Positions 1 to 58,598 of a stretch of 58,598 nt of DNA are shown here, piece by piece (position 1 is the stretch's first letter; every line of letters starts with the position of its first letter). The stretch is taken from contig JAIOYL010000003.1 in assembly GCA_021741195.1 (NCBI GenBank), positions 1 to 58,598 on the forward strand, written 5' to 3'. Source of the stretch: Sneathiella sp. (GTDB taxonomy: Bacteria > Pseudomonadota > Alphaproteobacteria > Sneathiellales > Sneathiellaceae). The notes under the pieces are model-generated. The model saw nothing but the letters and a program-made list of their open reading frames with translations, searched no databases and was not told where the DNA came from. Made by a program: the position numbers and the translations under genes.

Positions 1-48
1 ACCGATATTGTTCGCTGATTACAAAAGAGCAATTTAATGGGTTGGGAA

Positions 49-125
49 TGGTGGGCGTAACAAGATTCGAACTTGTGACCTCTGCGATGTCAACACAGCG
101 CTCTAACCAACTGAGCTATACGCCC
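49..125 (-). tRNA. tRNA-Val (anticodon GAC)
   Basis: The minus strand folds into a full cloverleaf: a 7-bp acceptor stem (GGGCGTA/TACGCCC), a D arm with AGCTCAGTTGG, an anticodon arm CTGTG/CGCAG enclosing loop TTGACAT, and a T arm with GTTCGAATC. The loop reads anticodon GAC, so valine. The 3' CCA is encoded in the DNA (positions 49-51). It lies downstream of cpdR on the same strand and has its own promoter-like sequence. Confidence 0.97.
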
Positions 126-160
126 TCTCGTATATTTGTAAATACGGCAGGAACTGGCCA

Positions 161-189
161 CTTATAATCTGCGGGGAAGGTCATTGCAA
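161..189 (-). promoter_or_regulatory. Probable sigma70-type promoter of tRNA-Val
   Basis: On the minus strand a TTGCAA (-35, 184-189) is separated by exactly 17 bp from TATAAG (-10, 161-166). This puts the start point about 30 bp before the mature tRNA 5' end. The elements and spacing are seen directly; promoter activity is inferred. Confidence 0.5.
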
Positions 190-229
190 GCCCAAACTGG
201 GCGAGAGTAATGAAATGAAAAGGACGACT

Positions 230-607
230 TCAGCCTTTCGACGCCGTCTTGTCCAGAAGGGCATTTTTGACGGCTTCCACCAGGGAATTAAGATGAAAGG
301 GCTTGGAGAGAACTTTGCTTACGCCATTGACGGTTTCAAGCGCCTCCATCGCCACGGCGGAAAACCCGGTAATGAAAATAACCGGCAAATCCGGCTCCTT
401 TTCCTTGGCGATGCGGGCGAGCTCTATACCGTTCATCCCGGGCATCACGATATCCGAGATCAACAAATCCACCTGCCCGGTTCCGAGAACCGGTAGCGCA
501 TCTTCCCCGTCGCTGAAGGCAATAACTTCATGACCGGCATTTTCAAGACTGCGAGCCAGAAAGGGCCGCAAATGTTCATCATCTTCTGCAAGCAATATGC
601 GGGCCAT
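230..607 (-). CDS. cpdR: CpdR-type single-domain response regulator
   Basis: This 125-residue protein is a lone receiver domain with no output domain. It has the acidic pair E8/D9/D10, the phospho-acceptor D52 in SDIVMPGMNG, T80 and K102. The ending LSKPFHLNSLV is the signature I associate with CpdR. In Caulobacter and rhizobia CpdR sits at the end of the CckA-ChpT relay and, when unphosphorylated, sends ClpXP to the pole to degrade CtrA and other substrates. The neighbour across the divergent promoter region is N-formylglutamate amidohydrolase, a pairing common in alphaproteobacteria. The domain is certain; the CpdR assignment is strong by motif and context. Confidence 0.9.
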   Translation of the reverse strand: MARILLAEDDEHLRPFLARSLENAGHEVIAFSDGEDALPVLGTGQVDLLISDIVMPGMNGIELARIAKEKEPDLPVIFITGFSAVAMEALETVNGVSKVLSKPFHLNSLVEAVKNALLDKTASKG

Positions 608-732
608 GGGTAAACTACTTAATTGTCATTCAAATATTTATATGAAATAGACTATACTATTCCAAGATGGCTGGCAAAAATTACGCTGGATAAAAGAATG
701 TCAGTCCGGCGGGCGTAGAAAGCAATCCAACT

Positions 733-1608
733 ATGGCGGCGTTTACAACCCCTGTAAAGATTATATGGCCAAAGGAATGGCACGTTCCTTTCGTTTATTC
801 TTCGCCTCACAGCGGTCGCAATTATCCTGCCGATTTCATCGCAAGTTCGAAACTTGACTTTGCCAAACTTCGCCAATCAGAGGATTTTCTCGTCGACGTC
901 TTATTTGCAGGTGCCCCCGCAGCCGGCGCACCATTGCTTTGTGCGGAATTTCCTCGCTCCTATTGCGATGCCAACCGGGAAGCCTTTGAACTCGACCCAC
1001 ATATGTACAAAACGCCCCTCCCCGATTACGTGATGACTACGAGCCCCCGGCTTACCAGTGGAATTGGAACCATTCCAAAAGTCGTTGGCGCCGGACAGGA
1101 GATTTATGCGGACAAGCTTGATTTTACTGAGGCGCAGCAACGCATTAATGAATGCTATTTTCCCTACCATTACGCGCTGAGACAGCTTCTGGAGGAAGGC
1201 CTGAAGCGATTCGGTGTCGTTTATCTGCTGGATTGCCACTCCATGCCCTCCCTGCAACGACTATCGGGGACTGGCCGGATTGGAAAAGCGCCAAATCGGC
1301 CGGATATTGTTCTTGGTAATCGCTATGGCACATCCTGTGGGCCACAGATGTTCTCTTCGGCCATTGCGAGACTGGAGGCGTTCGGTTATCAGGTCGGGCA
1401 AAACTCCCCTTATGCCGGGGGCTTCATCACCGCGCATTATGGCAAACCGGACAAAAATGTTCATGCCCTTCAAATCGAAATAAACAGGAGCCTGTATATG
1501 GACCAGAAGATGCTCACCCCGACGACCGGTTTCGAAAAACTACAGGCGAATATCTGCAGCTTTATCGACGAAATGAGTCAGGATGACAGCTCGCTGTTGA
1601 GCGCGTAA
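733..1608 (+). CDS. N-formylglutamate amidohydrolase family protein
   Basis: A 291-residue zinc hydrolase of the N-formylglutamate amidohydrolase family. The family hydrolyses N-formyl-L-glutamate to formate and glutamate, the last step of one histidine degradation route. Family features visible are the N-terminal SSPHSGRNYP, the EDFLVD segment, the CDANREAFELDP block, LLDCHSMPS in the middle, and the C-terminal YGKPDKNVHALQIEINRS. No hut genes are nearby, so a role in histidine use is not shown; the conserved neighbour is cpdR, divergent. The stop is 5 bp before the next gene, so the two are probably co-transcribed. No strong ribosome binding site precedes the ATG. Confidence 0.87.
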   Translation: MAAFTTPVKIIWPKEWHVPFVYSSPHSGRNYPADFIASSKLDFAKLRQSEDFLVDVLFAGAPAAGAPLLCAEFPRSYCDANREAFELDPHMYKTPLPDYVMTTSPRLTSGIGTIPKVVGAGQEIYADKLDFTEAQQRINECYFPYHYALRQLLEEGLKRFGVVYLLDCHSMPSLQRLSGTGRIGKAPNRPDIVLGNRYGTSCGPQMFSSAIARLEAFGYQVGQNSPYAGGFITAHYGKPDKNVHALQIEINRSLYMDQKMLTPTTGFEKLQANICSFIDEMSQDDSSLLSA

Positions 1609-1613
1609 CGACA

Positions 1614-2135
1614 ATGGCGACAAACACCGAGATTCTTGTACGCCCGTCAACCTCCCATGATATTGCAGCGATTACCGAAATTTACGGTGCAAGCGTCATG
1701 ACCGGCCTGGGAACCTTCGAAATTGTGGCCCCTGACAGCACGGAAATGACGGCAAGGCGCAACAACATTCTCCAGCAACAACTCCCCTATCTCGTCGCGG
1801 AGCAAGACAGCATCCTTCTGGGGTTTGCCTACGCCGGGGCCTACCGTCCTCGTCCTGCCTATCGCCATACGGTCGAGAATTCGGTATATGTCGGAGCCGA
1901 GGCGCGCGCGAAAGGCATTGGTAAAGCCCTTCTCTCTCAGCTTATTGTTGAATGCAAAGAAGTGGGAAAAAAGCAGATGATAGCGGTTATCGGGGATTCC
2001 GGCAACCGCAGCTCGATCGCCTTGCATCGGTCGCTGGGTTTTCGATTTGTCGGCGTGCTCGAAAATGTCGGATTCAAGTTTGACCGCTGGGTTGACACGG
2101 TCATTATGCAAAAAAACCTGGAAATAGAAGAATAA
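1614..2135 (+). CDS. GNAT N-acetyltransferase, phosphinothricin/methionine-sulfoximine type
   Basis: A 173-residue single GNAT domain. The start RPSTSHDIAAITEIYGASV and the middle ENSVYVGAEARAKGIGKALL (with the acetyl-CoA-binding R-x-x-G-x-G/A motif) match the Pat/MnaT branch, which acetylates amino-acid analogues such as phosphinothricin, methionine sulfoximine or sulfone. Residues GNRSSIALHRSLGF and the aromatic VDTVIMQKNL ending fit that branch too. It starts 5 bp after the N-formylglutamate amidohydrolase stop, which suggests one transcript and perhaps a shared amino-acid-derivative theme. The exact substrate cannot be read from sequence. Confidence 0.85.
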   Translation: MATNTEILVRPSTSHDIAAITEIYGASVMTGLGTFEIVAPDSTEMTARRNNILQQQLPYLVAEQDSILLGFAYAGAYRPRPAYRHTVENSVYVGAEARAKGIGKALLSQLIVECKEVGKKQMIAVIGDSGNRSSIALHRSLGFRFVGVLENVGFKFDRWVDTVIMQKNLEIEE

Positions 2136-2182
2136 ATCAAAACTGGCGCATTAATTGCTTCCTGTAGCTCAGGAGAATATGA

Positions 2183-2887
2183 ATGCGAATTTTGATGATA
2201 TCTTTGATTTTGGCTATTGGCATGCTTGGGGCAAACCCGACGCGTGCTGATTTGACTTCACCTAAAACCCCGGAACAGCTGGAGATTTGCGAAAAGGCGG
2301 TAACTGCCGCCGAGCAAAAACACCGCCTTCCCAAACGCCTGCTGGCAGCCCTGTCTCTCACCGAGTCCGGCCATTGGGAAAAATCAACACAGGAAATGAT
2401 TGCCTGGCCATGGACCGTTTATGCCGAAGGCAGGGGACGATATTTGCCGACTAAGGCTGAGGCTATTGACGAAGTAAAGTTGCTGCAGGCCAAGGGTGTT
2501 CAAAACATCGACGTGGGCTGCATGCAGGTCAATCTCTACTACCATCCGGATGCCTTCGAAAATCTTGAGGCGGCACTTGATCCGGAACAGAACGCGCTCT
2601 ACGCGGCGGAACTATTAAAAGAGCTGCAAGCCGAGAGCCGCTCCTGGAATATTGCCATTGCCCATTACCATTCACGCAACAGCAAATTCAATGTTCCCTA
2701 TCGTCAGAAGGTTTTCAAGATCTGGCAGCAGGAACGTCGCAAAGACACCGATGCCCGTATGGCAGCCGCGCGGGAAGAATATCGCTTGCGGCGTGAAAAT
2801 CTGGCCAAGCATATCAAGGAAGCAAGCCAGCGTCGATTTACGCAAGAGAATGCCAGGAAGATGGAGACAAACGCAGACGCCTCCTGA
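2183..2887 (+). CDS. Secreted lytic transglycosylase (SLT domain)
   Basis: A 234-residue protein with a signal peptide (about residues 1-23, ending NPTRA) and a lysozyme-like SLT fold (about 30-180). The catalytic glutamate is in AALSLTESGHW, followed by DVGCMQVNLYYHP and the AIAHYHSRN block typical of family 1 soluble transglycosylases. The family cleaves peptidoglycan glycan strands with 1,6-anhydromuramic acid formation in the periplasm. The C-terminal ~50 residues are charged and predicted helical (many R, E, K). An RBS (AGGAG) precedes the ATG. Convergent with ada, 9 bp apart. Confidence 0.87.
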   Translation: MRILMISLILAIGMLGANPTRADLTSPKTPEQLEICEKAVTAAEQKHRLPKRLLAALSLTESGHWEKSTQEMIAWPWTVYAEGRGRYLPTKAEAIDEVKLLQAKGVQNIDVGCMQVNLYYHPDAFENLEAALDPEQNALYAAELLKELQAESRSWNIAIAHYHSRNSKFNVPYRQKVFKIWQQERRKDTDARMAAAREEYRLRRENLAKHIKEASQRRFTQENARKMETNADAS

Positions 2888-2896
2888 CAGAATTCC

Positions 2897-3955
2897 TTAG
2901 CGTGTCCTTTCCCAGCTACGCAAGGCCTCTTTTCGCTCAAGACCCCAGCGATAGCCATGTAGCTTTCCATCCGTTCCGATGACCCGATGGCACGGCACGA
3001 TCAGGGAGACCGGATTGGTCGCACAGGCGCGGCCCACCGCGCGGGCAGATTTTGGCTGTCCCATTTCCACCGCTATTTCCCCGTAGGTTTTTGTGACACC
3101 CGGCGCAATCTTTAAAAGCTCCTGCCAGACCCGCCTCTGGAAAGCGGTGCCATACATATCAAGCGGGATTTCCGGCAGAGCCGCCGAGGATTGTTCCAGA
3201 AAATCAACAATACGCTTTGCCCAGTCATTCAGCTGCCCGATTTCCGGCGCGATCTCGGCTTTGGGAAATTCCAGACGCAGTTCACTGAGAAGTTCATCCT
3301 TGTCATCCCCAAAGTAAACGGCACAAACACCATTTCGTGTGCCCGCCACCAGCATTCGCCCGAGGAAACAGTCAGCAAAGGCATAGGCAATTTCCGCTCC
3401 CGCCCCGCCCTTCGCATATGAAGCGGGCGTCATGCCAAGGCGGGCATGGGCTTTTTCGTAAAGCCTGCTTGACGATCCATATCCAGCGCCATAGGCGGCG
3501 CCGGAAATACTTTCACCCGCCTGTACGTTCTTCTTGAAGCTGGAAACGCGCCTGTTATCGTAGTAATCAATGGGTGTCACTCCCAGCACTCTCTTGAAGC
3601 TTCGGGAGAGATGGTCCTCGCTGTAACCGGTCTCCTTGGCAAGCCAGGAAACTGACAATTTTTCGCCTGCCCGGGTTTCCATATGTTGCTCAATCAATTT
3701 ACAGATTTGCCGTGTCAGCGACAATCTTGGATCGGCGATTTTTACAAGATCCGGCCGGCAGCGCTTGCAAGGTCGATAGCCCTCCGCCTCAGCTTGTTCC
3801 GGCAAGTCATAGATTTTAATATTTTCGGACTTCGGATTGCGCGCCGGGCAGGAAGGGCGGCAGTAAATACCCGTCGTCTTAACCGCATAAATAAATTTTC
3901 CGTCCTGACGCTCGTCGCGCGTCATTATTGCATTCAGTTTCGTGTCATAGCTCAT
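2897..3955 (-). CDS. ada: Ada: methylphosphotriester/O6-methylguanine-DNA methyltransferase and transcription activator
   Basis: A 352-residue full-length Ada. The N-terminal domain has the four zinc cysteines C32, C36, C63 and C66; C32 is the expected acceptor of methyl from phosphotriesters. An AraC-type helix-turn-helix region follows (about 85-180, with WLAKETGYSEDHLSRSFK). The C-terminal methyltransferase carries the PCHRVIG active site with acceptor C322. In the family, methylated Ada activates alkylation repair genes, usually including itself. No alkB or alkA is adjacent, so it appears as a single-gene unit here. Confidence 0.95.
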   Translation of the reverse strand: MSYDTKLNAIMTRDERQDGKFIYAVKTTGIYCRPSCPARNPKSENIKIYDLPEQAEAEGYRPCKRCRPDLVKIADPRLSLTRQICKLIEQHMETRAGEKLSVSWLAKETGYSEDHLSRSFKRVLGVTPIDYYDNRRVSSFKKNVQAGESISGAAYGAGYGSSSRLYEKAHARLGMTPASYAKGGAGAEIAYAFADCFLGRMLVAGTRNGVCAVYFGDDKDELLSELRLEFPKAEIAPEIGQLNDWAKRIVDFLEQSSAALPEIPLDMYGTAFQRRVWQELLKIAPGVTKTYGEIAVEMGQPKSARAVGRACATNPVSLIVPCHRVIGTDGKLHGYRWGLERKEALRSWERTR

Positions 3956-4057
3956 TATCTCTGCTCCAGCTCAATGCTCGTTGACACGTAACTTAGGTAA
4001 AATATGAAACCCTTCCTATCCGGTTTCCGCGATGATATCTGATAGATCATACTTCAA

Positions 4058-4324
4058 TCAAGTCGAGGTTTCTTCCAACTTAGGGGCTGATTTTTTATCG
4101 TCTTTCTCGGGGTGCTTCCGGCGGATGATGATATCACCGTTTTCATTCATCGTCGGCGCTTCATATTGCGGGATGGATTTTATGAATGCGCCCAGCGCGT
4201 CCATCAGTTTCGCAATCCCCTCGACGGCCAGATCTTCGGGTTTGCTGTCATCAGTTTGCGCCTGCGCCAGGCTGCCCGACGCCAAAAAAAGGACTATTGC
4301 TGATGCGCAGATGATCCGTTTCAT
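4058..4324 (-). CDS. Small secreted protein of unknown function
   Basis: I chose the ATG at 4324 because a strong GGAGGAG lies 6 bp upstream and the protein then starts with a clear signal peptide (MKRIICAS...GSLAQAQ). A longer reading to 4453 would bury this. The precursor is 88 residues. The mature part has a segment ending in ALGAFIKSIPQYEAPTMNEN, then GDIIIRRKHP, and a lysine/glutamate-rich tail. I do not recognise a family by function. It sits alone between ada and a divergent uncharacterised gene. Confidence 0.7.
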   Translation of the reverse strand: MKRIICASAIVLFLASGSLAQAQTDDSKPEDLAVEGIAKLMDALGAFIKSIPQYEAPTMNENGDIIIRRKHPEKDDKKSAPKLEETST

Positions 4325-4470
4325 CTTTTTCTCCTCCGAGAGTTTACCACGTGAAATGTCAAATGATATTCTGTCATTTCCAAAGCGCTTTCGTTCAATT
4401 ACCATAGCATAAAATACATCCATGCCGGCGGAAACAAGAGAAGGGGCACGCAATATTTGATCTCGTTATC

Positions 4471-5328
4471 ATGGTTGACTGGTCAGCCGCCGCCGCTCCC
4501 GGACCGGCAAAGCCCTCACCGGACCGGTGCTGGATTGCCTGGGCATCAAACGGTAAACGGCCTGATGCGGAGTATTTTCGGACCCGCGCGGCTTGTATGG
4601 CCCGGATAGGTGAGTTGCTCTCCACCAATCAAGGCCGTGCGTTTGTCGGCCTTGATTTTCCCTTCGGTTATCCCGCTGGGAGCGGCCTCGGCGGCGGAAG
4701 AATTGCTGCGGCGACGATTGCGTTGGACCTTGCTTCCGATGAACTTGATGCAAACAACCCCTTCGAAGTCGCCGCGCTTCTCAATAGCCAGATTTCCTCT
4801 CAAGCGGGTCCCTTCTGGGGTTGCCCTGTTTCATCGCAATCGGAACATCTCACCGCAAAGAAACCTCCGTTCCTACATAAGGCTTTTAGGGAATGGCGGA
4901 TTGTTGAAAAATACCTCCGCGATGAGAAGAAAGAACACTCTATTTCAGCTGTCTGGAAGTTGTATACAACAGGCTCGGTTGGCAGTCAGAGCCTGACCGG
5001 ACTTAAAGAGCTTAATGATCTTTCCCGCCGCCCGGATATCGCACACCGTATAAAATTCTGGCCGTTCGAGACGGGCTGGGACAGGGACCTCGACGGAATT
5101 ATACTTACGGAAATCTGGCCGAGCCTTCACGACCTGACTTCCTATCGTCATCCGATCAAGGACGCCCGGCAGGTTTTGGCCTGCCGGGATTGGTTGCTGG
5201 AGAAAATAGGCGATGGAACAGCATGCAACCTCTTTGCGGCACCAGGGTGGCTTAGTACGGAGGATGAAAAAAAATGCCGACTGGAAGAAGGTTGGGTTTT
5301 AGGGGTTGGACAGGAATTCCGCGAATAA
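4471..5328 (+). CDS. Conserved protein of unknown function with VDWSA and GLDFPFGYP motifs
   Basis: A 285-residue soluble protein. Its most striking segments are VDWSA at the very N-terminus and GLDFPFGYP near residue 60, an arrangement recalling DUF429-like RNase H-fold proteins that use acidic residues on early strands; this is only a resemblance by eye. Other notable segments are GCPVSSQSEHL, the VGSQSLTGLKEL region, and a WPFETGWD stretch. Related alphaproteobacterial proteins carry inconsistent names in my memory, so I assign no function. The 3' end overlaps the convergent tRNA nucleotidyltransferase gene by 30 bp. Confidence 0.75.
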   Translation: MVDWSAAAAPGPAKPSPDRCWIAWASNGKRPDAEYFRTRAACMARIGELLSTNQGRAFVGLDFPFGYPAGSGLGGGRIAAATIALDLASDELDANNPFEVAALLNSQISSQAGPFWGCPVSSQSEHLTAKKPPFLHKAFREWRIVEKYLRDEKKEHSISAVWKLYTTGSVGSQSLTGLKELNDLSRRPDIAHRIKFWPFETGWDRDLDGIILTEIWPSLHDLTSYRHPIKDARQVLACRDWLLEKIGDGTACNLFAAPGWLSTEDEKKCRLEEGWVLGVGQEFRE

Positions 5329-6516
5329 ATCCGCCTTCGACATTTTGAAGCCCGAGGACACCCAGCGCTTTTCCATTGCCTTTAAAGCCGTCCCCAGTTT
5401 TTCCCCTTCGGCAAACCCATGCGCAAGCAAATCCGCACCAGTTACCGGAAATTTAGGCTTTTTCCAGGAAGCGGCATGCACCAGAAAGTTACTCAAATCA
5501 TGATCGGAGCCGAGCTTCGCCCAGAGCAGGATCGTCTGGTCGATAAAGCCCTCCGCTCCAAGGTGATAAAGCGCTTCATCCCGTTCAGGTTTCGACATAT
5601 TCTCAGCCACATCCCTGCCGCACATACGCGCAAGCCGAAAATTCTGTTTGTTGGAAAATCGTAGCTTTTCTGCAAGGTTTAGGACCTCTCCCCCGGCCCC
5701 TCCCATCAAGGCGGCAAACCGTTGCAGGGCATCCGTTTCAACCTTTAAAGACAGGAGCGCCTTAAACCGTTGAAGATCGTGCGCAGATCCGGTCGCTGCG
5801 GTGAGAACGCCTGTCTCCTCCATAAGTTCAAGTGCCGGTACGGGGTTTGTTGTCCCCAACAGCAAAAGGAGCTCTTTTTGAACACGCTCCGCCGAGAGAT
5901 TGCCAAGCTCGTCCGCCGCGCGCTTGCAGGCCTTAATCGCATTCTTGTCCGGATTGTTGTCCCCAAAGCGCGCATAGAACCTGAAATAGCGCAAAACTCT
6001 AAGCCGGTCCTCGCGAATTCGGTCATTCGCGTTACCAATAAAGCGTACATGCCGCGCCTTTAGATCCCTGAGCCCGCCCACAGGATCGATCAGTTCTCCC
6101 CTGGGATCGAGATAAAGCGCGTTGAATGTGAAATCCCGGCGACCCGCATCTTGCTCCCAGTCATGGGTGAAGGCGATATCCGCGTGACGGCCATGCCCCA
6201 CCAGATCGACACGCAAGGTTGTGATCTCGAAATGCCGCTTTCCGGTAACGGCGGTGATGGTGCCGTGATCGAGGCCCGTCGGAAGCGCCGTAATGCCCGC
6301 CCGCTCCAACCCCTGAATGACGCCGCCCGGCAGAAGATCGGTGGCGATATCGACATCCACCGTCGGCAAGCCGAGCAGGGCATCGCGAACGCATCCTCCA
6401 ACAAACCGGACTGTTCCGCCCTCCGCATTGAGAGCTTCTATCACCGCTATTGTCTCGGGCCACGACCGCCAAGGTGGAGGGTTTTGCCGGATATCGACCA
6501 ATACGCCTTCTCTCAT
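5299..6516 (-). CDS. cca: tRNA nucleotidyltransferase / poly(A) polymerase family (CCA-adding)
   Basis: A class II nucleotidyltransferase. The head has GGCVRDALLGLP, the DVDIAT metal site (D-x-D), GLDHGTITA and RRDFTFNALY. The neck motif NDRIREDRLRVLRYFRFYARF and the ERVQKELL segment follow. The family adds or repairs the 3' CCA end of tRNAs, though some members are A-adding only. I start at the ATG at 6516 (405 residues), 10 bp after the DUF6111 stop; the longer reading to 6630 would overlap that gene by about 100 bp. It is last in a four-gene operon. The tRNA-Val in this window encodes its own CCA, so the role here would be repair. Confidence 0.9.
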   Translation of the reverse strand: MREGVLVDIRQNPPPWRSWPETIAVIEALNAEGGTVRFVGGCVRDALLGLPTVDVDIATDLLPGGVIQGLERAGITALPTGLDHGTITAVTGKRHFEITTLRVDLVGHGRHADIAFTHDWEQDAGRRDFTFNALYLDPRGELIDPVGGLRDLKARHVRFIGNANDRIREDRLRVLRYFRFYARFGDNNPDKNAIKACKRAADELGNLSAERVQKELLLLLGTTNPVPALELMEETGVLTAATGSAHDLQRFKALLSLKVETDALQRFAALMGGAGGEVLNLAEKLRFSNKQNFRLARMCGRDVAENMSKPERDEALYHLGAEGFIDQTILLWAKLGSDHDLSNFLVHAASWKKPKFPVTGADLLAHGFAEGEKLGTALKAMEKRWVSSGFKMSKADLFAEFLSNP

Positions 6517-6526
6517 TGCCAAGGCG

Positions 6527-6808
6527 TCACTCTTTCTTTTCAGCGGGAACGACCTGCGAGTCGATAACCTTGCCATCTTCAAAACGCGGCGGAACGTAGA
6601 CTGTGCCCTCGCGCGGCTCACCGCTAACAATTCCTAAAATGATCAGGCTCACAGCCATTAGAAGTAATCCGGTTACCGTAGCGATCGCGATTGAGTTCCG
6701 GCCCCAAGCCTTGTCACCACCGGCTTTCGAGTTGAAATACAGATACACGCCATAGACAACGAAAGGGAAAATAAGAGGTATAATATAAAATAGGATTGCC
6801 CTGATCAT
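6527..6808 (-). CDS. DUF6111 family membrane protein
   Basis: A 93-residue protein with two membrane segments (about 5-26 and 41-64) and a proline-rich, charged C-terminal tail. The pattern MIRAILFYIIPLIFPFVVYGVYLY is what I know as DUF6111, a family restricted to alphaproteobacteria. No function is known to me. It overlaps the upstream Nudix gene by 4 bp and precedes cca by 10 bp, so all are on one transcript. Confidence 0.8.
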   Translation of the reverse strand: MIRAILFYIIPLIFPFVVYGVYLYFNSKAGGDKAWGRNSIAIATVTGLLLMAVSLIILGIVSGEPREGTVYVPPRFEDGKVIDSQVVPAEKKE

Positions 6809-7458
6809 TTAATGAGTATCCGTTCTGACAAATCTTTTATCATCCCCGCCGTTGCGCCCCAGATATAATAGTCACCAAACGGGATGGCATACCAAAATCT
6901 TTCGACGCCGTTGTGAAATCCACTATGTTTCTTGCGGTTTTGCTGATCGAGCAGGAAATCAAGTGGCACTTCAAAGATTTCCGAAACCTCGCCGGCTTCC
7001 GGCTTCAAAGTAAACGAAGGCTTCACAAGCCCGACAACCGGCGTGACGGAATAGCGGGTGATCGTAATATAAGTATTCAGCGATCCGACGACTTCGACCA
7101 GGCCTGGATCAAGCGAAATTTCCTCGCGGGACTCTCGCAAAGCTGTTGCGACCGCCGATGCATCTCCTTCATCCGCCCGGCCGCCCGGAAAGCTGATCTG
7201 GCCCGCATGTTTTGCAAGATGCGTTGCGCGGCGGGTCAGAATGACGGTGGGGCCCTCCTGACGGAGAACTATCGGGACCAGAACGGCTGCCGGTGTATAG
7301 ATATCTTCATGGAGTGGGGCGCTCGCGGGATTAAGATCGTGGTCCCCCCGAAACCTTCCCTCCAGATTAAGCGCCGGAGAAATTTCCGTTGGTACGGGTC
7401 CGAGCCCCTTGCGCAATCTTTCCGTCAGTTCCTGCTCTTTACTCTTCAAAAATGTCAT
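6805..7458 (-). CDS. Nudix hydrolase, CoA pyrophosphatase type
   Basis: A 217-residue Nudix protein. The Nudix box begins at GGRADEGDASAVATALRESR and continues EEISLDP, giving the G-x5-E-x7-R-E-x-x-E-E pattern. The upstream segment ILTRRATHLAKHAGQISFPGG is the extended motif of the CoA pyrophosphatase subfamily (NudL, YeaB), which splits CoA into 3',5'-ADP and phosphopantetheine. It overlaps both neighbours (DUF1285 by 20 bp, DUF6111 by 4 bp), showing tight coupling in the operon DUF1285 - Nudix - DUF6111 - cca. Confidence 0.88.
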   Translation of the reverse strand: MTFLKSKEQELTERLRKGLGPVPTEISPALNLEGRFRGDHDLNPASAPLHEDIYTPAAVLVPIVLRQEGPTVILTRRATHLAKHAGQISFPGGRADEGDASAVATALRESREEISLDPGLVEVVGSLNTYITITRYSVTPVVGLVKPSFTLKPEAGEVSEIFEVPLDFLLDQQNRKKHSGFHNGVERFWYAIPFGDYYIWGATAGMIKDLSERILIK

Positions 7459-8023
7459 TCACCGACCCAAGCTCAAAAAACTGGCCGCTACTCCAAAACC
7501 CGAAGCGGGCCTCCCCACTTATATTTTCTTCACCGGCCAAATTTACAAGATCATAGAAAACCGAACGTGCGATCAGTGCTTCAAGATTACCTCTTACAAG
7601 AATATACGGGGAAGGCTCCTTCGTTTTCGGATCAATTTCAAGCCGAAAGGGATGCTCTGCGTCCATGATCACGAAATCGTCAACATTCGTCCGGAAACTG
7701 ATAATACGATTCCGGCCCTTCCCCTCATGGAACATTTCCACGGCCAGAAAAGGCGCGTCATCAACCGTAATACCTATTTTTTCGGCGGGAGTAACAAGAT
7801 AGTATTTTCCGTCCGGATCGAGCCGGATGACCCCGGAAAACAGCTTTACCAGCGGTTTTCGGCCAATCGGCGATCCCAAGTAATACCAGGTCCCATCGCG
7901 TGCGATACGCATGTCGAGATCCCCACAGAAATCAGGGTTCCACAGATGCACGGGCGGATGTTTTTGCCCCTTTATCTGCTTGAGTATCGCACCTAAGCCG
8001 TCTCCTGTTTCTCCTGATGTCAT
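7439..8023 (-). CDS. DUF1285 family protein
   Basis: I start at the ATG at 8023 (194 residues); the further upstream reading has an unlikely hydrophobic leader. The segments PPVHLWNPDFCGDLDMRI, GTWYYLGSPIGRKPLVKLFS and DGKYYLVTPAEKIGI are the DUF1285 signature. The fold known for this family is two small beta domains; no enzymatic function is established to my knowledge. It is the first gene of the minus-strand operon and is divergent from moxR across 112 bp, so the two operons probably share a regulatory region. Confidence 0.85.
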   Translation of the reverse strand: MTSGETGDGLGAILKQIKGQKHPPVHLWNPDFCGDLDMRIARDGTWYYLGSPIGRKPLVKLFSGVIRLDPDGKYYLVTPAEKIGITVDDAPFLAVEMFHEGKGRNRIISFRTNVDDFVIMDAEHPFRLEIDPKTKEPSPYILVRGNLEALIARSVFYDLVNLAGEENISGEARFGFWSSGQFFELGSVNDIFEE

Positions 8024-8135
8024 AATTTTGGCCTTAATCACATATATTTTGATACTATATCTAGGATATCCGCGGAAGACTACCAAGTTGGTTTAGCGAG
8101 ATTAGCCGTTTTTTCACTCATAACAACAGGGTCCC

Positions 8136-9134
8136 ATGAAAACAACTGGCAACACGGAACAGCAAATCCTCGAGAGAGTGGACATTCTATCGCGCAAATT
8201 AGCCGATTTGAAAGCCGGTATCGGAGAGTTTATTTTTGGCCAGGACCAAGTCGTCGAATTAACGCTTATTACATTGCTCGCCCGCGGGCATGCATTGCTG
8301 ATCGGTGTGCCGGGCCTCGCCAAGACGCGGCTGGTGGAAACCCTTGGCGGTGTGCTCGGTCTTGACGACAAGCGGGTTCAGTTTACGCCTGACCTGATGC
8401 CGGCGGATATTCTCGGATCGGAAATCCTCGAAACGGCGGTAGACGGAAGCAGGCATTTCAAGTTTCTGAAGGGCCCCATTTTTGGCCAGATTCTGATGGC
8501 AGACGAGATAAACCGCGCAAGCCCACGCACCCAGTCCGCCCTGCTTCAGGCGATGCAGGAAGAGGTGGTGACCGTGGCCGGTCAGACCTACCCGTTGCCC
8601 AAACCCTTTCATGTCCTGGCGACCCAGAACCCGATCGAGCAGGAGGGGACCTATCCACTGCCGGAAGCCCAGCTGGACCGGTTTCTGATGCAGATTAATG
8701 TTGGTTATCCTGATCGCGCGACCGAGAGACGCATTCTTTTGGAAACGACTGTGAATGATGAAGGCCGCCCCGCGCAGATTCTCTCTCCCGAAGAGTTGAT
8801 CGATGCCCAGCATCTTGTTCGTGAAATGCCGGTCAGTGACGCCGTCATTGATGCAATCCTTAAACTGGTTCGCGAAGGGCGGCCCGGCGAAAGCAGCAAT
8901 GAGCTCGTCAACAAGTATGTTTCATGGGGCCCAGGGCCGCGAGCGAGCCAGGCTCTTATTCTGGCGGCCCGGGCGCGCGCCCTCCTTGATAAAAGGCTGA
9001 GCCCCTCTATTGATGATGTAGTCGCCCTTGCGAAGCCGGTTTTGCGCCATCGGATGGCCCTGTCCTATGCTGCGCGGGCAGAAAATATCACTATGGAGGA
9101 TATCATCGACTCGCTTGTTCTTCCGCTGGAGTAG
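8136..9134 (+). CDS. MoxR family AAA+ ATPase
   Basis: A 332-residue AAA+ protein. Walker A is GVPGLAKTR (57-65, K63), Walker B is ILMADEINR, then the sensor 1 region HVLATQNPIEQEGTYPLPEAQLDRF and the C-terminal sensor 2 lid. The MoxR family acts as a chaperone-like ATPase that matures protein complexes or works with VWA-domain partners. Here it leads the operon moxR - DUF58 - DUF4159 - VWA/GATase-like protein, the usual alphaproteobacterial form of the Bat-like cluster. The biological target is unknown. Confidence 0.93.
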   Translation: MKTTGNTEQQILERVDILSRKLADLKAGIGEFIFGQDQVVELTLITLLARGHALLIGVPGLAKTRLVETLGGVLGLDDKRVQFTPDLMPADILGSEILETAVDGSRHFKFLKGPIFGQILMADEINRASPRTQSALLQAMQEEVVTVAGQTYPLPKPFHVLATQNPIEQEGTYPLPEAQLDRFLMQINVGYPDRATERRILLETTVNDEGRPAQILSPEELIDAQHLVREMPVSDAVIDAILKLVREGRPGESSNELVNKYVSWGPGPRASQALILAARARALLDKRLSPSIDDVVALAKPVLRHRMALSYAARAENITMEDIIDSLVLPLE

Positions 9135-9137
9135 CGA

Positions 9138-10055
9138 ATGTGGTTACCGCGTCGCGTTAATACCCAAAATCTTGATGAAAAGGTTAAAGCGGAAACGCTT
9201 GCGCTAACGTTACCACCGTTGATCCTGGCGGCGGAGCATCTGGTTAATGCGTTTGATATGGGCGTTCATGGCCGCCGCCGCGCAGGCACCGGTGAGGATT
9301 TCTGGCAATTCAAGCAATATGGTCCGGATGATCCGACCACAAGTATCGACTGGCGGCAAAGCGCCAAGCGCGAACATGTCTATATTCGCCAGAAAGAACA
9401 GGAAACGGCGGAAACCATCTGGATCTGGCGCGATAACCAGCGGACTATGGATTATGCCTCCGGCAAGGCCAATGACTCAAAACTTTCACGGGCGACAGTA
9501 TTAAGCTTGGCATGCGCTTTATTGCTCTCGAAAGGCGGCGAAAAATTCGGCTTGCTGGGGCAGGCCGAAAAGGCCGCCACAGGTCCCGTCGCATTTAACA
9601 AATTCGCGGACCGGATGATTGGCGGCGCAAGTCCGACATTCGCGGAGCTGAAATTGACGGACAGGCTGTCCAATAAATCAACGGTTATCCTGATAAGCGA
9701 CTTCCTCTCACCAATTGACGAAATCACCAGGACGATGCGGCTGTTTGTCAATCTCGGCTGTAATGGCTTCCTGCTGCATATCGCCGATCCAGCGGAAGTG
9801 GACCTGCCCTTCCAGGGCCGGACGCGCTTTGTCGGAATGGCAGAGGAGGAAAGCCTCACCCTCGGCCGTGTCGAAGCGGTCCGTGAGGATTACCGGCACT
9901 TTTTCCAGATGCATAAAGAACAGATTATGTCTCTGGCCACCCAGGTTTCCTGGGACTACGTCTTCCACCGGACCGATGAAGCGGCAAGCATAGCCTTTGC
10001 CAGGATTTATGATGCTTTGAGTATTAGGAGGGGAAGGCGAAATGGTGCTTTTTAG
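9138..10055 (+). CDS. DUF58 domain protein
   Basis: A 305-residue soluble protein with the DUF58 core GRRRAGTGEDFWQFKQYGPDD followed by SIDWRQSAKREHVYIRQKEQE, the block that defines the family. DUF58 proteins have a VWA-like fold and nearly always sit beside MoxR. No transmembrane segment is visible. A GGAG 8 bp before the ATG lies over the end of moxR. The 3' end overlaps the next gene by 14 bp. It probably works with the MoxR ATPase at the membrane proteins that follow. Confidence 0.9.
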   Translation: MWLPRRVNTQNLDEKVKAETLALTLPPLILAAEHLVNAFDMGVHGRRRAGTGEDFWQFKQYGPDDPTTSIDWRQSAKREHVYIRQKEQETAETIWIWRDNQRTMDYASGKANDSKLSRATVLSLACALLLSKGGEKFGLLGQAEKAATGPVAFNKFADRMIGGASPTFAELKLTDRLSNKSTVILISDFLSPIDEITRTMRLFVNLGCNGFLLHIADPAEVDLPFQGRTRFVGMAEEESLTLGRVEAVREDYRHFFQMHKEQIMSLATQVSWDYVFHRTDEAASIAFARIYDALSIRRGRRNGAF

Positions 10056-12792
10056 CTCTCTTTCCTTCCTTTATCCTTGGGTTCTGGCGGCCTTGCTGGC
10101 GCTTCCCGTAATCTGGTGGCTCTTGCGGCTTATTCCACCTCAGCCAAAAACCGTATCCTTCCCGGCAATCCAGTTTCTTTACCGGCTAAAAAAAGACGAA
10201 CAAACAGCGCGGACAACGCCCTGGTGGCTAATATTGCTTCGATTGCTTCTCGCGGCCTTGATCATCATCGCTATAGCCGGACCGATTTACAATCTACCGG
10301 AGCAGAGCGGTAAAGACGGAGATCTCGTGATCATTGTCGATGACGGATGGACAGCCGCTGAAACCTGGGGTGATCTTAAGACAACCTTTAGCAAGGTTGT
10401 GACGGAAGCGACGCGGCAGCAGCGACAGATATTTATCGTCACAACCTCGCAATCGCCGTCCCTGAAACCGCTGGCGGACCATGAAGCATTGGGAATTGCC
10501 GCATCGCTCCAGCCCAAATCTTGGTCTGCCGATTATTCGGCGCTTCTTGGATTGCTACCCCAGATCCAGACACTCGATAGACCGGAATTTATGTGGTTTT
10601 CAAGCGGCATCGGTCGGAATGAGGATATGTCCGGGCTGGAAAATTTTTTCAAGGCGCTTACAGACATCGGGCCGCTCACAATTTTTCAGGCAGAGACGAT
10701 TGTCGCTCCCCCTGTAGTCGGGGTTCCGAAAATCTCAGGAGAGACCCTCAATATTCCTTTGACCCTGCCGGAGGGCGCTCCACTCGCCAGCGGTATGTTG
10801 ACAGCACGGACGGCAACGGGGAAAATCCTTGCCTCGGCTCCGTTCGCATTTGATCAAGGTGACAGCGTCCTGATTGTCACCCTCAATATTCCGAATAAGG
10901 TTCGCAACGACATAAAGCGGCTGGAGATCTCGGACACGGCCAATGCCGGGTCCGTATTTCTGCTTGATCGGCGATGGCAAAGACATCAGATCGGACTTGT
11001 CAGCGATGAATTCGCCCAGAATGATCAGCCGCTGCTCGACGAAACCCATTATCTCACGCAGGCGCTCACGCCCTTTTTTGATATCAAGCGCGGAAAGCTC
11101 GAAGATTTGGTGGGCGAAGAGCAATCCCTGATTGCCCTTGGCGATACCGCCAATTTGCCCGAAGGCCTTGAGAGATCGCTGATGGACTGGGTCATGAAAG
11201 GCGGAATTCTGATCCGGTTTGCGGGACCAAAGCTGGCCAACTCGAATAGCGCCCTGGTTCCGGTTGAGCTTCGATCGGGCAACCGCAGTCTGCAGGGCGC
11301 AATGTCCTGGAACAAACCTGCACATCTCGGCCCTGTTCCGCCGCAAAGCCCGTTTGCGACGCTGAAATTTCCCGAAGAGGTTACCGTCACAAAGCAGGTT
11401 CTCGCCAACCCTTCCCCGGAACTTCTGGACAAGACCTGGGCGCAGCTGGAAGACGGCACGCCGCTAGTCACTGCAGCTAAACGCGGAATTGGCTGGATCG
11501 TTCTCTTTCACACAACCGCCACGCCGGAGTGGTCGAACCTCGCACTTTCGGGCCTGTTCGTCGAAATGTTACGAGAAGTAGGCAATTTGGCTCAATTCGG
11601 AAATCAAAATGTGCTGCAAAAACGCAGTCTGCGGCCCTTCCAGTTACTCGACGGATTTGGCAAGCTAAGCTCTGGTTTCGGGGGCGCCGAACCTCTCGAT
11701 ACGGCAACTCTCAAAGATATTGTGTTAAGTCCGGACCACCCTCCCGGATATTATGGGGATGACAAATACAGTATCGCGCTCAACATCGGACAAGACAATG
11801 CGGCCTATTCCCTGATCGACCCCGATATTTTTTCCGCGAGCCTACGGTATTTTGATAAATCACTTGCCGTCGATATGGTCATGCCGCTGTTGCTGGCGGC
11901 TGTTTTCCTGGTGTTGGCGGATCTGCTGATTTCACTCCATTTGCAAGGGAAACTCCCTACGTTACGGCGCGCCGTGGCGATGACCGTCGTCGTGCTTCTT
12001 GGCGTCGGGTATTTGTCGGTGCCTGAAACCGCCCGCGCGCAAACGGTAAATCCCGAAGGCGATGCAAAAATTCTTGAGGCCACACTGGATACGCGCCTTG
12101 GCTATATCGTGACCCATGATCCAGCCATAGATGACATGAGCCGTGCCGGTCTGTCGGGCCTCAGCCAGCAACTCAGAAACAGAACAGCGATTGAGGCGAA
12201 AGAACCCCTTGCCGTTGATATCGAGCATGATGAGTTGATCTTCTATCCCTTGATCTATTGGCCCGTTACGACGGAATTTCCGCCGCTTTCCGAGCAGGCT
12301 GTTCTTAAGCTGAACGATTATTTCAAAGGCGGCGGCACCGTTCTCTTTGATACCCGCAACGAAAACAGCGTCGGTGGTTTCGGGCTTGATCTTTCAAACA
12401 GCCCGGAAAATATGCGCCTCAGGCAACTGCTGTCCCGGCTTGACATTCCAAGGCTCCACCCTGTCCCCGTTGACCATGTTGTCACCCGGTCCTTTTACCT
12501 GATGCAGGCCTTCCCCGGAAGATACGTCGGCGGCGAGGTCTGGATTGAAGATACGACGGGTAATCAGGGGACCGATGGCGTCGCTTCCATTCTTATTGGA
12601 GGCAATGATTGGGCGGCTGCTTGGGCGGTCGACAAAAACGGTCACTATCTTGCCGCAACCCTTCCCGGCACGGATAGGCAGAGGGAAATGGCGTATCGCT
12701 TCGGTATAAATCTGGTGATGTATACGCTTACAGGTAACTACAAATCCGACCAGGTCCATATCCCGGCCATTCTGGAGAGGCTTGGCCAATGA
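10042..12792 (+). CDS. DUF4159 domain membrane protein with BatA-like N-terminus
   Basis: A 916-residue protein. The N-terminus (LSFLYPWVLAALLALPVIWW) is the BatA/aerotolerance-regulator type membrane start with a second segment near residue 70. A VWA-like region follows (VIIVDDGWT), where the D-x-S-x-S metal site is not conserved. Two more membrane segments lie around 615-635 and 650-670. The last 220 residues form DUF4159 (for example PLIYWPVTTEFPPLSE and FKGGGTVLFDTRNE), likely a GATase-like fold in the periplasm. A strong RBS (AGGAGGGGAAGG) lies inside the end of the DUF58 gene. Confidence 0.88.
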   Translation: MVLFSSLSFLYPWVLAALLALPVIWWLLRLIPPQPKTVSFPAIQFLYRLKKDEQTARTTPWWLILLRLLLAALIIIAIAGPIYNLPEQSGKDGDLVIIVDDGWTAAETWGDLKTTFSKVVTEATRQQRQIFIVTTSQSPSLKPLADHEALGIAASLQPKSWSADYSALLGLLPQIQTLDRPEFMWFSSGIGRNEDMSGLENFFKALTDIGPLTIFQAETIVAPPVVGVPKISGETLNIPLTLPEGAPLASGMLTARTATGKILASAPFAFDQGDSVLIVTLNIPNKVRNDIKRLEISDTANAGSVFLLDRRWQRHQIGLVSDEFAQNDQPLLDETHYLTQALTPFFDIKRGKLEDLVGEEQSLIALGDTANLPEGLERSLMDWVMKGGILIRFAGPKLANSNSALVPVELRSGNRSLQGAMSWNKPAHLGPVPPQSPFATLKFPEEVTVTKQVLANPSPELLDKTWAQLEDGTPLVTAAKRGIGWIVLFHTTATPEWSNLALSGLFVEMLREVGNLAQFGNQNVLQKRSLRPFQLLDGFGKLSSGFGGAEPLDTATLKDIVLSPDHPPGYYGDDKYSIALNIGQDNAAYSLIDPDIFSASLRYFDKSLAVDMVMPLLLAAVFLVLADLLISLHLQGKLPTLRRAVAMTVVVLLGVGYLSVPETARAQTVNPEGDAKILEATLDTRLGYIVTHDPAIDDMSRAGLSGLSQQLRNRTAIEAKEPLAVDIEHDELIFYPLIYWPVTTEFPPLSEQAVLKLNDYFKGGGTVLFDTRNENSVGGFGLDLSNSPENMRLRQLLSRLDIPRLHPVPVDHVVTRSFYLMQAFPGRYVGGEVWIEDTTGNQGTDGVASILIGGNDWAAAWAVDKNGHYLAATLPGTDRQREMAYRFGINLVMYTLTGNYKSDQVHIPAILERLGQ

Positions 12793-14879
12793 AGGAGGAA
12801 AGCTTTATCCATGCGCTTGACTTCAATCCATATATTTCTGCTGACTGGCTGATCGCGCTTTTCATCATCTCCCTCCTTTTCGTCCTGCTGGGATTATGGA
12901 GGCGGGGGCGCGGATCCCTTTGGCGCGCTGGCCTGCTTGCCCTTCTGCTTCTCATGCTTGCTAATCCAGTGTTGCTGACCGAGAACCGAAAATTTCTGGA
13001 TGATATCGCCCTCATTGTCCTCGATGAGACGAATAGCCAGAAAATCGGCACTCGGAGCGCGACCGCAACGAAGGCTTATGCTGATCTCAAAAAGCGGCTG
13101 GAGGCGATTGAAAACCTGCAGGTTGAGACGGTTTCCGTCAAAAACAAGGTAACGACACTCATCGGCGATGAAGACGGGAGTTATGCATTTGCGGCGCGAA
13201 ACGACGCGTTCAAGAACTTCCCCCCGGAACGCATTGCCGGCACCATCGTTATAACAGACGGGCAGATTCACGATATCCCGCCGCCTGAAGAGGTGCGGAA
13301 GACCGAGGGGCCGATCCATTTCCTCCTGACGGGAGATAGGAACGAAAAGGACCGAGTTCTTCAGGTTGTCAAGGCCCCTGCCTTCGGGATTGTCAATCAG
13401 CCACTCCAGTTCGTGGTAAAGATAGAGGATTTCGGTGTGACCGACCTGGCCCAGGCAGCCCGTCTCTCGGTAAAGCTGGATGGCGACACTATTGGCTCCC
13501 AACTGGCGGAGGTTGGGTCGGAAGTTATGGTCGATTTGACGCTTATCCATGGCGGTGCGAATTTTGTTGAGATCGCCGTCGATCCGCTGGCGGGCGAATT
13601 GACAGAAAAGAACAACAGCGCCTATATCACCGTCAACGGTATCCGGGATCGCTTGCAGGTGCTGCTGGTTTCAGGGGAACCGCATATGGGGGAGCGCGGC
13701 TGGCGCAATATCCTTAAATCCGACCCCTCTGTCGATCTCGTTCACTTCACGATCTTGCGTCCCCCTGAAAAGCAGGATGGTACGCCAATAACTGAATTGT
13801 CGCTTATCCCCTTTCCTATCCGTGATTTGTTCGAGAAAAAGCTTCATGATTTCGATCTGATCATTTTTGACCGCTACCGCCGACGGGGGGTTCTTCCTTC
13901 CAGCTACCTCGACAACATAACGCAATATGTAAGGGAGGGCGGCGCGTTGATGGAAGCAGCCGGGCCTGCGTTTGCGACGCCACTCAGCCTCTATCAGACG
14001 CCGCTCTCTGAAATCCTGCCCGCGCGCCCGACCGGGTATGTTTTCAATGAGGGGTATGTGCCAGCAGTCAGTGATCTCGGTAAGCGCCATCCGGTGACCG
14101 GGCTATTGAAGACGGCCGCAGATGGCAACAAGCACTGGGGCCGGTGGTTCAGGATGATAGAAGCCGAAGCCCTTGGCGGTGAGACACTGATGACGGGTCC
14201 GGCCGAACAGCCCCTGCTGATATTGGAGCGGCAGGAGAAGGGCCGGGTCGCCCAGCTACTGTCAGATCATGCCTGGCTATGGGGCCGTGGGTTTGAAGGC
14301 GGCGGGCCGCAATCAGAACTTCTCCGCCGCGTCTCTCATTGGCTGATGAAAGAGCCGGAACTGGAAGAGGAGCAGCTCACGGGTGTTGTAAGCGGTAATA
14401 TGCTGAAAATTTCCCGGCGCTCTCTTGATGTTACCCCGGTGACCGTCACCGTCACGGACCCAGATGGCTATGCTACCCGCGTGCTGCTCACCACAGGCGA
14501 GAACGGCGCCCAGACCGGGAGCGCACAGCTTGTCACCAGTGGCCTTCATATACTGGACGATGGAACCCGGAAATCCCTGATTGCGGTAGGCACTCTCAAC
14601 CCCCTCGAGCTCCATGACATCCGGGCAAGCGCCGAGAAAGTGACACCGTTAGCAAGGGCGACTGGCGGCGGCGTGCGGTGGCTCGGTGCCGAAGGCCTGC
14701 CCGACTTCCGCCGGACAAGACCTGATAACAGTCAGTCTTCGAAATACTGGTTCGGACTTCGTGCAAACGAGAATTTCGAAGTGACCGGATATAACCGGCA
14801 AGCCGTGTTACCACCGCTTCTGGTCCTCATCCTTGGCTTAGGGTTCCTATGTATCGGCTGGTGGCGCGAAGGCAGGTAA
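12789..14879 (+). CDS. Membrane protein with degenerate VWA and glutamine-amidotransferase-like domain
   Basis: A 696-residue protein that overlaps the DUF4159 gene by 4 bp (ATGA). Two membrane segments near the N-terminus (about 20-37 and 45-60) and one at the C-terminus (about 670-690) bracket a large periplasmic part. The VWA-like section (about 70-170) has LIVLDETNSQ where a metal-binding VWA would have D-x-S-x-S. The section around 290-450 (VLLVSGEPHMGERGW, FDLIIFDRYRR, YVREGGALMEAAGPAF) resembles class I glutamine amidotransferase-like domains, but I see no catalytic cysteine nucleophile elbow. It is probably a structural partner in the MoxR complex. The 3' end overlaps the convergent acetyltransferase by 33 bp. 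Confidence 0.85.
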   Translation: MKEESFIHALDFNPYISADWLIALFIISLLFVLLGLWRRGRGSLWRAGLLALLLLMLANPVLLTENRKFLDDIALIVLDETNSQKIGTRSATATKAYADLKKRLEAIENLQVETVSVKNKVTTLIGDEDGSYAFAARNDAFKNFPPERIAGTIVITDGQIHDIPPPEEVRKTEGPIHFLLTGDRNEKDRVLQVVKAPAFGIVNQPLQFVVKIEDFGVTDLAQAARLSVKLDGDTIGSQLAEVGSEVMVDLTLIHGGANFVEIAVDPLAGELTEKNNSAYITVNGIRDRLQVLLVSGEPHMGERGWRNILKSDPSVDLVHFTILRPPEKQDGTPITELSLIPFPIRDLFEKKLHDFDLIIFDRYRRRGVLPSSYLDNITQYVREGGALMEAAGPAFATPLSLYQTPLSEILPARPTGYVFNEGYVPAVSDLGKRHPVTGLLKTAADGNKHWGRWFRMIEAEALGGETLMTGPAEQPLLILERQEKGRVAQLLSDHAWLWGRGFEGGGPQSELLRRVSHWLMKEPELEEEQLTGVVSGNMLKISRRSLDVTPVTVTVTDPDGYATRVLLTTGENGAQTGSAQLVTSGLHILDDGTRKSLIAVGTLNPLELHDIRASAEKVTPLARATGGGVRWLGAEGLPDFRRTRPDNSQSSKYWFGLRANENFEVTGYNRQAVLPPLLVLILGLGFLCIGWWREGR

Positions 14880-15431
14880 AGTGGCTATCAGCCGGTTCGT
14901 CTCCGGTTTTGTGGCGACATGGCCTTCAGACGATTCCGGCGGCGGCGCGCCCGTAATCATGCCTGAGACATTTTTGAGTGCGCCGACGCCACATTCCTTG
15001 ACCAGAAATCGCCGGTCTTCGACGGGCCCTGGAAGCTGCAAGCCATGTGCCGACGCGCTCAAAAAACCAAACTGGCCGTAATATTCGGGATCACCGACCA
15101 GAACGACAATCCTGTGCCCCAATTCGATTGCGACGTCCAGTGTCCGCCGGATGAGAGCAATACCGATACCCTTCCCCTGAAGTGCAGGCTCCACGGCGAT
15201 CGGCCCCAGCAGCACCGCTGGTGTCACTGCACCGATCAAAATCGGCCAGTAGCGAATGGTCGCAAGAAGCTGGTCGCCCTCGCAGGTAACAAAGCTCAAT
15301 TCCCGGAGCGGCTTGATATGCTCACGGATTTTATAAGCTGTTTTCTTGAACCGGTCGGCACCGAAGCATTTATCGAGAAGCGGTTCAATGAGAACGGCAT
15401 CCTCGGGCCGCTCGTGAATTATCTGGGGCAT
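14847..15431 (-). CDS. GNAT N-acetyltransferase, YhbS-like
   Basis: A 194-residue GNAT protein. The N-terminal IIHERPEDAVLIEPLLDKCFG, the beta4 LLGPIAVEPALQGKGIGIALI with the Q-G-K-G-I-G acetyl-CoA motif, and VLVGDPEYYGQFGF are characteristic of the YhbS-like predicted N-acetyltransferases. The substrate is unknown. The gene is convergent with the MoxR operon and its last 33 bp are antisense to the end of that operon. Confidence 0.87.
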   Translation of the reverse strand: MPQIIHERPEDAVLIEPLLDKCFGADRFKKTAYKIREHIKPLRELSFVTCEGDQLLATIRYWPILIGAVTPAVLLGPIAVEPALQGKGIGIALIRRTLDVAIELGHRIVVLVGDPEYYGQFGFLSASAHGLQLPGPVEDRRFLVKECGVGALKNVSGMITGAPPPESSEGHVATKPETNRLIATLPAFAPPADT

Positions 15432-15726
15432 GACGGATATCCATTTTTACATTGGGTAGAAAGAGATGCCTCTCAACGCACCCGAATCCGTCACAAAATT
15501 TTTGGTGAGAAATGATCAGGCAACGTCAAGCGGCGGTGCAATAAACGGCACCGGCCTGTCGTCGTCGTATGATCAAAAGGTCTGTCATAACGCCGAAATA
15601 ACACAAGCCATCTCTCAATGAAAGAAAATAAATCAGCCCTTGCGCCTGCAAATATCACGGGATAGGCTTTGCCGCATCAATATGAAATGGGCGCGCAACC
15701 ATTTTCTTTTCTCGGAGATTCCCCGC
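15432..15726. other. Intergenic region without recognisable gene
   Basis: About 295 bp between a minus-strand acetyltransferase and the plus-strand flavin reductase, so it should hold both promoters. I see no RNA gene, strong hairpin or clear promoter hexamers. The only immediate signal is a GGAG 9 bp before the flavin reductase ATG at 15727. Confidence 0.4.
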
Positions 15727-16338
15727 ATGTTCTATAAACCCTCTGAACCCCACGGTCTGAAGCACGGCCCGTTCAAGGCGATTGTCGCGCCGCGTCCGAT
15801 TGGCTGGATCAGCAGCCTCAGCGAGAACGGAGAAGTCAATCTGGCACCCTTCAGCTTTTTTAATGCCATGGCCGAAAATCCTCCAGTTGTCGCCATGGGG
15901 ATTAATGGCCCGCACAAAGAAGGCGGGGCTAAAGACTCGCGCCAGAATATTGAACGAACCAAAGAGTTTGTCTGTAACATGGTCAGCTACAATATTCGCG
16001 AGCAGATGAATGCCACATCCGCAAACGCTCCACGCTCCGTCAATGAGTTCGAACTTGCCGGGCTGACCGCGATACCCTCGACCCTGGTCAAGCCGCCGCG
16101 GGTAAAGGAGAGCTATGCACATCTCGAATGCGTATATCTGAAGACAATTCCACTTCCCTCCAACGATCCCGAAAATCCCAACAATATGATCCTGGGCGAG
16201 GTTGTTGGCATTCATATTAGCGAAGAGATTATCGTTGATGGCATGATTGACATGACAAAATATCAACCCCTCGCGCGTCTTGGTTATATGGACTATTCTT
16301 ATGTCGACAACATCTTCTCAATGAACCGCCCTGCATAA
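15727..16338 (+). CDS. Flavin reductase family protein (FMN-binding split barrel)
   Basis: I start at the ATG at 15727 because GGAG lies 9 bp upstream; this gives 203 residues. The core FKAIVAPRPIGWISSLSENG and NLAPFSFFNAMAENPPVVAMG is the FMN-binding split barrel of the flavin reductase/styrene monooxygenase B type. The DSRQNIERTKEFVCN and LGEVVGIHI segments complete it. Members reduce free flavin with NAD(P)H or bind FMN in flavoenzymes. No partner monooxygenase is adjacent. It is convergent with a DUF1194 gene 27 bp away. Confidence 0.88.
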   Translation: MFYKPSEPHGLKHGPFKAIVAPRPIGWISSLSENGEVNLAPFSFFNAMAENPPVVAMGINGPHKEGGAKDSRQNIERTKEFVCNMVSYNIREQMNATSANAPRSVNEFELAGLTAIPSTLVKPPRVKESYAHLECVYLKTIPLPSNDPENPNNMILGEVVGIHISEEIIVDGMIDMTKYQPLARLGYMDYSYVDNIFSMNRPA

Positions 16339-16365
16339 GGACTCGTCAGGAAGAAGGTAGAGGGC

Positions 16366-17052
16366 TCAGACGCCCTGCCAGGTTCCCCGGATTTCCCGCG
16401 CCAGTTTTTCCGCCATGGCGCGGGCGAAATCATCATACCCCTTCGCGACCAGAGTGAAGGAGCCGGTGCCGCCAATTACCCTCTCGCGGTAATAGATATC
16501 AAGATCGGGTTCGTCATTGACAATTGGCAGCCCATTGATAACCACGCCACGCGCGACAATCCGGTCTCTCGCCGCTTCTGGTGAGGGGCCGGTGGAAACA
16601 ACGCCATCACCGGAGATATCAATCACCCTTCGCATCGATACGTTTGGATCCGTTGCGAATAACGAATAGGCCTGATCAAGGGCGCCAGCAATCGCCGTGC
16701 CGCCGTAAGGAAAGGCGCGCGGGATCAGATCCAGGCTATCGGCATAGGCCCGCGCATCCTCGGCGCTCGCAATAACCCGCCAGTCAAGGATGGTCTTCTG
16801 TTGTCCCACTCCCGCCCATTGGGTCGCGGCGATACTAATTCGCCCTCGCGGGCTGGCCCGGATCGCTTCGATGACCAGTTCGTCGCGAAAAGCCGCTGCG
16901 AGCCCCCCCATCTGAAGATTATATTCGTCCCAATTAACGCTGGAGGATACATCTATTGCCAGAACCAGCTGCATATCGACATCGATTGCGTAACTGCCCT
17001 TGATGTAACCGGACGTAAATACCAGGGCGAGCACCAGAGACAGCCATTTCAT
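16366..17052 (-). CDS. DUF1194 family protein, secreted VWA-like
   Basis: A 228-residue protein with a signal peptide (about 1-22, ending SYAID). The mature part begins with QLVLAIDVSSSVNWDEY, an intact D-x-S-x-S MIDAS motif. The segments FPYGGTAIAGALDQA and RVIDISGDGVVSTG supply the remaining metal site residues of a von Willebrand A fold. This is DUF1194, common in alphaproteobacteria, with no defined role known to me. An AGGA lies about 9 bp before the ATG. It is divergent from the AsmA gene. Confidence 0.87.
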   Translation of the reverse strand: MKWLSLVLALVFTSGYIKGSYAIDVDMQLVLAIDVSSSVNWDEYNLQMGGLAAAFRDELVIEAIRASPRGRISIAATQWAGVGQQKTILDWRVIASAEDARAYADSLDLIPRAFPYGGTAIAGALDQAYSLFATDPNVSMRRVIDISGDGVVSTGPSPEAARDRIVARGVVINGLPIVNDEPDLDIYYRERVIGGTGSFTLVAKGYDDFARAMAEKLAREIRGTWQGV

Positions 17053-17212
17053 CGGACATCCTGTTCACTGAGGAAAAGATAAAAGCATCATTCCGGGAGT
17101 CTATCGAACTTAGAGGCAAAATTGTGACCAAAATTATGTAGGGTCGTGAGCCGACTCCCGTTAATATAACATTACGGCCTAAACGGTGTGTTTATGAGCG
17201 GAGATTGGGAAA

Positions 17213-19216
17213 ATGAAAAAAGCTGTCATTGCAATTTTGGTGCTGTTGGTCATTCTCATCGGAGCCGCAGTTGCCCTTCCCTTCATTGTCCCGACGGAAC
17301 GGGTCAAGCAGGAATTGATCTCGGCAACCAATGATGCGACCGGTCGCCGTTTGGCAATCGACGGCGACTTCAGCCTGTCCATTTTCCCGACACTCGGCCT
17401 CACGGCGACAAAAGTAACATTTTCGAATGCGAAAGATGCGCAAACTGCCAATATGGCGGCGATCGACAACCTCACGATCAAACTCAATCTTCTGCCGCTA
17501 TTGACCGGAAATATTCAGGTCGATGAGTTTGTCCTCACCAAGCCGATCATAAATCTTGAAGTCGATAAAAGCGGCAAGGGAAACTGGGTTTTCGAAACGG
17601 CAAAATCCGACAAAGCGAAAGCCGCTGAACTGGCAACTGATGAAACGGCGGCGCCAAATCTTGGTATCTCGGATCTAAACCTTGGTGACGTGCGGATTGT
17701 CGACGGCACAGTCAGTTATTCGGATCAGAAAAGCGGCAACAAAATTGACCTGAGTGACGTTAATGTGAAGCTTGTTCTTCTTGGCCTCGATCGGCCCTTT
17801 GAAGCCCGGGGCAGTACTGTCTGGAATGAGGAAAAAACCGATCTCGAGCTCAATGTCGGTGCATTGCGCGCTATTCTTGAGAATCGCGAGACGACGACAA
17901 CCGTAAAAGTCGCGTCAAAAAACCTGAATCTGCAATTTGAGGGTTCGGTTAAAACGACAAAGCCTTTGGTGCTGGGCGGGGAGACCGTCGTTGACGTTCC
18001 GTCGGTGCGGGAACTAGCCGCCTGGGTTGGAAAGCCGCTTGATGTGAGTGGCAGCGGTTTCGGACCGCTAAAGGTATCGGGCAAGGTCGGCGTCAATGAC
18101 ACGACATATAGTTTCACGGAGGCGAATATCGCCTTTGATGAAATCACGGGCGTCGGCGATTTCAAGATCAATCTGGCTGACAAGGCCCCCGATATCACAG
18201 GTAAGCTGGCGCTCGAAACTTTGGACCTGAACCCCTACCTGCCGGAATCGGAGAAAGGTGGCGCGGAAGCTCCCAAAGCGCCTGCTGCCAAATCGACTGA
18301 AAAATGGGACACGACGCCAATCGACCTGTCCGGACTTAAAGCTGTCAACGCCAGGTTTGATCTGTCCGTTGAGAAAATTCTTGTCCGGAAAGTGAAAATC
18401 GGCGCCAGCGCTCTCTCGACAACGTTGAAAAATGGTATTCTCGATCTCGCACTTAACGAATTAAATCTCTACGACGGCGCAGGAAAAGGGACAGTTCGTG
18501 TCAACGCGGAAGAACCGGTGTCTAAAATCTCGAGCAAGTTTACGATTGAGAATATCCGGCTAAAGCCGCTCCTGACCGATGCCGCGGATTTCAGCAAACT
18601 TGAAGGAAAAGGGCTATTCCAGACCAGTCTCACGACAAGCGGTAAATCACAGGCGGATTTCGTGAGCGCGCTGAATGGTGACGGTCAAATCCTGTTTGAG
18701 GACGGATCGGTATCCGGCGTCAATCTCGCCGCTATGGCGCGCAATGTTACCAGCGCTTTCACAGAAAGCGGGGAAACGCAAAAGACAGATTTCGCCGAGA
18801 TTTCAGGAACCTATCAGATAAAAAACGGAATATTGACCAATAACGACCTGAAATTACTAAACCCGTTTATCCGTCTTTCAGGCTCCGGCACCGTTGAGCT
18901 CCCACCCAAAACCCTCACTTACCGGATTGAGCCGAAACTCGTCGCGACGACCGAAGGACAGGGGGGCAATTCCGCGAGCGGCGTGGCCGTTCCTATTATT
19001 GTTTCCGGCCCCTGGGATGACCTGAAATACGCGCCCGACCTTGCTGGCGTCCTAAAAGAAGCCGCCAATCCTGAAGGCGTCAAGAAACTCATTGAAGGCG
19101 CAAAGGGATCGGGCGATGGCGTCAAGGGCGTCCTTAAGGAGCTTGAAAACAAGGACGGCGATGCGGTCAAGGGCTTGTTGGATGCAGCCGGAGGGCTACT
19201 CGGCAAAAAGAAGTAG
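17213..19216 (+). CDS. AsmA family protein
   Basis: A 667-residue protein with an N-terminal membrane anchor (MKKAVIAILVLLVILIGAAV) and a long beta-rich periplasmic part. The start GRRLAIDGDFSLSIFPTLGL and the C-terminal EGKGLFQTSLTTSGKS with LSGSGTVELPPKTLTYRIEPK are AsmA N- and C-terminal hallmarks. AsmA-like proteins are repeating beta-groove proteins that are thought to move phospholipids between inner and outer membranes. The last 50 residues are glycine- and lysine-rich, ending LLGKKK. Convergent with a rhodanese gene 21 bp away; not in an operon. Confidence 0.9.
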   Translation: MKKAVIAILVLLVILIGAAVALPFIVPTERVKQELISATNDATGRRLAIDGDFSLSIFPTLGLTATKVTFSNAKDAQTANMAAIDNLTIKLNLLPLLTGNIQVDEFVLTKPIINLEVDKSGKGNWVFETAKSDKAKAAELATDETAAPNLGISDLNLGDVRIVDGTVSYSDQKSGNKIDLSDVNVKLVLLGLDRPFEARGSTVWNEEKTDLELNVGALRAILENRETTTTVKVASKNLNLQFEGSVKTTKPLVLGGETVVDVPSVRELAAWVGKPLDVSGSGFGPLKVSGKVGVNDTTYSFTEANIAFDEITGVGDFKINLADKAPDITGKLALETLDLNPYLPESEKGGAEAPKAPAAKSTEKWDTTPIDLSGLKAVNARFDLSVEKILVRKVKIGASALSTTLKNGILDLALNELNLYDGAGKGTVRVNAEEPVSKISSKFTIENIRLKPLLTDAADFSKLEGKGLFQTSLTTSGKSQADFVSALNGDGQILFEDGSVSGVNLAAMARNVTSAFTESGETQKTDFAEISGTYQIKNGILTNNDLKLLNPFIRLSGSGTVELPPKTLTYRIEPKLVATTEGQGGNSASGVAVPIIVSGPWDDLKYAPDLAGVLKEAANPEGVKKLIEGAKGSGDGVKGVLKELENKDGDAVKGLLDAAGGLLGKKK

Positions 19217-19237
19217 CCCCCAAGCCGTCTTGATCAA

Positions 19238-19636
19238 TTAGCTCGCGCGGGGTTTACGTTCCTCGATCGGGCCACCAGATTCTCTCCAGGCGCCAAACCC
19301 GCCGTCGATATGGCAGACATTCGGAAGTCCCATATCCTGCACGGCTTTTGTCGCCAATGCAGACCGCCAACCGGCAGCGCAGAAAAAGACAAAGCGGTTT
19401 CCGTTGGCAAACAGATCCCGGTGATACGGGCTTTCGGGATCAACCCAGAACTCCAGCATTCCACGCGGCGCATGAACAGCGCCTGGAACCTGGCCCTCGC
19501 GTTCAAGTTCACGGATATCACGGATGTCAACAAAAGTGACATTCTCCGTGCCATAGAGATCCCGCGCCTGCTGGACAGACAATGTCTCGATTTGGCTTGT
19601 GGCTTCGTCAACCAGCTGTTTAACGGTTTTTTTCAT
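19238..19636 (-). CDS. Rhodanese-like domain protein
   Basis: A 132-residue single rhodanese domain. VTFVDIRDIRELEREGQVPGAVHAP gives the first CDC25-like block. The active-site loop is FFCAAGWRSAL with the catalytic cysteine and C-x-x-G-x-R-S pattern of a functional sulfurtransferase. HIDGGFGAWRESGGP closes the fold. Rhodaneses transfer sulfane sulfur or act as sulfur carriers. It is a single gene with GAGG before the ATG; no sulfur pathway gene is adjacent. Confidence 0.9.
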   Translation of the reverse strand: MKKTVKQLVDEATSQIETLSVQQARDLYGTENVTFVDIRDIRELEREGQVPGAVHAPRGMLEFWVDPESPYHRDLFANGNRFVFFCAAGWRSALATKAVQDMGLPNVCHIDGGFGAWRESGGPIEERKPRAS

Positions 19637-19763
19637 TTTTATTTATCCTCACGGTCTCTTTTTTGAAAACGATCTTGCAATTCGCCCTAGATATGATGTT
19701 ACAATTTACAATAACATGGCGCCAATATAATAAGTCGACATAAAAAATAAAAAGAGGGAGAAA

Positions 19764-20969
19764 ATGGACCTTTCATTTACCGCGCAGGACAATGCCTTTC
19801 GTGACGAGGTGCGACAGTTTCTCGCCGAAGAGTTCGACGATGACCTGAAGAAGAAGATGGCGGAAAACCGGAACAGCTATCTACCAAAAGCAGACCACGT
19901 CCGCTGGCAGGATGCGCTGGCGAAAAAAGGTTGGTTGACGCCCGACTGGCCGGTGGAGCATGGCGGCCCCGGTTGGAACACGACGCAGAAATATATTTTC
20001 CAGACCGAAATGGCGAACGCCAACGCGCCGGGAATCATTCCCTTCGGCATCAGCATGTGTGCGCCGGTGATCATGAAATTCGGCACTGAAGAGCAGAAAA
20101 AACGATTCCTTCCCGATATTCGCGAAAACAAGGTCTGGTGGTGTCAGGGCTACTCGGAGCCGGGTTCAGGTTCTGACCTCGCCAGCCTGCAGATGAAAGC
20201 CGAAGACAAAGGCGATCATTTCCTTTGCAACGGATCGAAGATCTGGACAACCTTGGCACAGTATGCCGACTGGATATTCTGTCTGGTCAGAACTTCCAAC
20301 GAAGGCAAGCGCCAAGAGGGGATTTCCTTCCTTTTGATCGACATGAAAACCGAAGGTATCTCCGTCGATCCGATCCAGACCCTCGACCTGCCGATCAAGG
20401 GCGCACAGGAGGTGAATCAGGTCTTTTTCAATGACGTGAAGGTCCTGAAGGAGAATCTGGTCGGTGAGCTTAATAAAGGCTGGACCTGCGCGAAATACCT
20501 CCTGGAGTTTGAACGGGGGAATGCCTATGCCGGACGCCTGAAACGCGGTGTTGAAAAAGTGCGGGCCATTGCCGCCAAGGAAGTCGACGGGCAGGAGCCT
20601 GTAATCCGGAATGCGGCCTTCAATGCCAAACTAGCGCGCCTCGAAGTTGCCGTACTGGCGCTGGAAATGACGGAACTCCGGATTTTGAGCAAGCTCGGCT
20701 CTGGCCAGAATATGGGACCGGAATCATCGCTCATGAAATGCCGGGGAACGGATCTTTATCAGGAAGTGGTGGAAATGGCTCTGGAAGCCGTTGGCACATA
20801 TTCCACGCCCTTTACACCGCTCTATCCGGGCCGTAACGAGGAACCCATTGGCGCCGATTATGCAAGCGGTGTCGCACCCCGTTACTTTAACGCCCGCAAG
20901 GTTTCCATTTACGGCGGATCAAACGAAATTCAGCGCAATATCATGGCAAAGCTGATTCTGGGCCTCTAA
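19764..20969 (+). CDS. Acyl-CoA dehydrogenase
   Basis: A 401-residue FAD-dependent acyl-CoA dehydrogenase. The N-terminal helical domain starts MDLSFTAQDNAFRDEVRQFL; the flavin-contact block is CQGYSEPGSGSDLASLQMKAE; the C-terminal IYGGSNEIQRNIMAKLILGL is the usual family ending. It catalyses alpha,beta-dehydrogenation of an acyl-CoA and passes electrons to ETF. The WWCQGYSEPGSGSD form is common in members used for branched, aromatic or steroid acyl-CoAs, so the substrate is open. A strong GAGGGAG precedes the ATG. A sulfotransferase-like gene follows 39 bp later. Confidence 0.93.
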   Translation: MDLSFTAQDNAFRDEVRQFLAEEFDDDLKKKMAENRNSYLPKADHVRWQDALAKKGWLTPDWPVEHGGPGWNTTQKYIFQTEMANANAPGIIPFGISMCAPVIMKFGTEEQKKRFLPDIRENKVWWCQGYSEPGSGSDLASLQMKAEDKGDHFLCNGSKIWTTLAQYADWIFCLVRTSNEGKRQEGISFLLIDMKTEGISVDPIQTLDLPIKGAQEVNQVFFNDVKVLKENLVGELNKGWTCAKYLLEFERGNAYAGRLKRGVEKVRAIAAKEVDGQEPVIRNAAFNAKLARLEVAVLALEMTELRILSKLGSGQNMGPESSLMKCRGTDLYQEVVEMALEAVGTYSTPFTPLYPGRNEEPIGADYASGVAPRYFNARKVSIYGGSNEIQRNIMAKLILGL

Positions 20970-21008
20970 TGATAAGGCCGGTCCGCAAGAACGCTTCAAG
21001 ATAAGTCG

Positions 21009-21737
21009 GTGGCGATCGACGTCACACGCATTTCGATGTGGTCCGGCCCTCGCAATATCTCGACGGCGATGATGAGATCCTTTGCGAGCCGATTGGGTTG
21101 CAAGGTCGTGGATGAACCGTTTTATGCCTATTACCTGGCGATGACGGGTCTACCCCATCCCATGCACGAAGAGATTATCGCGAGCCAACCGACCGACTGG
21201 CACGTTGTCGTGCAAAATCTCAATGCACCGCTTCAGAACGGTGACTTGCTTTACGTCAAGCACATGACCCATCATATGCTGGATGAAATTGATTTGGGCT
21301 TATTTCAAGGTCACAAGAATTGCTTCCTTATTCGCGATCCGAAACTTGTCATTGCGTCCTACGCTGCAAAATGGGACCGGATCTCGACAGAAGATATTGG
21401 TATCAAGCGGCAGCTGGAAATATTTGAGGTGATTCAGAATTTGACTGGCGAGGTACCAATTGTTGTCGAAGCAGAAGATATTCTTAAAAATCCCGAAGGA
21501 ATGTTAAAAAAACTCTGTACCCGGCTGGAAATACCCTGGATGCCGAAAATGTTGTCCTGGCCCAAAGGACGACGGCCCGAAGATGGCGTCTGGGCGTCCC
21601 ACTGGTACGCGTCGGTGGAGGCATCGACGGGCTTCGCGCCTTATCGGGAGCGGGATGTAAAATTAACGCCGGAGCAGCAGGCACTGTTGCAGCAGCAACT
21701 GCCCTATTTCGAACAATTGCGGCGTCATAAAATCTAG
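21009..21737 (+). CDS. Sulfotransferase-like P-loop protein
   Basis: A 242-residue protein with a GTG start. SMWSGPRNISTAMMRSF (about residues 9-25) is a P-loop-like 5'-phosphosulfate-binding segment, and FLIRDPKLVIASYAAKW (about 110) resembles the 3'-phosphate-binding region of PAPS sulfotransferases. Proteins of this group are often misnamed branched-chain aminotransferases because of fusions. Actual sulfotransferase activity is not shown. It follows the acyl-CoA dehydrogenase on the same strand by 39 bp and its 3' end overlaps the convergent DUF1499 gene by 4 bp. Confidence 0.78.
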   Translation: MAIDVTRISMWSGPRNISTAMMRSFASRLGCKVVDEPFYAYYLAMTGLPHPMHEEIIASQPTDWHVVVQNLNAPLQNGDLLYVKHMTHHMLDEIDLGLFQGHKNCFLIRDPKLVIASYAAKWDRISTEDIGIKRQLEIFEVIQNLTGEVPIVVEAEDILKNPEGMLKKLCTRLEIPWMPKMLSWPKGRRPEDGVWASHWYASVEASTGFAPYRERDVKLTPEQQALLQQQLPYFEQLRRHKI

Positions 21738-22168
21738 TTTTTCAGCCCAATTTCAAGCTTCCGCATCCAGTCTTTTACGCGGGCCTCATTTACACCAAAA
21801 TCCCGGTAACCGTAATGCGCCCGGCTAAAAACAGCCAATGTCGATTTTTCGTCGCCAAGATTAATGAAACGGGCCGTAATCGTATCGGGATATCCAATCA
21901 GCTTTGAATATTGGACAAAACCCACTTGCAGATCCTTTCCGATTTCCCTGTCACTGATTTTCTCTGTCCTGGGTTCACGTAAAGCCACCGCCTCAAACCT
22001 CTTCGCCAATTCCCGCGCGCCAATATCAAAGATCGGGCTGATGGTCTTTGGCGGATATTGGCAGTAATCTGGCGGCGACATCAGGTATGTATTGGGCTTG
22101 CGCGGCCTTTTGAGCGCGGAAAAATCGAGCTCCGGTCTCTGGACATTCTTTAAAAGATTCTTCAACAT
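21734..22168 (-). CDS. DUF1499 family protein
   Basis: A 144-residue protein. Segments PPDYCQYPPKTISPIFDIGA, VGFVQYSKLIGYPDTITARF and the ending FSRAHYGYRDFGVNEARVKDW are typical of DUF1499, found in proteobacteria and chloroplasts. No activity is established to my knowledge. No signal peptide or membrane segment is visible in this copy. It is divergent from chaC across 88 bp. Confidence 0.83.
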   Translation of the reverse strand: MLKNLLKNVQRPELDFSALKRPRKPNTYLMSPPDYCQYPPKTISPIFDIGARELAKRFEAVALREPRTEKISDREIGKDLQVGFVQYSKLIGYPDTITARFINLGDEKSTLAVFSRAHYGYRDFGVNEARVKDWMRKLEIGLKN

Positions 22169-22256
22169 CGTTGGGACCCGCTTTGCAAAATGCCTTGTAT
22201 TCTCGAATTGGAAATCCAGATTAGCGAATTATGATTAGAAAGTTAAAATAAATAAC

Positions 22257-22925
22257 ATGTTGGTGCGAGAAGAATTTAACCGGGAACGGATAGATGAGTT
22301 AATCCAGGAAGCTCAGCGTCATGGACCTTTTCATGCCCTCACTCACGACGAGCGAGAAGAAAACCGTCGTGAATTCCTCGCGAAACTGCCCGACGGACAA
22401 GGTCTTTGGGTTTTCGGCTACGGATCCCTCCTCTGGAACCCGGCGTTTCACTTCACCGAATGGAGAAGCGCCAAACTGTTTGGTTTTCGCCGCCGGTTTT
22501 GCCTGCAAGCCTCTATCGGGCGCGGCAGTCCGGAAAGACCGGGCCTGATGCTGGCCCTTGATCATGGCGGATCATGCAATGGCCGCGCCTTCCATATCGC
22601 GCCCGAAAAAATTGAGAGCGAAACCGAGATACTATGGATGCGCGAAATGATTTCAGGCTCCTATGATGCCCGGCTCGCGCGGATACGGCTGGGCGACGAG
22701 ATCGTATCGGGTCTCACCTTTACAATCAACAGGTCGCATCCGAGATATATTGCCGATATGGACATGGACACCACGGCGAAGCTGCTTTCTTCCGGCGCGG
22801 GTCATCTTGGCACATGCCGGGAATACCTAGATAATACGATTGCCCATCTTGACGAAATGAATGTCAGGGATCGCTATCTTCATACGCTGCAAATGAAAAT
22901 ACGGGACCTCGATCAGGGAAATTGA
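22257..22925 (+). CDS. chaC: ChaC-like gamma-glutamylcyclotransferase
   Basis: A 222-residue protein. GLWVFGYGSLLWNPAFHF is the ChaC glycine-rich substrate loop, followed by the RRRFCLQASIGRGSPERPGLMLALD block and the C-terminal HLGTCREYLDNTIAHLDE. ChaC enzymes cleave glutathione to 5-oxoproline and Cys-Gly in the cytosol. The N-terminal ~35 residues are charged and contain an ALTHDEREENRREF segment. It is a single-gene unit, divergent from DUF1499. Confidence 0.9.
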   Translation: MLVREEFNRERIDELIQEAQRHGPFHALTHDEREENRREFLAKLPDGQGLWVFGYGSLLWNPAFHFTEWRSAKLFGFRRRFCLQASIGRGSPERPGLMLALDHGGSCNGRAFHIAPEKIESETEILWMREMISGSYDARLARIRLGDEIVSGLTFTINRSHPRYIADMDMDTTAKLLSSGAGHLGTCREYLDNTIAHLDEMNVRDRYLHTLQMKIRDLDQGN

Positions 22926-23026
22926 TAACCTCCGGTCCGGCACATAGCCAACAGTCGCTTTATTTACCAAGCGGCTTGATCACGGACCGGACCTTGCTTA
23001 CTAATCCGGATGACAGTTTTTGATAT

Positions 23027-23839
23027 GTGGTGACCTGTTTGCAAGAAACTTCCCCTAAAGCCCTGCCGCCGGTCTTCGTGATAAACAGGCCCAAAGATAC
23101 CCATCGACGCGCAGATATGACGGAACGGCTGGCGAAGGTCGGGATTTTGCCGGTATTCTTCGATGCGGTGGACGGATACCAGTTGGATATTGCGACCCTT
23201 CCTGATTACGACCGCGAGAAGCGCCGCCGGTACTTTGGCAAGGATTTAAAGGCTGGCGAAATCGGCTGTTTGCTCTCCCACCGGAAAATATATGAAAAAA
23301 TGGTCGCGGAGAATATCGCGGAGGCAATCGTGCTGGAGGACGATGTTTATCTCGCCGATGATTTTCGGAACGTTCTCGAATATATCCAGTCTGCGCCCCT
23401 TGACTGGGATCTTATCCGCTTCGTTGGTCATGGAAAGGTATTCGAAAACGGATTCCGGCTCCTTGCCCAGCTTGGACACGGATATTCAATTACCCGCGTG
23501 CCCACAACACCGAGCGGCGCTTACGCTTACCTACTAACCAAAAAAGCGGCGAAAAGGCTGCTCCAGTTCATGCAGAAAAACTGGGTCCCCGTTGATATTA
23601 TCCATAGCCGTGCCTGGCAAACCCGTCTTGAGACCTTGCTCGTACACCCCTCCCCCGTAACTCCCGATCTCGACGGCCCATCAACGATTGGCGATGCCCG
23701 GTTCGACAAGACACTGGAAATCAGAGGGATGACGAAATTCGTCCATCCGTTTTATCGGTTCTGGTACAAACTCAGTAACGGCGCGGGCAAAAGGCTTCTC
23801 TATATGCTGACCTGGTTTAAGGATAAAGATTTGATATAG
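23027..23839 (+). CDS. Glycosyltransferase family 25 (LOS biosynthesis type)
   Basis: The reading frame opens with a GTG pair (23027 and 23030); the first internal ATG would remove the conserved PPVFVINRPKDTHRR strand, so a GTG or TTG start is needed. The 270-residue protein shows FFDAVDGYQL, GEIGCLLSHRKIYEKMV, the metal-binding AIVLEDDVYL (D-D-V) and TPSGAYAYLLTKKAAKRLL, all GT25 hallmarks. The family adds galactose-type sugars to lipooligosaccharide. No other polysaccharide genes adjoin it. Confidence 0.87.
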   Translation: MVTCLQETSPKALPPVFVINRPKDTHRRADMTERLAKVGILPVFFDAVDGYQLDIATLPDYDREKRRRYFGKDLKAGEIGCLLSHRKIYEKMVAENIAEAIVLEDDVYLADDFRNVLEYIQSAPLDWDLIRFVGHGKVFENGFRLLAQLGHGYSITRVPTTPSGAYAYLLTKKAAKRLLQFMQKNWVPVDIIHSRAWQTRLETLLVHPSPVTPDLDGPSTIGDARFDKTLEIRGMTKFVHPFYRFWYKLSNGAGKRLLYMLTWFKDKDLI

Positions 23840-24228
23840 CCGGATAGCGAAATGGTATTCCGATTTACCAGTTACCGTGTAGTCAACACACATATATATA
23901 TATACATATCAATAAATTAGGAACATCCGGCATTGGAATAGTAATGCGAACATTTCTCAAATTTTATTTATTTATTTATTTCGAATAAATATGAAATCAC
24001 CAATTTTGCCTAAACTACAAATACTATCATACATAGAACATAATAGAATTAGTATACTCGTTTTTACGTATAAATAAAAAAGTTAATTTTAAAATAATGA
24101 TTTAGATGTTAACCATATTTTCATTTTCGTAATGTATTCCTTAGTATGTAAATAAAATTCCATTGAATATAGTTGACAGGTCAGTCGGCTTTTATTTTGT
24201 CGAATCGCCTATTAAAAGGAGATAGAAA
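23840..24228. other. Long AT-rich non-coding leader with simple repeats
   Basis: About 390 bp with no gene. It is far more AT-rich than the rest of the window. It contains an alternating TA run (about 23890-23908), a TTTA tetranucleotide run (about 23962-23981) and many short A/T tracts. A TTGACA at about 24173 could be a -35 for the PAS gene, but no convincing -10 follows. GGAG 9 bp before 24229 is the PAS gene ribosome site. Such tracts are typical of curved DNA bound by nucleoid proteins. Confidence 0.6.
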
Positions 24229-24750
24229 ATGGACTACCCAGGCGCGGAAGTATATTTCGATCAGAACGACCTGATTGTCAGTAAAACCGATCTGAAAGGC
24301 CATATCACCTATGCAAACCACACGTTTCTCGAGATCGCTGGATACGAAGAAAATGAGGTCATCGGCAAGGCGCATAATGTTATCCGGCACGCGAATATGC
24401 CGCGCGGCGTTTTTGAACTTTTCTGGAGTACCATCGCACAAGGCGAGGAAATCTTCGCCTATGTTGTAAACTCTACAAAGAGCGGAGATCACTATTGGGT
24501 CATCGCCCACGTTACGCCAAGTTATGATAACGGAAGAGTCTCCGGATATCATTCGACACGGCGTGTCCCTAATCCACGGACGATCCGAAACGTGATTGAA
24601 CCTCTCTATACCGATTTGAATAGAATTGAGGCCGGATCGTCTAACCGGAAAGACGGTATACAAAAATCCGTCGCCCGCCTGGAAGAGATACTAAATGAAA
24701 AAGGACAGAGCTATAATGAGTTTGTGTCCTCACTGATGAGGGAGCACTAA
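24229..24750 (+). CDS. Aer-like PAS sensor protein
   Basis: A 173-residue cytoplasmic protein with one PAS domain (about 12-115) and a helical C-terminal tail. It aligns by eye with the PAS of E. coli Aer: [36 protein letters not shown] and [10 protein letters not shown]. In Aer this domain binds FAD to sense redox state. Here the positions matching Aer D60 and W79 appear to be N and I, so FAD binding is uncertain. No HAMP, membrane segment or signalling domain is present. The gene ends 1 bp before a soluble chemoreceptor gene, so together they look like a receptor split in two. Confidence 0.87.
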
Positions 24751-24751
24751 A

Positions 24752-25876
24752 ATGAATACGGAACTAAAATCTGGTGTCACTGGACCAATGCCCGTCAGTC
24801 TCGGGAAACTGCAGGAAATCCTGGAAGTAATCGATAATATATGCCGCGGAAACTTTGAAAGCCGGGTCATGACTATTCCGATAGAGGACGGAATGGAAAA
24901 GGCTCTTTGCACCAAGGTCAACGAAATGATTGACCGCGCTGATGCCTATTTGCGCGAGTCCACCGCCTGTTTGGGATTTATTGCAGAAAACCAGTATTTC
25001 AGACGGATCGCGCCCGAGGGGCTCATGGGCTCATACGGAGTGGCCGTTGACAAAATCAACAAGGCCGCAGACGGTGTCGAGCAGAAAATCTCCAAATTTT
25101 CTGATGCCGTCAATTCGATTTCCTCGGCCGCCGAGCAACTCAACACAAGCGCGCAATTCATGGGCAACACTGTTGATAACACCAGCGAAAAGACGGCCGC
25201 TGTTGCCGCGGCTGCTGAAGAAGCGGGAAGAAACACTCAGACCGTTGCCTCTGCCGCCGAAGAGCTCAATACCTCCATTCAGGAAATCAATCGTCAGGTT
25301 ACTCATTCAGCCACCATATCAGCCGACGCTGTTGAGCAGTCAAGGCAGGTGAATGAAATGGTAAGCGGATTGTCCGAAGCGTCTGACAAAATCGGACATG
25401 TGGTCAAGCTGATCAATGACATTGCCGGGCAAACTAAGTTGTTAGCCCTTAATGCGACAATCGAGGCTGCGCGAGCAGGTGATGCCGGCAAGGGATTTGC
25501 CGTTGTGGCCAGCGAAGTGAAAAGCCTGTCCGCTCAAACTGAAAAAGCAACCGAAGGTATCAAATCCCAGGTTGAGGCAATTCAGAAGGCGGCCAGAAGT
25601 GCGGTTACGTCTATTTCGGAAATTGGCAAATCAATTGGCAACATCAACGAAGTTTCTTCGGCAATTGCTTCTGCGGTTGAAGAACAGGGAGCTGCCACCC
25701 AAGAGATTTCACGGAATGTCCAGGAGGCTGCCGCGGGTGTTCAAGACGTAACCTCCAATATCGGAATCGTCAATGACAATGTCAGGCAGGTCAGTGAAAG
25801 TTCCGGTCAGGTCCTTACAGTGGCTAATGAGCTTAAAATCCAAGCTGATCTTTTGACGGGAGTACTAAACGGATAA
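24752..25876 (+). CDS. Soluble methyl-accepting chemotaxis protein
   Basis: A 374-residue chemoreceptor without membrane segments. The N-terminal ~115 residues are helical (with [13 protein letters not shown], a HAMP-like start, and [19 protein letters not shown]). The signalling coiled coil covers about 115-370, with the tip at about 223-258: [20 protein letters not shown] followed by [16 protein letters not shown], which contacts CheA and CheW. There is no C-terminal CheR/CheB pentapeptide. Start is 1 bp after the PAS gene stop, so translation is probably coupled. No che genes are in the window; it must feed a pathway encoded elsewhere. Confidence 0.92.
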
Positions 25877-25913
25877 CATTCCGTCATTAAACGCGCATCA
25901 TTTTTAAAAGCGG

Positions 25914-25943
25914 CTCTTCCGATAAGGAAGGGAAGATTTTTTT
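25914..25943 (+). terminator. Rho-independent terminator after the chemoreceptor gene
   Basis: A 7-bp stem CTCTTCC / GGAAGGG (one G-T pair) with loop GATAA is followed four bases later by seven T. It lies 38 bp after the chemoreceptor stop and would end the PAS-MCP transcript before the convergent permease gene. Confidence 0.65.
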
Positions 25944-25978
25944 CACATTCATGTGAAAATCTTGCGCGGCTCGGGGCC

Positions 25979-27223
25979 CTAGATCGGCAGGACACCGACC
26001 ACAAGCAATATGGAACTCGCAATAAACCCCATTACGGGCACCCATATCGGCACCAGAAAAATCTCGCCGGAGGGCGGAAGCGATGTCAGCTTGATACGTA
26101 TCAGTGCGAGATTGACGAAGATAAATACAGTCAGGACAATAGTTGACGTTGATCCAGCAAGCTGTGCGATAGGAAGGAAATAGGCCAGAAAAAGCACGAT
26201 ACCAACGATTAACGCGGTCGCAATCAAGGGTGTACGCGTCACGGGATTAACAATGGCGAAGAATTCGGGCAGGTTCTTTTGCGATGCCAAGCCGTAAATA
26301 ACACGCGAGGCCATGATTACCTGTATAAGGACGCCATTGATTGTGGCGACAATTGCAATCCCGTGGAACACACCGCTTGTGGAAGCTTCGGCCCCTTCGA
26401 AAATTAGCGCAAGCGGCGCGGCGGACCCTGTCAGTTCATCCATCGGAACGACAAGGACAACCACCGAGACAACAGCGAAATAGAGTATGGTGGCAATGAT
26501 GAGCGTGAGAATAATTCCCATTGGGAGCGTCTTGTACGGCTCTATGATTTCTTCCGCGACATTTGCCATGTCTTCGAACCCGATAAAGGCGAAGAAGGCC
26601 AGTAAACTTGCCGATATGATTCCGCTCCAGGCGCTCATCTCGAAGGGCGGAATCAGAGTTCCGACTTTCGTCAAAATCTCCGGTTCTGAGCTAATGCCAT
26701 AAACTATAGCCAGAGCAAGCCCGCCAATCTCGACCACGGTAAAAACCGCGGCGAGCAAAACCGACTCAAATATCCCCCAGGCGGCAATCAAGCCAACCAG
26801 CAGAATTACCAAAACTGTCAGCAATTCTTGCGATAATGGAACCACCTCACTGAGATAGGCGGCCGCTCCGATAGAGACTGCCGCAGAAGAAACAACGCCG
26901 GATGCGGCAACCATGAGCCCGATAATGAGCGTCAGGTTCCTGGAATTAAATCCCGCACGTACATATGCAGCCTCGCCTGCACTTACAGGATACCGCGTCG
27001 ATAGCTCTGAATAAGTAAACCCTGTAAAGGTAACGACGGCGGCCGCGACGAGAAAAGAGATCGGTGCATAAACGCCTGCCTTAGCGGCCGTCGTTCCGAC
27101 AAGCACATAAATTCCGGCGCCAATAGTAACACCCAATCCGTAAAGAGTGAGAAGTGGCAGCGAAAGCTTGCGCTTCAGCTCGGGCTGCCCAGCAGGCTCC
27201 GTATACACATCTGTGTTTTTCAT
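25979..27223 (-). CDS. APC superfamily amino acid permease
   Basis: A 414-residue integral membrane protein with about 12 segments. The N-terminal LSLPLLTLYGLGVTIGAGIY is the TM1 motif with the GAGIY unwound substrate site. FFAFIGFEDMANVAEE in the middle is the TM6 region of the amino acid-polyamine-organocation family. Substrate is not predictable. AGGCG lies 6 bp before the ATG. It is the third gene of a minus-strand operon after the LonB-like protease and Usp-like protein (44 bp gap). Confidence 0.9.
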   Translation of the reverse strand: MKNTDVYTEPAGQPELKRKLSLPLLTLYGLGVTIGAGIYVLVGTTAAKAGVYAPISFLVAAAVVTFTGFTYSELSTRYPVSAGEAAYVRAGFNSRNLTLIIGLMVAASGVVSSAAVSIGAAAYLSEVVPLSQELLTVLVILLVGLIAAWGIFESVLLAAVFTVVEIGGLALAIVYGISSEPEILTKVGTLIPPFEMSAWSGIISASLLAFFAFIGFEDMANVAEEIIEPYKTLPMGIILTLIIATILYFAVVSVVVLVVPMDELTGSAAPLALIFEGAEASTSGVFHGIAIVATINGVLIQVIMASRVIYGLASQKNLPEFFAIVNPVTRTPLIATALIVGIVLFLAYFLPIAQLAGSTSTIVLTVFIFVNLALIRIKLTSLPPSGEIFLVPIWVPVMGFIASSILLVVGVLPI

Positions 27224-27267
27224 TTTCGCCTATTATCAAATGAGCGCCAACCGGGAAATATGGCCGT

Positions 27268-28110
27268 TTATTGAAGGAGTAAAAGAGGATGCCGACTTTC
27301 CAATAAACGCTCTGCATTTAAATTCAGATTAAAAAACTGCCCCCACTCGGTGATGACCAGTATGCAGTCTGCGGGATGAATTGATTGCAAAACGGATGCG
27401 ACATCCTGGACGACAATCGGCGCAATTTTTATACCCTTTTCCTCTTTCGGATTAATGTCCTCAATGTCTGTCGCCAGTTTTTTGGCATCCTCTGCGGCCA
27501 TTCCATAAGGCAGCAGCATAATTTCCTTCTCTCCGGTGCCCGAAAGCGCCAGCGCGGCCTGCAGCCCTTTGCGGGCCGCATCGACACTATCGCAAACAAC
27601 AACAAATTTCTTGGTCAGTGATTTCCCGCCTTTTAGAAGCAATGTCGGCCGCATAATGTTCTGCAAGGCGCTCCGCTTCGAAGAACGGGTTCGATAAAGC
27701 CGCGAGTGCAGCCGACCGGTCCCCTCGATAATAATCAGATCTGTTTCCGGCATGGATTTTTCCTGCTCCAGCCAGAGGTCGCCACTGACGGCATGGAACC
27801 CGACCGTCACCTTCCTCCGGCTACCGGCCCGCTCCAGTTGCCGCCGGACGCTACTTGCCATCGCGCGAAGCTGTGCGTCCAGCGTTAGCTTGTCCAGATT
27901 ACGCGCAATTGGTGACGACAACCTGAATTCACGTATAAAATCAAGCTCTCCGACTGTGACAAGATCACTGTCCTCAATAAATATTCCCTGTAATCCAACT
28001 CCCAGCCGGGCGGCGATCTCTATCGCCGCAGCCATTGTTTCCCGGCAATGTGTCGCGGCGTCCATTTGCAACAGAACTCTATGATATTTCTGAACCACCA
28101 TATCAACCAT
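27268..28110 (-). CDS. Universal-stress-protein-like protein, two-domain
   Basis: I choose the ATG at 28110, which overlaps the LonB-like stop by 8 bp (a downstream ATG at 28101 is possible); this gives 280 residues. The first half has a Usp-like strand-helix pattern (YHRVLLQMDAATHCRETMAAA, GLQGIFIEDSDL, DLIIIEG). A second, weaker Rossmann-like repeat begins at KKFVVVCDSVDAARKGLQAAL. The ATP-binding G-x2-G-x9-G-S/T motif is not clear, so nucleotide binding is doubtful. Its tight coupling to a Lon-type protease suggests a shared stress role; that is inference. Confidence 0.7.
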   Translation of the reverse strand: MVDMVVQKYHRVLLQMDAATHCRETMAAAIEIAARLGVGLQGIFIEDSDLVTVGELDFIREFRLSSPIARNLDKLTLDAQLRAMASSVRRQLERAGSRRKVTVGFHAVSGDLWLEQEKSMPETDLIIIEGTGRLHSRLYRTRSSKRSALQNIMRPTLLLKGGKSLTKKFVVVCDSVDAARKGLQAALALSGTGEKEIMLLPYGMAAEDAKKLATDIEDINPKEEKGIKIAPIVVQDVASVLQSIHPADCILVITEWGQFFNLNLNAERLLESRHPLLLLQ

Positions 28111-30547
28111 CGCTCTGACCCACCGGTTTGTCTTCCGATACAGGCCTGACATATTTTCGGGCCATTTCTGCAAAAGCTTCCAAGCGCGCTTTTACCCGAC
28201 CGTTGATGGAATCCGGTGGATATTTTCCGTCCGCGCTCATCTCTCCAGCCGGTATGCCGGTGAGGACTTCGATCCCTTCATCAATTGTCGAAATTGGGTA
28301 AATGTGAAACTCACCTTTCTCCGCCGCCTCGACGACCTCGTCCTTCAGCATCAAATGTTTAACATTCGAGGCAGGAATGAGGACACCCTGTTCGCCTGTC
28401 AGGCCGCGAAAGCGGCACAAGTCAAAGAATCCCTCGATTTTCTCATTAACCCCGCCAATAGCCTGAACTTCACCAAATTGGTTGACCGACCCGGTAACTG
28501 CCAGTGATTGCCTGATGGGCACCTCCGCCAAAGCCGACAGCAGCGCATAAAGCTCGGTCGACGATGCACTGTCGCCATCTACGGCGCCATAGGATTGCTC
28601 GAAAACCAGACTTGCGGTGAGAGACAAGGGCTTATTCTGCGTATAACGCGCCGCCAGAAAATTGGACAAGATCAGGACACCCTTTGAATGTAGAGGGCCA
28701 CCAAGTTCAACTTCCCGTTCAATGTCTACCACCCGGCCGCGACCAAGATGGACACGCGCTGTAATGCGGCTTGGCCTGCCAAAGGAAAAGTCTCCCAGTT
28801 GCAGGACGGACAGGCCATTTATCTGGCCGACCTTCTCCCCCGATGTATCCAACATCATAATGCCGCGCTGGAACTGTTCTTGCGTCCGCTCCCGCATGCG
28901 GTCGGAGCGGTGAATATGCGCGGCAATGGCCTGCTTGACATCCTCACCACCAATCAATTTGGCGCCGCGCGTGGAAGCCCAATGATCCGCTTCTGAAAGC
29001 AAATCGCCAAGCGAGCGGGCGTGGCTTGACAGCCGCTCGGTATCACCTGTCAGGCGCGTCATGCGCTCAAGAACCTGTGAAACGCCGCCCTGATCCAACG
29101 GCAGCAGATTCTTCTTGCGTGCTTCCGTCGCAATGAAGCGAGCGTACAGCGCAATTGCCTGATCGGTTACCGGCATGCGGTCATCAAAATCGACAGGGAC
29201 TTTAAAAAGATTGTGAAAATCAGGATCATGCTGGCTGAGGAGGTAATAAAGCATCGGATCACCAATCAAGATGACCTTTACGTCGAGCGGTATCGTCTCA
29301 GGCTGTAAACTGACCATACTGCCGAGTGACATCATTTGCGACAGGGATTCAATCCTGATTTCGCGACTGCGCAACTCACGTTTCAGGGTTTCCCATGCAA
29401 AAGGCTGAAAGATCAGCCGGCGCGCATCAAGAATAAGATAGCCTCCGTTCGCCCTGTGCAAGGCACCGGGTTTTATCAGTTGAAAATCGGTCACCAGATT
29501 TCCAAATTCCGATCGATGCTCAATACGGCCCAGCAAATTCTCAACGGTCGGATTGTCTTCATAGACAATCGGCGCGCCGCCATTGGCATCATGGCTGACC
29601 AAGACATTGATCCGGCAATTGCTAATGACACTGTCTTGCTGTCGGATAAAATCAGCCGCCATTCTGGCTGGAATTGTCTGTGCCGCTTCATCCTTGCTAA
29701 GTCGGAAAACGTCGCTATGCCCGATAACATAATCCTGTACACTATCCAGGAAGGCGACGACAGCCGCGCAGTCCTTCCAGTGTTCGCGGTTTTCATCAAT
29801 AAGATGGTCAACGGCGAAACTCGTGACCTCCCGATTCAGGTTGTTGATTTCCCGGCGCTGCTCGCGTTCCAGCTCCGGAAGCATCCGGACAGCGGACTGC
29901 AGATCACCTTCAAGCCCACTGATATCTTTCTTGATGGTTTCCTGCTCTTCCTGAGAAAGTTTGGAAAAAGCTTCCGGATCCAGAACTTTCCCCTCCCGCG
30001 CGGGCGCCAAAGCCAGCCCCATCGGCGTGCGAACAAGAGCGATGTTTTTCTCGCCAGCCTTTTTTTGCAGTGTCTCAAACGCCTCTTCCTGCCGAATTTT
30101 GAATTGCTCGACGATGACATCCAGTCGTGTCTGGTAATCTTCACTTTCAAAAGCCGCCGAAATTACGACTCTGACCTCTTCCGTCAAACTTTCCATTTGC
30201 TTGGCCAGTTCATTGGCGCGGCCCGCCGGCAGACGCAGTACTTTCGGTTGGTCAGGTACGGCGAAATTATTTATGTAGCACCAATCGTCAGGAAGGGGTT
30301 TACTGGCGGCTTCGGGCTCCAGATAACGCCGGATTGTTTCCGTTTTTCCGGAACCTGACGCACCAAATGCGAATAGGTTGAATCCATGGTGGCGTACACC
30401 GATACCAAAGCGAATGGCATTGACCGCACGCTCCTGACCCAAAGGCTCGAGCAATTCCTCTAGTTCGGATGTATCCTTGAACCCAAGCGCGCAGAGATCA
30501 TACCGACGGCATAAATCTGACGCTGGCAATGCCTTGATTTCCGCCAT
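28103..30547 (-). CDS. LonB-like ATP-dependent protease (Lon family S16)
   Basis: An 814-residue protein starting at the ATG at 30547 (AGAGGG 8 bp upstream; a TTG codon precedes it). Walker A is GASGSGKTETIRR near residue 65. A long helical insertion with two coiled-coil-like stretches follows (about 110-260). The C-terminal peptidase has the Ser-Lys dyad S660 in GDSASSTE and K703 in GGVNEKIEGFF, 43 residues apart as in E. coli Lon. There is no N-terminal LAN substrate domain, as in the YcbZ/LonB-like branch. First gene of an operon with the Usp-like protein and APC permease. An FNR-type box is not apparent upstream. Confidence 0.9.
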   Translation of the reverse strand: MAEIKALPASDLCRRYDLCALGFKDTSELEELLEPLGQERAVNAIRFGIGVRHHGFNLFAFGASGSGKTETIRRYLEPEAASKPLPDDWCYINNFAVPDQPKVLRLPAGRANELAKQMESLTEEVRVVISAAFESEDYQTRLDVIVEQFKIRQEEAFETLQKKAGEKNIALVRTPMGLALAPAREGKVLDPEAFSKLSQEEQETIKKDISGLEGDLQSAVRMLPELEREQRREINNLNREVTSFAVDHLIDENREHWKDCAAVVAFLDSVQDYVIGHSDVFRLSKDEAAQTIPARMAADFIRQQDSVISNCRINVLVSHDANGGAPIVYEDNPTVENLLGRIEHRSEFGNLVTDFQLIKPGALHRANGGYLILDARRLIFQPFAWETLKRELRSREIRIESLSQMMSLGSMVSLQPETIPLDVKVILIGDPMLYYLLSQHDPDFHNLFKVPVDFDDRMPVTDQAIALYARFIATEARKKNLLPLDQGGVSQVLERMTRLTGDTERLSSHARSLGDLLSEADHWASTRGAKLIGGEDVKQAIAAHIHRSDRMRERTQEQFQRGIMMLDTSGEKVGQINGLSVLQLGDFSFGRPSRITARVHLGRGRVVDIEREVELGGPLHSKGVLILSNFLAARYTQNKPLSLTASLVFEQSYGAVDGDSASSTELYALLSALAEVPIRQSLAVTGSVNQFGEVQAIGGVNEKIEGFFDLCRFRGLTGEQGVLIPASNVKHLMLKDEVVEAAEKGEFHIYPISTIDEGIEVLTGIPAGEMSADGKYPPDSINGRVKARLEAFAEMARKYVRPVSEDKPVGQSDG

Positions 30548-30785
30548 CAATCGATCCCTCTTGATTTTCCTACCTTAGTAATACTAGCACACTATGAACC
30601 TCTCAATATGAGTCAAATCAAATCAGTCGGCAAATTCTGCTTATTGACTTTTCATGTTGCTAGCATCAATTCCGTCATTTTTAATCGCAAGCTTCCGAAA
30701 GACAGATTGTAGGCATCAAATCCGGCACGAATTTATTCTCGACAGTTAGAAATGAAAGTGCGAACCTTTTTTCGCAGCCTTCAAC

Positions 30786-31088
30786 GCACCTGCCATTCAG
30801 AAAATGCCGGTGATGCTGATCGCTGACGAACCAACATCGGCGCTCGACGTCTCCGTTCAGGTGGAGTTTCTTAATCTGCTGACTGACCTACAAACAGATC
30901 ATAATCTCACCTATCTTATGGTTTCACACGATCTGCCTGTCGTCGCGCATATGTGCGATCGCGTCGCGGTCATGCAATTTGGAGAGATTGTTGAAGTAAT
31001 GACCATAGAAGAAATGCGGGAAATGCAACCCAAACATGCTTATACCCGTCATCTCTTACAAAGTTCTCTGGGCTATAGGCGCAAATAG
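30786..31088 (+). pseudogene. 3' relic of a peptide-type ABC transporter ATPase
   Basis: A ~100-codon fragment matches only the last third of an Opp/Dpp-type ATPase. It keeps Walker B and D-loop (LIADEPTSALDVSVQ), the H-loop (MVSHDLPVVAHMCDRVAVM) and the C-terminal HAYTRHLLQSSLG. Walker A, the Q-loop and the LSGGQ signature are missing. In-frame stops at 30747 and 30753 close the frame just upstream. No permease or binding-protein gene of this type is adjacent. It is best read as a decayed remnant of a lost peptide transporter operon. Confidence 0.75.
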
Positions 31089-31131
31089 GTAACGGCTTTA
31101 CACTGCCTTAGTCGCGTTCCATGTACCCGTA

Positions 31132-31174
31132 TTGATCTTGATCAATGTTGCGGCGCACAAATTCTGTATAGAAT
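31132..31174 (+). promoter_or_regulatory. FNR/FixK-type box and -10 element upstream of phaC
   Basis: TTGATCTTGATCAA (31132-31145) is a perfect FNR/Anr/FixK consensus, TTGAT-N4-ATCAA. A TATAGAAT (31167-31174) lies downstream so that the box centre falls at about -41.5 from the expected start point near 31180, the class II activator position. The phaC ATG is at 31222. The match and spacing are seen; activation under low oxygen is inferred. Confidence 0.75.
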
Positions 31175-31221
31175 ACATTAAGTTTTGCCCTTTCATAAAC
31201 CGATCGGCCAACAGGAATTTC

Positions 31222-33138
31222 ATGAACATGAAAAATACACCTACCGACGTCAATAAAACTCCTCCTTCTCATAATGCGGGGGCGTTAAAAACTATCCCCT
31301 CGCTGCCAGTGAAAAGACGCAGTAAATCGCTTGAAGTTAGCGGTAAAAAGGACAAACCGCATTCTGTCAAGCAGGAGCCGGTCACGTCGCCGTTCGAGCG
31401 CGATTCCTATTTTTCAACCTCGATTCAGGAAATTCTCGACAGATCGACGCACGCCATGGCCGCGCGATTTACCGGCGGGCTTTCCCCGAGCGCTTTGGCT
31501 TCCGCTTATGCGGACTGGGCAGTACATCTGGCGTCATCACCCGGCAAGCAAATTCAGCTTGTGGAAAAAGCCGCGAAGAAAAGTCTCCGATTGGCAAACT
31601 ATACGTCACAATGCGCAGATAAAAGCAAGGCGTCCCCACCCTGTATTGAGCCATTGCCGCAAGACAAGCGTTTTTCCGACAAGGCATGGCAAGCATGGCC
31701 CTATAACCTTATGCATCAGTCATTCCTGATGAACCAGCAATGGTGGCATAACGCGACAACAGGCGTGCGCGGGGTGACGAAACAGCATGAAAATGTCGCG
31801 GAGTTCGCCACGAGGCAGATTCTCGATATATTTTCTCCCTCCAACTATTTTCTGACAAATCCGGAAGTCCTCCAGAAAACGGCGGAGGAAGGCGGCCAGA
31901 ATCTTGTGCGCGGATTTCAGAATTTCGTCAAAGACGTCGAATATGCGGTCAGCGGCAAGAAGCAAGCGGATGTCGAGAAGTATGAAGTTGGCAAAAATCT
32001 TGCCGTGACGCCGGGCAAGGTTATATATCGCAACCGGTTGATCGAACTCATCCAATATGAGCCTGTAACGGAAAAGGTTCATCCGGAACCCATCCTGATT
32101 GTACCGGCATGGATCATGAAATATTATATTCTCGATCTTTCCCCTGAGAACTCTCTCATCAAATATCTAACCGAACAGGGCTTCACGGTTTTCGTTATTT
32201 CATGGAAAAATCCGGATCCGAAGGATCGGGACCTTGGAATGGATGACTACCGCAACCTCGGTGTCATGGACGCGCTTGATGTCATCAGTAAGATTTTACC
32301 AAACCAAAAAATTCATGGCGTTGGTTACTGCCTCGGCGGGACCTTGCTCACAATTACCGCTGCCGCCATGGCGCGGGACGAAGATGAGAGGCTGAAGACG
32401 GTTTCCCTGTTCGCGTCACAGGCGGATTTCACGGAAGCCGGCGAGTTGATGCTGTTCATCAATGAAAGCCAGGTCACCTTCCTGGAAGATATGATGTGGG
32501 AGCAAGGGTATCTTGATACAACCCAGATGGCCGGCGCGTTTCAGTTGTTGCGCTCGAATGACCTGATCTGGTCGCGGATGATCCACAATTACCTGATGGG
32601 TGGTACGGTGGAGTTAAACGACCTGATGACCTGGAACGCAGACGCAACCAGAATGCCTTACAAAATGCATTCGGAGTATTTGCGGCAACTTTTCCTGAAC
32701 AATGACCTTGCTGAAGGCCGATTATTAGCGGAAGGCCGCCCGATAACGGTTTCGGATATTCGCGTTCCCATTTTCGCGGTTGGCACGGAAAAAGATCATG
32801 TTGCGCCGTGGCATTCGGTTTACAAATATCATCTTCTCACCGATACGGAGATCACTTTCCTGCTCACCAACGGCGGACATAACGCGGGTATCGTCTCCGA
32901 GCCTGGCCATCCACACCGCAACTATCGGATTGGAATCAGTAAAGCGGATGACCGTTACCAGAATCCTGAAGAATGGTATGCTGAAACACCTGAACAGGAA
33001 GGATCGTGGTGGCCGGAATTCATTACCTGGCTGAAGAACCGGTCAGAAGACGGGACATCACCACCCCCCATGGGTCTGACGGAAAAGGGCCAAAAGTTGA
33101 TTGGCAACGCTCCTGGCAGCTATATCTATCAAAAGTAG
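31222..33138 (+). CDS. phaC: Class I poly(3-hydroxyalkanoate) synthase
   Basis: I start at the ATG at 31222 (AGGA 8 bp upstream), giving 638 residues. The PHA synthase N-terminal domain spans about 60-300. The alpha/beta hydrolase catalytic domain carries the lipase-like box GYCLGG with nucleophile C370, and D525 (GTEKDHVAPW) and H553 (NGGHNAG) complete the triad. It polymerises (R)-3-hydroxyacyl-CoA into PHA granules. The first ~55 residues are a low-complexity basic and proline-rich extension. First gene of an operon with fabI, the MaoC-Pta fusion, ackA, sulP and a kinase; a phasin follows. Confidence 0.95.
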   Translation: MNMKNTPTDVNKTPPSHNAGALKTIPSLPVKRRSKSLEVSGKKDKPHSVKQEPVTSPFERDSYFSTSIQEILDRSTHAMAARFTGGLSPSALASAYADWAVHLASSPGKQIQLVEKAAKKSLRLANYTSQCADKSKASPPCIEPLPQDKRFSDKAWQAWPYNLMHQSFLMNQQWWHNATTGVRGVTKQHENVAEFATRQILDIFSPSNYFLTNPEVLQKTAEEGGQNLVRGFQNFVKDVEYAVSGKKQADVEKYEVGKNLAVTPGKVIYRNRLIELIQYEPVTEKVHPEPILIVPAWIMKYYILDLSPENSLIKYLTEQGFTVFVISWKNPDPKDRDLGMDDYRNLGVMDALDVISKILPNQKIHGVGYCLGGTLLTITAAAMARDEDERLKTVSLFASQADFTEAGELMLFINESQVTFLEDMMWEQGYLDTTQMAGAFQLLRSNDLIWSRMIHNYLMGGTVELNDLMTWNADATRMPYKMHSEYLRQLFLNNDLAEGRLLAEGRPITVSDIRVPIFAVGTEKDHVAPWHSVYKYHLLTDTEITFLLTNGGHNAGIVSEPGHPHRNYRIGISKADDRYQNPEEWYAETPEQEGSWWPEFITWLKNRSEDGTSPPPMGLTEKGQKLIGNAPGSYIYQK

Positions 33139-33147
33139 GCCGCAAAG

Positions 33148-33918
33148 ATGCTTCGAAACCTTATTGAGGGCAAGCGTGGGTTGGTCATCGGGATTGCCAA
33201 TGAACATTCCATTGCGGCAGGTTGCGCGCGCGCCTTCCGGGACGCCGGAGCAACGCTCGCGGTTACATATCTTAACGAGAAGGCCCGTCCCTTCGTTGAG
33301 CCTGTCGCCCGCGATGTCAATGCGGAGATTATTTTGCCGCTTGATGTAGAAGATAACAATCAAATGGCAGCGGTATTCGAGAGAATATCAACGGATTGGG
33401 GGCAGCTCGATTTCCTTTTACATTCCATTGCCTTCTGTCCGGAAATCGACTTGCATGGACGCGTAATAGATTGTTCACGGACCGGCTTTGCGAAGGCAAT
33501 GGACATTTCCTGCCATTCCTTCATTCGTCTTGCAAAGCATGCCGAGCCATTAATGAAAAAAGGCGGGAGTCTTCTAACCGTGAGTTATTATGGCGCCGAA
33601 AAAGTCGTAGATCACTATAATATCATGGGTCCGGTCAAGGCAGCGCTTGAGGCATCCGTGCGCTACCTTGCCGCCGAATTGGGGCCAGACGGCATTCGGG
33701 TCAACGCCTTGTCACCCGGTCCGTTAAAAACACGGGCGGCCTCCGGGATTGAGCATTTCGATCAGTTGATTGATGAAGCCTGCGCCCGTGCGCCCCGGCG
33801 TCATTTGGTCACCCTTGAGGATGTTGGCAACATGGCCGTGGGCCTGGTCAGTGATGCCGCCCGAAATGTAACCGGCAATATCGCCTATGTGGATGCGGGC
33901 TATCACATTATGGCCTGA
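33148..33918 (+). CDS. fabI: Enoyl-ACP reductase, FabI type
   Basis: A 256-residue SDR-fold enzyme. GLVIGIANEHSIAAGCARAF is the FabI nucleotide-binding start with its SIA motif; DFLLHSIAF follows; the active site is HYNIMGPVKAALEASVRYLA with the Y-x6-K arrangement unique to FabI. The usual reaction is NAD(P)H-dependent reduction of trans-2-enoyl-ACP in fatty acid synthesis. Being 9 bp after phaC, this copy is probably an operon-dedicated paralogue that works on PHA or acyl intermediates; a housekeeping copy may exist elsewhere. Confidence 0.9.
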   Translation: MLRNLIEGKRGLVIGIANEHSIAAGCARAFRDAGATLAVTYLNEKARPFVEPVARDVNAEIILPLDVEDNNQMAAVFERISTDWGQLDFLLHSIAFCPEIDLHGRVIDCSRTGFAKAMDISCHSFIRLAKHAEPLMKKGGSLLTVSYYGAEKVVDHYNIMGPVKAALEASVRYLAAELGPDGIRVNALSPGPLKTRAASGIEHFDQLIDEACARAPRRHLVTLEDVGNMAVGLVSDAARNVTGNIAYVDAGYHIMA

Positions 33919-33932
33919 GCAGGATGCTTGAA

Positions 33933-35327
33933 ATGCAATATATCGAGAATAAAACCTTCGACGAAATCAAGGTGGGCGACGCGGCGGAACTGACGCGCAA
34001 ATTGAAGTCAGAGGACATTGAACTTTTCGCCGTGATGTCCGGAGATGCCAATCCGGCGCATATTGATACGGAATATGCCAAGTCGGACATGTTTCATAAA
34101 GTCATTGCCCATGGGATGTGGGGCGGCGCCTTGATTTCCGCGATTTTGGGTACGGAATTACCTGGCCCCGGAACCATCTACCTCAATCAATCCCTGAAGT
34201 TCCTGAAGCCCGTTGGACTCGGCGATACAGTGCTGGTCCGCGTGACCGTTTCGGAAAAAATCGAAAAAGGTAACCGGCTGAAGCTTGACTGCTCCTGCGT
34301 CAATCAGGATGGCGAAATAGTTATTGAAGGCGAAGCGGAAGTAATCGCGCCGACGGAAAAAGTTAAAAGACCCCGTGTGTTGCTGCCGGAAATCCATCTG
34401 CACGAAACCGGATCCCAATATCAGAAGCTGATCGACGCCACCCGCGATCTCGACCCGATCCGGACAGCGGTGGTCCATCCTTGCGATACAATATCGCTGA
34501 TCGGTGCGCTGGAGGCGGCCAGTCAAAAACTTATTGTTCCAATTCTAATTGGTCCAAAAATCAAAATTCTCGCTGCGGCGGAGGAAGCGAAAAGGAGCCT
34601 TGAGGGGGTTGAGATCATTGACGTCCCGCATAGCCACGCCGCGGCTCAAAAGGCCGTTGAACTGGTTCGCCAGGGCGCGGTAGATGCCTTGATGAAAGGA
34701 AAATTGCATACCGATGAGATTATGGAAGCGGTCGTCGACCGGGAATGTGGGATCAAAACCGAGCGCCGGATCAGTCATGTCTTTGCGCTTGACGTCCCGC
34801 ATTACCCGAAGCCCCTGTTTATTACGGATGCGGCAATCAATATTTATCCCGACCTCAATGACAAGAAAGACATAATACAGAACGCAATCGAACTCGCACA
34901 CGCGCTCGGCATCCCCACGCCAAAAGTCGCCATTCTCTCCGCTGTGGAAACCGTCTATCCCAAAATCGCTTCGACAATTGATGCCGCCGCGCTTTGCAAG
35001 ATGGCGGATCGCGGTCAAATCACGGGGGGATTGCTTGAAGGTCCGCTAGCCTTCGATAACGCAATTTCAAAATCAGCAGCCGAGGCGAAGGGCATAGAAT
35101 CCGAAGTGGCGGGCGACGCCGATATCCTTGTCGTCCCTGATCTGGAAGCGGGCAACATGATCGCGAAACAGCTTATTTATCTGGCGGGCGCGGAGTCCGC
35201 CAGTATTGTCCTTGGCGCGCGCGTTCCCATCGTCCTGACAAGCCGGGCGGACGGAACCTTGTCCCGGCTTGCTTCCTGCGCTCTCGCGCAACTCTATATT
35301 CATCATTCGCGGCGTATCGCCCCATGA
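33933..35327 (+). CDS. Bifunctional MaoC-like enoyl-CoA hydratase / phosphate acetyltransferase
   Basis: The ATG at 33933 has AGG 9 bp upstream and begins MQYIENKTFDEIKVGD; an earlier ATG at 33924 is possible. The N-terminal ~140 residues are a MaoC/PhaJ hotdog domain with the hydratase motif MSGDANPAHIDTEYA and IAHGMW. The C-terminal ~310 residues are a phosphate acetyl/butyryltransferase (for example LMKGKLHTDEIMEAVVD, LDVPHYPKPLFITDAAINI, GGLLEGPLAFDNAIS). Such fusions form (R)-3-hydroxyacyl-CoA and interconvert acyl-CoA with acyl-phosphate. The stop overlaps the ackA start. Confidence 0.92.
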   Translation: MQYIENKTFDEIKVGDAAELTRKLKSEDIELFAVMSGDANPAHIDTEYAKSDMFHKVIAHGMWGGALISAILGTELPGPGTIYLNQSLKFLKPVGLGDTVLVRVTVSEKIEKGNRLKLDCSCVNQDGEIVIEGEAEVIAPTEKVKRPRVLLPEIHLHETGSQYQKLIDATRDLDPIRTAVVHPCDTISLIGALEAASQKLIVPILIGPKIKILAAAEEAKRSLEGVEIIDVPHSHAAAQKAVELVRQGAVDALMKGKLHTDEIMEAVVDRECGIKTERRISHVFALDVPHYPKPLFITDAAINIYPDLNDKKDIIQNAIELAHALGIPTPKVAILSAVETVYPKIASTIDAAALCKMADRGQITGGLLEGPLAFDNAISKSAAEAKGIESEVAGDADILVVPDLEAGNMIAKQLIYLAGAESASIVLGARVPIVLTSRADGTLSRLASCALAQLYIHHSRRIAP

Positions 35328-36517
35328 TGGAAGTGGTTCTCGTTCTGAATGCTGGCTCGTCCAGCATCAAATTTGCCGTTTACCTGGCGGCCACGTCGGT
35401 CGGCAATCCTTTGATCCGCGGCAAGATAGATGGCATCGGGCGGGCACCGACCTTTCGCGCCCGTAATGCTGAAGGAGGCGACTTGGAAGCTGGCAACCTC
35501 GCCGCGCTCGATATTTCCAACGATCATCGCGAATTGACCGACCGTCTTCTGACCTGGCTGGAAAGTCACGATCAAGGCAACAAAGTGATCGCTGTTGGCC
35601 ACCGTGTGGTCCACGGTGGCCGCTACTTCAGGGTCCCCGTTCTGGTCAATGAGGATATTTTGCGGAAACTGTCGGAACTCATCTCCCTCGCGCCCCTTCA
35701 TCAGCCCAATAACCTCGAACCAATTAAAACCCTGTTGAAAAGAAACCCAACGCTTCCGCAGGTCGCCTGTTTCGATACCAGTTTTCACCGCACGCAGCCA
35801 CGGATTTCAGAGCTCTTCGCTCTGCCCCGCACCCTTACGGACGAAGGCATAATCCGGTATGGGTTTCATGGTCTCTCATATCAATATATCGCAAATGCAA
35901 TGTCGCCTCATCTCGGTGAGCAGGCAGGCGGTCGCGTGGTGGTTGCTCATTTGGGAAATGGGGCCAGCCTCTGCGCCATGAAGGAAAGGCGGAGCGTGGC
36001 CACAAGCATGGGATTCACGGCTCTCGACGGGCTGGTGATGGGGAGCCGCTGCGGCACACTCGATCCCGGCGTTGTTCTGTATCTGATGCAGGATCGTGCG
36101 ATGAATGCGGAGCAAATCCAGCATCTCCTCTATCACGAATCCGGATTGCTCGGCGTGTCCGGCATAAGCAACAATATGCAGGTTCTGCTGCAAAGCACAC
36201 AACCTGAGGCCAAGGAGGCCGTCGATCTGTTCTGCTATCGCGCGGCGAGCGAGCTAGCGGCGCTCATCGTCCCGCTGGAGGGTTTGGATGCAATTGTCTT
36301 TACCGCCGGCATAGGGGAAAATTCGGCCGAGGTGCGCCGACGGATCTGTGCGCACCTCAAATGGCTCGGTGTCGAACTGGATATGGCGGCAAACCAAGCC
36401 AACAAACCTGTAATCAGCACCTCCACATCTAAGATTGCCATTGCCGTTATCCCGACGGATGAAGAAAGGGTGATCGCCGACGCCACTCGTACTATCTTGT
36501 TTGACAAGACTGGGTAA
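35324..36517 (+). CDS. ackA: Acetate kinase family protein
   Basis: A 397-residue ASKHA-fold kinase. LVLNAGSSSIKFAVY is the N-terminal acetate kinase signature, YGFHGLSYQYIA the second; VVAHLGNGASLCAM, TALDGLVMGSRCGTLDPG and FTAGIGENSAEVRRR are also present. It makes ATP and acetate from acetyl-phosphate (or the reverse). It overlaps the Pta fusion by 4 bp, so acetyl-CoA to acetate conversion is encoded as one unit inside the PHA operon, consistent with low-oxygen ATP formation. Confidence 0.94.
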   Translation: MMEVVLVLNAGSSSIKFAVYLAATSVGNPLIRGKIDGIGRAPTFRARNAEGGDLEAGNLAALDISNDHRELTDRLLTWLESHDQGNKVIAVGHRVVHGGRYFRVPVLVNEDILRKLSELISLAPLHQPNNLEPIKTLLKRNPTLPQVACFDTSFHRTQPRISELFALPRTLTDEGIIRYGFHGLSYQYIANAMSPHLGEQAGGRVVVAHLGNGASLCAMKERRSVATSMGFTALDGLVMGSRCGTLDPGVVLYLMQDRAMNAEQIQHLLYHESGLLGVSGISNNMQVLLQSTQPEAKEAVDLFCYRAASELAALIVPLEGLDAIVFTAGIGENSAEVRRRICAHLKWLGVELDMAANQANKPVISTSTSKIAIAVIPTDEERVIADATRTILFDKTG

Positions 36518-36524
36518 AAAATAC

Positions 36525-38252
36525 ATGAGAACCGCAGCCATAGAAAATCTACTCCCGGCCTACAAATGGATGCGGGAATACCGGTTTCAGGATTTTCCGG
36601 GGGACCTGACGGCTGGGATTATCACTGCGATCCTGCTCGTTCCGCAAGCGATGGCCTATTCGATTCTGGCGGGACTTCCACCGGAAGTCGGTCTCTACGC
36701 CAGCATTGCACCCCCCATTCTCTACGCGCTGTTTGGCAGCAGCCGTGCTCTCGCCGTGGGACCTGTCGCCGTAGCCTCGCTGATGGTAGCGAGCGCGCTC
36801 GGCACCATCGCTGTTCCCAAATCTCCGGATTATATCGCCTCCGCGTTAATTCTTGCAGTGTTGACCGGTATTTTCCTCATTTTCATGGGCGTTGCCAAGC
36901 TTGGGTTTCTCGCAAACTTTTTAAGCCACCCGGTCATGTCCGGCTTCACCAGCGCGGCCGCAATCGTGATCGCTTTCAGCCAGTTGAATCATCTTCTAGG
37001 TCTCAATATCCCGCGCGGATCGCGAATTGACGAGGCTGTCCTTTATGTCTTTTCGCATCCCGGCGACGCCAATCTGACAACCGTCACCGTCAGCGCCGCA
37101 GGCCTGATTTTGCTTCTTTTTCTGCGCTGGTATTTAAACCCCCTGCTTGACCGGTTTGGCCTACATTCTGGTGTCGGCAACGCTCTGGTCAAGGCGGGGC
37201 CGATGTTTGTCGTGATCCTCATGACATTTCTTTCTGCCAAAATGCTATGGAATGAAACGGCGGGACTGGTGGTTGTCGGCGATATTCCAGCTGGCCTGCC
37301 GCCTCTTACAATTCCCGCTTTCGACGTTGGCGTATGGACACATCTCAGCGCCTCTGCTGCCCTTATCGCCCTGGTGAGTTTTGTCGAGAGCGTCGCCATC
37401 GCCAGAGTTCTTGCAAGCCGACGGCGCCAGAAGATAGATGTCAATCAGGAATTGGTCGGATTGGGGGTCGCGAATATCGGCGCGGCCTTTACCGGTGGTA
37501 GCCCGGTCTGCGGCGGTTTCAGCCGTTCCGTAGTGAATTTCTCCGCTGGCGCCAATACCCAGCTGGCGGCGATATTCACGGCTATCCTGATTGCTCTCTC
37601 CGTCCTGTTCTTCACACCTCTCTTTTACTATCTGCCGCAGGCCGTTTTGGCGGCAATCATCATCATTGCCGTTCTCGGGCTTGTCGATCTGAAAGCCCTC
37701 AGGGTCAATTGGCTCTATAGCAAAAGCGATGCCGCTGCCTGGATAGTGACGTTCGCCGTTGTTATGGTTGAAGGAATTGAATTGGGAATTGTCGCCGGTA
37801 TCCTAGTGTCGATCGTCCTGTTCCTGTGGCGAAGCAGCCAGCCCCATATTGCCGTCGTCGGCCGGGTGGGCGGCAGTGAGCATTTTCGTAATGTCAAACG
37901 TCATAAGGTCCAGACCTGTCCGCATGTGCTGGCAATCCGGGTAGACGAAAGCCTGTTTTTTGCCAACACCCGTTCGTTCGAAAACTATGTCCTGTCCGCC
38001 GTTGTTGACCAGCCTGAGGTAAAGCATGTCGTCTTTATCTGCAGCGCGATCAATGCCATTGATGGAAGCGCATTGGAATCCCTCGAACAGCTTGTCTCGG
38101 ACTTGCGAAGTGCCAGCGTTACCTTTCATCTCGCAGAAGTAAAAGGACCCGTCATGGACAGGCTCGAAAAAACGGATTTCCTCGAGCATCTGAAACCGGG
38201 AAATGTCTTTCTCAGCACACATGACGCCTTCGTGGCGCTGGACTGCACCTGA
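36525..38252 (+). CDS. SulP family anion transporter with STAS domain
   Basis: I use the ATG at 36525 (575 residues) rather than the TTG at 36501. The N-terminus FPGDLTAGIITAILLVPQAMAYSILAGLPPEVGLYAS is the SulP family signature (shown in part: PQAMAYSILAGLPPEVGLYA). Some 10-12 membrane segments follow, then a cytoplasmic STAS domain (about 440-560, CSAINAIDGSALESLEQLV). Members carry sulfate, bicarbonate, dicarboxylates or other anions; the substrate is not set by sequence. It lies 7 bp after ackA and overlaps the kinase gene by 1 bp. Acetate or bicarbonate transport would fit the context but is speculative. Confidence 0.9.
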   Translation: MRTAAIENLLPAYKWMREYRFQDFPGDLTAGIITAILLVPQAMAYSILAGLPPEVGLYASIAPPILYALFGSSRALAVGPVAVASLMVASALGTIAVPKSPDYIASALILAVLTGIFLIFMGVAKLGFLANFLSHPVMSGFTSAAAIVIAFSQLNHLLGLNIPRGSRIDEAVLYVFSHPGDANLTTVTVSAAGLILLLFLRWYLNPLLDRFGLHSGVGNALVKAGPMFVVILMTFLSAKMLWNETAGLVVVGDIPAGLPPLTIPAFDVGVWTHLSASAALIALVSFVESVAIARVLASRRRQKIDVNQELVGLGVANIGAAFTGGSPVCGGFSRSVVNFSAGANTQLAAIFTAILIALSVLFFTPLFYYLPQAVLAAIIIIAVLGLVDLKALRVNWLYSKSDAAAWIVTFAVVMVEGIELGIVAGILVSIVLFLWRSSQPHIAVVGRVGGSEHFRNVKRHKVQTCPHVLAIRVDESLFFANTRSFENYVLSAVVDQPEVKHVVFICSAINAIDGSALESLEQLVSDLRSASVTFHLAEVKGPVMDRLEKTDFLEHLKPGNVFLSTHDAFVALDCT

Positions 38253-39817
38253 TGTCCAAGATACCCACGACCCTGCAACAAGACGAGCTTATCGCCTTTT
38301 TGAAGGATGCGGGCAGTTATCCCGAAAACCCTGACCATGTCGATTTTCACGAGACACATGGCGCCATGATCTTTCTGGCGGGCTGTTTTGCCTACAAGAT
38401 CAAAAAAGCCGTCAAATTTCCCTATATGGATTTTTCGACCCTGGAAAAGCGACATCATTTTTGTGCACGCGAACTTGAGATCAATCAGCCGCACGCACCC
38501 GACCTATATCAGTGCCTCGTCGCGATCACGCAGAACGAAGACGGATCGCTAACTCTCGGAGGAGATGGCACCGTCGTTGAATGGGCGCTAAAGATGAGAC
38601 GGTTCGATCAGAACAGGATGCTGGACCGGTTGCCGCATTCGGTTGTCATGGAGAAGACGCTGGTCAACAAACTGACCGAGGCAGTTTTTAAGTATCACCA
38701 GGCTGCGGCGAGGATAAACGTCGCGGATGGTCCGCAGAGAATGCAGCTTCTTATTCAGGAATTACTGGACAGCTTTCATGCCTCGCGGGACGTTTTCACG
38801 CCTGGAACGGTAAAAAGCTTTGAAATGCTGGCCATGGCCCTACTTGAACGCGCCCATTACTGCTTGCGTCTCAGGGGTCGGCGCGGGTTCATCCGGCGCT
38901 GCCACGGAGACCTTCATTTGCGTAATATTGTTTTGATGGGTGAGCAGCCCGTACTTTTCGATGCGCTTGAATTCGATGAAGATCTGGCGACAACAGACGT
39001 ACTTTACGATCTGGCCTTCCTGTTGATGGACCTTGACCAGCGCGGCATGAGTCCCGCCGCCAACAGGGTCTTGAACCGGTATCTGTATTATTCCAACGCA
39101 CTTGAGGATATTTATGGCCTGATCGCGATGCCGCTGTTTCTGGCCATAAGGGCGGGCGTTCGCGCAATGGTCGCGGTCGATCATGCCCGGCAGCTCGCAG
39201 GAGATGCGGCGGCCAAGGAACTGACGGCGGCCGATCAATATTTCTTCACAGCCTTGCAATATCTGCAACAGAAGCCGCCCATCCTGATTGCGGTTGGCGG
39301 ATTTTCAGGTACCGGCAAAACGACTCTGGCCGAACTATTGGCGGGATCGCTGGAACATGCGCCAGGCTTCCTTCACTTTCGTTCCGATCTGGAGCGAAAA
39401 TCCCTGTTCAATGTTTCCGAGACCGAGCGTCTGGACCCAAGTTGCTACACAATGGAAGTCAACAAACAGGTTTATGGAAAGTTGCTTCACAAGGTGCGAA
39501 TAGCGCTCAAAGCCCACCAGCGGGTCATTGTTGATGCGGTATTCTCCAAACCCGAAGAGCGGGCGGAGTTTGAAGCGCTTGCTAAAAAATTTGATATTCC
39601 CTTTATCGGCCTATGGCTGGAAGCCGACGAGGAACTGATCGCATCCCGTGTCACGGCTCGAACAATGGACGCATCAGACGCCACGCCTGCTATTGTCCAT
39701 CAGCAGGTGGCGCGTGGTGTTTCCAGCATCCAATGGCACAGGATCGATGCCAGCGGCACCGAATTTGAAACCCTGAAAAACGTCATGGCTATTCCAGAAA
39801 TATCTAATATTGACTGA
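38252..39817 (+). CDS. Bifunctional aminoglycoside phosphotransferase-like / AAA (zeta-type) kinase
   Basis: A 521-residue fusion. The N-terminal ~320 residues have an APH-like kinase fold, with catalytic CHGDLHLRNIVLM and metal-binding LFDALEFDEDLATTDVLYDLAF. The C-terminal ~190 residues are a P-loop kinase (GGFSGTGKTTLAELLAG) with DAVFSKPEERAEFEALAKK. Proteins with this architecture include Mycobacterium tuberculosis Rv2004c, a member of the hypoxia DosR regulon, but the substrate is unknown. Start TGATG overlaps the SulP stop. An FNR-like box overlaps the stop codon. Confidence 0.88.
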   Translation: MSKIPTTLQQDELIAFLKDAGSYPENPDHVDFHETHGAMIFLAGCFAYKIKKAVKFPYMDFSTLEKRHHFCARELEINQPHAPDLYQCLVAITQNEDGSLTLGGDGTVVEWALKMRRFDQNRMLDRLPHSVVMEKTLVNKLTEAVFKYHQAAARINVADGPQRMQLLIQELLDSFHASRDVFTPGTVKSFEMLAMALLERAHYCLRLRGRRGFIRRCHGDLHLRNIVLMGEQPVLFDALEFDEDLATTDVLYDLAFLLMDLDQRGMSPAANRVLNRYLYYSNALEDIYGLIAMPLFLAIRAGVRAMVAVDHARQLAGDAAAKELTAADQYFFTALQYLQQKPPILIAVGGFSGTGKTTLAELLAGSLEHAPGFLHFRSDLERKSLFNVSETERLDPSCYTMEVNKQVYGKLLHKVRIALKAHQRVIVDAVFSKPEERAEFEALAKKFDIPFIGLWLEADEELIASRVTARTMDASDATPAIVHQQVARGVSSIQWHRIDASGTEFETLKNVMAIPEISNID

Positions 39818-39823
39818 GATCAA
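39810..39823 (+). promoter_or_regulatory. Second FNR-like box, upstream of the phasin gene
   Basis: TTGACTGAGATCAA matches TTGAT-N4-ATCAA at nine of ten specified bases. It overlaps the stop codon of the kinase gene and ends 66 bp before the phasin ATG at 39890. A clear -10 at the matching distance is not obvious (an A/T tract is there). Confidence 0.5.
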
Positions 39824-39889
39824 TGCCGGAAAGCAGCATTTCTGCAAAAATTTTTTGATGTTAGCCCGCATTTACCGAAAGGAATGAAA

Positions 39890-40270
39890 ATGGCGCAGAA
39901 AAGCTCTCCCACTTCACAAGATAAGACACTCTTTAGCTTCGCTCCGCCCATGGATTTGCAAGCGACAATGGACATCAACCAAAAGCTTTTAAAGGCCATG
40001 CAGGTGTATAATGAAGAACTGGTAACCTTTGGCAACAATCGCCTGAAAGAGGATCTCGCCGTTTCGCAGAAACTGGCGGAATGCAAAACGGCGCAGGATT
40101 TTATCGGTGTTTATACAGACTTCTATCAAAGAGCTCTAAAACAATATGCGGAAGAGGCGCAAACTCTAGCCAATATTTACACAGTATTCACGAGTGAAAA
40201 GGATAAAGCAACGGTCGCATCCAACAAACCGGAAAATTCAGATATGCCCGAATCAAAAAAACAGGAGTAA
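39890..40270 (+). CDS. Phasin family protein
   Basis: The ATG at 39890 has AAAGGA 6 bp upstream; one at 39884 is too close to it. The 126-residue protein is mostly helical with MDINQKLLKAMQVYNEELVTFGNNRLKEDLAVSQKLAECKTAQDF (partly shown here: LVTFGNNRLKEDLAVSQKLA), the phasin pattern of amphipathic helices. Phasins coat PHA granules. The acidic, disordered C-terminus ends NSDMPESKKQE. It is 72 bp after the kinase gene and may have its own FNR-like promoter. Confidence 0.87.
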   Translation: MAQKSSPTSQDKTLFSFAPPMDLQATMDINQKLLKAMQVYNEELVTFGNNRLKEDLAVSQKLAECKTAQDFIGVYTDFYQRALKQYAEEAQTLANIYTVFTSEKDKATVASNKPENSDMPESKKQE

Positions 40271-40341
40271 TATCCGACAAAATAGGTCGGCGATACAGGC
40301 TTGTGAGAATTGTTCCGCCGTCTGTTACCGCAACCGTCAAG

Positions 40342-41643
40342 CTAGTTTCCTTGCGGGCTCGCCTTATCTAGATTCTTCGGATCAAAAACGTTGCCGAATG
40401 CGCCTTTGCCGGGGCTTTGAACTGGCTTTTCGGGTGTTGCCTGCGGTGCCGTCTTGTCTAGGTTTCCAGGGTCGAAAACATTACCAAAAGCGCCCTTTCC
40501 CGGGCTTTGCGGCACATCGCCCGCTGCTGCGGGCGGCTGAGTTTTGCTGCCACCGAAAACATCCGGGCCTTTCAGCAATTTCTGCTGTTGCTGCTCGAGC
40601 TGCTTTTGCCGGATCGCCTTGATCCGCTCTCCCTGAATAAGGCGCTTCTGTTCGCGGACATCCACCTTGCATTCGGTTGGATTGTAGACTTGTGCAAACC
40701 AGATTGTCGAAAATCCGCCAAGCGCCATCAAGACAAGGATAACGGCCGCGGGATTGCCACGGAAGAACTTCGGCAGCTGAAATCCGCCTGTGACTGCCGC
40801 AACAGGTGCGCCGTTGGCGAGCGCAAGCTGCTGACGGCGGCGATAAATTTCATGCACCAGTGCGCCAACAACAGTCAGAACGATGATGATAAAGGCAAGC
40901 GACGAGATCGAAGGATTGATCCCATAACGCACTTTCTGCGCCAGTTCGATCGTCAGTGTCGGGAATTTTCCGAACGTAAAGGTGGTCGTATTGTAATTTT
41001 CAAACGACGCCAGAAATGCCAGTACCGCTGCAGAGCCAATCGCCGGCTTCATGAAGGGCAAAAGAATTTTCCGAAAAGCCTGGACATTGGTGGCGCCCAG
41101 ATCGAGGGCGGCTTCGGTCAGGCCGGTATCGAAACGCTGCAGTCGGGCAATGAAAACCAGCATGCAATAGGAGGCGATAAAGGTCGATTGCCCCAGGATC
41201 GTCAGGAAAATACCGTTATGCAGGAAACTCCCGCTGCTGAAACCCAGCATGATGTTGATCCTGTCCCAGAAGACAAGCGTGGAGATACCGAGAACGACGC
41301 CGGGGATTAGAATGGGGGCTATAACGATAGTATAATAAGTCGCCCGAAGCTTCGGCCATATCTGCGTGAGCACCAAGGCCCCTGCTAGCCCCATGATAAC
41401 GGAAAGAAAAACTGTGCCTATGCCAACAATAACGCTGTTCTGGATGCCGCTGAGAATTCTCTGATCTCTCGCGAGCACGTCAAACCATTCAAAAGTCAGA
41501 CATTCCCACGGTGCCATTTTTGGAAAGGCTGGCGAGTTGAATGCCGTGATGCTCATGACAATCAACGGGCCCAGAAGATAGCCGAAAAAGACGACAAGAT
41601 AGGCAATCAGGATGAATTTCAGGAGGAAATTTTCAGCCTTCAT
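40342..41643 (-). CDS. PotC-like ABC transporter permease with extra C-terminal segment and repeats
   Basis: A 433-residue permease. Residues 1-270 form a typical MetI-like permease with the inner-membrane EAA loop (EAALDLGATNVQAFRKILLP). The family normally ends near residue 270-280. Here a further membrane segment (about 300-322, AAVILVLMALGGFSTIWFAQ) is followed by a charged coiled stretch (EQKRLIQGERIKAIRQKQLEQ) and a proline/glycine tail holding two near-identical 30-residue repeats. If the core has the usual topology the tail would lie in the periplasm. Last gene of the minus-strand importer operon; start overlaps the PotB-like gene by 4 bp. Confidence 0.9.
   Translation of the reverse strand: MKAENFLLKFILIAYLVVFFGYLLGPLIVMSITAFNSPAFPKMAPWECLTFEWFDVLARDQRILSGIQNSVIVGIGTVFLSVIMGLAGALVLTQIWPKLRATYYTIVIAPILIPGVVLGISTLVFWDRINIMLGFSSGSFLHNGIFLTILGQSTFIASYCMLVFIARLQRFDTGLTEAALDLGATNVQAFRKILLPFMKPAIGSAAVLAFLASFENYNTTTFTFGKFPTLTIELAQKVRYGINPSISSLAFIIIVLTVVGALVHEIYRRRQQLALANGAPVAAVTGGFQLPKFFRGNPAAVILVLMALGGFSTIWFAQVYNPTECKVDVREQKRLIQGERIKAIRQKQLEQQQQKLLKGPDVFGGSKTQPPAAAGDVPQSPGKGAFGNVFDPGNLDKTAPQATPEKPVQSPGKGAFGNVFDPKNLDKASPQGN
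40345..40509 (-). repeat. 30-residue tandem repeat in the PotC-like permease tail
   Basis: Residues 379-408 and 409-433 of the permease both begin QSPGKGAFGNVFDP and continue (G/K)NLDK(T/A)(A/S)PQ. The DNA copies are 90 bp apart in register but have diverged at many third positions, so the protein repeat seems to be kept by selection. An earlier stretch (GPDVFGGSKTQPP) could be a worn third copy. Confidence 0.85.
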
Positions 41644-42569
41644 TTGCCGATATCCCCGATCCTGACCTTGAACAGGCGCATCAGCGACAACACGATCACA
41701 ATGCAGGTGACCAGCAGGACGATGGCAAAGGCAGCGCCACGCGGCCAGTTACCGCCCGTGTTAAACCATTGATAGATGATCTGGGTAAACCAGAGGCTTG
41801 AGGGACCGCCCAGAATTTGCGGTGCCGCCAGCGCGCCCGCCGACAACATGAAAACCATCGTGCAGCCTGAGGAAATTCCCGGCTTCGCATAAGGGATGAC
41901 CACTCGCCAGTGAATACGCCACCAGGGCGCGCCCATATCGCGGGCAGCCTCTATCTGATTGCGGTCAAGGCTCTCGATAACGTTATAGATCGGGAAAATC
42001 ATCAAGAGAATGTAGGCATAGCCGAGGCCGGCATAGAGCGCCACGTTCGCGCGAATAAAATCAATGGGATCACTGATCAGACCCATCGCCAGCATGACTT
42101 CGTTTATGACACCGCTATCACCGAAAATGATGCGGAAGGCGAAGGCGCGCAGAATTTCATTGATCCAGTAGGGAATAATCAGAAGCAGCACCAGGATCCG
42201 TGTCATGCCGCCACCCCTGGATTGACCAAGATAATAGGCAAGCGGATAACATAAAATCAGGTCAAGGATTGTCACGAAAAACGCCGCGAGGAGAGTCCGG
42301 GCAAAGACGGTCAAATCCACTACATTATAGGAAGTATCAGCTCCCGGGGCGCCCAGCACCAGATACTTATAATGTTCAAGAGTGTAAGTGTCTTTTGGCC
42401 CCCCCATCTCCGGCGGCGGTAAATGATGCCGGAATGAAAAATCGAGCATGGATATCTGGGGGAGGACAATCAGGATCACAACCCAGAAAACGACGGCAAC
42501 GAGCAGGAAAATACCGAGCCCAAAACCGTTCCGGTTAAAATAGTTCGACATAATCCGCGTTACCGTCAT
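41640..42569 (-). CDS. PotB-like ABC transporter permease
   Basis: A 309-residue permease with six membrane segments and the EAA loop QIEAARDMGAPWWRIHWRVVIP. It pairs with the PotC-like protein in spermidine/putrescine-type importers. AGGGGG lies 5 bp before the ATG, inside the gap from the ATPase gene, and the end overlaps the next permease by 4 bp. Confidence 0.9.
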   Translation of the reverse strand: MTVTRIMSNYFNRNGFGLGIFLLVAVVFWVVILIVLPQISMLDFSFRHHLPPPEMGGPKDTYTLEHYKYLVLGAPGADTSYNVVDLTVFARTLLAAFFVTILDLILCYPLAYYLGQSRGGGMTRILVLLLIIPYWINEILRAFAFRIIFGDSGVINEVMLAMGLISDPIDFIRANVALYAGLGYAYILLMIFPIYNVIESLDRNQIEAARDMGAPWWRIHWRVVIPYAKPGISSGCTMVFMLSAGALAAPQILGGPSSLWFTQIIYQWFNTGGNWPRGAAFAIVLLVTCIVIVLSLMRLFKVRIGDIGK

Positions 42570-42578
42570 CCAGGCCCC

Positions 42579-43691
42579 CTACTCGCTGGCAAGCTCGCCG
42601 ACGGGCAAAACAACCGCCTGGTCAGGTACATATTCAAGCGTCAGGTTATCGCCTTCCGCCGATTGCCGGTGCTGGCCGATATTGACCAGCGACATCTTGA
42701 TTTCCTTTCCTTCCGCGCCCTCGAGAAAGACGTTGTAAATCTGTCCCTCAAATTCTTCATGCTTGACCATGGCCGTCAATCGGTTGGGAGCGGGTGCCGT
42801 GTCGGCCGCAATATTACAGGCTTCAGGGCGGATAAACATCATCGCCGGGTCGCCAACTTTCAGCTTCCCCCTGGCAGCGGTCGCAATCCGGGCCAATAGC
42901 TCTCCCGAACGGTTTGTATTTATTAACGCCATTTCACCCTCAATGGATTTAATCTTGCCGCGGAAGACATTATTTTCGCCCACGAATGAGGCGACAAAGG
43001 GCGTTGCCGGATCGTTGTAAATGGAATGACCATTCGCGATCTGGTCGACGACGCCCGCCCGCATAACGGCGACATTGTCGGACATGGTCAGGGCTTCTCC
43101 CTGGTCATGGGTGATGTAAATGAAGGTAATCCCGACGCGCTGCTGAATTTCGCGAAGTTCCGTCCGCATATGTTGGCGGAGCTTTAGATCAAGCGCCGAC
43201 AGCGGCTCATCGAGAAGAAGAACGTCCGGCTCCGCGCAGAGGGCGCGGGCAATCGCGACGCGCTGTTTCTGACCACCCGACAACTCCGACGGCAGCTTGT
43301 CTCCCTGATCCGGGAGAGCAATCATGTCCAGAAGTTCGTCCGCGCGCTTGCGGCGATCGGCCTTGCTAACCCCTTTCACTTCAAGGGAGAAGGTAATATT
43401 CTCCCAGACTTTCATTAACGGGAAAAGAGCCAGATTCTGAAATATGAGCGCGGTCGGCCGTTTATTTGGCCCAATACCAGCCATGTCCTTTCCACCTATC
43501 CTCACAGTTCCGTCGCTTGGTTCCAGAAAGCCCGAAACGGCACGTAGGATCGTGGTTTTTCCGCAACCCGATGGTCCGAGAAAAGAGAAAAATTCTCCAC
43601 CCTTGATATCTACATTGGCGTCGCGGACAGCGACAAAGTCACCGAACTTTATCCAGACATTTTCCAGATTAACATCGACCCCTTTACTCAT
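42579..43691 (-). CDS. PotA-like ABC transporter ATP-binding protein
   Basis: A 370-residue ATPase. Walker A GPSGCGKTTILRA, the signature LSGGQKQRVAIARAL, Walker B VLLLDEPLSALD and H-loop ITHDQGEALTMSD are all intact. A C-terminal TOBE domain (about 280-360) is present. The length and TOBE domain fit the spermidine/putrescine/iron branch. It energises uptake through the two downstream permeases. Confidence 0.94.
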   Translation of the reverse strand: MSKGVDVNLENVWIKFGDFVAVRDANVDIKGGEFFSFLGPSGCGKTTILRAVSGFLEPSDGTVRIGGKDMAGIGPNKRPTALIFQNLALFPLMKVWENITFSLEVKGVSKADRRKRADELLDMIALPDQGDKLPSELSGGQKQRVAIARALCAEPDVLLLDEPLSALDLKLRQHMRTELREIQQRVGITFIYITHDQGEALTMSDNVAVMRAGVVDQIANGHSIYNDPATPFVASFVGENNVFRGKIKSIEGEMALINTNRSGELLARIATAARGKLKVGDPAMMFIRPEACNIAADTAPAPNRLTAMVKHEEFEGQIYNVFLEGAEGKEIKMSLVNIGQHRQSAEGDNLTLEYVPDQAVVLPVGELASE

Positions 43692-43761
43692 AAATCATTC
43701 CCTGACTGGCACAATATTCCGATAATGCACCCTCGTTATGGAGGATAAACTGAGGTTCGGC

Positions 43762-43789
43762 ATCCGGGCCCCCGAAAGAGAGCCCGGAT
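43762..43789 (-). other. Stem-loop between the binding protein and ATPase genes
   Basis: An 8-bp perfect inverted repeat, ATCCGGGC / GCCCGGAT, with a 12-nt loop lies 14 bp beyond the binding-protein stop. No T-run follows on the minus strand, so it is more likely an mRNA-stabilising or partial-termination element that lets the binding protein be made in excess. Confidence 0.55.
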
Positions 43790-43803
43790 CCTTAAGTTAA
43801 GCT

Positions 43804-44973
43804 TTAGGAGCTCTTGAACTTATTCACATATTCAGTACGAATATCGGCGTACCATGGAGCCTGGGGAGGCCATGGATTGAGATTGCTGAGTGAATCGCCA
43901 GGATAGGCATCGGCAAAATTCTTCTTGTAGGCTTCTCCGGCAAATTTATCCGCGCCCAGAACCGGAGAATTGTAACCATGCGAGTCAATTGCCTTGCCCG
44001 CATTTTTTGCATCATATGAAAATTTGATAAATTCGTAGATCTGGTCGATATTTTTCGCACCAACCGGCAGTGCCATCCCATCAACCCAAGCCATAGAGCC
44101 TTCGATAGGCGCCTGATACATGACCGGATCGCCGGCCGTTTTCAATGCCATCGGCGGGCCGTCCCATGTCTGGCCAACAATAACACCTTCATTGAGCAAT
44201 CCGTTCTTTTGGGTGTCGGCATCGTTCCACAGAAGCTTTATGTTCTTCTTGCGGGCAATGCACCAGGCAGTCACTTTCTCCCAGATCGGCCGCATGGTTG
44301 CTTCTGATTCATACGCTTTCCACATATCACCAGGGTTCAGCTCGCCGATTGTTTCCATATACAGACCAGCGCCTAGCATCATCGAATGCGGACGACCCAT
44401 GGTCTTGCCGGCATTGGCTTCCGACCAGACATCGCCATAGCTCGGCGCCGCACCTTCGGGTGCCCATTTGTCGGTCCGCCAGGCAATTCCCTCGGTACCC
44501 CAGATATGGGGGAGCCAATATGAGCCTTTACCATCAAAATTCCAGTCTTTTGTGCCTATACTCGTCATCGCCGGATTAACATTGTCAACGGGGATACGGC
44601 TCATATCCCATGGTTGTAGCAATTGTAGCGGTGCCCATTCGAGGTTCTGGTTGTTTGTTGGGGAAACAATATCGAAGCCCTGCCCCTTGTTGGCCTTCAT
44701 CTTGTTGATGATTTCCTCGTTCGAACCGATACCCGTGTAATTGATCTTGATGCCCGTTTCCTTTCCGAAATCGGCAATGAAAGGCTCCGGCAGGTAATCG
44801 GACCACATCAGGATATTAATCTCACCGGAAGATGAGAGAGCATTTTTTACAATCGCCGGGCCCGCGGCTGTAAAAGCGCCGATGGCAGTTGCCGTTTTCA
44901 GGACATTACGGCGGCTGATTATCTTTGTCACTTTTGGCGTAGCAACAACAGATTTCTGAGATTTTTCGATCAT
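43804..44973 (-). CDS. PotD/PotF-like extracellular solute-binding protein
   Basis: A 389-residue periplasmic binding protein of the polyamine type (INILMWSDYLPEPFIADFGK near the N-terminus of the mature part). The signal region has a twin-arginine motif (SRRNVLK, residues 20-26) with a hydrophobic stretch, so Tat export is likely. The WSDYLPEP and GSNEEIINKMKANKGQGFDIV segments match spermidine/putrescine-binding proteins; ligand remains unproven. It is first in the importer operon, preceded by GGAAGAG, and separated from the ATPase gene by a stem-loop. Confidence 0.9.
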   Translation of the reverse strand: MIEKSQKSVVATPKVTKIISRRNVLKTATAIGAFTAAGPAIVKNALSSSGEINILMWSDYLPEPFIADFGKETGIKINYTGIGSNEEIINKMKANKGQGFDIVSPTNNQNLEWAPLQLLQPWDMSRIPVDNVNPAMTSIGTKDWNFDGKGSYWLPHIWGTEGIAWRTDKWAPEGAAPSYGDVWSEANAGKTMGRPHSMMLGAGLYMETIGELNPGDMWKAYESEATMRPIWEKVTAWCIARKKNIKLLWNDADTQKNGLLNEGVIVGQTWDGPPMALKTAGDPVMYQAPIEGSMAWVDGMALPVGAKNIDQIYEFIKFSYDAKNAGKAIDSHGYNSPVLGADKFAGEAYKKNFADAYPGDSLSNLNPWPPQAPWYADIRTEYVNKFKSS

Positions 44974-45346
44974 TCTTCTCTTCCTTTTTTAGCAAGTATT
45001 GAGGTGATTTATAAATGCACAGTTTTAACGACGCTTTTATTACAATTATTTACGGGAGTTTCCTGTTCGATCATTTTGCCATGATAACTGATCTTAAAAT
45101 GATTCAAAGAACATTTATTACTGAAGCAACAATAAATCCTGCAAATTGGAAAAAAGGACGGTACTAACATCTACGAATTCTATGCATCGAACTTTTATTA
45201 GGAGACGACGCTTGCGATGAACAATAGAAAATGAGCAGTTTTTTTCCCTTTCTTTTCCTTACAAATTATTATGGAATCCGGCGCTTGCAACATCGCACTC
45301 AGGCGGCATATTATGCCGCACCTGATGAGCTGTATTCCCACCGCTC
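44974..45346. other. Divergent intergenic region between the importer and arn operons
   Basis: About 370 bp, AT-rich, that should hold the promoters of both the minus-strand importer and the plus-strand arn operon. A strong hairpin/palindrome near its right end is listed separately. I see no RNA gene or small reading frame with a ribosome site. Confidence 0.45.
45303..45319. promoter_or_regulatory. Palindrome upstream of arnT (possible operator)
   Basis: GCGGCATA-T-TATGCCGC is a perfect 8-bp inverted repeat around one base, flanked by CAG...CTG that pairs with a two-base bulge. It lies 27 bp before the first arnT ATG. The absence of a T-run speaks against a terminator and for a protein-binding site or a translational hairpin. 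Confidence 0.5.
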
Positions 45347-47089
45347 ATGGCGCAGAAAGCTCAAATTTATTTGATGACAGATGTATCGTTGAACATTACC
45401 CAGTCTCGTGACCTTCCATTCATAAGAAGAGATTGCATTCTTTTGGGTATCGGGTTGCTCCTGTTCTTCCTTATTGGACTGGGCGCTCATCCTTACGGCG
45501 TTCCAAGCGAAGCACGCTATATCGAAATTCCGCATCAAATGGTGCAAACCGGCGATTGGGTAACGCCGCGTCTCAATGGTGTTAAATATTTTGAAAAGCC
45601 GCCGCTATTCTACTGGATTCAGGCTGCACAGATAGAACTATTCGGAACCGGCGAGTTTTCCGGACGCCTATGGACGGCTATTTTCATGGCGGCCCTGTGC
45701 CTTGTGACGGGGGTGGCGGCCTATCGGAAGTACGGTCGCGCTGAAGGCATATTATCTGCTCTCGTCTTGGCAACCTGTGTTCTCGGTTTTGTCTCAAGCC
45801 GCATTGTCTTACTCGATGTACCGGTCAGCTTCTTTTTATGCGCGGCGTTATTCGCCTTCATGTTCGCGATAGAAGCGCCGCCCGGGCGAAAGCGGGATGT
45901 TTTTCTCCTGCTCATGTACGTTTGCGCTGCTTTGGCAACCCTGACCAAGGGCCTGATCGGCATCCTCATCCCGGGAATGATTATCGGCCTCTGGATTTTG
46001 CTCACGGGCCGCTGGAAACTGTTGCGCGAAGTCCGGCTCATTCCGGGACTGCTGCTGTTTCTGGTTATCACCGTACCATGGCATATTTTGGCGGGGGAAG
46101 CCACGCCGGAGTTCTACCGGTTCTATTTCATTCATGAACATTTCGAGCGGTTCCTGACCAAGGTGCATGGACGGTATGAGCCTCCCTGGTTTTTTGTGGT
46201 GATCTTACTTGCAGGTCTGTTGCCTTGGACGGCGTTTTTCTTTCAGTCAATTTCAACCCGTCTGAAGATCGCTTGGCAGAACCGCTCTCAGGATGGCAAC
46301 GATCTTTATCTTTTGCTGTGGTTCTTGCTGCCCCTACTCTTTTTCAGCCTGTCCGATTCCAAGCTAATCTCCTATATCTTGCCGATCTTTCCGGTCGCCG
46401 TGATTTTTATTGCGCGCTACCTTTGCCATGCTTGGCGCAATCAGGAGACTACCGGATATAGAGTTGGCGCTTACCTCATCTCTGCGACTTTTCTGGTTTT
46501 CGCCGTAGCTTTCCCGGTAACTCTTGTAATTGGGGGCAAAGCTGCGGAAATCGTTGCGCCTGTAACAACAGAACTTGGCTATTTCAGCCTTGTTATGGCC
46601 GCAGAAGCCGTCATAATTCTGGTTCTGTTGTGGCGACATGTAAATTCGCAGAAAACCATCACCACAATGGTCGTCTTTACCGCAATTTTCATTAGCAGCC
46701 TAAGCTATATTGCGCCAAAAGCAGCGACGCGATCCTCCCTTGATTCCGCCAAACCGTTCGCGGAGTTATTGCTTCCCATGCTCAAGCCAGGGGATGAGGT
46801 CGTTGTCTATGCTCATTACTATCAAGATTTGCCCGTTTATCTAGATCGCAATGTGACCGTTGTGAACGCCTTTGGCGAAATGACGTTTGGGCGGGATATT
46901 GAGCCCAGAACCCATCAGTGGATGATTGACGGCGAGACTTTTGAAAAGCGCTGGAAGAAATCCGATCATAAAATTTATGTACTCTTGCGACGCAAAGAAT
47001 TTCACGAAAACCGGTTTCCAAATGCCCGCGTGGTGCTTGATATCGGTGGACCGAACCTGCTCGTAACCAACCAAAAGGACGGCAAATGA
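45347..47089 (+). CDS. arnT: ArnT-like lipid A aminoarabinose transferase (GT83)
   Basis: A 580-residue integral membrane glycosyltransferase; an ATG at 45374 is an alternative start. The first periplasmic loop has GVPSEARYIEIPHQMVQTGD and LNGVKYFEKPPLFYWIQA, the ArnT/PMT core with its acidic and ARY residues. About 12 membrane segments and a C-terminal periplasmic domain follow. ArnT moves L-Ara4N from undecaprenyl phosphate to lipid A, which lowers negative charge and gives polymyxin resistance. First gene of the operon; stop overlaps arnE by 4 bp. Confidence 0.87.
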   Translation: MAQKAQIYLMTDVSLNITQSRDLPFIRRDCILLGIGLLLFFLIGLGAHPYGVPSEARYIEIPHQMVQTGDWVTPRLNGVKYFEKPPLFYWIQAAQIELFGTGEFSGRLWTAIFMAALCLVTGVAAYRKYGRAEGILSALVLATCVLGFVSSRIVLLDVPVSFFLCAALFAFMFAIEAPPGRKRDVFLLLMYVCAALATLTKGLIGILIPGMIIGLWILLTGRWKLLREVRLIPGLLLFLVITVPWHILAGEATPEFYRFYFIHEHFERFLTKVHGRYEPPWFFVVILLAGLLPWTAFFFQSISTRLKIAWQNRSQDGNDLYLLLWFLLPLLFFSLSDSKLISYILPIFPVAVIFIARYLCHAWRNQETTGYRVGAYLISATFLVFAVAFPVTLVIGGKAAEIVAPVTTELGYFSLVMAAEAVIILVLLWRHVNSQKTITTMVVFTAIFISSLSYIAPKAATRSSLDSAKPFAELLLPMLKPGDEVVVYAHYYQDLPVYLDRNVTVVNAFGEMTFGRDIEPRTHQWMIDGETFEKRWKKSDHKIYVLLRRKEFHENRFPNARVVLDIGGPNLLVTNQKDGK

Positions 47090-47454
47090 GTTATTTCAGT
47101 CTTATCATGGTTGGAGTGCTGCTAAATGCCGCAGCGCAAATATTGTTGAAATCGGGGATGATGCGCATCGGTCATTTTGAGTTTAACTGGAATGAGCTCA
47201 TTCCAATTGGGCTCCAGGCCGCCCTGACCCCGGCAATCCTTCTGGGCCTCCTCTGCTATGTTGTGAGTGTCGTTATCTGGATGGCCGTCTTATCGCGGGT
47301 GGAGGTAAGTGTTGCCTACCCAATGGTAAGTATCGGCTATATCATTGCCGCAATTGCCGGCTGGTATTTTTTTGGTGAGGCCTTGTCCGCCATGCGGGTT
47401 GGCGGAATTTTCGTCATTATTCTCGGTGTTTACATGGTGAGTAAAACGGCATGA
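47086..47454 (+). CDS. arnE: ArnE-like EmrE/SMR-type flippase subunit
   Basis: A 122-residue protein with four membrane segments. LLNAAAQILLKSGMMR and the last SAMRVGGIFVIILGVYMV fit the EamA/SMR-like ArnE family that flips L-Ara4N-undecaprenyl phosphate with ArnF. Only one such subunit is encoded here, so it may act as a homodimer. It overlaps both arnT and arnB by 4 bp. Confidence 0.83.
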   Translation: MSYFSLIMVGVLLNAAAQILLKSGMMRIGHFEFNWNELIPIGLQAALTPAILLGLLCYVVSVVIWMAVLSRVEVSVAYPMVSIGYIIAAIAGWYFFGEALSAMRVGGIFVIILGVYMVSKTA

Positions 47455-48635
47455 CAGATACCCCTTTCCTTCCCTTCGCCAAACCGGACCTGAGTGAAGA
47501 GGCGATCGCCGAAGTGGTCGACTGCCTCCGGAGCGGCTGGATTACAACAGGGCCGCGCGTCAAGAAGTTTGAAGAGATGCTGGGCAGCTACCATGGTGGC
47601 AGAACGGCGTTATGCGTTTCCTCCGCCACTGCCGGGCTGCAGCTTGCCCTGCTAGCATTGAATCTTGAAGCGGGTGATGAAGTTATCACCACGCCTCTTA
47701 CCTTCGTTGCCACGCTGAATACCATTGTCCTCGCGGGTGGCAAACCAGTTCTCGTCGATATAGAGCCGGGCACTTTGAATATGAATATGGACCGGTTGGA
47801 GCAGGCTATTACGCAGCGCACCAAGGTCATCATGCCGGTTCATTTTGCAGGCCTGCCTGTCGATCTTGACCCGTTATACGCGCTTGCCGAAAAACATGGT
47901 CTGCGGGTGGTCGAGGACTGCGCCCATGCGATCGGCGCGGAATACAAAGGCAAGCGTATCGGCAGCTTCGGTGATATTCAGGTGATGAGCTTTCATCCCA
48001 ACAAGAACATGACCACTGGTGAAGGCGGGGCGGTTATTACGGATGATCCGGTCGTCGCCCAGGCAATCGAAAGGCTGCGGTTTCACGGAATCGACCGGTC
48101 GGCCTTCAACCGCTTCGCCAAATTCGGCAGCCAGGAATATGACGTGGTGATGCCGGGCTATAAATATAACATGATGGATATTCAGGCTGCCCTTGGCATC
48201 CACCAGTTGCCAGCGCTCGACGGATTTATTGATCGCCGGACCCGTCTCGCCAACACCTATCTGGAGAAACTCAAGTCGTTTGAGGCTATTTCCCTTCCTA
48301 TGGCGCCCGATTATCCCCACCGCCACGCCTGGCATCTTTTTACCGTGACGATCGGCGAGAACCCGGCGGGCCTCGACCGTGCGGGTTTCATACAAGCCAT
48401 GAAGGATCATGACATTGGCATAGGACTGCATTATCCAGCGGTTCATCTTTTTGCCTGGTACCGCCGGCAATTTGGCTGGCAAGCCGGAGACTTCCCGGCG
48501 GCGCTCGACGTCGGCAACCGCATCGTCAGCCTGCCCTTGTTTCCGACGCTTGCTTTGGCTGATCAGCAACGTGTTATTGACACGATGCGCCATGTCCTGA
48601 CGGAAACTCCGGCCCGCCAGAAAAAGGAAATTTGA
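47451..48635 (+). CDS. arnB: UDP-4-keto-pentose aminotransferase ArnB (DegT family)
   Basis: A 394-residue PLP aminotransferase of the DegT/DnrJ/EryC1 family. The PLP lysine is K185 in FHPNKNMTTGEGGAV. VEDCAHAIGAEYKGKRIGSFGD and the YKYNMMDIQAALGIHQL segments match ArnB, which converts UDP-4-keto-arabinose to UDP-L-Ara4N. Position within the arn operon supports this. The arnC start follows the stop by 1 bp. Confidence 0.9.
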   Translation: MTDTPFLPFAKPDLSEEAIAEVVDCLRSGWITTGPRVKKFEEMLGSYHGGRTALCVSSATAGLQLALLALNLEAGDEVITTPLTFVATLNTIVLAGGKPVLVDIEPGTLNMNMDRLEQAITQRTKVIMPVHFAGLPVDLDPLYALAEKHGLRVVEDCAHAIGAEYKGKRIGSFGDIQVMSFHPNKNMTTGEGGAVITDDPVVAQAIERLRFHGIDRSAFNRFAKFGSQEYDVVMPGYKYNMMDIQAALGIHQLPALDGFIDRRTRLANTYLEKLKSFEAISLPMAPDYPHRHAWHLFTVTIGENPAGLDRAGFIQAMKDHDIGIGLHYPAVHLFAWYRRQFGWQAGDFPAALDVGNRIVSLPLFPTLALADQQRVIDTMRHVLTETPARQKKEI

Positions 48636-48636
48636 T

Positions 48637-49590
48637 ATGCATCCCTATTTGAGCGTTGTCATTCCCGTCTATAACGAGGAAGCAGGTCTCGATATCCTGT
48701 TTTCCCGGCTGTTGCCGGTGCTGGATGGGCTCGGGCGATCTTTTGAGGTTATTTGCGTCAATGACGGCAGCGCCGATAATTCGCAGGCAATTCTGGAGAA
48801 ATACTGCCAGACCCGACCCGACGTTATCCGCGCATTGAGTTTTTCGCGCAACTGCGGTCAGCATACAGCGATCATGGCAGGCTTCGAGGCGATGCGCGGG
48901 GAACTTGCCATTACCATGGACGCCGATCTTCAGAACCCGCCCGAAGATATCCCCAAGCTTATCGAACTTGTCGATCAGGGTCATGACGTTGTCGGCGGTT
49001 TCCGCTCCAACAGGGATGATCCGGCCTATAGGCGGGCGATTTCCAAGCTTTCGAACATTTTCCGCGAGTACACGACGCAAATTCATATGCGCGATCATGG
49101 CTGCATGCTTCGCGCCTATCGCCGGGATATTATTGAACAGATTATCAAGGCCGGGGATTCCAGCCCCTTTATCACCGCATTCAGCCAGTATCTGGCCCAG
49201 AACCCCGCAGAAGTCCAGGTCGGTCATGAGGCCCGGGCAGCCGGGGAATCCAACTACAATCTATACAAGCTGATCCGATATAATTTTGATCTGATCACCG
49301 GATTTTCGGTAGTGCCGCTACAGCTATTTACAATTTTCGGCATGGCGATGTCCTTTTTCAGTGGACTTCTTGTGGTTTACATGGTGATGCGGCGCCTCAT
49401 CATCGGCCCGGAAGTCGACGGCGTTTTCACGCTGTTCGCCATCCTGTTTTTTCTGATCAGCGTTCTGATGACAGGGCTTGGCCTGATCGGAGAATATGTC
49501 GGCCGTATTTATAAGGAAGTGCGGAGCCATCCGCGTTTCATCGCCACGGAATTCAAACCAGAGTTACAGGATAAAGCAAATGAGTCTTAA
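48637..49590 (+). CDS. arnC: ArnC-like undecaprenyl-phosphate aminoarabinose transferase (GT2)
   Basis: A 317-residue GT2 enzyme. LSVVIPVYNEEAGLDIL, CVNDGSADNS, and MDADLQNPPEDIPKLIE are the catalytic core; two C-terminal membrane segments follow (about 230-255 and 270-295). ArnC moves (4-formamido-)L-Ara4N from UDP to undecaprenyl phosphate on the cytoplasmic face. Since neither a formyltransferase nor arnD is in the operon, the donor may be unformylated here. Overlaps arnA by 11 bp. Confidence 0.88.
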   Translation: MHPYLSVVIPVYNEEAGLDILFSRLLPVLDGLGRSFEVICVNDGSADNSQAILEKYCQTRPDVIRALSFSRNCGQHTAIMAGFEAMRGELAITMDADLQNPPEDIPKLIELVDQGHDVVGGFRSNRDDPAYRRAISKLSNIFREYTTQIHMRDHGCMLRAYRRDIIEQIIKAGDSSPFITAFSQYLAQNPAEVQVGHEARAAGESNYNLYKLIRYNFDLITGFSVVPLQLFTIFGMAMSFFSGLLVVYMVMRRLIIGPEVDGVFTLFAILFFLISVLMTGLGLIGEYVGRIYKEVRSHPRFIATEFKPELQDKANES

Positions 49591-50620
49591 GGTATTAATT
49601 TTAGGTGTTAATGGATTTATCGGAAGTAATCTCTCCACACATATTCTCGCGGAACGGGATTGGGAGATTTACGGGATGGATATCGGCCGTGGCAAAATCC
49701 GCGATTTGCTTGACAATCCGCGCTTTCACTATGTCGAGGGTGATATCAATATCAACAAGGAATGGATTGAGTATCACATCAAGAAATGTGACGTCGTTCT
49801 TCCGCTGGTCGCCATTGCCACGCCGGCGACCTATGTAACCGATCCGCTTGCCGTGTTCGAGCTTGATTTCGAGGCCAATCTTGAAATCGTCCGTCATTGC
49901 GTGAAATACAAAAAGCGTATCCTGTTCCCGTCCACATCGGAAGTCTACGGCATGAGCACGGACAGCCCGTATGATGAGGAAAGCAGTAACCTGGTAACAG
50001 GGCCCATACATAAGGAACGCTGGATTTATTCCTGCAGCAAACAGTTGCTTGATCGCGTCATTTACGCCTATGGCAGCCGTGGCGCCCTCCCCTTTACCCT
50101 GTTCCGCCCGTTCAACTGGTTTGGCCCGGGGCTCGATAATGTCTGGGAGCCGAAAGAGGGCTCAAGCCGCGTTATTACGCAATTCTTGAGCGCAATTTTC
50201 CATTCACGGGATATTACGCTTGTAAACGGTGGGGAGCAAAAGCGCTGTTTCCTCTATATTGACGATGCGATTGAGGCCCTGATCCGTATTATCGAGAATA
50301 AAGATGGTCTGGCTGATGGCCGCATTATCAATATTGGCAGCCCGTACAACGAAAGCTCGATCAAGGAACTCGCTGAAACGATGATTGAAATCGTCGAGGA
50401 ATTTTCAGGCTACGAGAATATTCGCAATCAGACCAAGGTGAATGTCGTGGGTGGCAAGGAGTTTTATGGCGCAGGCTATCAGGATCTCGTGTCCCGCGTT
50501 CCACTGATCGACAATGCAAAAAGCCTGCTTGGATGGGAACCGTCGACAGATCTTAAAAGCGGCTTGCGCCAGATGATTGACTTTTACGTTCAGTCTAAAT
50601 CGGAAGCAGACGTTCTATAA
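49580..50620 (+). CDS. arnA: UDP-glucuronate decarboxylase (ArnA C-terminal half only)
   Basis: The ATG at 49580 gives 347 residues, an SDR-extended enzyme. LILGVNGFIGSNL is the NAD site; catalytic S120/E121 (PSTSEVYGM), Y150 and K154 (YSCSK) and R306 (SRVPLIDNA) match E. coli ArnA S433, E434, Y463, K467 and R619. It oxidises and decarboxylates UDP-glucuronate to UDP-4-keto-arabinose. The ~300-residue N-terminal formyltransferase domain of full-length ArnA is absent. Last gene of the arn operon; convergent with the LLM oxidoreductase 6 bp away. Confidence 0.9.
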   Translation: MSLKVLILGVNGFIGSNLSTHILAERDWEIYGMDIGRGKIRDLLDNPRFHYVEGDININKEWIEYHIKKCDVVLPLVAIATPATYVTDPLAVFELDFEANLEIVRHCVKYKKRILFPSTSEVYGMSTDSPYDEESSNLVTGPIHKERWIYSCSKQLLDRVIYAYGSRGALPFTLFRPFNWFGPGLDNVWEPKEGSSRVITQFLSAIFHSRDITLVNGGEQKRCFLYIDDAIEALIRIIENKDGLADGRIINIGSPYNESSIKELAETMIEIVEEFSGYENIRNQTKVNVVGGKEFYGAGYQDLVSRVPLIDNAKSLLGWEPSTDLKSGLRQMIDFYVQSKSEADVL

Positions 50621-50626
50621 GAAAGC

Positions 50627-51616
50627 CTATAACGCTTCCATCGCTTCGGCAGCAATTTCGAAAGCCCGAAGACGCGCTTGATGATCGAAAATCTGTGCGG
50701 TCAGAATGATTTCGTCTGCATCAGTCTCGGACTTGAATTCAAGCAGCCGGGCTTTGACATCGTTTGCATCTCCGAGCGCCGTATAGGTCATGAAACGAGA
50801 CAGGACCGCCTTTTCCTGAAATCCGAGGCGGTCCCCAAAGCCTTTGACCGGCGGCGGTAGCTGCACCGGATTGCCGCTCGCCAGGTGAAGTACGCCCTGC
50901 ATCAGGGAGGTAACAATTTCGTCCGCCTCCTCTTTCGTATCGGCCGCCTGAAGGTTCATCGCAACCATCACATAGGGCTTTTCAAGCTGCGCTGACGGCT
51001 TGAAGTTCTGCCGGTAGATATGCAGCGCCTGATGAAGGTCTGTTGGCGCAAAATGCGAGGCAAAGGCATAAGGCAGGCCGAAATGAGCCGCAAGTTCCGC
51101 GCCATAAAGGCTGGACCCCAATATCCAGAGCGGCACCTTGAGGCCGGCTCCCGGGACAGCGCGCACACGTTGCCCAGATTCCGGATCATCAAAGTATTTT
51201 TGCAGCTCAAGCACATCGCGCGGGAAACTGTCCCCTCCGCCGATAAGGCTCCGCCGGAGAGCCTGCGCCGTCAGCCCATCTGTACCCGGTGCCCGCCCGA
51301 GACCGAGATCGATCCGACCGGGGTAGAGCGAGGCAAGGGTGCCAAACTGTTCGGCAATAATCAGCGGCGCATGATTTGGCAGCATGACGCCACCGGATCC
51401 AAGCCGGATCGTCTCCGTATGTGCACCGACATGCGACAGCAGCACCGCCGTTGCCGCGCTGGCAATACCGGGGATATTGTGATGCTCGGCGAGCCAATAG
51501 CGATGATATCCCATTTTTTCGGCAAGCCGGGCAATCTCGACTGAGTTTCGAAACGACTGCGCCGCATTGCTTCCCTCGGTAATGGGAGCAAGATCCAGCA
51601 CTGATAGAAGGGTCAT
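50627..51616 (-). CDS. LLM class flavin-dependent oxidoreductase (luciferase-like)
   Basis: A 329-residue luciferase-like monooxygenase of the YhbW/MsnO8 type. [39 protein letters not shown] and [21 protein letters not shown] are the family hallmarks. It uses reduced FMN; the substrate is unknown. The start overlaps the Lrp-type regulator stop by 4 bp, so the two are translated together, divergent from the arginase operon. Confidence 0.9.
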
Positions 51617-52080
51617 AATATACTGCCGCTTTCTGTTTTTGTTAATCCGGCCGCCCTGTTGCTGCGATGGGTCGCAAGATAGAGATTGGTTTCGCTGGCA
51701 TTGATCCCGTCGATAAGCCGGACTTGACGAAGGACTTTATCAAGATCCGCGAGGGTATCGGTACCAAATTCCACAATAAGGTCCCAGCGGCCATTTGTCG
51801 AATGAATGGCCTGAACTTCCGGGAACCCCCGCAGCCGCGAGATTATCCGCTCGTTACCTTTGCCCTCGATTTCAATCATAGTGATCCCGCGCACCGGCAT
51901 GTCGGCAGTATCGCCTTTCAGAACAACCGTAAAGCCGAGAATTTTTCCCTCAGTCATCAACCGGTCCATCCGGGCGCGGATTGTCGCGCGGGAAAGCCCT
52001 AATTCTACAGCAAGGTCTGACACCGACGCGCGGGCATTTTGCCGTAAGGCTCCGACGAGTTTTTGATCGATTTTATCCAT
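51613..52080 (-). CDS. Lrp/AsnC family transcriptional regulator
   Basis: The ATG at 52080 gives the usual [20 protein letters not shown] start and 155 residues; a longer reading to 52131 is unlikely. A winged helix-turn-helix (about 20-60, [19 protein letters not shown]) is followed by the RAM ligand domain (about 70-145). It is divergent from arginase and ornithine cyclodeaminase, the position of the arginine/ornithine-responsive Lrp-type activators of such genes. Arginine or ornithine is therefore a likely ligand, by inference. Confidence 0.9.
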
Positions 52081-52103
52081 ATCGGCATAATTACATATCA
52101 ATA

Positions 52104-52114
52104 TGAAAATTTCA
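52104..52114. promoter_or_regulatory. Palindrome in the Lrp/arginase divergent region
   Basis: TGAAAATTTCA is a perfect 11-bp inverted repeat in a 120-129 bp AT-rich gap between the divergent regulator and arginase genes. Lrp-type proteins prefer such AT-rich palindromes. It is a candidate regulator site only. Confidence 0.4.
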
Positions 52115-52209
52115 ATGATCATTTTTGTCAATATTTGGCGTTGTTTCCGCCACTTAATAGGATCACATAGTCATAATGAAAAGAAACAAGCGTTTATGGA
52201 ATGTTGCGA

Positions 52210-53142
52210 ATGTCTGAAAAATCTATCTTGCTGATCGGCGTCCCTGCCGACACAGGCGGCCGTCGCGGCGGCTGTTTAATGGGACCTGACGCACTTCGAA
52301 CTGCCGGCATGCCCGAGATGCTCTTCAAGCTCGGCTATGCGGTCGAGGATATCGGTAACCTGCAGGCGGAAGCCGCAGCGGAAATTACCCACTCTAATCC
52401 GAAAATCCATCATCTCGGCGAATATAGCGCCCTGATTAAAACTCTTGATGCTTTTTGCCGCGAAAGCGTCAACGATAATCATATCCCTGTTTTCCTCGGC
52501 GGCGATCATTGTATTGCGGCCGGGTTTCTCCCGGCGCTTTGCGAAAAAGCCAGAGAGGATGGAACAGAACAGTTTGTGCTCTGGCTCGACGCCCATACGG
52601 ATTTTCAGACCCTTGAAAGCACCGATACCGGCAACCTGCATGGAACGCCGGTAACCTACGTCATCGGCGATCCCAGTTTTGAAGGTGTCGTGCCAGGCCC
52701 CTCCCAACCCATCAAGACGGAGAATATCTGCATGATGGGCATTCGCTCGGTTGATCCCGCCGAGCGCGCCCGCATCGCAAAAACCGGCATCGACATCCAT
52801 GACATGCGGGCGATAGACGAGTTCGGCATCGCGGCGCCCCTCCGCCGCTTTATTGATCGTGTCCGCCGGGCAAAGGGGCGCTTGCATGTCAGCCTGGATG
52901 TCGACTTTCTTGACCCCGGCATTGCTCCCGCGGTCGGAACCACCGTTGCGGGCGGTGTCAATTTTCGCGAAGCGCATCTGATCATGGAAATCCTCTATGA
53001 CAGCGGGCTCGTGACCTCCCTCGATATCGCGGAGCTCAACCCCTTTCTCGACGAACAGGGTCGGACCAGCATGCTGATTGTCGACCTTGTCGCAAGCCTC
53101 TTCGGCCGCCGTGTTCTCGATACGCATACAAGGAGCATCTGA
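52210..53142 (+). CDS. rocF: Arginase
   Basis: I favour the ATG at 52210 (GGA 9 bp upstream), 310 residues; one at 52201 is also possible. The manganese sites are all present: GGDHC, DAHTDFQT, and SLDVDFLDPGIAPAVGT. It hydrolyses L-arginine to ornithine and urea. It lies 2 bp before ornithine cyclodeaminase, so arginine would be turned via ornithine to proline, as in the agrobacterial arcA-arcB arrangement. Confidence 0.94.
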   Translation: MSEKSILLIGVPADTGGRRGGCLMGPDALRTAGMPEMLFKLGYAVEDIGNLQAEAAAEITHSNPKIHHLGEYSALIKTLDAFCRESVNDNHIPVFLGGDHCIAAGFLPALCEKAREDGTEQFVLWLDAHTDFQTLESTDTGNLHGTPVTYVIGDPSFEGVVPGPSQPIKTENICMMGIRSVDPAERARIAKTGIDIHDMRAIDEFGIAAPLRRFIDRVRRAKGRLHVSLDVDFLDPGIAPAVGTTVAGGVNFREAHLIMEILYDSGLVTSLDIAELNPFLDEQGRTSMLIVDLVASLFGRRVLDTHTRSI

Positions 53143-53144
53143 CC

Positions 53145-54203
53145 ATGACCATTCATCCGCCCAAGAACATCAATATCGTTCCTTTCGTCAGCGTTGACAA
53201 TATGATGAAACTGGTTCTCAATGTCGGCGTTGAGACCTTTCTTCAGGAACTCGCGACCTATATCGAGGAAGATTTCAAACGCTGGGAACTGTTTGACAAA
53301 ACGCCCCGCATCGCCTCGCATTCCGCGGAAGGCGTGATTGAACTGATGCCGACAAGCGACGGTGAGGTCTATGGCTTCAAATATGTCAACGGGCATCCGA
53401 AAAATACCCGCGCAGGCCTACAGACGGTCACCGGCTTCGGCATGCTGTCGCGGGTCGACAACGGATATCCAGTCTTGTTTTCGGAGATGACCATTCTGAC
53501 GGCCCTGAGGACAGCGGCGACGTCGGCACTTGCCGCAAAATATCTTGCGCCCCGGAACGCTGAGTGCATGGCCATCATCGGTAACGGCGCACAATCGGAA
53601 TTTCAGGCGATGGCGTTCAAGGCGCTGCTCAATATCACGAAGCTGAGGCTCTATGATATCGACACAACTGCGACCGATAAATGTATTCAAAACCTGTCCG
53701 GCAACGGGTTTGATACCGTCCGCTGTACGAGTGCCGAGGCCGCCGTAGAAGGCGCGCAAATCATTACGACGGTGACTGCCGATAAGCAATATGCAACCAT
53801 CCTCACGGACAACATGGTCGGCTCCGGTATCCATATCAATGCTGTCGGGGGTGATTGCCCAGGCAAGACGGAGCTCCACAAGGACATACTCCTGCGTTCC
53901 GATATTTTCGTTGAATATCCGCCGCAAACGCGTATTGAGGGCGAGATTCAACAATTGCCCGCTGACTACCCGGCGACGGAACTCTGGAAAGTTATTTCGG
54001 GCACTGTGGAAGGCCGCCGGAATTCCGCTCAAACCACACTATTTGACTCCGTTGGTTTTGCGACAGAAGATTTTTCTGCACTTCGCTATGTCCGGAGCAA
54101 GTTGGCGGGAACGGCATTTTTCGAAAGGCTCGACATGCTCGCCGACCCTGACGATCCGCGCGATCTTTTCGGAATGTTGCTCCGAGCAACGAAGACGGCT
54201 TAA
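53145..54203 (+). CDS. Ornithine cyclodeaminase
   Basis: A 352-residue NAD-dependent enzyme of the ornithine cyclodeaminase/mu-crystallin family. YGFKYVNGHPKNTR, the substrate loop SEMTILTALRTAATSALAAK and the nucleotide-binding MAIIGNGAQSEFQAMA, followed by AVGGDCPGKTEL, are the family blocks. It turns ornithine to proline and ammonia. It is the second gene of the arginase operon. Confidence 0.93.
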   Translation: MTIHPPKNINIVPFVSVDNMMKLVLNVGVETFLQELATYIEEDFKRWELFDKTPRIASHSAEGVIELMPTSDGEVYGFKYVNGHPKNTRAGLQTVTGFGMLSRVDNGYPVLFSEMTILTALRTAATSALAAKYLAPRNAECMAIIGNGAQSEFQAMAFKALLNITKLRLYDIDTTATDKCIQNLSGNGFDTVRCTSAEAAVEGAQIITTVTADKQYATILTDNMVGSGIHINAVGGDCPGKTELHKDILLRSDIFVEYPPQTRIEGEIQQLPADYPATELWKVISGTVEGRRNSAQTTLFDSVGFATEDFSALRYVRSKLAGTAFFERLDMLADPDDPRDLFGMLLRATKTA

Positions 54204-54348
54204 ACAATCTCGTAAATTTGACTTTTGTGTCGGCACTGCGCCGATTGGCAAGTCCATGTAAAGATGGCGCTTTGTTTCTGCGCCTAGTTTTTCCAAGGCG
54301 TTCCGCCCTATTTCGCCTTGCTTTCGCCGCGATTAAGGGATACAATTT

Positions 54349-55458
54349 ATGAAAGTTTTTACACAGGATATATTAATCATTTCCACCCATATGCGGCAAC
54401 ATGCTTATGCGCCGAACGCCGAGATACCGCTTTCCGAAAATGCGACGACAAGGAGCTACGACCCTAGGTGGGCGCAGATTGCGAAGCCTTTTACGCATCC
54501 GGAAACGAAGAGCAGCATACTGCAATTATTGACCACCGTAATCCCCTTAGCGGGATTGTGGGTGGCCATGATTCTGACAGTTGGTGACGCCTATTGGGTA
54601 GCACTATTATTGTCTATACCGGCAGCGGCTTTCACGGTGCGCCTGTTTATTATCCAGCATGATTGCGGTCATCATTCATTCTTCAAGTCACCTCGCCTCA
54701 ATGACTTCGTCGGCCGCTTGATTGGCGTCGTGACACTGACCCCACATGAATACTGGCGGCGGTCCCATAACACCCATCATGCGACTTGTGGCAATCTGCA
54801 AAAGCGGGGAATTGGCGACGTCGAAGTCCTGACCGTTGCCGAATATACAGCCCTGTCAAAATGGAAGCGTCTTGCGTACCGTATTTACCGGATGCCCGCC
54901 GTCATTCTCGGGATCGGACCGCTATATCTGTTCGTCATCAAATACCGCCTTCCGCTCGATCTGGTTCGCAAGCGCCCCGCTTTGCTGATCGGCATCATGG
55001 GGACGAACCTGGGCATTGCGGCTCTTTTGATGGCGCTCGGTTTCAGCTTTGGCTTCGTCGATATTCTGATGGTTCAGATCCCTGTTGTCCTGCTATCCTC
55101 GACGGCCGGGGTCTGGCTGTTCTATGTTCAGCATCAGTTCGAATATACATATTGGAAAAACAAGGAAGATTGGAACATCCATGAAGCCTCGGTACTGGCC
55201 AGCAGTTATTATGACCTGCCGCAGCCCCTTCGCTGGTTATCTGGAAATATTGGTATCCATCATATTCATCATCTTTCCTGCCGTATTCCGAATTACCGGC
55301 TTGGAGCTTGCCTTGCCGAGATCCCGGCACTCCAAAAGCTCAACCGTATCGGGCTATGGGAAAGCCTCTCCTGCCTGCGGCTTGCGCTCTGGGATGAAAA
55401 GGCACAGCGGCTTATCTCTTTCAAGAGCCTGCGCCGCCTGAATCTGGCCGCAGCCTGA
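54349..55458 (+). CDS. Fatty acid desaturase
   Basis: A 369-residue membrane desaturase with three histidine boxes: HDCGHH (104-109), HNTHH (140-144) and HHIHH (304-308), and four or so membrane segments. It introduces a double bond in acyl lipids with a di-iron centre. AAGGGA precedes the ATG at 54349. The position and lipid class are unknown. It lies upstream of the MarR/MATE unit on the same strand with a 65-80 bp gap holding a separate promoter. Confidence 0.92.
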   Translation: MKVFTQDILIISTHMRQHAYAPNAEIPLSENATTRSYDPRWAQIAKPFTHPETKSSILQLLTTVIPLAGLWVAMILTVGDAYWVALLLSIPAAAFTVRLFIIQHDCGHHSFFKSPRLNDFVGRLIGVVTLTPHEYWRRSHNTHHATCGNLQKRGIGDVEVLTVAEYTALSKWKRLAYRIYRMPAVILGIGPLYLFVIKYRLPLDLVRKRPALLIGIMGTNLGIAALLMALGFSFGFVDILMVQIPVVLLSSTAGVWLFYVQHQFEYTYWKNKEDWNIHEASVLASSYYDLPQPLRWLSGNIGIHHIHHLSCRIPNYRLGACLAEIPALQKLNRIGLWESLSCLRLALWDEKAQRLISFKSLRRLNLAAA

Positions 55459-55497
55459 CAGTAGAAATCTTTTTTCTGCCGTTTGAATGACAATGTC

Positions 55498-55526
55498 TTG
55501 AAATTAGCTGCATATGCAGTTATATG
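55498..55526 (+). promoter_or_regulatory. marR promoter with palindromic operator in its spacer
   Basis: TTGAAA (55498-55503) and TATATG (55521-55526) are 17 bp apart. The whole spacer is occupied by a perfect 12-bp palindrome, CTGCATATGCAG (55508-55519). A near-identical site lies before the downstream MATE gene. This is the classical layout of a self-repressing MarR gene. Confidence 0.65.
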
Positions 55527-55538
55527 GGTTTCGTGACC

Positions 55539-55976
55539 ATGCAAACCTTGCCATCGATGACGCCCGCCTGCATTTGTTTGAGAATGCGTAAGGCGGCTCG
55601 GCGAGTGACTCAGATCTACGATCAGCAGCTTGAGCCCTATTCCCTCACAATCACGCAATATGGTCTTCTTGGACATCTGAAACGATTTGATAGTATTGGC
55701 GTCGGCGCGCTAGCTGAAAAGCTGGTGATGGATCCGACGACACTGACACGCAACCTTCGCCCACTTGAGCGTAAGGGGTTTGTGACACTCTCCCGCGATG
55801 CAAACGATCGCCGAAACCGAAATCTCAATCTGACAGAAACAGGCCGCGAAAAACTCGCGGCGGCCAGACCAGGTTGGGAAGCAGCCCAGAAGATAGTCGG
55901 GGACGTCCTGGGTCAAGAGGATGGTGCCATGCTGGCGTCAACGATTGACCGGATGATTGAGGAGCTCCGTGAATGA
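55539..55976 (+). CDS. MarR family transcriptional regulator
   Basis: I favour the ATG at 55539 (145 residues), because the predicted transcript starts near 55533; an ATG at 55524 in the same frame would lie before that start. The winged-helix core is LTITQYGLLGHLKRFDS, ALAEKLVMDPTTLTRNLRPL and RDANDRRNRNLNLTETGREK. MarR proteins repress efflux genes and release on binding a small molecule. It is followed by a MATE pump, its likely target, and each gene has its own copy of the same palindrome. Confidence 0.9.
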   Translation: MQTLPSMTPACICLRMRKAARRVTQIYDQQLEPYSLTITQYGLLGHLKRFDSIGVGALAEKLVMDPTTLTRNLRPLERKGFVTLSRDANDRRNRNLNLTETGREKLAAARPGWEAAQKIVGDVLGQEDGAMLASTIDRMIEELRE

Positions 55977-55997
55977 GCTCATTTTTCCACCAAATAC

Positions 55998-56009
55998 CTG
56001 CATATACAG
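55998..56009 (+). promoter_or_regulatory. Second MarR-type operator, upstream of the MATE gene
   Basis: CTGCATATACAG differs by one base from the perfect palindrome in the marR promoter. It is 34 bp before the MATE ATG. The shared sequence suggests a common regulator, most simply the MarR between them. Confidence 0.6.
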
Positions 56010-56043
56010 TAAAAATAAACAAAATCCCTAAAAGGATTAAGCC

Positions 56044-57414
56044 ATGACCCCGGATACCTCGGCGAGCATTGCTCCCGCTCTTGCACTAAAAACAAACCCT
56101 CTGTTGACAGCGCCCATCCTCCGAACCCTGGCGCGCCTCAGTGTTCCCAATGTGATCGCCATGCTCGCGACCGCTCTCGTCGCTATTGCCGAAACGGCCT
56201 ATGCGGGCCGGCTTGGAACCTCAGCGCTCGCCGGCCTCGCGCTTGTCTTTCCCATGGTCATGCTGCAGCAGATGATGTCGGCAGGCGCCATGGGCGGAGG
56301 TGTCTCCTCCTCCATCAGCCGCGCCCTTGGTGCGGGCGATGAAACACGGGCGGCAACGCTGGCGGCACATGCCCTTTTTATCGGTGGCATCGCAGGACTG
56401 ACATTTTGCGTCCTATTCCTGATATTGGGGGAACAGATCTACTTCCTGCTCGGCGGACGAGGTGACGTCGTCACACAGGCTCTGGCCTATTCGGACGTCG
56501 TCTTTATCGGCGCCATTGGCATTTGGCTGACAAATACCCTCGCCTCCATTATCCGTGGCGGCGGCGATATGAAAATTCCTTCGATCACGTTGCTTCTGGT
56601 GGCAAGCTCACAGTTTATTCTGGCCGGCATCTTCGGTCTGGGCTTCGGTCCAATACCCAGCCTCGGTATGTCAGGCATAGCGCTTGGATTAGTCATCGCC
56701 TATAGCTCGGGGGCGCTATTCCTGTTCTGGCATCTGGTATCCGGCCGCGCCCGTGTGACCCTGACCATTCGCGGCGTCCGCCTGACATCCGAAATGTTCC
56801 GCGACATTCTGAAAGTTGGTGCAATTTCCTGTATCTCGCCGCTGCAGACTGTTCTTACCGTATTGATCCTGACCCGGCTGGTCTCCGAATTCGGCGTTGA
56901 AGCTCTCGCTGGCTACGGAATTGGCGCGCGGCTCGAATTTCTGCTGGTGCCGATTGCCTTCGCCGTCGGCGTCGCCTGTGTTCCCATGGTCGGCATGGCC
57001 ATTGGGGCGAGAAACGTCGCCCGCGCCCGCCATGTCGCTTGGTCGGGCGGGCTCGCAGCTGCCTTAATCGTCGGGCCGGTCGGGGTTTTTGTCGCCCTTT
57101 TCCCGGACTACTGGACGGGCTTGTTTACGGACGTCCCCCAGGTGCTGGAGTCCGCCCGTTTGTATTTTGCCTGGGTCGGGCCTTTCTATGCTCTCTTTGG
57201 CCTCGGCCTTTGTCTGTATTTTTCGTCCCAGGGTGCCGGTAAGGTTCTGGGCCCGGTTCTTGCCGGAACGCTGCGCCTTCTGATCGTTGGATTTGGCGGC
57301 TGGATACTTGCTGCCGCGAATGCGCCGGAATGGACGGTTTTCGCACTGATTGGCATCGCCATGGCGGTTTATGGTGCGATAACGGCTCTGTCCGTATATG
57401 TTGCTCGCTGGTAG
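56044..57414 (+). CDS. MATE family multidrug efflux transporter
   Basis: A 456-residue membrane protein with 12 segments in two MatE halves. The first half has LSVPNVIAMLATALVAIAET and GLALVFPMVMLQQMMSAGAM; the second begins near ISCISPLQTVLTVLILTRLV. It exports drugs or metabolites with Na+ or H+. AAAAGGA lies 8 bp upstream. It follows marR by 67 bp and has a matching operator. Confidence 0.92.
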   Translation: MTPDTSASIAPALALKTNPLLTAPILRTLARLSVPNVIAMLATALVAIAETAYAGRLGTSALAGLALVFPMVMLQQMMSAGAMGGGVSSSISRALGAGDETRAATLAAHALFIGGIAGLTFCVLFLILGEQIYFLLGGRGDVVTQALAYSDVVFIGAIGIWLTNTLASIIRGGGDMKIPSITLLLVASSQFILAGIFGLGFGPIPSLGMSGIALGLVIAYSSGALFLFWHLVSGRARVTLTIRGVRLTSEMFRDILKVGAISCISPLQTVLTVLILTRLVSEFGVEALAGYGIGARLEFLLVPIAFAVGVACVPMVGMAIGARNVARARHVAWSGGLAAALIVGPVGVFVALFPDYWTGLFTDVPQVLESARLYFAWVGPFYALFGLGLCLYFSSQGAGKVLGPVLAGTLRLLIVGFGGWILAAANAPEWTVFALIGIAMAVYGAITALSVYVARW

Positions 57415-57425
57415 CCTCGTAACCC

Positions 57426-57452
57426 GCTGACCGGCAATACCGGCCGGTCAGC
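57426..57452. other. Inverted repeat between MATE and LysE genes
   Basis: GCTGACCGG and CCGGTCAGC (9 bp, perfect) surround a 9-nt loop, 12 bp after the MATE stop. No T-run follows on either side, so it is at most a factor-assisted terminator or an mRNA-stabilising hairpin. Confidence 0.5.
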
Positions 57453-57481
57453 TGCGAAGCAGGTGTACAGGGAGTATATTT

Positions 57482-58072
57482 ATGATTTCATTTGCGCTTG
57501 CAGTCTTCTTTCTCATTATCACGCCCGGCCCCGGCGTTCTGTCGACCGCGGGCGTCGGTTCGGCCTTTGGCCGTGCAGCCGGTTTCCGTTATGTCTTCGG
57601 CCTCTTCATCGGGACAAATCTTGTAGCTCTCGCCGTTATCTCGGGATTGGCCGCCGTCGTATTCGCCATTCCCTATATAAGGATAACTCTGCTCGTCCTG
57701 TCGGCCATGTACCTAACATATCTTGCGTTCCGGATTGCCTCAGCCGGGGCCAAGGTTGCCTTCATTGAAGCGGAAAGCCAGCCAGGAATTTTTGCCGGAA
57801 TAGCGCTGCAGCTCATCAATCCCAAAGCCTATGCGGTAAACACTACTTTTTTTACCGGATTTCCGTTTCTCCCCGACGCCTTGCCCGTTGAGACAATGAT
57901 CAAATTCGCGATTATGAATGCCATCTGGATTCCTATCCATCTTCTATGGCTTACCGCAGGCATCATGATCAAAAGGCTTGATCTGGCACCCCATATTCAG
58001 TTCCGCATTAACCTCGCCATGGCGGCCGCCATGCTCGCGGTCGTCGGACTGGCTGTTTTGTCATATCTCTAA
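57482..58072 (+). CDS. LysE family amino acid exporter
   Basis: A 196-residue membrane protein with six segments. FFLIITPGPGVLSTAGVGSA is the LysE/RhtB N-terminal motif and LQLINPKAYAVNTTFF the second. The family exports basic or neutral amino acids or related metabolites. It follows the MATE gene by 67 bp on the same strand and may be part of the same transcript. Confidence 0.9.
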   Translation: MISFALAVFFLIITPGPGVLSTAGVGSAFGRAAGFRYVFGLFIGTNLVALAVISGLAAVVFAIPYIRITLLVLSAMYLTYLAFRIASAGAKVAFIEAESQPGIFAGIALQLINPKAYAVNTTFFTGFPFLPDALPVETMIKFAIMNAIWIPIHLLWLTAGIMIKRLDLAPHIQFRINLAMAAAMLAVVGLAVLSYL

Positions 58073-58095
58073 GTGCTCTTAGGGCAGCCGGATTC

Positions 58096-58598
58096 CTATT
58101 TCTTCGCCTTGCGGCGAAAGTCAAAAACCTTCACTCCTTCTTCAGGCCTGGTTCGATTGATCCAGTCCTTTTGCCCGAGCAGGAAATTTACGTCGTCTTC
58201 TCCAGCCTTCCAATGCTCGTTCACTGAGAGCCGCGAGAATTCGTAGTCCTTCGAATGGGCTTCATAGTTCTTCTGCCGGTAAATCAGATGCGCAATGGTC
58301 ACGGAGGAATCGCAGCTCCATTTTTCCAACGCAGCGTGTTCCTCATCCGTCAGCAACTCCTCCGGAAATTTCTGTAAAAGGCGCTTCATCATTTGTCGGA
58401 TTGCCTGTGTCTGCCTGAAAATATCGGTATTCAGGCGCGTCCGGCTCGAAAACCGGATATCTTTTTCGCGCTGCGCAACCCCGAGAAGGTTTTTCGGAAG
58501 CGGACCTTCGGCGCTGAACAAATCCACCTGAAAGATGCAGAGATCATCGGGGTCATGCTCATCAATCACGTACTGCAGCGGGGTATTGGAAACCAGTC
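58096..58598 (-). CDS. Patatin-like phospholipase with DUF3734, C-terminal part only
   Basis: The gene enters the window from the right edge and only its 3' portion is seen. The first visible residues, LVSNTPLQYVIDEHDPDDL, are the block just after the patatin D-G-G motif. The rest (RLNTDIFRQTQAIRQMMKRL, IYRQKNYEAHSKDYEFSR, EHWKAGEDDV) is the DUF3734 tail found on this patatin branch. The serine nucleophile is outside the window. It is convergent with LysE, 23 bp away. Confidence 0.85.
   Translation of the reverse strand, partial: LVSNTPLQYVIDEHDPDDLCIFQVDLFSAEGPLPKNLLGVAQREKDIRFSSRTRLNTDIFRQTQAIRQMMKRLLQKFPEELLTDEEHAALEKWSCDSSVTIAHLIYRQKNYEAHSKDYEFSRLSVNEHWKAGEDDVNFLLGQKDWINRTRPEEGVKVFDFRRKAKK

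Follow-up and report, generated by a model that had tools for sequence, protein, structure and literature searches.

Does oxygen govern an operon that pairs a PHA synthase with a route from acyl-CoA to ATP, and does it do so alone? The question is raised by a stretch of Sneathiella sp. DNA of 58,598 nucleotides (contig JAIOYL010000003.1 of assembly GCA_021741195.1; hereafter the window), in which an FNR/FixK-type box stands just ahead of such an operon (Table 1). Oxygen control of PHA synthesis and PhaR control are each already known separately. The reading that we favor, with a probability of about 0.68 on the evidence of the sequences compared here, is an oxygen-controlled class II FnrN/FixK promoter that drives the phaC2 operon and incorporates a PhaR-type operator at a fixed phase. 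The finding is a further case of known phaC2 oxygen control, plus a fixed FNR-PhaR element, and it is this element that looks new.

Table 1 Features of the phaC2 operon and its promoter in the window
Feature	Coordinates	Strand	Remarks
FNR/FixK-type box TTGATCTTGATCAA	31132..31145	+	Exact; at most one mismatch in 8/8 family phaC2 promoters
Candidate PhaR-type operator TGCGGCGCACAA	31149..31160	+	TGC-N3-GCA dyad; separated from the box by 3 bases and upstream of the -10
-10-like TATAGAAT	31167..31174	+	Hexamer TAGAAT at 31169-31174; predicted start about 31179-31181
phaC2-clade PHA synthase, 638 aa	31222..33138	+	Best model class I TIGR01838, below cut-off; GYCLGG, KDH, GGHN motifs
FabI-type enoyl reductase paralogue	33148..33918	+	PRK07533 above cut-off; Y-x6-K
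Fused MaoC hydratase and phosphate acyltransferase	33924..35327	+	PRK08190, PRK11890 above cut-off
Acetate/propionate-family kinase AckA	35324..36517	+	TIGR00016 above cut-off
SulP permease with STAS domain	36501..38252	+	TTG start per ORF list
APH-like and AAA_33 (P-loop) kinase-like protein	38252..39817	+	Profile match
Second FNR-like box TTGACTGAGATCAA, one mismatch	39810..39823	+	Overlaps the APH/AAA gene end, upstream of phasin
Phasin_2 gene	39884..40270	+	Start per ORF list; another ATG at 39890

Materials and Methods

The source genome (3.38 Mb, 220 contigs, 92% complete) was set beside a family sample of 25 genomes, in which phaC orthologues were accepted at E up to 1e-150, and a class sample of 385 genomes, 243 of which gave a PhaC match with E of 1e-60 or lower among the matches listed (at most three candidates scored per genome). 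The phaC2 clade set consisted of the 55 listed matches at ~46% identity or more and the window (n = 56), and the phaC1 controls were 20 of the matches at roughly 40% identity, all of them in genomes where phaC2 is present as well. A quick tree was computed from 74 of these 76 rows, i.e., 54 phaC2 (two of the 56 were removed by a length or stop filter) and 20 phaC1. A further set of named loci, chosen by MaoC-Ptb, comprised the best 80 of at least 504 relatives; 31 of them had a phaC match, and 24 of these entered the phaC test; of the other seven, six had too little sequence upstream and one had too low an identity. Flanks of the boxes in the source genome (n = 16) were oriented by the analyst toward the next gene. 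The table of box spacings among the fetched loci is biased, most of these loci having been picked for spacing 4.

Results

The box and its promoter geometry

The exact TTGATN4ATCAA claimed by the first-pass annotation is present, and it is the sole occurrence in the window. A -10 at class II spacing had been proposed as well, and TATAGAAT bears this out: if TAGAAT is taken as the -10, the predicted start lies at ~31181 and the box is centered at -42.5, and if TATAGA is taken, the predicted start lies at ~31179 and the center at -40.5. Both candidate hexamers fit class II geometry, the box center falling near -41.5 for the predicted start. The phaC ATG at 31222 is in frame with a listed ORF whose start falls within the box. 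The best TATAAT-like hexamer at an offset of 19-24 matched 4.19 of 6 bases in the genome's own box flanks (16 flanks, 14 boxes), against 3.24 (SD 0.20) in base shuffles, none of 2000 of which reached 4.19; in 16 boxed relatives, the -10-like hexamer had 3.38 vs. 2.46 matches.

Conservation of the box in the family and the class

This phaC was found in 8 of the 25 family genomes (7/24 in the genus), and all eight have a box with zero or one mismatch ahead of it, exact in five (the window, L052, L255, L256, and L260) and with one mismatch in L257, L258, and L259. The first-pass annotation had stated that its reading would fail if close relatives kept the operon but not the box; no such case was seen among these genomes. 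In G342, the upstream DNA has mostly diverged, except for one block with the box, the spacer, and the -10. A -10-like hexamer at offset 23 is shared by four of the eight promoters (TAGAAT in the window, TAGTAT in L052, TATATT in L255, TATAAT in L256), that of L260 (TATTTT, 4 of 6 bases) lies one base nearer the box, and those of L257, L258, and L259 are weak. L258 has an additional one-mismatch match farther upstream, without a PhaR-type element after it. The phaC2 match of L260 (G403:C286), a locus on a short contig, stops early with an in-frame TAG close to the contig end, and either the assembly breaks off there or the gene is degraded.

Across the class, boxes that are exact or one base off were found within 500 bases upstream of 17 of the 56 phaC2 loci (window included; four exact), compared with none of the 20 chosen phaC1 controls and 0.9% of shuffled regions. 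No box with zero or one mismatch was present within 500 bases in the other 39 phaC2 loci, so control is not universal, or the sites are weaker or more distant. The two sets separate in the quick tree (SH-aLRT = 100), with the phaC2 clade apart from the housekeeping phaC1. In the loci chosen by MaoC-Ptb, the box stood ahead of phaC in 6/24, ptb in 3/80, fabI in 0/33, and ackA in 0/74, at a background rate of 0.0225 per 500 bases; 18 of the 24 phaC loci had no box with zero or one mismatch within 500 bases. Spacing and conservation make FNR/FixK control of the phaC operon very likely.

A PhaR-type element beside the box

The first-pass description of the promoter was right about the box and the -10 but made no mention of the PhaR-type site that separates them. 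TGCGGCGCACAA equals 11 of the 12 bases of one of the two PhaR boxes of Bradyrhizobium diazoefficiens phaP1 listed in the available part of PMC10888616, where mutation of the boxes weakened PhaR binding, and it fits the pattern given there, NGCN3GC(G/A)N3, which is a loose one. In the family, TGC-N3-GCA-(C/A)AA lies exactly three bases past the box in all eight promoters, with GGC, AAT, ACT, or ATT as N3. There was no TGC-N3-GCA within 45 bases of the genome's other 19 exact boxes (one of these is at a contig end, with 22 readable bases).

Among the 17 boxed class loci, the motif occurs within 40 bases in four (the window, L052, L060, and L098; shuffle mean = 0.16, P = 0.0002), or in 3 of 16 when L052 is left out (P = 0.0004), and these P values, which are partly post hoc because the window itself suggested the motif, flatter it. 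Support from outside the family comes only from L060, which belongs to another family and has the same 3-base phase, and from L098, which has another phase. When one mismatch is allowed, the 12-base pattern is no commoner in the window than chance predicts (9 sites, against 16 expected). Exact TGCN3GCACAA occurs 22 times in the genome and the reversed pattern 9 times; the two of the 22 assigned so far are both tied to PHA genes. The C215 phasin gene has the PhaR-type sites TGCACTGCACAA and TGCAGTGCAGCA at -110 and -49; an FNR-like match is found there only at two mismatches. The composite of box and PhaR-type element was found in 4 of the 385 genomes, those of the window, G342, and G107 (all at phaC2) and G227. 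In the last (locus L261), it stands ahead of an Hsp20 gene.

These data bear on whether the locus is a plain FNR/FixK promoter, in which TGC-N3-GCA would be a conserved spacer (e.g., a contact of RNA polymerase or alpha-CTD) or the site of some other protein. The box evidence in class (17/56) and family (8/8) is what such a promoter predicts, FixK2 activates B. diazoefficiens phaC2 in vitro (PMC9104804, available part), and TGC-N3-GCA is absent from the 40 bases past the box in 13 of the 17 boxed class phaC2 loci. The dyad, however, is constant in 8/8 family promoters around a center that varies, as expected of an operator; the other 19 boxes of the genome are without it, and the C215 phasin promoter bears it twice. 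We consider a plain promoter unlikely and prefer a PhaR-type operator at fixed phase. Within the open-licence literature (main texts), we found no report of FNR and PhaR control in one start site at a fixed phase.

Exact boxes across the genome and candidate regulators

The scan of the genome for the same motif, which the first-pass annotation had proposed, returned 20 exact sites against 6.3 (first-order Markov) to 7.8 (second-order Markov) expected. Spacings N0-N12 together gave 106 matches, and the twelve spacings other than N4 averaged 7.2; they were used as the control in place of the backward-read pattern (0 matches), which contains CTA and TAG words and was judged poor. Roughly one third of the 20 exact sites could be due to chance. 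By the analyst's reading, 14 lie ahead of a gene start, 5 are inside long frames, and 1 is unclear; one of the 14, in L117, falls in addition inside a 73-codon frame at the edge of a contig. Genes downstream of exact boxes include ccoN (cbb3 oxidase), the PEP synthase gene ppsA, an Hsp20 gene, and genes for two hemerythrin proteins, a host-attachment protein, cytochrome b561, and a DksA-like protein.

The profile search of the genome gave 14 matches, five of them Crp/Fnr proteins above the HTH_Crp_2 cut-off. The best candidate regulator for the phaC box, judged by its residues and gene neighbors, is the Fnr at G000:C9, which has cluster-like cysteines (a CxxC-x7-C motif and a central cysteine) and a matching recognition helix (ETVSR). 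When it is aligned with a solved FNR-type regulator, two N-terminal cysteines and the central one coincide and the third is offset by two residues; its scores on the NCBIfam FnrL, FixK, and Fnr models are below the cut-offs. Its gene immediately precedes a HemN-like gene and ccoN, the latter carrying the same exact box. A PhaR-family gene (PHB_acc_N) is also present in the genome, at G000:C22.

NnrR-, DNR-, and CRP-like proteins can share TTGAT-type half sites. A protein of one of these kinds, among the five Crp/Fnr proteins of the genome, might use the box, with NO or something else as the signal, but the cluster-like cysteines of the Fnr encoded beside hemN-ccoN speak against it. So does the partial overlap between the genes with exact boxes and the FixK2 targets of B. 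diazoefficiens (ppsA, an Hsp gene [hspC2], host attachment, and phaC2; PMC9104804, available part), and control by another Crp/Fnr protein is quite improbable. A chance match, with the operon free of oxygen control, is hardly credible, and it is rejected because of conservation (8/8 family promoters, a fixed phase to the next element, and 0/20 phaC1 controls), not because of the genome-wide counts, which still allow for 6-8 chance sites.

Operon genes and chemistry

Successive genes from phaC through fabI, maoC-ptb, ackA, sulP, and APH/AAA are separated by 9, 5, -4, -17, and -1 bases, small gaps that suggest a single transcript, in agreement with the layout first annotated. The catalytic motifs of the predicted synthase PhaC are present, and the MaoC domain has a GDxNPxH motif. 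The transferase scores 485 bits on PRK11890 (phosphate acetyltransferase; cut-off 413) and less on narrower models, with 310 on TIGR02706 (phosphate butyryltransferase; cut-off 410) and 68 on TIGR00651 (classical Pta; cut-off 311). The first-pass annotation had the route run from acyl-CoA to acetate. Passing PRK11890 favors this, but the higher of the two sub-cut-off scores is that of the butyryltransferase model, and the fusion to MaoC also keeps acetate from being settled as the product; acetate is possible, and butyrate or 3-hydroxybutyrate are others.

In the seven family loci with enough downstream sequence, maoC-ptb and ackA are present in 7/7, sulP and APH/AAA in 4/7, and fabI in 3/7 (L260 was omitted, its contig ending ~1 kb into the operon). 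SulP and APH/AAA, which the first-pass annotation had named in combination with the storage and ATP genes, were accordingly dropped as essential parts of the operon, and FabI as a fixed part. Rv2004c of the DosR regulon was considered as a relative of the APH/AAA protein, but the texts found on it do not describe its domains, and kinship is not claimed.

Proposed mechanism

From the sequence, the spacing, the conservation, and the regulator genes, we infer binding, activation, repression, and metabolic flux as follows. At low oxygen, an FNR/FixK protein, most plausibly the Fnr at G000:C9, would bind at 31132-31145 and recruit RNA polymerase to the -10 at 31167-31174. PhaR free of polymer granules would bind TGCGGCGCACAA at 31149-31160, a place downstream of the -35 position, upstream of the -10, and within the footprint of polymerase, and would block the start. 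The operon would be expressed at low oxygen in the presence of polymer, with PhaR drawn off. PhaC2 would then make or modulate granules, and MaoC-Ptb and AckA would turn acyl-CoA into acid and ATP.

A bolder version, which we offer tentatively and regard as rather unlikely in full, takes the composite TTGAT-N4-ATCAA-TGY-TGC-N3-GCA-(C/A)AA as an AND-NOT gate and places the operon at the (R)-3-hydroxybutyryl-CoA branch point, where it would feed fermentation. The element, phase-fixed across the family and recurring in another, would respond to low oxygen AND to PhaR sequestered by nascent polymer. At the branch point, (R)-3-hydroxybutyryl-CoA could be polymerized (PhaC2) or dehydrated (MaoC), reduced (FabI, where present), and phosphorolyzed (Ptb), with ATP formed by AckA, and stored polymer would support a small butyrate- or acetate-type fermentation upon failure of respiration. 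The butyrate reading is weakened because FabI is present in only 3/7 family loci and PRK11890 is above its cut-off. If true, the composite element would offer a testable reason for phaC2 paralogues being kept beside the housekeeping phaC1, and carbon storage would be tied to substrate-level ATP formation.

Relation to known systems

The oxygen-linked control suggested in the first-pass annotation is probable on sequence evidence, but it is not new, a link between phaC2 and oxygen being already in print. In Herbaspirillum seropedicae, Fnr1 directly regulates the operon dksA-phaC2-fabI-Hsero_2407 (ChIP-seq and RNA-seq; PMC5934665, available part). Both there and in Sneathiella, phaC2 is followed by fabI in one operon, with direct Fnr control established in the former and predicted in the latter. 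According to the same text, the H. seropedicae operon has dksA before phaC2, whereas that of Sneathiella is without dksA, continues with maoC-ptb, ackA, sulP, and APH/AAA, and has a PhaR-type site between the box and the -10.

The B. diazoefficiens gene phaC2 (bll6073) is activated by FixK2 in vitro, and the box given for it is TTGATGCAGCTCAA (PMC9104804). A phaR mutant has 6.8-fold more of its transcript (PMC10888616), and low oxygen induces the gene, with PhaC2 assumed inactive (PMC9104804, PMC10888616, PMC6515984; available parts). The phaR effect may be indirect, via fixK2. This system resembles ours in the phaC2-type gene, the FixK2-type box, and a link to PhaR (putative in ours), but the available text of these papers lists no operon and no fixed FNR-PhaR element. 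A box identical to TTGATGCAGCTCAA stands ahead of phaC2 in L096, without TGC-N3-GCA in the 50 bases past it. An in silico reconstruction of the FnrN/FixK regulon in Alphaproteobacteria suggests phbC control in some Rhizobiales (PMC4999443); the control of phbC is alike, but the part of that paper available has neither the operon nor a PhaR element. Further links of Fnr, Anr, or CydR to PHA are listed in a review (PMC9049629, available part).

The gene order is in part known as well. The synteny phaC1-fabI-(hydratase/Pta)-ackA in Cobetia and Halomonas is discussed for PHA from acetate (PMC8686332), with phaC followed by fabI, and bi-pta and ackA further downstream, as here; the available text is without Fnr control, whereas the Sneathiella operon has an FNR-type box. 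The lxa locus of Burkholderia cenocepacia is a block of genes for low-oxygen survival with six universal stress proteins (PMC6127331, PMC3759415). The available text of these two papers names no phaC-ptb-ackA block, and membership of the lxa locus is not claimed; the protein of the window labeled Usp-like has no Pfam match.

Phasin and flanking genes

The phasin gene starts 66 bases past APH/AAA and has a one-mismatch box of its own at -74 (Table 1). In L256, a one-mismatch box lies in nearly the same place before phasin, at -72, and the phasin gene on G000:C145 has TTGACCCAAATCAA at -76.

Between the box and a LonB-like gene, a 95-codon frame at 30804-31088, with the words ADEPTSALD and HDL, resembles the end of an ABC transporter ATPase by eye and has no Pfam match; DNA similar to it is found just upstream of the box in L255 (G386). 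A divergent group at 25979-30550 on the minus strand encodes a LonB-like protease with a LonC helical domain, a protein that the analyst labeled Usp-like, and an amino-acid permease. Relatives of the LonB-like and Usp-like proteins recur at the same place in L052 and L256, and a relative of the permease in L256. On the plus strand at 24229-25873, near the putative low-oxygen cluster, a gene for a PAS-domain protein is followed immediately by one for a methyl-accepting chemotaxis signaling protein, and the two are possibly a redox or oxygen taxis pair.
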